Shown piece by piece: positions 1 through 28,505 of a stretch of 28,505 nt of DNA (position 1 is its first letter; each line of letters opens with the position of its first letter). Where the stretch lies: positions 1 to 28,505 of the IMG/VR virus record IMGVR_UViG_3300027896_000168; one strand, written 5' to 3'. The position numbers were made by a program, and so were the translations under genes. This stretch comes from a virus. The notes under the pieces were generated by a model. That model saw nothing but the letters and a program-made list of their open reading frames with translations, was not told the DNA's origin and did not search any database.

Positions 1-495
1 GTCATTTCTTGATGTACACCAACTGCCACCTCGGCCTAATTCGATTGCTGCTGATCGAGTTGTTGGAATAGATAAAGTGCCTAGTGGGCCTTGGTAAAGT
101 ACTTTTACCCCAGGTATGGCATTTTGCTCAGTGGTTGGAGCTTGATCCAAGTCAACTTCACGCGAATTGCAGATTACTTGTGTCAGCTGAGGGAACGTAT
201 AGCTGTTTATGTCTTTATTTGCTAGGCCGCGCTTTAGGTCTTCAAATGCTGTAAGTGTTTCAACCACACGTGGGGCATCTTCCAGTTTAAAGAATTTTTT
301 CATGTATTGACGAATAATCCAGTCAACATATTTTTTATTTCTAGTTGGATCCATTGATTCGATACTATCAAGAATAGTGTCTATGTCTTGTTTTCTGTCA
401 TGCGCTGCTGCTGCTTGCACTAATTTATCACCTAATTTTTGTTGGGTGATATCTCTTTGATATTCGTTCAGCTGTATTACTTCATATAGTCGCAT
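1..495 (-). CDS. Conserved phage protein with WCTS motif, 3' end cut by window
   Basis: An open frame starts at ATG 495-493 (MRLYEVIQLNEYQRD) and runs 165 codons off the left edge without a stop, so the C-terminus is missing. The visible end reads RSAAIELGRGGSWCTSRND. This resembles a motif of uncharacterised phage proteins in which a G-R-G-[ST]-x-W-C-T signature follows a helical region; the biochemical role is unknown to me. The first 100 residues look helical and charged. A TATTTATC element at 526-533 (GATAAATA on the coding strand) sits about 31 bases upstream of the start and fits a late promoter. An AAGGA-type ribosome site lies just before the ATG (AAGAAGGATAT). It follows the frameshifted gene at 540-1198. 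I am confident that it is a gene and have no functional call. Confidence 0.75.
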   Translation of the reverse strand, partial: MRLYEVIQLNEYQRDITQQKLGDKLVQAAAAHDRKQDIDTILDSIESMDPTRNKKYVDWIIRQYMKKFFKLEDAPRVVETLTAFEDLKRGLANKDINSYTFPQLTQVICNSREVDLDQAPTTEQNAIPGVKVLYQGPLGTLSIPTTRSAAIELGRGGSWCTSRND

Positions 496-525
496 TATAT
501 CCTTCTTGTAATTAGTTTATGCTTA

Positions 526-533
526 TATTTATC
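526..533 (-). promoter_or_regulatory. Late-promoter-like GATAAATA
   Basis: Coding-strand GATAAATA lies about 31 nt upstream of the ATG at 495. It matches the T4 late -10 consensus TATAAATA at seven of eight positions and is the same element found before several other late genes here. Confidence 0.45.
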
Positions 534-539
534 TAAATT

Positions 540-905
540 TTACAAGCGGATACCGCGGCTGTTAAGTTCCTGATGAAGTACAGCTAATTTGTTATCGCTT
601 CTTGCTAGAATATGGCTTATTTCGCCTGCATTTGTTCTATCAATTCGACTTAATACATTACTAATAATACTATCAACTGATGCATTTTGTTGAGAAATAG
701 TACTGGGCGGGTTTGGTAATTTAGTAACCGGTTTAATATCTTCTTCTGTTTCTAACTTGTTAAGAAATTTATAATAATTACCGATAGTATGATTAGCTGA
801 TAAATTAGCTGAAATAAGTTTTTGGTTTTTAATAGTCTTGCCAATAAGCCCTAGTAATGGAACTAGTTCATCTTCTATTCTTTTAAACGATCCATTATCA
901 GTCAT
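540..905 (-). CDS. C-terminal part of a frameshifted phage protein
   Basis: This frame encodes MTDNGSFKRIEDELV onward to RGIRL. It is probably not an independent gene. The same frame stays open upstream of the ATG at 905 and reads STKPALYTLSKTLPPKLL then ADLDRFLSS, a normal protein sequence that lies exactly where the preceding gene (932-1198) runs out of frame. There is no clear ribosome site before 905. I infer that it is the C-terminal half of a single protein of about 215 residues, joined to 932-1198 by a -1 frameshift near the run of five A residues at 990-994 (T5 on the coding strand). The sequence is helical and ends in a charged tail. Function is unknown. Confidence 0.6.
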   Translation of the reverse strand: MTDNGSFKRIEDELVPLLGLIGKTIKNQKLISANLSANHTIGNYYKFLNKLETEEDIKPVTKLPNPPSTISQQNASVDSIISNVLSRIDRTNAGEISHILARSDNKLAVLHQELNSRGIRL

Positions 906-931
906 ACTACTAAGAAATCTATCTAGATCGG

Positions 932-1198
932 CTAGTAATTTAGGTGGAAGTGTTTTTGACAGAGTATATAGTGCAGGTTTAGTTGATTGAAAAATATATC
1001 ATTATACCACTTACTTTTTACACCTCCCAAAATAAATTGAACCCTTTTACCAAGTTCGCCATTATTATTAAAGTAATTTTCGGCTATTCGACTTAATGTG
1101 CGATATATATTAGGCAATTCTGTAGTTAATATATCGACAATAATTTTTGTCGACGATTCAGACGAAACATTTTCGGTAATAAATTCATATGCTCGCAT
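932..1198 (-). CDS. N-terminal part of frameshifted MRAYEFI-type phage protein
   Basis: It starts at ATG 1198 with MRAYEFITENVSSESSTK, an N-terminus common among uncharacterised proteins of environmental T4-like phages. The gene begins 8 nt after the terminase stop at 1207. The first 70 residues (to about GGVKSKWYNDIF) look like normal helical protein. The last 20 or so (NQLNLHYILCQKHFHLNY) look like out-of-frame translation and stop at TAG 932. The frame shifted by -1 continues with STKPALYTLSKTL into the 540-905 segment. The likely switch point is ATA TTT TTC on the coding strand (A5 at 990-994). This could be a real mutation, an assembly or sequencing error in a homopolymer, or programmed slippage. 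Function is unknown. Confidence 0.65.
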   Translation of the reverse strand: MRAYEFITENVSSESSTKIIVDILTTELPNIYRTLSRIAENYFNNNGELGKRVQFILGGVKSKWYNDIFFNQLNLHYILCQKHFHLNY

Positions 1199-1206
1199 AC
1201 TATTAC

Positions 1207-2301
1207 TTATATAATAAGTGGCATCGGGGAATCAAAAGAATTATCATCTGTTGACCCTATACTACTGTTGATTGCTGCCTGCGATTTGTCGTCCCAGGTA
1301 GAGATATAATCAGTCATTCTAACTGCTAACACCATAGCCATGATTAAGTCATCAGTCTGACCTGTGCGAGCTTCGTACGTATTACCTCTTGATACAAATA
1401 CTTTAAGTTCAGATAAGAGCCCTCTAGAATTTATTGTCATTTTACCTGATTCTATTAGGAATTTTAACTTTGCACATGCTTCTAATTTCGACTTATTAGT
1501 TGTATTGAATCCGGCACGACGAGTTCGACCGCCACCTGATATCTTATTTTTTGGATCATGTAGCATTGTTCCTGGAAAGTTTTCTTCTCCTGTATCTCTA
1601 ATAACAACTAATGCTGCTTCTCCAAGTGTATTATTCTCAACCGACCAGTATATTTCTGGTCTACCTGATTCAGCAATTTCAAAAAGTATTTTCTTCATTA
1701 TCTTAACTTGCTCTTCAATTGCAGTTTTATTACTACACCATTCTGCCACTTGAATCAATGTGGGCAGCTCAATAACTTGAATTGCTGAATTGTCGCCGCC
1801 TGTGCCCATTGAAGGATCAAGTGATACTACATAAGTCATTTGTGAGTTAATATCTGCATACCAGCGTACTTGACCTGTTTTACGGATAGGTATCTTTGGT
1901 TCTAACTGAGATAATTTAACTGGATTAATAAGTGTTTCTTCAAAAGTAATAAACTGACAGTTTGAGGATAAAATTCCATTTGTATAATACTTATGACCTC
2001 CGTCTACTTGAATAAGATCATACACTGGTTCGACTTTACCTGTCGAAATGATAGATGTAATTTTCTTAAATCCACCTAATGTGAAAATTTTATCCCCGAC
2101 TACCAGATCGTTAACAGGTTTTTTATCTTCGCCATTTACAAAAATTTTATGGTCAGCAGTGCAATCTAAATATCTACCATCTTCTATCGAAACACGAAAA
2201 GTTTCTGTTACAGACATTAGTGCTATACCGGCAAAATCCTTAAATCCGGACGGTGTTAACACTTTGTAACCCAATATATTCTTATAAGATTCTAGGCTCA
2301 T
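1207..2301 (-). CDS. 17: Split terminase large subunit, C-half: IntC + nuclease domain
   Basis: This 364-residue protein is IntC (residues 1-114) followed by the C-terminal part of T4 gp17-type large terminase (115-364). IntC carries block B (C47-T-A-D-H51, the TxxH motif), a block F region VYDLIQVDGGHKYYTNGI and block G ending L-S-S-N114, followed by Cys115 as the +1 extein nucleophile. The penultimate residue is Ser rather than the usual His. The extein has the RNase-H-like nuclease of TerL: D162 in VVSLDPSMGTGG, E222 in YWSVENN and D317/D318 in QTDDLIMAM. This nuclease cuts concatemeric DNA during headful packaging. The start is fixed, because an in-frame TAA lies two codons before the ATG. 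No good ribosome site is visible, but a TATAAATA element lies about 50 nt upstream. Activity requires trans-splicing to the 2487-3464 product. Confidence 0.93.
   Translation of the reverse strand: MSLESYKNILGYKVLTPSGFKDFAGIALMSVTETFRVSIEDGRYLDCTADHKIFVNGEDKKPVNDLVVGDKIFTLGGFKKITSIISTGKVEPVYDLIQVDGGHKYYTNGILSSNCQFITFEETLINPVKLSQLEPKIPIRKTGQVRWYADINSQMTYVVSLDPSMGTGGDNSAIQVIELPTLIQVAEWCSNKTAIEEQVKIMKKILFEIAESGRPEIYWSVENNTLGEAALVVIRDTGEENFPGTMLHDPKNKISGGGRTRRAGFNTTNKSKLEACAKLKFLIESGKMTINSRGLLSELKVFVSRGNTYEARTGQTDDLIMAMVLAVRMTDYISTWDDKSQAAINSSIGSTDDNSFDSPMPLII
1960..2301 (-). other. Split intein, IntC half (114 aa)
   Basis: Residues 1-114 of the downstream terminase gene hold intein blocks B, F and G but no block A, which is on the separate upstream gene. 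The segment GYKVLTPSGFKDFAGI resembles the stretch just after the break in continuous TerL inteins and in AceL-TerL IntC. The splice junction would be S-S-N^C-Q-F. The spliced extein would read REHK^CQFITFEETL, a natural continuous TerL sequence. Confidence 0.92.
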
Positions 2302-2476
2302 ATTTTATTATTCTGTATTCTACCTTACTGTTAAAAATCCATACTTCGTATTTATATACTTTAGCAATTACTGCCTCTGCTTTTCGTTGGTTATTTACCA
2401 ATCTTCCTTTATATTTATCCTTACCGTATCCATCTATTTTCGATTCGACGTAAATTGTTGGCTATGTATTATTCAC
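2282..2476 (-). pseudogene. Orphan frame in the split-intein spacer, interrupted by amber
   Basis: The spacer between the terminase halves holds AGGA, six bases, then GTG AAT AAT ACA TAG, followed in the same frame by 59 sense codons and TAA at 2284-2282. The post-amber product begins PTIYVESKIDGYGKDKYK and ends KYEPRIL. It is rich in Lys, Tyr and Glu and looks protein-like rather than random. Its end overlaps the IntC start by 20 nt. TAG is used as a normal stop elsewhere (24693 and 14883), so recoding is unlikely. The best reading is a small gene killed by one point mutation, or a remnant of whatever once occupied the intein gap. It has no recognisable endonuclease motif. A real gene using a non-standard start cannot be excluded. 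Confidence 0.4.
2349..2356 (-). promoter_or_regulatory. Late-promoter-like TATAAATA before IntC gene
   Basis: Coding-strand TATAAATA is the exact T4 late -10 consensus and lies about 48-55 nt upstream of the IntC ATG. A second element, GATAAATA, is at 2419-2412. Either would let the second terminase half be transcribed independently of the first. Confidence 0.4.
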
Positions 2477-2486
2477 TATGGGTCCT

Positions 2487-3464
2487 TTATAAAAACTTGT
2501 CTCCTAAATATTCATCATATGAAGCCATTGTATCTTTAATATTTTGAATTTTGCACATATTAAAGAATTTTTCCATAGTAATATCACATATTTTACCTAC
2601 AGAATCTTGCACTGTGATTAAAGACTCACCGTTGCAGCACTTATGCTCGCGCAAGAAACGATCCTCGCCCAGACTAGCTAACTGTTCATCTGCCCATTTT
2701 TCATTTCTATCTGGATGGGCCTCCCATGTGGCCATGTATGGTTTAAATCCGTTAGTGCCAGTAACTGTTTCATTGCCGCTATTATCGACTAATTTATTAG
2801 CACTAAACCAAATATCAGCAAACTGATCTTCATCTGTATTAGGCGTACTAGTAATAATACATTTACCGCCGGTTGATAATGTAGGTGCAAGAGATGTCCA
2901 AAACTCTTTAGCAATACCTGCATCCACAAAAGCGAACTCATCTAAATATACCAAAGATAGCGACATACCACGGCCAGTATTTTCTGTGGTAGTAGTTGCG
3001 GTAATTTTCGATCCGTTATCGAATGCAATTGATCTTTTATTATACGTTGTTACACCGGCACGAATATGATCGGGGATTGATTCATAAGCATACCGTACTC
3101 GGTCCATAATATCCTGTGCCGAATCATACTTATATGAAGTAACTAGAATTTGAGCATCATCATTAAACATTGCATACCAAAGTAAGTATCCTGCAGCAAC
3201 AGCAGTTTTACCCATTTGTCGCGATACCATATTGATAGATTTTTTATAATGTGTATATGATTCAATTAAATCTAATTGAAAGTCGTAGGGAATAAACTTT
3301 TGTTTACCTTTTGTAGAATGTTGAACATACATAAAAGTTTTCATGAAATATAATGGACCCGAAACCGGGTCCATACATTCTTTTAATTCGTCTATTTGTT
3401 CTTTTGTATATCTTACTTTAGTATAAGCTCTTTTAACAAGCTTATCATCTTGATAAATTGCCAT
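2487..3464 (-). CDS. 17: Split terminase large subunit, N-half: ATPase + IntN
   Basis: This 325-residue protein is the N-terminal ATPase of T4 gp17-type large terminase (residues 1-275) fused to IntN (276-325). The ATPase powers DNA translocation into the prohead. It shows Walker A SRQMGKT (81-87), Walker B LVYLDEF (171-177) and coupling motif TSTPN (205-209). The extein ends LREHK275. The intein starts at Cys276 with C-C-N-G-E-S-L-I-T-V, a block A match (Cys1, acidic residue at 5, Ser/Thr at 6), and the gene stops after YLGDKFL. The nuclease domain is absent here and is encoded with IntC at 1207-2301. The gene starts 5 nt after the stop of the acidic 340-residue gene, so the two are probably co-transcribed. 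Confidence 0.94.
   Translation of the reverse strand: MAIYQDDKLVKRAYTKVRYTKEQIDELKECMDPVSGPLYFMKTFMYVQHSTKGKQKFIPYDFQLDLIESYTHYKKSINMVSRQMGKTAVAAGYLLWYAMFNDDAQILVTSYKYDSAQDIMDRVRYAYESIPDHIRAGVTTYNKRSIAFDNGSKITATTTTENTGRGMSLSLVYLDEFAFVDAGIAKEFWTSLAPTLSTGGKCIITSTPNTDEDQFADIWFSANKLVDNSGNETVTGTNGFKPYMATWEAHPDRNEKWADEQLASLGEDRFLREHKCCNGESLITVQDSVGKICDITMEKFFNMCKIQNIKDTMASYDEYLGDKFL
2490..2639 (-). other. Split intein, IntN half (50 aa)
   Basis: Residues 276-325 of the upstream terminase gene carry only intein block A and a following helical, charged tail. The break therefore falls between blocks A and B rather than at the usual endonuclease-insertion position between B and F. This is the atypical short-IntN arrangement of AceL-TerL, whose IntN is about 25 residues; this one is about twice as long. 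Confidence 0.9.
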
Positions 3465-3468
3465 AGTA

Positions 3469-4491
3469 TTACTTACGTTTCTTAGATTCTTTTAAATAGC
3501 TTCTATATCCGTAAACTAGCTCTTTATGTACTTCGCTAACTTGCATTTTTTTCTGTTGTGGGTTATCGCCTTGACGAGCACCGGACGGACCTGTATTACT
3601 TACAACAGGGCTATCTGCTCCGTTAGGAAAGTAATCACCACCGTTGGCATGGTTGATGTCATTGTATCCATTGTTAAAATCAAACGATTCTTCCATACCA
3701 TCATAGTATGGGCTTACTTCGTCATCATCATCGGGTATGGTAAAATTTTCTTCGTCGGAGTCACCATCTGCGTAACCGGATCCGTGGCATGTATCGCACT
3801 GATGCGTAAGTAATCCGCGACCCTGTTCGCCGGCACCGTTGCAACTAGGGCATACTTCCCTGTCGTCATATGGCTCATCCCATTCATTATAATCTTCCAT
3901 ACTTTCATCTACTTCGCCATCTCCAGGATGCGGGATCGGTTCATAACGGTTACCATAACTTCCATCTGCATTTGGTTCACCAAAATTATCATCTTCATCG
4001 CTATTAAATAAATCGTCAATACCAGTATCTTCATCGGTCTTACCGTGTTTCTTATTGTAAATCGACCATGCTGTTGCAAAAGCCTTACTTTCGTCACCCG
4101 GATATTCTTTTTTCAACTTCATTACGGTGTCTTCCATTCCCGGAGGAGCTTTTTCGTCCATTTCAATGGAACTTTCGTCAAATTCTTCTTGATCGCTAAA
4201 TTCCTGATCGTCTTCTGGCCAGTCATGTTGTTCTTTACCCCATGCTAGATGTTCTTGTCTATCTGGATTACCCATTTCACCCTGGCGCATGGAATAATCA
4301 GTATGCTCTAAACTATCTAACTGATCTTTAAATTCATCATATGTAATTTCACCAGCTGATAATTTATTTGCCAAGTCTCTTACTTCGCTAGAATCGACTT
4401 CTTCTGATAATTTTCGGCCAATGCCGGGAATAGCACTAACACTTTCATTAAGTTTAATACCGGCCAACTGCTTCATTCTTTGTAAATTCAT
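3469..4491 (-). CDS. Acidic protein with DnaJ-type zinc motif, packaging module
   Basis: A very acidic 340-residue protein with many Asp/Glu runs, for example PDDDDEVSPYYDGMEES. It begins MNLQRMKQLAGIKLNES, a start typical of phage head or core proteins. About residues 216-240 read CPSCNGAGEQGRG then HQCDTCHGSG. This is a pair of CxxCxGxG motifs as in the DnaJ zinc-binding domain, but with two repeats instead of four and no J-domain. Around residues 122-150 is MEDTVMKLKKEYPGDESKAF, a helical segment that recurs in other phage proteins. The end is basic (GYRSYLKESKKRK). The start codon overlaps the stop of the preceding gene (TAATG), so translation is probably coupled. It lies between small and large terminase. 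A role in packaging or head assembly is inference; a chaperone-like role is possible and unproven. Confidence 0.8.
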   Translation of the reverse strand: MNLQRMKQLAGIKLNESVSAIPGIGRKLSEEVDSSEVRDLANKLSAGEITYDEFKDQLDSLEHTDYSMRQGEMGNPDRQEHLAWGKEQHDWPEDDQEFSDQEEFDESSIEMDEKAPPGMEDTVMKLKKEYPGDESKAFATAWSIYNKKHGKTDEDTGIDDLFNSDEDDNFGEPNADGSYGNRYEPIPHPGDGEVDESMEDYNEWDEPYDDREVCPSCNGAGEQGRGLLTHQCDTCHGSGYADGDSDEENFTIPDDDDEVSPYYDGMEESFDFNNGYNDINHANGGDYFPNGADSPVVSNTGPSGARQGDNPQQKKMQVSEVHKELVYGYRSYLKESKKRK

Positions 4492-5168
4492 TACAGTACT
4501 CCTGCTTTTATAAGGTTGGGCTTTTTAATTCGACCAAATAGCCCTAAATCATCTTTTTTCAAATTTTTCGGATCATTAAAACTATCGTAGTCTTTAGTTA
4601 ATGCAGAGTGATCAGTTTGTTCTTCTTGACTTAAAGTATTGATAACTGTTGTAATAGATCTTTCTTTGGCCACTTTTTCTAATTCTTTTAAGAAACTAGT
4701 ATTATATTTTTCGCCGTATGCTGGTGCTTCTTCATTTTCGTAATCGCTACCTAATGTAGTTTTATATTTGGTCTTAAATTCTTTAGAATTTCTATCAACA
4801 TATAAATCTGTTTCGATTTGACGTGGATCATTTTCGGAATATACTGCAAGCTGTTGTGGTGATATTCCCATACAACTGCACAAGTATGTTCGTAGAAAAT
4901 CTAACGACCCTGGATATCCCAGTGTTAAATCACAAATAAATACTTCTGTATTTTTGATATTAGGAAAATCTAGTGGGCTTTCTTGTATAGGCATTTTTCT
5001 GAATGCAGAAGCACTCTTTAAATCATATTTCTTTAAACAAGATTCGAGCATATCAATCATTTGATCAGTCATATCATGTACTGCAAATTTTAAGACATAA
5101 TTATATTCTGCCTTTGATTCTGCTACATAAGAAACAAACGATCCTTTTTCTAATTTCTTTTCTGCCAT
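4491..5168 (-). CDS. Conserved hypothetical protein of packaging module
   Basis: A 225-residue protein (MAEKKLEKGSFVSYVAESKA) that I do not recognise by function. Residues 1-100 look like a compact alpha/beta domain that includes EVFICDLTLGYPGSLDFLR. Next is a conserved-looking stretch PQQLAVYSENDPRQIETDLY, and then a charged, probably flexible C-terminal third ending RIKKPNLIKAGVL. There is a clear ribosome site (GGGAG) before the ATG. A GATAAATA late-promoter-like element (5191-5198) overlaps the 3' end of the small-terminase gene just upstream. Its stop overlaps the start of the next gene. Its position between gp16 and gp17 suggests a virion or packaging role, but nothing in the sequence proves it. 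Confidence 0.8.
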   Translation of the reverse strand: MAEKKLEKGSFVSYVAESKAEYNYVLKFAVHDMTDQMIDMLESCLKKYDLKSASAFRKMPIQESPLDFPNIKNTEVFICDLTLGYPGSLDFLRTYLCSCMGISPQQLAVYSENDPRQIETDLYVDRNSKEFKTKYKTTLGSDYENEEAPAYGEKYNTSFLKELEKVAKERSITTVINTLSQEEQTDHSALTKDYDSFNDPKNLKKDDLGLFGRIKKPNLIKAGVL

Positions 5169-5189
5169 TTAAAAACTCCCGTGTTATGA

Positions 5190-5687
5190 TTATTTATCGT
5201 CTTTCGATGGATTCACTAAATATTTTAAAAGTTCGTTTCTATCAAATTCGCCGCCGCCTTCTCGACGTGTGCCGTTACCTTGTTCTAAATCTATTTGCTC
5301 TGACCGGACTTTCTTAAGCTGTAGTTCAATCATTTTTAATTTCTTGTCTGCTTTGGCATTTTTAGCATCTAGCGCAGTCTTTAACATCTGGCCTGCAACT
5401 TCGTAAATTTTTCCGGCATGCATATCAGGCACATTCCCGCCTAATGAAATTAAATCATTAAATGTCATTATTGCTTTTCTTGCAATATCGTCCATGTCAT
5501 TATCATGTACTTCCAGACCGACTACAGTCGGTAAAGCAAAGTCTATTTTTTCTGCCGTAGTTAGTGACGATGAAATTACACTTGCTTCTATTAATAGCTG
5601 GTCTCTAGATTTTATAGTAAATTCTTCTTCTATTTCTGCCGGCACTAAAGGAGGAAGGCCGAAGAAGTTTTCCATTTTTTTTGTCAT
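5190..5687 (-). CDS. 16: Terminase small subunit (gp16-like)
   Basis: A 165-residue protein matching the T4 gp16 family (164 residues in T4). This protein forms rings that recognise or stimulate packaging and regulate the gp17 motor. The central helical region (about 60-125) reads DDIARKAIMTFNDLISLGGN, PDMHAGKIYEVAGQMLKTAL and DAKNAKADKKLKMIELQLKK, the coiled-coil pair expected for gp16. The C-terminus is charged and flexible. It begins 3 nt after the gp4-like stop and is followed by the 225-residue unknown, so it sits inside a packaging operon. Its partner is the trans-spliced large terminase encoded downstream. Confidence 0.85.
   Translation of the reverse strand: MTKKMENFFGLPPLVPAEIEEEFTIKSRDQLLIEASVISSSLTTAEKIDFALPTVVGLEVHDNDMDDIARKAIMTFNDLISLGGNVPDMHAGKIYEVAGQMLKTALDAKNAKADKKLKMIELQLKKVRSEQIDLEQGNGTRREGGGEFDRNELLKYLVNPSKDDK
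5191..5198 (-). promoter_or_regulatory. Late-promoter-like GATAAATA
   Basis: Coding-strand CGATAAATAA lies 23-30 nt upstream of the ATG at 5168, overlapping the last codons and stop of the small-terminase gene. The spacing matches other late genes in the window. Confidence 0.45.
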
Positions 5688-5690
5688 TAA

Positions 5691-6131
5691 TTAACCTTTT
5701 CCTTTAGGATTATTAAAAATGTGATTCTCATTCATAATTCTGAAGTGCATCCCGTGTGATTTAGCAAATGCTTGTGCTGCTGCCCACTTGAAACTATTTA
5801 GTATGACTGCTGCTTTAGCTTGCTTTGATTTTGCCTGTTCCATAAATGTTTCTTTGGCAGGCTTTACTTCAATGATTTCTGCCTTCTGAATACCTTTGGC
5901 ATCTGTATAGGTAACTAAAAAGTCCGGTATATATACGGTGTATTTACCAGTAAATGGATTCTGATAGGGAATTTTTATGGATTCACTGGCCCAACTTGCT
6001 ATATTAGGATTTGTATCAAACATAATCATTACTTTCATTTCCCACGAACTTCGAAAAAAAATAGGATATGTTCCTACATATTTTTCAGGATTTATCGGCT
6101 TATACTCGCCTTGCATATATGATCGCGACAT
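5691..6131 (-). CDS. 4: Head completion nuclease (gp4/gp50/gp65-like)
   Basis: A 146-residue protein homologous to T4 gp4, also called gp50/gp65 (about 150 residues), a head-completion protein with a PD-(D/E)XK-type nuclease fold. Family landmarks are FRSSWE (26-31), a W-A-S-E motif (47-50), YIPDFLV with D70, and E88-V-K90 as the ExK pair. In T4 the protein acts after packaging, before tail joining. The C-terminal part AAQAFAKSHGMHFRIMNENH is the matching family ending. An AAGGG ribosome site precedes the ATG. It is directly followed by the small-terminase gene, with a 3-nt gap. Confidence 0.88.
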   Translation of the reverse strand: MSRSYMQGEYKPINPEKYVGTYPIFFRSSWEMKVMIMFDTNPNIASWASESIKIPYQNPFTGKYTVYIPDFLVTYTDAKGIQKAEIIEVKPAKETFMEQAKSKQAKAAVILNSFKWAAAQAFAKSHGMHFRIMNENHIFNNPKGKG

Positions 6132-6134
6132 ATG

Positions 6135-6611
6135 TTATACCCTTATTTGTCTTGATATTAAGCTATCTTTGTTACTAACACTAGTAGCCGTGCCAATTTG
6201 ATTGCCGGGATCACGAAGTTGATTAATACTTATATATCCTTCTGATTTTAGTAACATTTGCCCATTTACTTCAGATTGTGCCAGAAATGCCATGGGAGTA
6301 ATTCCTAACATTGCTGCCGTATCTATCGTTAATGCTGTCATTGTATCAGCATATACCTGAGAGGCGCCGCGTGATAGATAAAAGCTTGTTATTGAATTAT
6401 ATATTTCCGGGGAGTAACTACCGGGTACCCCGGCACCAGATGTAGATTGTAGTATAGACCCTGGCCCCGGATATACTGTAGTACCATTTGCATATTGGTA
6501 TGTATTTCCAGCTATACCCCCCGGTACTATTGCTACTGTCCGTTGAGTACCTAAATAGGTAAGCATTTGTGAGCTAAACCGCCCTAGGGTTGATATAGAC
6601 GAATCTGCCAT
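6135..6611 (-). CDS. Hypothetical structural-cluster protein
   Basis: A 158-residue protein starting MADSSISTLGRFSSQML with a good AAGGA ribosome site. The first 70 residues are Gly/Pro/Ser/Thr-rich (PGGIAGNTYQYANGTTVYPG), and the rest is helical with a conserved-looking end, INQLRDPGNQIGTATSVSNK then SRQIRV. I recall similar endings in uncharacterised proteins of marine T4-like phages, but cannot verify this or give a function. It lies between the tube-fold protein and the gp4-like nuclease, 3 nt before the latter, so a virion or assembly role is the simplest inference. Confidence 0.75.
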   Translation of the reverse strand: MADSSISTLGRFSSQMLTYLGTQRTVAIVPGGIAGNTYQYANGTTVYPGPGSILQSTSGAGVPGSYSPEIYNSITSFYLSRGASQVYADTMTALTIDTAAMLGITPMAFLAQSEVNGQMLLKSEGYISINQLRDPGNQIGTATSVSNKDSLISRQIRV

Positions 6612-6631
6612 GTTATCCTTGAAGAATTATA

Positions 6632-7846
6632 TTAATCATCTACGGGGTTAATAGTATCGTTATTAATAAAATATGAATTTTGAGTAGTTGTATTACCACC
6701 GGTTCTATTTACGTCCTGATACATAATTGATGACGACATGGTGGAAGAATTAAAAGTCGAAGCTGTAGATGTAAAAGATCTACTTTCAACTATAGTAGAT
6801 AACGGTTGTATACTAGGTGCAGGCGATATGTTAACTAGCCCACTTATCGAGCTTGTACTAGCTATAGAAGAACTACCGTATGTATATTGAGAAGAAACGT
6901 TAGGTAATGATGCCTGTACATTATTAACAGAATTATATAAATTACCTTGGTATTCGGATACCGACGGATTAGTTGATTGATATAAATTATTTCTAGCCGT
7001 AGTTCCTTGAGTAAATGTTAAAGAGGTTATATCTTTAAAATCTCCTTTAGAAAAGAAATCAAGTGATGAATCATTATTAGGCGCTACATCTCCTAATTTC
7101 ATGTTCTGAATCGTATAATATGCGTACTCGTAATCAAACGAAAAAGTAATCTCTAATGTTTTATCACTGGTCGCATAATTTAATGAATCATGAGTAAATG
7201 CAGAAATTCTAGGATTTACCAAAGTAACCTGGTTAAATAATCCACCATGTACTTGATAAATTTCAATAGATTGTATTAAATTTCGTGTATTTTGTACTGT
7301 ATCTAAATTGAATCCGAAATTATGATTATCAAGTGTGTCTGCTACTATATTTTGTATCGTCGACTTATTACCGTTGGTATTAGTTGCGGATGGCATACTA
7401 GCTGCTAAATTTGCATTACTAATGCCCGATGGTAATGGAGATTTTTTTTGATTTTTGCCAGGCTCATTACCATCTGAAAAATAGTATCTATAATACATTT
7501 CCCAAAACTTTAAAGTCTTCCCATCACATACATCGTGGAATACCATTTTTATAGGTTCGTATGCAATTTTAGTTTGGCTTAATCTTTTTCTATTATACTG
7601 ATTTAGTGGGGTAGTTTCTATTTTCATAGAGGGCATATCTACTGATTTCACTAAAGGAGATACAACATTTATTCCATTATTAAAAAAGCTCTTTATGTAA
7701 TTTGCAGAAGTATCCGACGTATTTAGATTAATATTAATATAATATTCAAAAGGTAATCTAGGTTGATTTATAGATAATGCTTCGGCTGTCTGATTAAAGA
7801 CAGACGAAGCAGTATGAGAATCTCTTAGAAATCGGTTTATTGTCAT
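6632..7846 (-). CDS. Tail-tube-fold protein (gp54/gp19-like), baseplate or tube
   Basis: A 404-residue protein. Residues 64-125 (VKSVDMPSMKIETTPLNQYN, then TKIAYEPIKMVFHDVCDGKT) follow the pattern of contractile-tail tube proteins: V-K-x-V-D-x-P, an exchange beta-hairpin, then Y-x-P-I-x-x-x-F-x-D. T4 gp19 and the tube initiators gp48 and gp54 share this fold. About residues 190-250 resume the beta-fold (QSIEIYQVHGGLFNQVTLVN). The last 110 residues are Ser/Thr/Asn-rich and probably disordered. It follows gp19, so a tube-initiator or tail-end function is plausible; the exact T4 counterpart is uncertain. A ribosome site is not obvious. Confidence 0.7.
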   Translation of the reverse strand: MTINRFLRDSHTASSVFNQTAEALSINQPRLPFEYYININLNTSDTSANYIKSFFNNGINVVSPLVKSVDMPSMKIETTPLNQYNRKRLSQTKIAYEPIKMVFHDVCDGKTLKFWEMYYRYYFSDGNEPGKNQKKSPLPSGISNANLAASMPSATNTNGNKSTIQNIVADTLDNHNFGFNLDTVQNTRNLIQSIEIYQVHGGLFNQVTLVNPRISAFTHDSLNYATSDKTLEITFSFDYEYAYYTIQNMKLGDVAPNNDSSLDFFSKGDFKDITSLTFTQGTTARNNLYQSTNPSVSEYQGNLYNSVNNVQASLPNVSSQYTYGSSSIASTSSISGLVNISPAPSIQPLSTIVESRSFTSTASTFNSSTMSSSIMYQDVNRTGGNTTTQNSYFINNDTINPVDD

Positions 7847-7906
7847 ATTATATCGGTATTATCTATTAAGGAGTCTTAATTACTTAAGATATCTTATATA
7901 GAAAAA

Positions 7907-8530
7907 TTATCCTATCGTAGTTCCGCCGGTAGGGCTCGGAATATTTGGATATGGATCGCCGCCAACAGTCGTACCATTGTTAGTATTAATACCTGCAAGA
8001 TTAGTTGCATTATCAAACCGAACTGTTAATGTAACTTCTTGTGCATCACCACTGGCATAATCGCCGTCACCATATGCAGCTGATTGTATAAAACATCCTT
8101 CTAAGAACCATGATTCAAGTTCTTCATTGGTAGTACCATCCAATGAATGAATTTCCATTTGAAACTTGTAGTTGATACCGGCAACGGCACTAGTTTGTTC
8201 AAAGTGATTCATTTGTTTCTGCACCTGGGCACCGATAGTCGAGACTATCGAGTTAGTAATATCATCACGAAGTTTAATTTCAACTGTATCAAATGAATGT
8301 TTACCTATAATATAAGCAACAGAATTATAAGAATCTAGTTTAATTTCTTCAGATGTAACTTTAGGTCTAGTACAAGTCATTACACTTGCAGTCATTGTGT
8401 TTAAGCCAATTCCGAGTCCAAAGTTATACCACATAACTCTGAAACGATACTTTTGTTTAGGGTGTAAGATACCTTGGTTGACACCATCGATCGGTACACC
8501 AAATCTTGATAATGTTGGAACATTTGCCAT
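7907..8530 (-). CDS. 19: Tail tube protein (gp19-like)
   Basis: A 207-residue protein of the T4 gp19 family (163 residues in T4), which stacks as hexameric rings inside the sheath to form the DNA conduit. Evidence is the N-terminal FGVPIDGVNQGILHPKQKYR with RFRVMWYNFG, the segment RPKVTSEEIKLDSYNSVAYI, IGKHSFDTVEIKLRDDITNS, and the C-terminal EVTLTVRFDNA strand preceded by WFLEGCFIQSAAYGDGDY. The Gly/Thr/Pro-rich tail (about 25 residues) is an extension. A TTTTTTCTCCTG context gives an AGGAG ribosome site, and a GATAAATA element lies 29-36 nt upstream. In T4 the sheath gene directly precedes it; here a homing endonuclease gene separates them. Confidence 0.88.
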   Translation of the reverse strand: MANVPTLSRFGVPIDGVNQGILHPKQKYRFRVMWYNFGLGIGLNTMTASVMTCTRPKVTSEEIKLDSYNSVAYIIGKHSFDTVEIKLRDDITNSIVSTIGAQVQKQMNHFEQTSAVAGINYKFQMEIHSLDGTTNEELESWFLEGCFIQSAAYGDGDYASGDAQEVTLTVRFDNATNLAGINTNNGTTVGGDPYPNIPSPTGGTTIG

Positions 8531-8558
8531 TTTTTTCTCCTGCTATAAAAGCTAATAC

Positions 8559-8566
8559 TATTTATC
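8559..8566 (-). promoter_or_regulatory. Late-promoter-like GATAAATA before gp19
   Basis: Coding-strand GATAAATA lies 29-36 nt upstream of the gp19 start. An exact TATAAATA also occurs at 8611-8604, about 75 nt upstream. These would restore tail-tube expression downstream of the inserted endonuclease gene and its terminator. Confidence 0.5.
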
Positions 8567-8684
8567 AATTTTATACTTTTCTTTTAAGGGTATATTAAAA
8601 TAATATTTATAAAAATTTCTCGTACTTTAAGTTTTAAATGGGAATATAGAAAGTATTGCTCAAATATGCTAACTATAATATTCT

Positions 8685-8711
8685 AAAAAAGATAAGGGCA
8701 TAATTTGCCCT
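8685..8711 (-). terminator. Hairpin terminator after homing endonuclease
   Basis: On the coding strand, arms AGGGCA and TGCCCT around a 5-nt loop are followed by TATC and TTTTTT. It lies between the endonuclease stop (8762) and the gp19 start. The tail after the hairpin resembles that of the 10436-10468 terminator on the other side of the endonuclease gene. Confidence 0.55.
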
Positions 8712-8723
8712 ATTATTTTATCA

Positions 8724-8752
8724 CCCAAGCGTAGCACTACGGTGCCTTAGGG
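8724..8752. repeat. GC-rich imperfect inverted repeat after endonuclease gene
   Basis: CCCAAG and CTTAGGG form outer arms (one bulged A) around an inner CGTA-GCAC-TACG palindrome. It stands out in an AT-rich spacer of 231 nt that otherwise holds only a terminator and promoter-like motifs. It could be a second RNA hairpin for 3'-end formation or a protein site. Confidence 0.35.
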
Positions 8753-8761
8753 CCTAGTAGT

Positions 8762-10393
8762 TTACACTATTAAAGTGTTGTTCCACCGCCACTTACTGTT
8801 TCCACAGTCCCATATACGATCCCATCCTTGATCTTGTCGGTTTTGCCATTCGGTGAGTTCTGGGTTATCGTTTTTATTCTTTCTAAGAGAAAATCGGTGG
8901 TGTCGTATAATTTCATTAGGGTATACGTACCAATATCCTGGCGAAGAAATACTATCAAGTTTAAAATTTAATGCACTATACAAATTACCATTACTCCATC
9001 TTTGATCTGCATATGTTATAACCGTTGGTGGATTATAAAGTCTAGTAAATGCATTAAATAACTTAGATGCACCTCCAACTATTGATGTATTACTTGTTGT
9101 GCAAAATCTATTTAATTCCCACTCATTAACTTTTCTTGACAGATTGTTTTTAGAAAATGTCATAACTGCAACTAACTCATTTTGATAAAATAATCCAAAT
9201 CGAGCATTAGTTCTGCCATGACCCTGAATATGATATTCTTTACAGAAACTCGATGCAGTAGCGGTATCAATTTCCATGACTTGACATTTTCTTGCATATA
9301 TATTATTAGTCGACTTACGTAAGATATAGTATAATCTAGACTTAACAATTTCTTTTTTGTTTTCCCATTCATCCTCGAATATCGATATTAATCTAATTCC
9401 TAAATCGGTTACTTTTTTATATTTTTCAAAATCTGCTAGTTTACTACGGCCATTATATTCTAGTACTTTTTCAGAATGCCAATATAATCCATTAAACTCG
9501 ATGCCAATATTAAGGCTAGGGATAAAGATATCTAATTCATTTCTTTTAAGAAATTTGTAGTTTGGGATAGCATCGGGACATAATGTCTTGATATATTCAT
9601 ATATTTCTATTTCTTTATAACTTCGATTAGCAATAACCGGATAACATATATTACATCTATCAGTAGTAAATTTCGAAGGTTGAAACATCTGATGCGTATG
9701 TTCAAATTCGTTATCACATATGTTACATCTTAATTGTAAAAAACTATCATCAAAGCCACTTAATAAAGTTAAATTTGCAAGATGTATTCTTTCTAGCATT
9801 TCTAATTGTGCATTTTTACTTTTTATCTGATTTGCTTCCTTGCTCCTGACCGAAATTAGATCTTTAGAATATTGTGTATGCTTTCTTCCTCTAAAATGTG
9901 CCAAGTCATTTCCAGCTTTTCGTTGAGTCTCAATTGCTTTGTGACCTCTGATACTTAATTCATCACCGTGAGTTTCGGCATATCTTGATACACCTAGCGA
10001 TATTCGTAATTTTGTTTCTTCTGAATGCACTTGTGTATATCTAGTTAATTCTCCTGAAAGATATCGTTCTTCTCGTTTTTTAGCAGCGTTAATATATATA
10101 CTTGTATCTTCTAAAGTTGTATCTTTATTCCATGGTATTTTACCACTATTTTTAGATGAAATAGTAAGTTTTGATTCATCTGACATTTTATTACCGTAAT
10201 TGGGATTATTTTTACCTTTATTATTATCGGATCTTAGCTGCCTATATTCATCGGATGCAAGTGATTTATCTCCATAAATAGTTTTATATTCTGACGAAGT
10301 TATAGAATGCTGTTTAAGATGGGTACTTGAAATTATTTTATCAAATTGTTTATTGCAGATGTTGCATTTTATAGGCATGGGTAGATATTCCAT
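8762..10393 (-). CDS. EDxHD/Vsr-like free-standing homing endonuclease
   Basis: A 543-residue protein between the sheath and tail-tube genes. Its domains in order are: an N-terminal C2H2-like zinc finger (C10, C13, H25, H29); NUMOD-like DNA-binding segments (SKNSGKIPWNK, 80-90, and later basic repeats); a zinc ribbon (C223/C226 with C247/C250); and a Vsr-like nuclease core ELDIFIPSLNIGIEFNGLYW with D288, E299 and H306, followed by E340-D-E-W. The core fits the EDxHD homing endonucleases (I-Bth0305I type). The C-terminal region ends GWDRIWDCGNSKWRWN, shared with the 15826-17397 protein. The start may instead be Met6 (10378); neither has a strong ribosome site. Such genes cut and spread into homing-free alleles. 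The neighbours gp18 and gp19 appear intact, so this is an intergenic insertion. Confidence 0.85.
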   Translation of the reverse strand: MEYLPMPIKCNICNKQFDKIISSTHLKQHSITSSEYKTIYGDKSLASDEYRQLRSDNNKGKNNPNYGNKMSDESKLTISSKNSGKIPWNKDTTLEDTSIYINAAKKREERYLSGELTRYTQVHSEETKLRISLGVSRYAETHGDELSIRGHKAIETQRKAGNDLAHFRGRKHTQYSKDLISVRSKEANQIKSKNAQLEMLERIHLANLTLLSGFDDSFLQLRCNICDNEFEHTHQMFQPSKFTTDRCNICYPVIANRSYKEIEIYEYIKTLCPDAIPNYKFLKRNELDIFIPSLNIGIEFNGLYWHSEKVLEYNGRSKLADFEKYKKVTDLGIRLISIFEDEWENKKEIVKSRLYYILRKSTNNIYARKCQVMEIDTATASSFCKEYHIQGHGRTNARFGLFYQNELVAVMTFSKNNLSRKVNEWELNRFCTTSNTSIVGGASKLFNAFTRLYNPPTVITYADQRWSNGNLYSALNFKLDSISSPGYWYVYPNEIIRHHRFSLRKNKNDNPELTEWQNRQDQGWDRIWDCGNSKWRWNNTLIV

Positions 10394-10409
10394 TATAATC
10401 GTGTAATAC

Positions 10410-10417
10410 TATTTATG
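10410..10417 (-). promoter_or_regulatory. Late-promoter-like CATAAATA before endonuclease
   Basis: Coding-strand GCATAAATAG lies 17-24 nt upstream of the endonuclease start and downstream of the sheath terminator. It is one base off the late consensus. Confidence 0.35.
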
Positions 10418-10435
10418 CAACATAATATATGACCT

Positions 10436-10468
10436 AAAATAATAGAGCAAATTATGCTCTATTATTTT
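10436..10468. terminator. Bidirectional terminator after sheath gene
   Basis: A perfect 14-nt inverted repeat (arms 10436-10449 and 10455-10468, loop AATTA) has core AGAGCA/TGCTCT and A/T-rich outer arms that supply a T-rich tail on either strand. It lies 22 nt after the sheath stop and before the homing endonuclease gene. Confidence 0.7.
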
Positions 10469-10489
10469 ATACTATAAGATACTATATTA

Positions 10490-13054
10490 TTATGGTGCTG
10501 TCAAACTGGCGCCAGTATTCTGAATACGAATCGGAATATAAATAAATTCAACAGCAATTGTTGGTTGAATTGCAACATCTATCCAAAGTTGATTAGCATC
10601 AATACGAGCCGGTGTGTTATTACTTGTATCACATACTACTAAGAAATCATACAACCCACGTAATGTTACTAGTTCTGAAAAGAAACTATTACATGCAGTT
10701 AATGCTGCCTTTCTTGTAGCTGTATCATTTGGCTCAAATAAGAAAGCTTGTACGAGATTATTCAATTGATATCGTACATAGTTTTCTAAACGAACTACAT
10801 TAATACGATCTGTTGCACTTGCATAATTTTGTCTTGTCTTTTGGCCGTACATGACAATACCACCTTGTGGCATAACACGTACAGGATTAACACCGTTTTG
10901 ATATAATATATCACGTTGTCCTTGATTTAATTTAACAGAAACAAAGTTACCATTACTACCGACATATCCAACTGCTGATGCATTATTAACAACACCACGT
11001 TGTAAACCTGCCGGAGCGAACCACGGATATGATACTTGATCACTATATGCAATAGTTCTTAATGCCATATGTGATGCAGGAGCAACTACAGTTGTACCAT
11101 CTGTATTTGTTGTCAATGCACTAGGATACCATGTACCAAAATACTTACTTGCAGAAACTAATCCTTGTGTGCCATCGTCAAGAGCTGTTGCCGAGTTAGT
11201 TGACCAGTTCTGCAACGATGTGCCTGATGCATTTAAAGTAAATGGAGTATCTCCTACAATAAATGCTGTGTCACCACGATCGTCATTTAATGCAAGCATA
11301 TCAGCAATTACTTCAACATACCCAGGTGCTGAGATAATATTAAAATATACATCCTCTGCACGAATATCTGTATCTGAATCAATAACTGCTTTCATAGCTT
11401 TAACAATAACTGCTTGTTGGGCGTTGGCACCCATATAAGGAACTCCAGCAGCGTTATTACCTGATTGATTTACCCATCTACCGGTTGAACTACTATTAGT
11501 ATTATCTGGAGATGCTGTTATACTATCAAATACAAACGGTGATTGCCATTCTTTAACAATATTCGATGAGAAGCGTGTATTCCACAACATAAATCCTTTT
11601 GGATATAACGCTGCTTGCGGAGCGTCTGGATCTAAGTCTGGATAATTACCACCACCATTGTTATCACCAGTACCAACTATTCCGCCTAAACTATATAACG
11701 GATTTGGTCGAGCATCCCGAAATATAATACCACTCGGGGTTGTTTGGTCAGTGTTACTTACTAATACCCATGCGGTGCCAGCCCAAGTTTTTATTACTGG
11801 ATAAGGTGTAACATCAGTCTGGACCCAAATATCATTAGTATTCAACATAGGTACTGGAATATTTCCACGTGGATCGGCAGGTTGTTCATACAATGTCGGG
11901 CTACTTGTTGCACCTGGCATAGTAAATCCAGGTAAGTTACAATTTTCCCAATGATCCATACCATCAGACACTAAAATATCAATAGTAGACTTTCCAGTAC
12001 TATCTAATCCTAATAATCCATTAAACCAGTATGCACCATTTGATGGGCCATTTGATGGAATAGTCTGTGACCCGACAACAACTTCTAGTGGCATCCAAGA
12101 ATTATATACACTACTTGAATATTTAACTAATAATTCGTTTGACATCGTTGCGCCAACACCCATGACTGGTTCAAAATAAATTCGACCAGTCGAACCTAGT
12201 GAGTCTGTACTGTAGTATGCATCTGCAGACTGATCATCAGTAAGAATAGGAGCTTCGACTTGTGTAAAAGCCATTAAAGTTGGGTCCATTTTTCTAATAA
12301 CAATATTTGCACCTTGTGCAGCAGATGTAGTCTTAATCCAATAGTTTGATGGAGAAGATGTTGTACTTGGCCATACAGATTGAATTACAACTGTTGGATT
12401 ATTCGGTGTACCTAATTCTACCCATCCGCTACCGCTATACCCACTGGTAAATTCCCAATATGATATTGATGCAGAAGCTGTTTGAAATACTACTGCTATA
12501 TTTCCAACTACCCCTACATTACTTGGTGGAGTATTTGTAGTACCTGTGGCAAAATTATAGATAAAATTCGGTGTTATAGGTGCCCATATTGATCCAGATA
12601 ATACAAATAAACCATATGTTGATCCTGTCTGCGATTCATCAAGCCAATATGTCCCTACTGCTGCATTGCTGGTTGGCGGAATAGGGTTAGCTTCTAATGC
12701 TGCTAAGTCAATATTAGCACGAACTACTAACGCAAGATTTGAAATACCTAGGTAAGAATTTGCTGCAAGTAATCCATACTCATTTAGTGGGTATCCATTG
12801 ACCGATGTACCGCTAACAGAATAAAATACTGGATTACCAAATGTAGCAATTAAGTCTCGCTGAGATGTTATTGACCAAATCTGTCCTGATGTGGAAGGTA
12901 CTGTTCCCGGTGCAATTGCACCGTTAGTTTGTGTTGGGTCTAATTTGTTTGATTGTGTTGCGATAAAGATTAGTGGTACTGTTCCTGGTCCGGCGCCAAC
13001 GGTCATACTCTGATCGGTAACGCTAATCGAAACTCCTGGGCTAACTAAAACCAT
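10490..13054 (-). CDS. 18: Contractile tail sheath protein (gp18-like)
   Basis: An 854-residue tail sheath, larger than T4 gp18 (659). The N-terminus MVLVSPGVSISVTDQSMTV, then LIATFGNP and NSYLGISNLALVVRANID, is the family start. The C-terminal domain (about 680-854) is diagnostic: WFAPAGLQRGVV, LNQGQRDILYQNGVNPVRVM, TDRINVVRLENYVRYQLN, FLVVCDTSNNTPARIDAN and IPIRIQNTG. Contraction of this protein drives the tube through the host envelope. Residues 120-440 are an extra, Ser/Thr/Gly-rich region with recurring YW/IW units near 136, 199, 238, 342 and 409, probably surface domains. The ribosome site is AGGAG. A GATAAATA motif and a 9-bp hairpin lie upstream, and a strong terminator follows. Confidence 0.95.
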   Translation of the reverse strand: MVLVSPGVSISVTDQSMTVGAGPGTVPLIFIATQSNKLDPTQTNGAIAPGTVPSTSGQIWSITSQRDLIATFGNPVFYSVSGTSVNGYPLNEYGLLAANSYLGISNLALVVRANIDLAALEANPIPPTSNAAVGTYWLDESQTGSTYGLFVLSGSIWAPITPNFIYNFATGTTNTPPSNVGVVGNIAVVFQTASASISYWEFTSGYSGSGWVELGTPNNPTVVIQSVWPSTTSSPSNYWIKTTSAAQGANIVIRKMDPTLMAFTQVEAPILTDDQSADAYYSTDSLGSTGRIYFEPVMGVGATMSNELLVKYSSSVYNSWMPLEVVVGSQTIPSNGPSNGAYWFNGLLGLDSTGKSTIDILVSDGMDHWENCNLPGFTMPGATSSPTLYEQPADPRGNIPVPMLNTNDIWVQTDVTPYPVIKTWAGTAWVLVSNTDQTTPSGIIFRDARPNPLYSLGGIVGTGDNNGGGNYPDLDPDAPQAALYPKGFMLWNTRFSSNIVKEWQSPFVFDSITASPDNTNSSSTGRWVNQSGNNAAGVPYMGANAQQAVIVKAMKAVIDSDTDIRAEDVYFNIISAPGYVEVIADMLALNDDRGDTAFIVGDTPFTLNASGTSLQNWSTNSATALDDGTQGLVSASKYFGTWYPSALTTNTDGTTVVAPASHMALRTIAYSDQVSYPWFAPAGLQRGVVNNASAVGYVGSNGNFVSVKLNQGQRDILYQNGVNPVRVMPQGGIVMYGQKTRQNYASATDRINVVRLENYVRYQLNNLVQAFLFEPNDTATRKAALTACNSFFSELVTLRGLYDFLVVCDTSNNTPARIDANQLWIDVAIQPTIAVEFIYIPIRIQNTGASLTAP

Positions 13055-13081
13055 TTTATGCTCCTGATATGATAAATAATT

Positions 13082-13103
13082 ATGTAGATAATTATATCTA
13101 CAT
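13082..13103. repeat. Perfect inverted repeat upstream of sheath gene
   Basis: Arms ATGTAGATA and TATCTACAT flank a 4-nt ATTA loop. It sits between the late-promoter-like element (13113-13120) and the sheath ATG, so it would form a hairpin in the 5' leader. The high-expression sheath mRNA could be stabilised by it, or it could be an operator. Confidence 0.4.
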
Positions 13104-13112
13104 TTCTAATTA

Positions 13113-13120
13113 TATTTATC
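13113..13120 (-). promoter_or_regulatory. Late-promoter-like GATAAATA before sheath
   Basis: Coding-strand CGATAAATATAA lies 59-66 nt upstream of the sheath start, leaving a leader of about 50 nt that contains the 13082-13103 hairpin and an AGGAG ribosome site. Confidence 0.45.
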
Positions 13121-13199
13121 GATAGTATAAGTAATATGGGGTCAAATAACATACAGATGTTTGGAGTTATTTATCTTTGAGCGTAAAACCATACGATCT

Positions 13200-13871
13200 T
13201 TAGTCCACAGGTAGTTCACTTAGCCCGCACCATGTTAGTATTTCAGAATCCTGTTTTACCCACCCCTTCATTTCATTAGACATGAGAGATAAGTTTTTCT
13301 TAAATTTTTTCTGAATTTCTGGAGTTCGGTGAGTCTGTAATGTATGTTGTATCCAATAATATCCATCGTGTGGAATAAAAATTGCTCCAGCAGTTAATGC
13401 TGCATCTACTTTGGTAGTCCATTCTATTCCACATTCGTACTTTAGTGCAAGTTCTAAAGATCTTTTATTGATATATTTTGTTCTATATGCAACCATATGA
13501 TGTATTGTTTCTGGATGGTTACATATATCGCTATGCATTATAGGGCATACACTCCTTCTGTGTATACCATTTTCCATTACCTTAATTTCATTTGTAAATG
13601 CTATACCTACATCGTTATTCGATAAAGCATCTTTGCATAATCTTAAAGATTCCGGCGATATGTAATCATCATCATCTACAAATATTACTATATCGTCTAA
13701 TTTTAAAGCATCGTATCGAGCAATTAAAAATGTATCAAAACATCCATCATGCTCTATAATTATATGACGGGAATTGTCGGGTAACGCTAGACTAATCGAT
13801 TCTAAAGATCTACTAATGTCTCTGTTAATAGTTGGTACGGTATGAGTTACAACCGTTAGTCCTAAATTCAT
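13200..13871 (-). CDS. GT-A fold (family 2-like) glycosyltransferase
   Basis: A 223-residue protein with the hallmarks of a small nucleotide-sugar transferase. It has an N-terminal strand LGLTVVTHTVPTINRDISRS, and IVIFVDDDDYISPESLRLC, whose Asp run is the DxD-type metal and nucleotide-sugar site. The middle TNEIKVMENGIHRRSVC and HDGYYWIQHTLQTHR probably shape the acceptor site. The likely role is modification of DNA bases, virion proteins or host surface sugars; the acceptor cannot be told. The start overlaps the stop of the dNMP kinase gene (ATGA), implying translational coupling. Pairing with a dNMP kinase is compatible with, but does not prove, a nucleotide-modification role. Confidence 0.7.
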   Translation of the reverse strand: MNLGLTVVTHTVPTINRDISRSLESISLALPDNSRHIIIEHDGCFDTFLIARYDALKLDDIVIFVDDDDYISPESLRLCKDALSNNDVGIAFTNEIKVMENGIHRRSVCPIMHSDICNHPETIHHMVAYRTKYINKRSLELALKYECGIEWTTKVDAALTAGAIFIPHDGYYWIQHTLQTHRTPEIQKKFKKNLSLMSNEMKGWVKQDSEILTWCGLSELPVD

Positions 13872-14506
13872 TTTATCTTTCTAATAATATCGCCAACTTG
13901 ACTATGTAAATTTTCTACTGAGTCATCGTTATTTACTTCATAGTCGATTGTAGATCCGACCCATGCCCATTCACTATAGTGTGCGGCGGAATATGTTTTT
14001 TCCATTATATTTCTTGCGATAGTATTACCTTTATTAGCAAGTTTTGCAGTTTCATACCAAACTGGATCTGCACCACGATTGACTTTTATTAAAATTCCAC
14101 CTTGTTCTTGAATAAACTTTATTTCATTTGGAAATCTTACATCACTAATAACTACATGCTGAGTCGGGCTTTTACGAATTCTATTACGTAATGTTAAAAA
14201 CCATATATCCTGATTAAAATTGTCTCTAAGTACATCTGTACCCATTACTTGTAAGGCATATCTTGGAGTAAAATTAGCTATATTCAGTTGTTGTGACCAC
14301 CATTCGTCTGGTAGTTCACGATATTCTCTTGATTCCTTTGTATCGCCTTCTAGTAAGTGCCTTGGCCAATCAAATATTACCGCACAGGCATCTTTTAAAC
14401 TTGTGGCAAAACTATCTTGTCTAAAATTGTGTTCTTCAACAAGGTGTGTTGCAACTGTGCCTTTTCCGCTGCCAATCAGTCCTAAAATTCCAATAATTTG
14501 AGTCAT
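13868..14506 (-). CDS. 1: Deoxynucleoside monophosphate kinase (gp1-like)
   Basis: A P-loop kinase of 212 residues from the chosen start, MTQIIGILGLIGSGKGT. An earlier Met at 14527 is possible, but it would place the AGGA ribosome site (5 nt before ATG 14506) inside the gene, so 14506 is preferred. Walker A is GLIGSGKGT (residues 9-17). Other family features are a LID/substrate region SFATSLKDACAVIFDWPRHL, RYALQVMGTDVLRDNFNQDI (compare T4 gp1 RRLMQALGTDLIVNNFD) and HVVISDVRFPNEIKFI. It phosphorylates dNMPs to dNDPs for phage DNA synthesis. It is coupled to the glycosyltransferase downstream. Confidence 0.85.
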   Translation of the reverse strand: MTQIIGILGLIGSGKGTVATHLVEEHNFRQDSFATSLKDACAVIFDWPRHLLEGDTKESREYRELPDEWWSQQLNIANFTPRYALQVMGTDVLRDNFNQDIWFLTLRNRIRKSPTQHVVISDVRFPNEIKFIQEQGGILIKVNRGADPVWYETAKLANKGNTIARNIMEKTYSAAHYSEWAWVGSTIDYEVNNDDSVENLHSQVGDIIRKIK

Positions 14507-14568
14507 AACATTCCTGTGTAAAGTCAATTGTAGTTATACAAAAACTTCTTAGGGGTTAGTGAATCTTG

Positions 14569-14859
14569 TTACGGAATTTGATTATATATTTGTTTTAAAT
14601 GAGATAACATAGATCTTGCGTCTGATTGCATCTTTTCTATGTCGGTATCGGGATCAAAGTCATATTGAATGAAGGGTAGTATATCGTGTTCAAAATCTTC
14701 TATGTTACTTAACAGTGTACGCAGTCTGCTACAGCTCTTCGATCTTGACAAAACATTGTAAGTTTCGGTAATGAATTTATATTCTTCTTCGAAATGAATT
14801 CTCGTTTCCTTAAGTTTTATAACCAACAGATTAGCAGATACTATCTCGTCTAATCTCAT
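14569..14859 (-). CDS. Small hypothetical helical protein
   Basis: A 96-residue protein starting MRLDEIVSANLLVIKLKETR. It is almost entirely helical and charged, with two likely coiled-coil stretches (EEEYKFITETYNVLSRS and DIEKMQSDARSMLSHLKQIY). No family is recognised. An AAGGA ribosome site lies upstream. It lies between the 49-residue gene and the dNMP kinase on the same strand. Confidence 0.65.
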   Translation of the reverse strand: MRLDEIVSANLLVIKLKETRIHFEEEYKFITETYNVLSRSKSCSRLRTLLSNIEDFEHDILPFIQYDFDPDTDIEKMQSDARSMLSHLKQIYNQIP

Positions 14860-14882
14860 ACACCCGGTCTTCCTTGTTTTAT

Positions 14883-15032
14883 CTATTCTACAACATCAGG
14901 ATTTTCTTCCTTCATCCGTTCTAATCGATCTTTAGATCTTCTGCCAAGTTCTTCAATAAATGCAATTTGTTCTTCTAGGCTCGGTCTAATTTTGGATTGC
15001 TGATTTAATTCATCTAATTTTTTATTTTTCAT
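14883..15032 (-). CDS. Small hypothetical protein, 49 aa
   Basis: A short open frame from ATG 15032 to TAG 14883. It encodes MKNKKLDELNQQSKIRPSLE then a charged helix EEQIAFIEELGRRSKDRLER and MKEENPDVVE. It fits tightly between the gp13-like stop (15042) and the 96-residue gene, and the composition is protein-like. A GGAG lies 14 nt upstream, so the ribosome site is weak. No family is recognised. Confidence 0.5.
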   Translation of the reverse strand: MKNKKLDELNQQSKIRPSLEEQIAFIEELGRRSKDRLERMKEENPDVVE

Positions 15033-15041
15033 AATATATGA

Positions 15042-15797
15042 TTATGCTCCAATCACAAATGAGTACCCATCGCCACTTGTTACTAAGTTTAGTAACTGTA
15101 CTTCTAATTTATCCATTTCCACTTGAGCTTCTGCTTTAAGTGTATCGCCGTTAAGCATAATTGCACCATTTGGTCCCGGAAATCCACTAGGAAATTTACC
15201 CCTGGCTTCTCCTAACATATATTTCGAATATGCAGTAGCATAAGATCTTAACCATGGGCCTGTATATACATTAGTAATTATATCGTCATCTGGTTTTTTA
15301 ACATAGCATCGTACCGATACTACTTCTTCTGCTGTTGGACGACGTAAAATTGTTAGTTTATGATTGTTTGCATCCCATGTAAAATTTATTTGACTTGCAA
15401 ATAATGTTTCTGCGGTTTTAAGAAATTCATTATACATATCCCATGTAGCAAGGCCACCAGATCTATTCGGTTGTAGTAAATATATATTATAGAATGCTGC
15501 ATCGACTGGATCAAAGTTTACGCCGCCATTTGTAAAACCACCGATACCTGCGCGATATAATCGTCTTACTTCTTGTACTTCCTCGGGTAGTGTGTATTCA
15601 GTTACATCTCTTGTTATATGTAAAAATATGTCTTTTTCTAAATTTGCGCCATCAGATTGTTGACGTAGTTTTTCTATACCTATAGTAATGGCCAGGTCAA
15701 TGTGATCGAGATCCAACTCAACATCCACCATTTGTGATCCCAACAATAACGATATTTGATTGGCTAAAACTGTTTTTGCAGATTTTTGTGCAGACAT
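15042..15797 (-). CDS. 13: Neck / head completion protein (gp13-like)
   Basis: A 251-residue protein resembling the T4 gp13-type neck proteins of environmental T4-like phages, which join the filled head to the tail. Supporting features are the N-terminal DLDHIDLAITIGIEKLRQQS, the ITRDVTEYTLPEEVQEVRRL strand typical of connector-type proteins, and the C-terminal TGPWLRSYATAYSKYMLGEA followed by PGPNGAIMLNGDTLKAEAQV and a final helix. A TATTTATC element (15820-15827) is 23-30 nt upstream. The gene upstream is a homing endonuclease. T4 gp13 is longer (309), so gp13 identity is likely rather than certain; gp14 is the alternative. Confidence 0.7.
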   Translation of the reverse strand: MSAQKSAKTVLANQISLLLGSQMVDVELDLDHIDLAITIGIEKLRQQSDGANLEKDIFLHITRDVTEYTLPEEVQEVRRLYRAGIGGFTNGGVNFDPVDAAFYNIYLLQPNRSGGLATWDMYNEFLKTAETLFASQINFTWDANNHKLTILRRPTAEEVVSVRCYVKKPDDDIITNVYTGPWLRSYATAYSKYMLGEARGKFPSGFPGPNGAIMLNGDTLKAEAQVEMDKLEVQLLNLVTSGDGYSFVIGA

Positions 15798-15819
15798 ACA
15801 TATACTCCATTTGATATAT

Positions 15820-15827
15820 TATTTATC
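15820..15827 (-). promoter_or_regulatory. Late-promoter-like GATAAATA before gp13-like gene
   Basis: Coding-strand TTTGATAAATAA overlaps the TGA stop of the upstream homing endonuclease and lies 23-30 nt before the neck-protein ATG. The endonuclease insertion thus leaves the neck gene with its own promoter. Confidence 0.5.
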
Positions 15828-17397
15828 AAATTGTCTTAGTCCATGCCCATACATCGTTGCCACAGTCCCATATTCTATCAAACCCATTTGCTTTCATATT
15901 TTCCCATTCTGACAACTTGGCATCAAATACGGGTAATAAATCCTTTATTTTACTTTTTTGATATTTTAATCTATTTTCTAATATATGATAATTTTTTGTA
16001 TATCTATATGAAGGCAAAGAACTGTGCGAAAATTCAAAATCTAATTTTTTATATAAGGAACTTGTACCAAAAGTGCGATGCGAATATGATACTATATTTT
16101 CTGGGTCGAAATCTTTTACAAATTTTAACAGTAATTTGGATGGGCCACCTACAATATTTTGGTATAAATCTGTAGAATACCTTAGTAATTCATAAGAAAA
16201 ATTTTTATTAAATCTTGATTTACCAAATGACATTGCTGCAACTATATTGTTGTCCAATGTTAGTCCATAACATATTGCGGACTTGGTATATCCTTGTAAA
16301 TGTGTTTTATTAAAAAATTCTTTTTCCTCAACTGTTGATAATTTTCTTATAAGGGTATTTCGGCCATAGATTCTGTTATTGAGTTTCAATTCATTTGAAA
16401 TCCTAGACTTGATAATTTCACTTTTTGTATGCCATTCGTTGTCATGCAAGTGTATAAGTTTATATCCTGCATTTTCCGCCAATTTGGTTTTATTTAAATG
16501 ATATTTGCTGTCTTTTCCTCCCATTACTTCACTATGCCATAGTATTCCATTACACTCGAATGCCAAATTCAGTTCAGGAATAACTATATCTAACTCTTGG
16601 CCATTTAATATAGTTCGATCATTTTTTAAAATTTCACAAGTTGTTATTGATGAAATATAAGTTTCAATTTCATTTTGCCAAACACTGGTATTATAGTGAT
16701 GTCGGTATTCTATATTATGCTTATTAAAAATTTTATATATTACACTGGAGGACGTACCTAATTCTTTAGAAATTGCGAGAGGTGTCTTAGTTTCATTTTG
16801 AGATTTTAGCCATTCAATGTTATCTAATTTTTCTATAACACTTTGGGACAAGTGCGACCTGGTATGAAAATTTATATTATTCTCTATATTTGATAATTTA
16901 TTTCTTTCTTTGACTTCATTATTTTTCATAATGTTTGTAACTCCGTATTTTTCTAAGAGAGAATTTTCTAAATTCTCTCTTATTTTACTAGAGTACATAG
17001 GGTTTGATACCCCGTAATTTTTATTCAACGTGTTTTTATATAACTCTCTGTTGTTATAAGTGGCATCGCCATATTTGATAGTTTTAGTATTTTTAATTTT
17101 TTCAATTCTTTGTTTATTTTTGTCGGTATCTTTAGATTTGCTCATTAGGCATTGACAGGAACTTGCTGGACCGCAGTATTTGTATCCTTTTTTAAAACTG
17201 TTAAATGTAAAATTATTGCCATTGCTACAAATAGGCCGTGGGTTTAGTAACAAATAGATTTTTTCGTTGATATCTAATACCTCGGGTAACTGACTATCGA
17301 TCCAAGCTAAAAGCTCTGAATCTTGTGATTTAATAATCTTGGAATAGTTATGCTCTTCGGGATAATTTAATATAAAATTCTTTAATTTATCAATCAT
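15826..17397 (-). CDS. Second EDxHD/Vsr-like homing endonuclease
   Basis: From ATG 17397 this is 523 residues (MIDKLKNFILNYPEEHNYS); a TTG at 17415 would add six and overlap the upstream gene. The N-terminal half holds a Cys-containing segment (CSNG to CGPASSCQC), two YGV repeats (KYGDATYN, NYGVSNPMYS, KYGVTNIMKN) typical of phage endonuclease DNA-binding regions, and a helix-turn-helix (TPLAISKELGTSSSVIYKIF). The nuclease core is ELDIVIPELNLAFECNGILW-HSE, with Asp, Glu and His in the same spacing as the 8762-10393 protein, and it shares the ending GFDRIWDCGNDVWAWT. It lies between the 372-residue gene and the neck gene. The AT-rich codon use is stronger than in the neighbours, consistent with a mobile gene. 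Confidence 0.82.
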   Translation of the reverse strand: MIDKLKNFILNYPEEHNYSKIIKSQDSELLAWIDSQLPEVLDINEKIYLLLNPRPICSNGNNFTFNSFKKGYKYCGPASSCQCLMSKSKDTDKNKQRIEKIKNTKTIKYGDATYNNRELYKNTLNKNYGVSNPMYSSKIRENLENSLLEKYGVTNIMKNNEVKERNKLSNIENNINFHTRSHLSQSVIEKLDNIEWLKSQNETKTPLAISKELGTSSSVIYKIFNKHNIEYRHHYNTSVWQNEIETYISSITTCEILKNDRTILNGQELDIVIPELNLAFECNGILWHSEVMGGKDSKYHLNKTKLAENAGYKLIHLHDNEWHTKSEIIKSRISNELKLNNRIYGRNTLIRKLSTVEEKEFFNKTHLQGYTKSAICYGLTLDNNIVAAMSFGKSRFNKNFSYELLRYSTDLYQNIVGGPSKLLLKFVKDFDPENIVSYSHRTFGTSSLYKKLDFEFSHSSLPSYRYTKNYHILENRLKYQKSKIKDLLPVFDAKLSEWENMKANGFDRIWDCGNDVWAWTKTI

Positions 17398-17404
17398 TGG
17401 AATT

Positions 17405-18523
17405 TTATCTTTCAACTCTTAGGATAATGTGATTCTCATTAAGTTTTCCGTTGCAAGGAATATCAATAGTGCTTAAATCCTTCATAAATGTTCGAAGTTT
17501 TACCTTACTAGCCTTTTTAAACTCTGCTAGTGCCTCGGCTGGCTTACGTATTGTTTTTTCTACAGAATCTGGCGAATAATTTACCAAGCTAGCCCCTTTA
17601 ACAGTAATCCCGGACTCGTCTAATGTCTTGTACTGCGATATCTTACGTGTTTTGACATTATAGAGCCATACCTCCTTACATCCGATAATTTGTACCGGAT
17701 TTGCACTAACAATACCTAATGTACTATCATCTTTCTTATATTTAAGTTTAGATACAATCTTCTCTTGCGATACAGGCTTTGCCTTGCGTGGCATACGTTC
17801 TACTTTTGCAACTTCTTGCATCATATTACATGCTTTGAATAAATTCTTATTAAATTGATCGTACTTCTTTAAATCAGCTTTAGTATAATTAGAATATCCT
17901 TCTAATAAATCTTTATCTTTGCCTTCTGCTGCTAATGTAATTTCTTTACTACGTTTATCAAATATTTCCGATATAATTCTTGCATGTGGAGATTTTATAT
18001 CATATGTCTTAAATAATGTAATAAAGTCGTCAACTGTTTTAACTGGTATTTTCCTATCCATATAAAAATCGTCGATCCATCCTTCGATTTCACCAGCCAC
18101 ATCGTGTGACTTTTCTTTTAGTCGATCTTGTATTGAAATAACTAATTTAGGAATAGTATTTTTAGAAGTTGGCAGATTTTTAATTTCTTCATCGGCTACT
18201 ATTTTTTCCAAGTGAAACATTATTGTAGGAATAATATTTTCAGGAATATCTCCACCATGATTTAATATATATAGATATTTTCCGATAACTGTAAATCTAT
18301 TTTCTTCTATTTTATCAACTTTAGATATTAGTGTGTGCTTAGGGTCTAATTTTTTTAGATAAGCTAATGTTTCTTTTTTTAGTTGTAATGAAGATAGTTC
18401 GTAATGAGCATAAATCATTGCTGCGTGAAAATTTGATTTAAAGTCTTTGTGTGTTATGACGATCAAATTAAATATGGGTTTTGACCATATAAGACAGTTA
18501 TCGTTATTTTTATTGCTTGCCAT
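17405..18523 (-). CDS. Conserved hypothetical T4-like phage protein, 372 aa
   Basis: MASNKNNDNCLIWSKPIFNL starts a 372-residue protein. The N-terminal two thirds are helical (ITHKDFKSNFHAAMIYAHYE and on). The end is a compact beta domain IGCKEVWLYNVKTRKISQYK, ITVKGASLVNYSPDSVEKTI, RKPAEALAEFKK and NENHIILRVER, a combination I associate with an uncharacterised protein of cyanophages and related T4-like phages. No catalytic motif is seen. It is preceded by a good sigma70-type promoter (TTGCAA-17-TAAAAT), which suggests early or middle expression, unlike the late structural genes downstream. A GAGGA ribosome site precedes the ATG. Confidence 0.8.
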   Translation of the reverse strand: MASNKNNDNCLIWSKPIFNLIVITHKDFKSNFHAAMIYAHYELSSLQLKKETLAYLKKLDPKHTLISKVDKIEENRFTVIGKYLYILNHGGDIPENIIPTIMFHLEKIVADEEIKNLPTSKNTIPKLVISIQDRLKEKSHDVAGEIEGWIDDFYMDRKIPVKTVDDFITLFKTYDIKSPHARIISEIFDKRSKEITLAAEGKDKDLLEGYSNYTKADLKKYDQFNKNLFKACNMMQEVAKVERMPRKAKPVSQEKIVSKLKYKKDDSTLGIVSANPVQIIGCKEVWLYNVKTRKISQYKTLDESGITVKGASLVNYSPDSVEKTIRKPAEALAEFKKASKVKLRTFMKDLSTIDIPCNGKLNENHIILRVER

Positions 18524-18547
18524 GTTAGTATCCTCTGATATGTATCT

Positions 18548-18576
18548 ATTTTAGCACTAGCTATTAAAGATTGCAA
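18548..18576 (-). promoter_or_regulatory. Sigma70-type promoter with extended -10
   Basis: On the coding strand, TTGCAA is separated by exactly 17 nt from TAAAAT, with TG one base before the -10 (GTGCTAAAAT). It lies 25-53 nt upstream of the 18523 start and would drive the 372-residue gene. Confidence 0.6.
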
Positions 18577-18622
18577 CTAATCTTGGTTAGTTACTCAGAT
18601 GATATTTAGCTGAGGTTGTGAA

Positions 18623-18784
18623 TTATTCGTCTTTTGCCACTATTTTATGTTTTTCTTTACGATTGTACTTCTTTTCTTCATGTGGGCCTGCACCCGAGAT
18701 CTTAGCATTTTTGGCAACAGGATTCTTAATAGGTTGTACTTTCTTTTTAGGTGTCGAGGTCTCGAGTAGCTCAGATAATTTCAT
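18623..18784 (-). CDS. Small basic protein with SGAGPHEEKK motif, 53 aa
   Basis: ATG 18784 to TAA 18623 encodes MKLSELLETSTPKKKVQPIK, NPVAKNAKISGAGPHEEKKY and NRKEKHKIVAKDE. The G-A-G-x-H-x-[ED]-K-K pattern with a Lys-rich tail recurs in small phage proteins and the C-termini of phage head or core proteins. It begins one base after the HNH stop (TAAAATG), so translation is probably coupled. Highly basic; perhaps nucleic-acid binding, which is inference only. Confidence 0.6.
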   Translation of the reverse strand: MKLSELLETSTPKKKVQPIKNPVAKNAKISGAGPHEEKKYNRKEKHKIVAKDE

Positions 18785-18785
18785 T

Positions 18786-19154
18786 TTATTCTATATCCTT
18801 TGCATCAGATGGTCGGTTTGTTATTTTTGTATTCCATAATACAGCATCATCTGCTACAGTAAGGTTTACACTTTTAAAGTTACCTAAGTGCCCGACCAAT
18901 AAATGGCAATTAATACCATTTGTACCTGCTTCGCACAGTGTAATAAAATTAGATGGATCTAATTCTAATTCTGGATGAACGTGGAATGGTTGTTTATGAT
19001 GAACTTCTAAGTTCTTGGTGCCATTACATACAGCACAAGTTCCGTGGGTTTTTAAATAGGTGGCGCGCACTGATGGCCATTGTGAAGATCTTGCAGGAAA
19101 TGATAAGTCAGTTTTACCTCTTACCAAATCTCCTAATGTAGTTAATATGCTCAT
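18786..19154 (-). CDS. HNH endonuclease
   Basis: A 122-residue HNH nuclease starting MSILTTLGDLVRGKTDLSFP. The zinc-stabilised HNH core is C40/C43, H52-H53 (NLEVHHKQPF), N69 (DPSNFITLC), and C74/C83-H84. An in-frame Met at 19184 would lie inside the preceding terminator hairpin, so ATG 19154 with upstream GGAT is preferred. It is a small stand-alone nuclease, possibly a homing or recombination nuclease or a packaging-associated HNH protein. It lies behind a strong terminator, so expression probably relies on read-through or a local start. The 53-residue basic gene follows at once. Confidence 0.8.
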   Translation of the reverse strand: MSILTTLGDLVRGKTDLSFPARSSQWPSVRATYLKTHGTCAVCNGTKNLEVHHKQPFHVHPELELDPSNFITLCEAGTNGINCHLLVGHLGNFKSVNLTVADDAVLWNTKITNRPSDAKDIE

Positions 19155-19168
19155 AATACATCCAGTAT

Positions 19169-19207
19169 AAAAAAAGGGGGACAATTAGTAGCGAATTAAT
19201 TGTCCCC
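19169..19207 (-). terminator. Strong rho-independent terminator
   Basis: On the minus strand GGGGACAATT and AATTGTCCCC form a 10-bp stem with an 11-nt loop, followed by C and seven T. It is the best terminator in the window. Its 5' arm can alternatively pair with upstream CCCC at 19242-19245. Confidence 0.85.
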
Positions 19208-19258
19208 TGACTCCTGCTTGACAGTAGCCACAACGTCCTAAGGGGTTGTTCGGTTATT
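19169..19258 (-). ncRNA. Candidate small structured RNA ending in terminator
   Basis: A late-promoter-like GATAAATA (19271-19264) is followed by about 90 nt with no credible coding frame and then the strong terminator. The predicted fold has three parts: stem ACAAC/GUUGU (19249-19245 with 19234-19230) with a CCC-containing loop; a hairpin GGCUACUG-UCAAG-CAGGAGUC (19229-19209) with one A-G mismatch; and the terminator. Loop bases CCCU can pair with AGGG (19208-19205), which overlaps the terminator's 5' arm. It could be an sRNA or a regulated leader for the HNH gene. It fits no riboswitch family I can name. Confidence 0.4.
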
Positions 19259-19263
19259 ATACT

Positions 19264-19271
19264 TATTTATC
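19264..19271 (-). promoter_or_regulatory. Late-promoter-like GATAAATA before candidate RNA
   Basis: Coding-strand AGATAAATAA lies just downstream of the cREC gene stop (19285) and upstream of the candidate RNA and its terminator. No gene starts within 100 nt. Confidence 0.35.
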
Positions 19272-19284
19272 TAATTGAGAGAAT

Positions 19285-19695
19285 TTAAGAATTCTTTTTA
19301 TATCTTATATAATTATTGAGTAATTGTTGAATATTTGCTGCGCCAACAGGATTCATCGAATGGACGGTAAATTTAAAGTCTTGCGGCATAGAATTAGTAT
19401 CCATATCATATTCAATTAAAAATTTTGCAAAATCATGCCCGCTCTTTGCTTCGGTGGCGTTCTTTACTACAACTAACCCTGATTCAGTCTTATCGTACTC
19501 TTCGTATCCTAGGTCGTGATCTAGTGAGGCTACGTCCGGAAATCCGTTATCGACAACCCATTGCGTTGCTTCTTTAAAAGAACGAACAATATTCCACGGT
19601 GCTCCATAACTTTCATGATAAGCTTTACTAATTCCAATCGTAATCCATGTTACATCGCCCGGGTCTCGTTCGTCATCTAAAAATAGATATTTCAT
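19285..19695 (-). CDS. Cyclic-phosphate-processing receiver (cREC) domain protein
   Basis: A 136-residue receiver-like domain. MKYLFLDDERDPGD has the acidic DDE (7-9), WNIVRSFKEATQWVVDNGFP (34-53) is followed by VASLDHDLGYEEYDKT (D59-H60-D61), and VHSMNPVGAANIQQLLNNY has H112. The LDDER...SLDHDLG...HSxNPVG pattern is that of the cREC family, a receiver-fold domain predicted to process cyclic-phosphate ends of nucleotides or RNA rather than to act in two-component signalling. In phages it might repair RNA or remove a defence signal, which is inference. It lies downstream of rIIB in the probable early region. A weak AGGT ribosome site precedes the start. Confidence 0.75.
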   Translation of the reverse strand: MKYLFLDDERDPGDVTWITIGISKAYHESYGAPWNIVRSFKEATQWVVDNGFPDVASLDHDLGYEEYDKTESGLVVVKNATEAKSGHDFAKFLIEYDMDTNSMPQDFKFTVHSMNPVGAANIQQLLNNYIRYKKNS

Positions 19696-19728
19696 GTAAT
19701 ATACCTGGTTAATTTTGTAATATATACT

Positions 19729-20103
19729 TTATTTTAATATTTTCATACTATAGTAAGCCTTACACTGTAATTCTGCGAGAGAATTAAGTTTATGTTCGAA
19801 AGATATGCCTTTTGATTTTTGCGGTGCTCTTTTAATTTTTAATTCTGTACTAGCCGGATTATTTATTAAATCATATAAATCATTTTGTACATTTTTCGAA
19901 TACGAGTTAGACTGTTTTTTTATATAATCTTTTATACAAGCATTAATTTTTTCTTCTTTATCTAAGCGGTCGAGTAATTGACTAATATCATATGTAGTAT
20001 TAGAAGAATCTTCTGCCAATAATTCATTCGCGACTATATGTACAGACTGTGCTAACAGATCTGTACAATACAGTAGTAAAAAGTAAAAAAGTATATGTCT
20101 CAT
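19729..20103 (-). CDS. Small exported protein with signal peptide
   Basis: From ATG 20103 this is 124 residues. MRHILFYFLLLYCTDLLAQS is a convincing signal peptide (Arg/His, hydrophobic core, L-L-A-Q end). The mature part is charged and helical with two Cys (NACIKDYIKKQSNSYSKN and LAELQCKAYYSMKILK), possibly a disulphide, so a periplasmic location is likely. A longer frame from 20166 would place the start inside the end of rIIB and through a hairpin, so it is rejected. It lies just behind the rIIB terminator hairpin. Function is unknown; position beside rII suggests lysis control or superinfection exclusion, but there is no direct evidence. Confidence 0.65.
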   Translation of the reverse strand: MRHILFYFLLLYCTDLLAQSVHIVANELLAEDSSNTTYDISQLLDRLDKEEKINACIKDYIKKQSNSYSKNVQNDLYDLINNPASTELKIKRAPQKSKGISFEHKLNSLAELQCKAYYSMKILK

Positions 20104-20111
20104 TCTTAAAT

Positions 20112-20131
20112 AAAAGGGAGTTATCCCTTTT
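20112..20131 (-). terminator. Hairpin after rIIB
   Basis: Arms AAAAGGGA and TCCCTTTT around a 4-nt loop (GTTA on plus, TAAC on the coding strand), four bases after the rIIB stop, with an A/T-rich tail. It is probably a partial terminator or mRNA 3' end and lies 8 nt before the next start codon. Confidence 0.55.
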
Positions 20132-20134
20132 ATT

Positions 20135-21172
20135 TTAAATAGAAATATTTGTACCGGACTTGACAATACGCAAAGATACTTTCTTTTGCGAAATGTTTTT
20201 ATGGCATTGGTGCTGTGCTTCGGCCAATGTCAAGCTACTGTACTCAACACCGCCGGAACGTGCGCGGACGCAATCATACAATTGGATACCTTTCGCTGCT
20301 TTAGCTTTTGTTGGCTGTCCCCAGGCTGCTGTCGGTGTAGTATCCTTAACTGCTACATCGCTGGACACAGGAAAAGGCCATGCTGCTGTCTTAAACTCTG
20401 GTGATGCTTTTACCGGTGCATTATACTCACCGTTCACTGCTGCGGCAAATGCATCTTTTGGGTCACCATTTACTTGGGCAACAACTTCATAACGCATACA
20501 ACGACCTTTAGCACCATTGTAATCAGTTGGAATACTAACTACGTCTGCTGGATTGATCTTTAGGATCATTACTGGTTCGTCGTAACGACCAAAATGACCT
20601 AAATAGCTTTCACTGCAAAAGTGCAAACCTGTAGAACAATGTGAATCTGGATTATCGTCAACTAAGTTACGATCCATTTCCACAACCTGACCCACACTGT
20701 TATCGATAGTACCGGAATGGCAATCCATATAGTTTGTTTTTACACGTTTATATGCCAAGAAATGGCCATCTTCGGTGATTGGCAAACTGTTCTTTTCCAA
20801 GAAGCCATAGACTTGATCTACGGAACGCTTAGATGGGTTATTTAACAGATTTTCCATGAAACGTACCATCGGGTCAATCGGGAAACCATCTAGGTACATT
20901 GCAATCATACGAGTTGCAAGTGCATTGTGGAAAGGCATACCTTTCCAAAATACTGCGTTGCCTTCAATCGAAACATTGCCAGCACCGAAATTAACGATTG
21001 CTTTCTTTGGTTCGACGTAATTATGCAGTGCATCCCAGTCTTGTGATTTTAATGCATCGATAATTTTGCCATAAGAAATATGTGTATCTCGGGAAATGGT
21101 GTGCGACTTTCCGTCGATCACCAAAATAATGTTGGAACCTTGAATTAAGTAGGCTGGCGCTTTTTGTGTCAT
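20135..21172 (-). CDS. rIIB: rIIB-like protein
   Basis: A 345-residue homologue of T4 rIIB (312). The N-terminus APAYLIQGSNIILVIDGKSH with TISRDTHISYGKIIDALKSQ is the family start. The middle GNAVFWKGMPFHNALATRMI, FMENLLNNPSKRSVDQVYGF and LPITEDGHFLAYKRVKTNYM with HCSTGLHFCSESYLGHF is the conserved rIIB core. The last 100 residues carry an Ala/Pro-rich linker and a short end domain. In T4, rIIA and rIIB act at the inner membrane in lysis inhibition and in exclusion by lambda Rex. It directly follows rIIA on the same transcript, with an AAGGA ribosome site. Confidence 0.85.
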   Translation of the reverse strand: MTQKAPAYLIQGSNIILVIDGKSHTISRDTHISYGKIIDALKSQDWDALHNYVEPKKAIVNFGAGNVSIEGNAVFWKGMPFHNALATRMIAMYLDGFPIDPMVRFMENLLNNPSKRSVDQVYGFLEKNSLPITEDGHFLAYKRVKTNYMDCHSGTIDNSVGQVVEMDRNLVDDNPDSHCSTGLHFCSESYLGHFGRYDEPVMILKINPADVVSIPTDYNGAKGRCMRYEVVAQVNGDPKDAFAAAVNGEYNAPVKASPEFKTAAWPFPVSSDVAVKDTTPTAAWGQPTKAKAAKGIQLYDCVRARSGGVEYSSLTLAEAQHQCHKNISQKKVSLRIVKSGTNISI

Positions 21173-21260
21173 TGTGTTTTCCTTTATTGTTTAAGTGGTT
21201 CTATCTATATATTTCTGTCTATCTAGTGATCTGCTATTTTGAATTAAAAATAGTACAGCT

Positions 21261-23423
21261 TTAAATATTTGAAGCTACCTGATTGTCTATCAATTTAATG
21301 TAATTTTTTGCTTCCTCACAGACACTTGATTCATCTTTAAAAAATCTTAGTAAAGGATAGGTTGTATTTACCTTATCCTTGGCATCTTGAATCTTTTTCT
21401 TTGTATCATCAATACGAAGTTTATTATCAAATTTCTCACATAATTCTACAAGTTGTTTAACATTACCTGTAGTACGTTTAATACTTGTTACAAAATCTAC
21501 GTACTTAGCATATTCGGAATTGGTCCCTACATCTTTTGCTACAGATTTGTTAGTATAAACTCTACTAGAGTATCCGTCAAGCATATCCGATGCAACTAGT
21601 GATGCAATATGTATATCTGTAATTTTACCTATCTCTTGTTTAAGAGTATCTTCATAGTAAACCCAGTTAGATAGCCCTTGAATTTCTTTAATTCGACTCT
21701 TACGTACACCATATACTTCAATATCCTTAATTTCTTTTATACCACATGAATCTATCAAAGATTTAATGTGGAAAAAATCAATATAATTACCTGCTTTATC
21801 AATAGGTGTAAAATTCTCTAGACCAATATAATAATATGTCTCGGTCGTATCAAATATACCTGTAGCAGGCTCCCAAGTATAAGACTCTGCATACCCTTCG
21901 TGTGCTTGTCGTTTCAGGCGAATACTTGCAATACCTGTAGATGGTGTTGCTTTACTACGCTCTCGCATCTCTAATGTACTTGCTTTTACTACAGTTGGAG
22001 GATTATGTAATTCTTTAAGAAATTTATCATATTCTAATTGTCGAACTTCCAAATCCGAATCTTCGTGAGTTAAACAAATAACAGTTACTTGTTTTCTATC
22101 AATATGATTACTATAGTGATACTGCGCTCGTGCTATACACCCAGTTTTCAAATCATTTAGTACAATTACCAGATCTTTTTTTACCGGCACCAAACATACT
22201 TCTGTATATGTATTATTAATATGCTTTGAGCTAGGCTTAATCTGACAACATTGCCCTCCTTTATATGAGCTAACATCATACCGGAATGCTTTAATACTAA
22301 GTTTTCTCTTTAGCAGAGCTGCTGTTTCATGTGTAAATTCCATATGGCCGTAACTATGGCTAGTATTATATAATGGAAATTTTGTATCGGCCACAAACTT
22401 TAATACAGCTGATCGATATAAGTCAGAATTTGCTTGGTCATACAAATATACCGCCTTATCCCAATCACTACTAATCTCATCAACCTTAGTAACAAGATGT
22501 GCAGCTAAATTATCATTTAATTCTGTTAGCTTGGCGCGAATACTGCTGATTGTTAGTGGAATATAACTAAGATGTTCTCGTGATGCCACAAAGTCAAGTT
22601 CACCTATATTAAACGAAAATACTAATCCACAATCTAATAAACGTGCAAGGTCGCCAAAATGTTTACGTGGTTCTGGAATATCGCTTAAAGGATATGCAAT
22701 ACTACCCATAACGGCAATAGACTCATTCGTGCGATACCTAGTAGTATTTTGCATAAGATGTACACCAGGAATAATATTTTCCTCGGAGTACTGCATAATA
22801 GTATGTTCTAATACGTTTCCTGTAATTACAGGCTTATTTGTAAACCATTTAAATACTTCACGTGCTTCGTTTTGGAATGAACGATAATCGTATTGATCAG
22901 TAACACTAAATTTTACTTCAACGCCGTTACCTTCGTCTGTAAGTTCTTCGTTCATTTCTACAATAGATGGAACTCCCATCTCATTAATAAATGCGCTGTA
23001 AATACGCTGCGTACCGTCTTTAATTGCTGTTACTGTAAAATTTTCTGTATAAGAAAAGGGAGATTTTGACCCTAATCCAAGAGCTCCGACAAAATCATTA
23101 GAATGTGTCTTAGTTGATTCGAAATATGTCGAATAAATATCAATTACTTGTGTACCATTTAACCCCATACCAAAGTCGCGAACTGCAAACCACGGCTCTA
23201 GCATAGTCGGTAAATGTACCTCAAATGGCACATCTGCTTTGCCGGCACCTACGTGACTGTCTAACGCATTTGTTGATAATTCCCTTACAATCGCTTTAAT
23301 TTTGTTACTATATAATCCACTTGACAATATCGAAAAGGCGCGTGCCGAGTGTCTAATCTTAAATTCACCTGTAGTACCTACATTCGAGAGGGTAACTTCA
23401 TTAACCGCTGTATCTAATTTCAT
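21261..23423 (-). CDS. rIIA: rIIA-like protein, GHKL ATPase
   Basis: A 720-residue homologue of T4 rIIA (725). The N-terminal GHKL (HSP90/gyrase-type) ATPase is clear: KAIVRELSTNALDSHVGAGK gives the N-box Glu/Asn/Asp, EPWFAVRDFGMGLNGTQV the DxGxG motif, and NDFVGALGLGSKSPFSY the glycine-rich lid. Position and length relative to rIIB also match T4. It is a membrane-associated protein in lysis timing and superinfection response. The start is followed in order by rIIB. Transcription probably starts at the sigma70-type promoter 39-67 nt upstream. The ribosome site is only AGAAAGAAA, purine-rich rather than canonical. Confidence 0.9.
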   Translation of the reverse strand: MKLDTAVNEVTLSNVGTTGEFKIRHSARAFSILSSGLYSNKIKAIVRELSTNALDSHVGAGKADVPFEVHLPTMLEPWFAVRDFGMGLNGTQVIDIYSTYFESTKTHSNDFVGALGLGSKSPFSYTENFTVTAIKDGTQRIYSAFINEMGVPSIVEMNEELTDEGNGVEVKFSVTDQYDYRSFQNEAREVFKWFTNKPVITGNVLEHTIMQYSEENIIPGVHLMQNTTRYRTNESIAVMGSIAYPLSDIPEPRKHFGDLARLLDCGLVFSFNIGELDFVASREHLSYIPLTISSIRAKLTELNDNLAAHLVTKVDEISSDWDKAVYLYDQANSDLYRSAVLKFVADTKFPLYNTSHSYGHMEFTHETAALLKRKLSIKAFRYDVSSYKGGQCCQIKPSSKHINNTYTEVCLVPVKKDLVIVLNDLKTGCIARAQYHYSNHIDRKQVTVICLTHEDSDLEVRQLEYDKFLKELHNPPTVVKASTLEMRERSKATPSTGIASIRLKRQAHEGYAESYTWEPATGIFDTTETYYYIGLENFTPIDKAGNYIDFFHIKSLIDSCGIKEIKDIEVYGVRKSRIKEIQGLSNWVYYEDTLKQEIGKITDIHIASLVASDMLDGYSSRVYTNKSVAKDVGTNSEYAKYVDFVTSIKRTTGNVKQLVELCEKFDNKLRIDDTKKKIQDAKDKVNTTYPLLRFFKDESSVCEEAKNYIKLIDNQVASNI

Positions 23424-23461
23424 AGTGTTTTCTTTCTGTAAGTTGTTTAGTACATGCTGTT

Positions 23462-23490
23462 ATTATGCTAGAGATCTACCGTTGTGTCAA
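23462..23490 (-). promoter_or_regulatory. Sigma70 promoter for rIIA-rIIB
   Basis: On the minus strand a perfect TTGACA (23490-23485) is spaced 17 nt from CATAAT (23467-23462). This near-consensus host promoter points at rIIA and suggests early transcription. Confidence 0.75.
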
Positions 23491-23504
23491 TCGGTGATAA
23501 AACA

Positions 23505-23512
23505 GATAAATA
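23505..23512 (+). promoter_or_regulatory. Late-promoter-like GATAAATA, plus strand
   Basis: GATAAATA in plus orientation lies 78 nt before the GTG of the only plus-strand gene. That the motif flips with gene direction supports it as a real promoter element. Confidence 0.5.
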
Positions 23513-23522
23513 ACTGACAATA

Positions 23523-23582
23523 AGGAAATAGTTCCTCATTGAATGATGGAGATACCACTTAGTGGAGTACCCATTCAAGGAG
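23523..23582 (+). promoter_or_regulatory. Structured 5' leader with ribosome site
   Basis: The leader holds hairpin AGGAA/TTCCT (23523-23536), then a longer stem TTGAATG (23539-23545) with CATTCAA (23572-23578) enclosing CCAC-TTA-GTGG (23555-23565). The 3' arm touches the AAGGAG ribosome site (23577-23582) that sets the GTG start at 23590. Confidence 0.5.
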
Positions 23583-23589
23583 ATTTATC

Positions 23590-24024
23590 GTGGGAAAAGC
23601 AATTCAAAAAAAGCATTTCGGGTTAGGAACATCGGGTAGTAAACAAATTGTGGTTAATGGTGTTAAGTTTGCCGATGGGTCTGTTGCAACAAATGCATTT
23701 ATTATCAAACAAACTGGTTCAGCAGCATATGTTGTTCAAGATTCGGGTATGACACACGCTGCAGAAATCGTGTTTATGGTTAATGCAGCTTCTACTTCAG
23801 CATTGTTACCTAGTCAATGTTATATTCTTGCAACACCATTTGGCGGCACAGCATTACCTTGCTCTAAAATTGCACAATTTCGTGTAGATATTTTTAGTAC
23901 TGCAAATACAGTACCCACAGTTGTTGGTGGCGATATTGCAATTGATGCAAAAGGAATAGTTAGCTATAGCTGGGCATCAACCCCTGCAACTACACTAGGT
24001 CAAGCTGACTTACATTTATCATAA
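23590..24024 (+). CDS. Plus-strand small protein, probable structural
   Basis: The only plus-strand gene: 144 residues from GTG 23590 with a strong AAGGAG site. It starts (M)GKAIQKKHFGLGTSGSKQIV and continues NGVKFADGSVATNAFIIKQT GSAAYVVQ, then HAAEIVFMVNAASTSALLPS. The whole chain is beta-rich, Gly/Ala/Thr-rich and low in charge after the N-terminus. Its composition suits an abundant virion or decoration protein, and I recall similar starts in marine T4-like phages, but no function is proven. It has its own late-type promoter, a structured leader and a dedicated terminator, so it is a single-gene unit, probably highly expressed. Confidence 0.8.
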   Translation: MGKAIQKKHFGLGTSGSKQIVVNGVKFADGSVATNAFIIKQTGSAAYVVQDSGMTHAAEIVFMVNAASTSALLPSQCYILATPFGGTALPCSKIAQFRVDIFSTANTVPTVVGGDIAIDAKGIVSYSWASTPATTLGQADLHLS

Positions 24025-24041
24025 TATAGTATTTGCACAAT

Positions 24042-24065
24042 AAAAAGCCCTTTACGGGGCTTTTT
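24042..24065. terminator. Bidirectional terminator between convergent genes
   Basis: Arms AAAAAGCCC and GGGCTTTTT around TTTACG give a 9-bp stem with A- and T-tracts on either side. It serves the plus-strand gene (stop 24024) and lies just beyond the minus-strand jelly-roll gene end (24069). Confidence 0.85.
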
Positions 24066-24068
24066 ATT

Positions 24069-24569
24069 TTATGGTGTCAATTTTAGTATTACTAAATGTG
24101 CTGTAACTGCACTTGCGCCACCTGCCGAAGGCGTAATTGTTAAAGATCCGATATTACCTATTGGATTTCGCAAAGTAAGAACAGAGTTAGGCGTTGTTGT
24201 TGTAACAAGTGCCATTCCTGTAATTTGGTCGATCCCGTTTGCCCTACCGGCCACTGTATAAGCAAGTTCGGTGCCATTAAGCGTTAATACAAGTTGCCCG
24301 GCTTGGGTTACACTAACCTGAAACTGAACCATATAAGTACCAATCGTAGCTAGATTAAAGGTCGAAGTAGTAAGTCGTGTTATTGCTGTGCCGCCATTTG
24401 CCCCGGTCGACGGAAAGAGTACATTCGAACCTGGTGCCACTGCTACTGCATTGTCGGGTGGCATCGTAGCAAAAAAGTCTGCAAAGTTAATAATACCGGG
24501 TGTAACAGGCGGTATCTGAAAAGTAAATCTGGTACCCCGGCAACAATAATCATCATTATAATATCCCAT
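24069..24569 (-). CDS. BclA-C/TNF-like jelly-roll protein
   Basis: A 166-residue protein. After a short start MGYYNDDYCCRGTRFTF, residues 25-166 match the C-terminal jelly-roll of collagen-like exosporium protein BclA: INFADFFATMPPDNAVAVAP, GSNVLFPSTGANGG, FNLATIGTYMVQFQVSVTQA, GQLVLTLNGTELAYTVAGRA and SVLTLRNPIGNIGSLTITP. The fold trimerises and usually tips fibres in bacilli and some viruses. No collagen repeat is present. In this phage it probably caps a fibre or decorates the virion. It has an AGGAG ribosome site and an exact TATAAATA late element 18-25 nt upstream. Confidence 0.8.
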   Translation of the reverse strand: MGYYNDDYCCRGTRFTFQIPPVTPGIINFADFFATMPPDNAVAVAPGSNVLFPSTGANGGTAITRLTTSTFNLATIGTYMVQFQVSVTQAGQLVLTLNGTELAYTVAGRANGIDQITGMALVTTTTPNSVLTLRNPIGNIGSLTITPSAGGASAVTAHLVILKLTP

Positions 24570-24586
24570 ATATTTCTCCTAATTAT

Positions 24587-24594
24587 TATTTATA
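24587..24594 (-). promoter_or_regulatory. Late promoter TATAAATA
   Basis: Coding-strand TATAAATAATAATT is an exact match to the T4 late -10, 18-25 nt before the start of the jelly-roll gene. Confidence 0.5.
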
Positions 24595-24595
24595 T

Positions 24596-24610
24596 TTACA
24601 ACAGTTGTAA
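24596..24610. repeat. 15-nt palindrome next to late promoter
   Basis: TTACAAC-A-GTTGTAA is a perfect inverted repeat directly upstream of the TATAAATA element of the jelly-roll gene. It could be an operator or an incidental AT-rich palindrome. Confidence 0.3.
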
Positions 24611-24692
24611 TATATTTCTATACAACACTATCACTATCCTAACTTTAGTATAATCATTAAAATACCCACAAGCTTTTTATTTTTATATTAGG

Positions 24693-25427
24693 CTAGACTA
24701 GGCGCCACGCACCGGATCGGAATACTACAGTTAAACTAGCATTAGTACCCAGACTTTTAGTAGCCGAAGCATCTAATAATTGTCCACCTGTGCCAGTTAC
24801 AGTGGTATTACCATTGGTTTCATTTTTAATAATATATGTTTTGCCAACAACACCGGTGGGTAATGTAATCGTCGTTGGGTTAGCCGTAACACCGATATAC
24901 TCGTCAGTAGCAAGTGCAGTATAATTAATTGCTGTTCCTACTGTAGATATTAAGGATGCACTGCTTGCACTAATAGTAACTGCACCACTGGAACCACTAA
25001 CGCTAATATTTGTACCGGCAATAATGCTTGTAACACCTGTGTTATTAACTGTAAATGCAGCTGCCGGGCCATTAGTTGTTACACCAGTTAAGCTAATACC
25101 GGGCCCGGCAGTCGGTGTTACGCTAGTAACAACACTGTTACCATTTAAATTTAATGTACCGCTTGCACTTACATTAACAGCAGTCAATGTATTTGTAATT
25201 GGATTGTAAGTTAAGTCGCCATCGTCTGTTAATAGTCCGGCTGTGCCGGCAAATGTAATTCTACCGGCAGTTAATGCACTGTCAGTTACATTAGCAAAGG
25301 TAACGCTAGCCGAAGTTGCCACGCTTTGTGGGATTGATATGATGCTATTAGCATCAACATTAATATTTGATCCAACTTGGACTATCCCGAGGTCAGTTGT
25401 GGTTGCATCTGGAAATAAGTATGACAT
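24693..25427 (-). CDS. Fibre-like protein with C-terminal adhesion module
   Basis: A 244-residue Ser/Thr/Asn/Gly-rich, almost fully beta protein. It starts MSYLFPDATTTDLGIVQVGS, the leader shared with the 25454 and 26985 proteins and typical of tail-fibre N-termini. The centre has fibre-type repeats (SVTFANVTDSALTAGRITFA, GPGISLTGVTTNGPAAAFTV). The last 75 residues (YTALATDEYIGVTANPTTIT, LPTGVVGKTYIIKN, VVFRSGAWRLV) are a module repeated in the 25983, 26257 and 26673 genes. It ends with TAG, one of the few TAG stops here. An AAGGAG ribosome site precedes it. It is probably a virion surface or fibre component. Confidence 0.75.
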   Translation of the reverse strand: MSYLFPDATTTDLGIVQVGSNINVDANSIISIPQSVATSASVTFANVTDSALTAGRITFAGTAGLLTDDGDLTYNPITNTLTAVNVSASGTLNLNGNSVVTSVTPTAGPGISLTGVTTNGPAAAFTVNNTGVTSIIAGTNISVSGSSGAVTISASSASLISTVGTAINYTALATDEYIGVTANPTTITLPTGVVGKTYIIKNETNGNTTVTGTGGQLLDASATKSLGTNASLTVVFRSGAWRLV

Positions 25428-25453
25428 TGTTTTCTCCTTGTGTAAATGTCGAA

Positions 25454-25972
25454 TTAGCTTGCGCTAAGATAAGTTATAGTTCCTACTAATCTCGTAGGGC
25501 TAGAGCCTGCTTGAATGTCATCATATGTTAGTCTAACATTTGATGAGGCATTATTTATAGTGTATAATAAAACTGAAGTCGAAGATCCTAGTACAGTACC
25601 TGATAGGTATGATCGATTAGCGTCTAAGTTCATAAAAATGGTAACAACTAAACTACCTACTACACCTGTACCCGAAGTACTTGTAAATGGTAATCCATTT
25701 AGTGTTAGTGTATTAGAGTCAGCCCCGCCGGTTTTTGTTGCTACAGTAAAATCAAAATAACAAATAACTTGTTGTCCCATTTTGGCATATGTAGCTGTAG
25801 ATGGTGTTATAGTAACAGTACCGGCTGTGCTGACTGCAATAGCAGGTGTCCAGCTACCAATAGTAGAGTCAACGCCGGTGCTGGATATAACACCATTATT
25901 AATAGTGATATTAGTGCCGGCGCTGACTACACCAAGTGTTGTACCATTTGCTGGTGGAAATAAGTATGACAT
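25454..25972 (-). CDS. Small fibre-like protein with shared MSYLFP leader
   Basis: From ATG 25972 (AAGGA 7 nt upstream) it is 172 residues; an earlier Met at 26011 lacks such a site. The leader MSYLFPPANGTTLGVVSAGT with NITINNGVISS is the same type as in 24693 and 26985. The rest is a beta-sandwich-like domain (GSWTPAIAVSTAGTVTITPS, TYAKMGQQVICYFDFTVATK, NRSYLSGTVLGS) resembling small virion or head-fibre domains. It lacks the shared C-terminal module. Function is inferred from context and composition only. Confidence 0.7.
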   Translation of the reverse strand: MSYLFPPANGTTLGVVSAGTNITINNGVISSTGVDSTIGSWTPAIAVSTAGTVTITPSTATYAKMGQQVICYFDFTVATKTGGADSNTLTLNGLPFTSTSGTGVVGSLVVTIFMNLDANRSYLSGTVLGSSTSVLLYTINNASSNVRLTYDDIQAGSSPTRLVGTITYLSAS

Positions 25973-25982
25973 ATAGATTCCT

Positions 25983-26252
25983 TTATAATATTTTCCAAGT
26001 AGTACCATCAAATACTACTGTAAATCCGGCGTTAGTTTTTAGTATTTTAAAGACGCTTCCTTCGATAGTTTCACCCCCAGTACCTTGAACTTGTATATCT
26101 CCTGGTGATTGATTTTTTATCTGATAAAATCTACCAAAAATACCTGTAGGTAAAGTAATGGTTATATTACTACCAGTAGCGCCGATATACTGATCAATAT
26201 CGGTAATAATATAATCAACTGAAGTAAATATTATATTTAAAAAATTATTCAT
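25983..26252 (-). CDS. Single adhesion-module protein, 89 aa
   Basis: It consists of little more than one copy of the shared module: VDYIITDIDQYIGATGSNIT, ITLPTGIFGRFYQIKN, IQVQGTGGETIEG and FTVVFDGTTWKIL. It lacks the MSYLFP leader and begins MNNFLNIIFTS. A ribosome site is not clear. It lies between two related genes in the cassette and probably arose by module duplication. Confidence 0.7.
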   Translation of the reverse strand: MNNFLNIIFTSVDYIITDIDQYIGATGSNITITLPTGIFGRFYQIKNQSPGDIQVQGTGGETIEGSVFKILKTNAGFTVVFDGTTWKIL

Positions 26253-26256
26253 AATA

Positions 26257-26658
26257 TTATAAAATTAACCACTGTACGCCATCATAAACTAATGTTAACG
26301 ATCCATATGGTGTGTTAATAACTGCTGTGGCTGCTCCATCAATCGTACCAGCTGCAGGTGTAATAGTTATAGGAGTTAATGGCGATGCTAGACCTAACCC
26401 ATCTTTAATATTAATGACTTTACCTAGTACACCTATCGGTAAAGTAACTGCTACAGCAACTGGTCCTGGCACCTGAACTGCAATTACGTCGTCTGTGGTT
26501 GAACTTACTACTACTGGAGTAACAATTGCAATTCGAACTGCAACAATTGGTACGCCGCTTGTTGCAATTGTAATTTCATTTGCACCAACACCTACGGTAG
26601 GTGAAATTATAATACCCGAGCCTGCAATAATCGAAGTTGGATTATTAGTATATGACAT
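26257..26658 (-). CDS. Small fibre-like protein with adhesion module
   Basis: From ATG 26658 with AAGGA upstream it is 133 residues, starting MSYTNNPTSIIAGSGIIISP; a Met at 26709 would overlap the preceding gene. The last 85 residues are a diverged copy of the shared module (STTDDVIAVQVPGPVAVAVT, LPIGVLGKVINIKD, TITPAAGTIDGAATAVINTP, LTLVYDGVQWLIL). This version matches the general bacterial and phage beta-solenoid-like module in which ITITPAAGTIDGA precedes an aromatic W-x-I end. Confidence 0.72.
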   Translation of the reverse strand: MSYTNNPTSIIAGSGIIISPTVGVGANEITIATSGVPIVAVRIAIVTPVVVSSTTDDVIAVQVPGPVAVAVTLPIGVLGKVINIKDGLGLASPLTPITITPAAGTIDGAATAVINTPYGSLTLVYDGVQWLIL

Positions 26659-26672
26659 TTTAAGATTCCTTT

Positions 26673-26975
26673 TTAATTGGTTAGTGTTTGCCAGTTTGCA
26701 CCATCCCACATTATTTGGATATGGCTATAGTTAACATTAAGGATGGCAAAACTCACTCCGTTAATGGTTGCACTACCTGTTGCGGTAATAACAATAGGAT
26801 TACTTTGAGCATTACCAGAGTAATCTTTAATATAGAAACTAGTATTCTTGCCAACTTCAATCGTTGGTAGTATAATTGAAGCACTGGCTGGCACATTTAC
26901 AAATACTGTTTCATCAGAAGTTTTAACTGTATATGGAGTTGTTGTAACTACTGTTAGATTATAATTAATTGTCAT
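26673..26975 (-). CDS. Single adhesion-module protein, 100 aa
   Basis: A 100-residue protein with an AAGGA ribosome site, MTINYNLTVVTTTPYTVKTS, then ETVFVNVPASASIILPTIEV, GKNTSFYIKDYSGNAQSNPI, VITATGSATINGVSFAILNV and MWDGANWQTLTN. It is almost entirely one copy of the module shared with its neighbours, and diverged enough to suggest an old duplication. Confidence 0.72.
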   Translation of the reverse strand: MTINYNLTVVTTTPYTVKTSDETVFVNVPASASIILPTIEVGKNTSFYIKDYSGNAQSNPIVITATGSATINGVSFAILNVNYSHIQIMWDGANWQTLTN

Positions 26976-26984
26976 AATATTTCC

Positions 26985-27536
26985 TTAACTGATTCTAGTC
27001 AGGGTAGCTTTAATACTGTCACCTGTTGGGCGAATTGGCAAAACACCTGCTGGTATTGCTGTTAATGCCACAGTAGTATCTGCACTACTCCAACACATTT
27101 GTATATTGCCACCGGCTGGTATATTTAATGTAAAATTACCAGATGTAAAGATTTGTGCTAAGGTATTAATAAGTTCTAAGTCTTGTCTCGAACCTGGGAC
27201 ATCAACTCCATTTAATCGTAACCAAAAACTTACACTACTTGTACCGCCTGCTGTCTTGTTTATATTTAAGGTAAATAATTTGGTGTAAGTACCGGCATTT
27301 GCTACAGTAAGTGCATTACCACCTGTTATACTAATACCATTGGTCGGACCCGAAACCGAAAAGGTAACAATATTAATGGCATTTGCAACTGGGTTAGTTT
27401 GAGTTCCGTCAGAAAAGAACCCGTAATTCAACAGACCTAGCGTAGCTGATACTAATCCGTTAGTCACGCTTAACCCGGTGCCAGCTTGCATAACTCCAAA
27501 GTCAGTAGTTGATGCTAATGGTGCTTTGTAACTCAT
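26985..27536 (-). CDS. Fibre-like protein with jelly-roll-like domain
   Basis: A 183-residue protein starting MSYKAPLASTTDFGVMQAGT with GLSVTNGLVSA, the leader shared in the cassette. The body (NIVTFSVSGPTNGISITGGN, TVANAGTYTKLFTLNINKTA, VSFWLRLNGVDVPGSRQDLE, FTLNIPAGGNIQMCWSSADT) looks like a TNF/C1q-type jelly-roll domain of viral fibres. It begins 1 nt after the DUF3494 gene stop (27538), so the cassette is one operon. Probably a virion-surface protein. Confidence 0.72.
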   Translation of the reverse strand: MSYKAPLASTTDFGVMQAGTGLSVTNGLVSATLGLLNYGFFSDGTQTNPVANAINIVTFSVSGPTNGISITGGNALTVANAGTYTKLFTLNINKTAGGTSSVSFWLRLNGVDVPGSRQDLELINTLAQIFTSGNFTLNIPAGGNIQMCWSSADTTVALTAIPAGVLPIRPTGDSIKATLTRIS

Positions 27537-27537
27537 A

Positions 27538-28505
27538 TTATATCATCCTTATTAGTGTGAGAATTCTGTTGCTAGTCGTAATAGTGCCGATCGCAACAGA
27601 TATTCTTATATCCAGTGATTGGCCAGTTGCTATAGTGGCAGGTGATTGTAATACAATTGCCTGGTCGTATATTTCGTCGGCGCCGCGGCGTTTAACTTGT
27701 ACAGAGGCAGGTATTACTACACCATTGACATATATTCCATACTCTGCAACAGCAGATCCGGTAGCGGGTGTGTATATTGCGCCATTGACTACCGACGGAG
27801 GGCCGAATCCTGCTACTGCGCCAAAATTAGTGCCTATATCGCCGTTTACAGTCGAAGTCCCTGTATTGGCTATTTCGCCGTTTGAAGTAAATATACCGAA
27901 TGTTGATAGTATACCTAATGTTATAACTGAAACAGTGACTGGTGTATTAATTAATACGGTATTAGTAGGTATTGCTCCTAGTGTTGAAAGTAATCTGCCG
28001 TTAAGAGTAGTATTAAGACCTGTCGATGCTGCACCAGGCGAGCCAATCATAGATCCTGCAAACGTACTATTTGCGCCGGTAGATACTGCGCCGCCTGCCA
28101 GCCAAAATACGTTTGCAGGATCTGCACCGTTAATTGTTACTATATCGGAACTGGCACCGGTACTCCAAGCTGCACCAATTCTAAATACAAATAGTGCGTT
28201 GGGATTACCTCCGCCATCTAGTGTTAAAATATTTGCGGCACCTAGTGTAGCGGCACCTGCTACGTCGTATACTCCGGGAGTTATTGTTTCAGTAACAAAG
28301 GAAGGAGTATGTATACCAGTAGCAGGTAATGATAATAAATTTGCAACTAGTGTAGTTAATGCCGCTGCTGCTAAGGCGGTTACGCTTGTACCTATGCTAG
28401 AGAATTGGCTGTTAAATAACACAAGATAATTCCCTGCAATCGGTGTTAATGTCATACCACTCAATACTGCAGGCGGGGCTGGACCAGGTACCATAGTATC
28501 TCCCA
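27538..28505 (-). CDS. DUF3494 ice-binding-like protein, 5' end beyond window
   Basis: The frame is open through the right edge (GDT before Met 28494), so the start probably lies outside. Residues after VTETITPGVYDVAGAATLGA, then ILTLDGGGNPNALFVFRIGA, INGADPANVFWLAGGAVSTG and TLNGRLLSTLGAI match the C-terminal part of DUF3494 (ice-binding protein family). Next, LGILSTFGIFTSNGEIANTG and TSTVNGDIGTNFGAVAGFGP match the family's N-terminal part, which is in reversed order relative to the standard domain. DUF3494 forms a beta-helix used by bacteria for ice binding or adhesion. In a phage fibre cassette, a surface or adhesion role is more likely than ice binding. The far N-terminal segment MTLTPIAGNYLVLFNSQFSS is a common jelly-roll start. 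Confidence 0.75.
   Translation of the reverse strand, partial: GDTMVPGPAPPAVLSGMTLTPIAGNYLVLFNSQFSSIGTSVTALAAAALTTLVANLLSLPATGIHTPSFVTETITPGVYDVAGAATLGAANILTLDGGGNPNALFVFRIGAAWSTGASSDIVTINGADPANVFWLAGGAVSTGANSTFAGSMIGSPGAASTGLNTTLNGRLLSTLGAIPTNTVLINTPVTVSVITLGILSTFGIFTSNGEIANTGTSTVNGDIGTNFGAVAGFGPPSVVNGAIYTPATGSAVAEYGIYVNGVVIPASVQVKRRGADEIYDQAIVLQSPATIATGQSLDIRISVAIGTITTSNRILTLIRMI

Follow-up and report, generated by a model that had tools for sequence, protein, structure and literature searches.

A circularly permuted DUF3494 beta-helix within a split jelly roll in the probable fibre head of a jumbo-type phage

The DUF3494 protein TisAFP7 consists of an N-terminal part (residues 16-73), a long helix (74-97) and a C-terminal part (98-223), and its coils stack in the order 1-6-5-4-3-2, which has been termed unusual among beta-helices (PMC7966756). 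The same coil order is found in IBPv (PMC5673226). Here we describe a phage protein in which the two halves of this domain follow each other in the opposite order, between the two parts of another domain. It is encoded by the terminal minus-strand ORF (27538-28503, 321 aa) of the window, that is, of the entire virus record of 28,505 bases, which is classed as linear, a class that is often a fragment. The frame is open throughout and runs past the end of the record. The first-pass annotation of this DNA had reported, at 27538-28505, a segment matching the C-terminal half of the family ahead of one matching the N-terminal half, and both the location and the order were borne out by the profile searches.

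In a Pfam search of the window protein, residues 46-179 matched profile positions 71-201 of PF11999 (E 2.8e-27), and in a six-frame search residues 207-247, approximately, matched positions 3-54 (E 6.7e-4; E 6e-3 alone). The whole-protein score for PF11999 (Ice_binding) was 96.2 bits, above the curated cut-off of 28.7, and the profile matched 11 of 11 members of alignment A3. Half-specific HMMs trained exclusively on ordinary-order DUF3494 proteins placed the C-half at residues 40-193 (106 bits) and the N-half at residues 195-243 (23 bits). When the halves were rearranged into canonical order, a single alignment covering positions 3-201 of the 208 in the profile was obtained, at 105.1 bits versus 95.5 in the native order. 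The canonical linear order of N-half, helix and C-half is therefore absent, with the C-half preceding the N-half, and by its sequence the window protein is a permuted DUF3494 variant, not a canonical member. The final 74 residues or so are not DUF3494.

The C-half (residues 38-190; 27934-28392, minus strand) comprises the long helix and then coils 2-6, and the N-half (residues 191-247; 27763-27933, minus strand) comprises coil 1 and the head. They are enclosed by the N-terminal part of a TNF/BclA-like jelly roll (residues 1-37; 28393-28503, minus strand), whose first strands lie beyond the end of the record, and by its C-terminal part (residues 248-321 plus the stop codon; 27538-27762, minus strand). 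The order is thus jelly-roll N-half, DUF3494 C-half, DUF3494 N-half and jelly-roll C-half. That the flanks are two halves of one jelly roll had been missed in the earlier annotation, and it explains the permuted arrangement of the DUF3494 domain. Against a jelly-roll HMM made from bacterial members only, the flanks joined without DUF3494 scored 91 bits over positions 21-120, with none of 1955 scored shuffles exceeding 10.4, and the C-terminal flank (248-321) alone scored 57 bits. The joined flanks also gave a weak, contiguous match to Pfam BclA_C (PF18573) over profile positions 44-121 (E 2.3e-4), neither piece matching alone; this match was cut-dependent (E 7e-3 with a slightly different cut), and the best score with the insert removed was 21.5 bits against a Pfam cut-off of 38. 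The joined-flank profile gave no alignment to the BclA_C gene of the same window, and among PDB sequences it found chance hits to designed repeats only, so the jelly-roll call rests on structure and homologues.

One of these homologues lacks the insert. An uninterrupted paralogue (L077:2004-2675) lies inside a Bacteroidota array of inserted paralogues and is 224 aa long, versus 440-480 aa for the other array members. It has no DUF3494, but the same kind of start and the same C-terminal jelly roll, of which positions 8-116 were matched in one stretch. Judged from its sequence, this protein carries the host domain in unbroken form, representing either the pre-insertion state or a loss.

Structure prediction, proposed in the first-pass annotation as a check, supported the presence of a DUF3494 fold and a jelly roll within one chain. 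The AlphaFold2 model of the window protein with ten relatives had a mean pLDDT of 89.5 and a pTM of 0.75; all predictions were of single chains. Residues 38-190 of the model matched DUF3494 crystal structures with Z 17-21 and rmsd 1.1-1.6 over 143-152 residues; for 5uyt and 7bwy the values were Z 19-21 and rmsd 1.1-1.5 (5uyt: Z 20.7, rmsd 1.1, 152 aligned). The predicted model has the DUF3494 beta-helix fold by this measure. The DUF3494 N-half matched 5uyt residues 4-45 and the start of the second domain of 5uyt. In addition, two ordinary sequential beta-helices, 4wa0 (residues 58-248, 158 aligned, Z 12.0) and 1ee6 (residues 71-249, 156 aligned, Z 10.6), could be aligned across both DUF3494 halves, as would be expected were the solenoid to run on into the N-half. 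The flanks formed strands at 12-19 and 24-37 on the N-terminal side and at 249-319 on the C-terminal side. Taken together, the chain ends (108 residues within 1-321) matched the TNF-like lectins BC2L-C (2wq4, Z 13.5) and PLTL (9ib7, Z 13.2) with an rmsd of about 2; further matches were BclA and the short tail fibre domain of a cyanophage. A jelly-roll sandwich was thus recognised in the predicted models of both the window protein (Z 13.5) and a complete relative, L069:5350-6468 (Z 15.0 to PLTL), whose model had a pLDDT of 84.3 and Z 21.6 to 5uyt.

These data are consistent with a model in which a whole, circularly permuted DUF3494 beta-helix would be inserted in a jelly-roll loop between two neighbouring strands. 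The break in the canonical domain would lie at the boundary of the N-terminal part with the long helix, and a linker of about 8 residues would bridge the former termini. Since canonical coil 1 packs against the final coil, number 6, the permuted chain would run 2-3-4-5-6-1 and form a sequential solenoid. The new ends would correspond to the canonical 73/74 junction; because the canonical chain is continuous there, they should be close together, as suits a loop, and would fit the one between strands 24-37 and 249-259. We infer this sequential solenoid with loop-ready ends from the published coil order and the predicted model.

The gene belongs to a phage whose tail sheath is nearest to those of Pseudomonas jumbo phages of the PA5oct type (45%). 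The gene order rIIA, rIIB, head-tail adaptor, sheath, homing endonuclease and tube is as in Deifobo (Arenbergviridae). Upstream of rIIA, no annotated fibre genes are present in the 14 kb of Deifobo seen, whereas the window has a small fibre-gene cluster. The neighbour of the window gene (26985-27536, minus strand) codes for a short fibre protein. Its N-terminal tag, MSYKAPLAS..GVMQAGTGL, recurs in the complete relatives in L069, and its head is of another, C1q-like type with a weak match to the jelly-roll HMM. The remaining small fibre genes (24069-26975, minus strand) match collagen-like minor tail and baseplate PHROGs, and the last of them (24069-24569, minus strand) has a BclA_C head (E 4.4e-10). 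This cluster adjoins rIIA, and several of its genes have a common short N-terminal tag with differing heads. Since the same MSY... tag is borne by several cluster genes and by the complete relatives in L069, the window gene most likely codes for a virion fibre protein that combines a common anchor with an exchangeable head. Overall, we consider it very probable that the head of a virion fibre protein is formed here by a split jelly roll holding a permuted DUF3494 beta-helix.

Elsewhere in the window, the terminase large subunit is apparently split over two minus-strand ORFs (1207-2301 and 2487-3464, matching positions 626-880 and 435-633 of phrog_36964), perhaps by an intron or intein. Two long minus-strand ORFs for homing endonucleases (8762-10393 and 15826-17415) lie amid the tail genes, and Deifobo likewise has one homing endonuclease after the sheath. 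A lone plus-strand ORF of 144 aa (23590-24024) is located between the fibre cluster and rIIA.

The same arrangement recurs in complete genes. A scan with the C-half alignment yielded 63 virus-contig loci encoding DUF3494, the majority in ordinary order (row 2 of alignment A2 is a generic DUF3494 consensus used as a search probe and counts as no evidence). With the ordinary-only HMMs, the distinct DUF3494 ORFs in the loci included 26 with the C-then-N order and no N-half upstream, 75 with the N-C order and 11 with the N-C-N-C order; 13 of the C-only ORFs, whose N-half was below the HMM threshold, were judged permuted by eye. The four-part order was observed in complete viral ORFs (L007, L008, L010 (= L069), L011, L012, L014, L017, L018 and L070), including two adjacent copies in L010/L069 and two adjacent genes in L018, and in ORFs touching the contig end in L009 and L015. 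In the bacterial loci L076-L083, complete genes likewise had the C-then-N order with no N-half upstream. A prokaryote genome scan detected the permuted form in Flavobacterium restrictum, F. yafengii, F. ranwuense and several Bacteroidota MAGs. In the bacterial proteins it is preceded by a signal-peptide-like start and a QVGIGT...SSILD...PRMT segment, with collagen-like repeats in some, and in some of the genomes several permuted genes lie in a row. Such arrays of adjacent permuted DUF3494 jelly-roll genes (L077, L078, L079 and L082, in Bacteroidota including F. yafengii and F. ranwuense) are suggestive of a variable family of surface proteins. Among 296 sampled Bacteroidota genomes, full-length matches were present in the query genome and one other only, indicating that the permuted form is uncommon in this phylum. 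The occurrence of one arrangement in other viruses and in cold-living Bacteroidota indicates a real protein design.

A DUF3494 domain in a phage fibre operon had been called unusual in the first-pass annotation. This was borne out in part: DUF3494 occurs at 63 loci on virus contigs, but tblastn of three permuted proteins against 50,697 named phage records gave no match. Queries with the insert-free jelly roll likewise had no significant hit in named phages. One viral protein of 2289 residues (L033:746-7612), with DUF3494 pieces in the order N-C-C-N, was considered as a second permutation and rejected; its last unit is an N-half plus helix, no jelly roll was seen around it, and it is probably a broken tandem protein.

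With regard to function, the short N-terminal MSY... tag would serve as virion anchor, trimers would form through the jelly roll, and the solenoids would project from the tip as adhesive arms binding sugars or particles on the host surface. We lean slightly towards a putative role of this kind, an adhesive fibre tip composed of a tag-anchored jelly roll with a beta-helix arm. In BC2L-C and PLTL this jelly-roll fold is a sugar binder. A broader and more tentative proposal, which we regard as possible, is that the permuted DUF3494 solenoid may serve phages and cold-living Bacteroidota as an exchangeable module for adhesion, fitted into trimeric jelly-roll tips to form receptor- or ice-grasping arms.

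Alternatively, the permuted domain might still bind ice, which would make the fibre or bacterial surface protein a putative ice adhesin. DUF3494 is a common microbial ice-binding fold, the permuted form is carried by F. restrictum, F. ranwuense and F. yafengii, and the first and last of these are named in work on glacier Flavobacterium. However, the motif T-A/G-X-T/N, characteristic of some DUF3494 ice binders, occurs twice in the window protein versus a shuffle mean of 1.97 and lacks conservation among the family members. DUF3494 is also found outside icy habitats (PMC12337378), and we regard ice binding as unlikely. Equally doubtful is the view that the insert has no binding role and serves the tip as a mere spacer or protease shield. 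The natural insert-free paralogue in the same array implies that the jelly roll can do without the insert; nevertheless, the insert is kept as a whole domain across viruses and bacteria, with 35-47% identity to the window protein and invariant core residues.

The arrangement itself could in principle be a tandem DUF3494 junction, with the N-half of a first copy beyond the window and an incomplete second copy that runs into an unrelated tail. The first-pass annotation had left the choice between circular permutation and such a junction, suggesting a test for tandem halves. Tandem DUF3494 proteins from Bacteroidota are closely related and could plausibly be ancestral, and the C1-N2 stretch of 5uyt is colinear with the window protein. 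However, the 35 or so residues before the C-half are jelly roll that pairs with the tail, not a DUF3494 N-half, and the complete relatives have no N-half upstream. Instead of two complete N-C units, one C and one N unit were found in the window protein, which lacks its upstream part. An exact-pattern search of other virus contigs with the record end, aiming at the upstream extension, gave no match; the start of the gene lies beyond the record, and that no N-half precedes the C-half in the window gene is argued from its homologues. We consequently retain the circular permutation and hold the tandem junction to be very improbable. An assembly chimera or decayed gene, suggested by the position at the end of a metagenomic record, can be virtually dismissed, given the open frame and the recurrence of the same order, with diverged sequence, in many independent contigs and in Flavobacterium strain genomes.

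As to the origin of the circular permutation, the C-half tree placed the permuted forms, which occur in both viruses and bacteria, in one group with tandem and ordinary forms from Bacteroidota (SH-aLRT 97); most ordinary forms from viruses fell outside this group. In the first free quick tree, ordinary and tandem rows were interspersed among the permuted rows; when all 30 permuted rows were kept in a single clade, the likelihood was higher by 29 log units (AU p 0.797), and a single origin was not rejected by these sequences. It is plausible that the permuted form arose once, perhaps from the C1-N2 stretch of a tandem DUF3494 protein.

Natural circular permutations are seldom found alongside what explains them. 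Here the permuted domain, the insert-free host domain and the unpermuted tandem relatives are all extant, which makes domain insertability directly testable. The permutation straightens the odd out-of-order coils of DUF3494 and bears on why that order exists. If the exchangeable-module proposal is true, this would be a natural case of circular permutation making a domain insertable. For phage biology it would represent a new kind of fibre tip, and for annotation it means that proteins called 'ice-binding' from a Pfam match may be fibre heads. In the open-access literature that we searched, no paper paired DUF3494 with phage or with circular permutation. The rewired ice-binding fold in the probable fibre tip of a jumbo-type phage is apparently an unreported, real protein design.

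Compared with known systems, the window protein has the same two halves, long helix and triangular right-handed beta-helix as DUF3494/PF11999 proteins such as IBPv (5uyt), TisAFP7 and SfIBP_1 (Z about 20). It differs from their canonical stacking of 1-6-5-4-3-2 in its predicted order of 2-3-4-5-6-1 and in being inserted in another domain. The same C-then-N junction also lies within the IBPv-type tandem DUF3494 proteins of Bacteroidota, but they have complete outer halves and no jelly roll. The jelly roll formed by the chain ends is like the TNF-like lectins and BclA-type heads (BC2L-C N-domain, 2wq4; PLTL, 9ib7; BclA, 1wck; PF18573), with Z 10-15 and an rmsd of about 2, a likeness in the predicted fold only; unlike them, it is interrupted by a beta-helix of about 210 residues. 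Similarly, the short tail fibre domain of cyanophage A-1(L) (8ke9) and the portal-tail protein of cyanophage A4 (9k09) have the same type of jelly-roll head (Z 10.4-11.9), and these matches are confined to the jelly roll and leave the DUF3494 insert uncovered.
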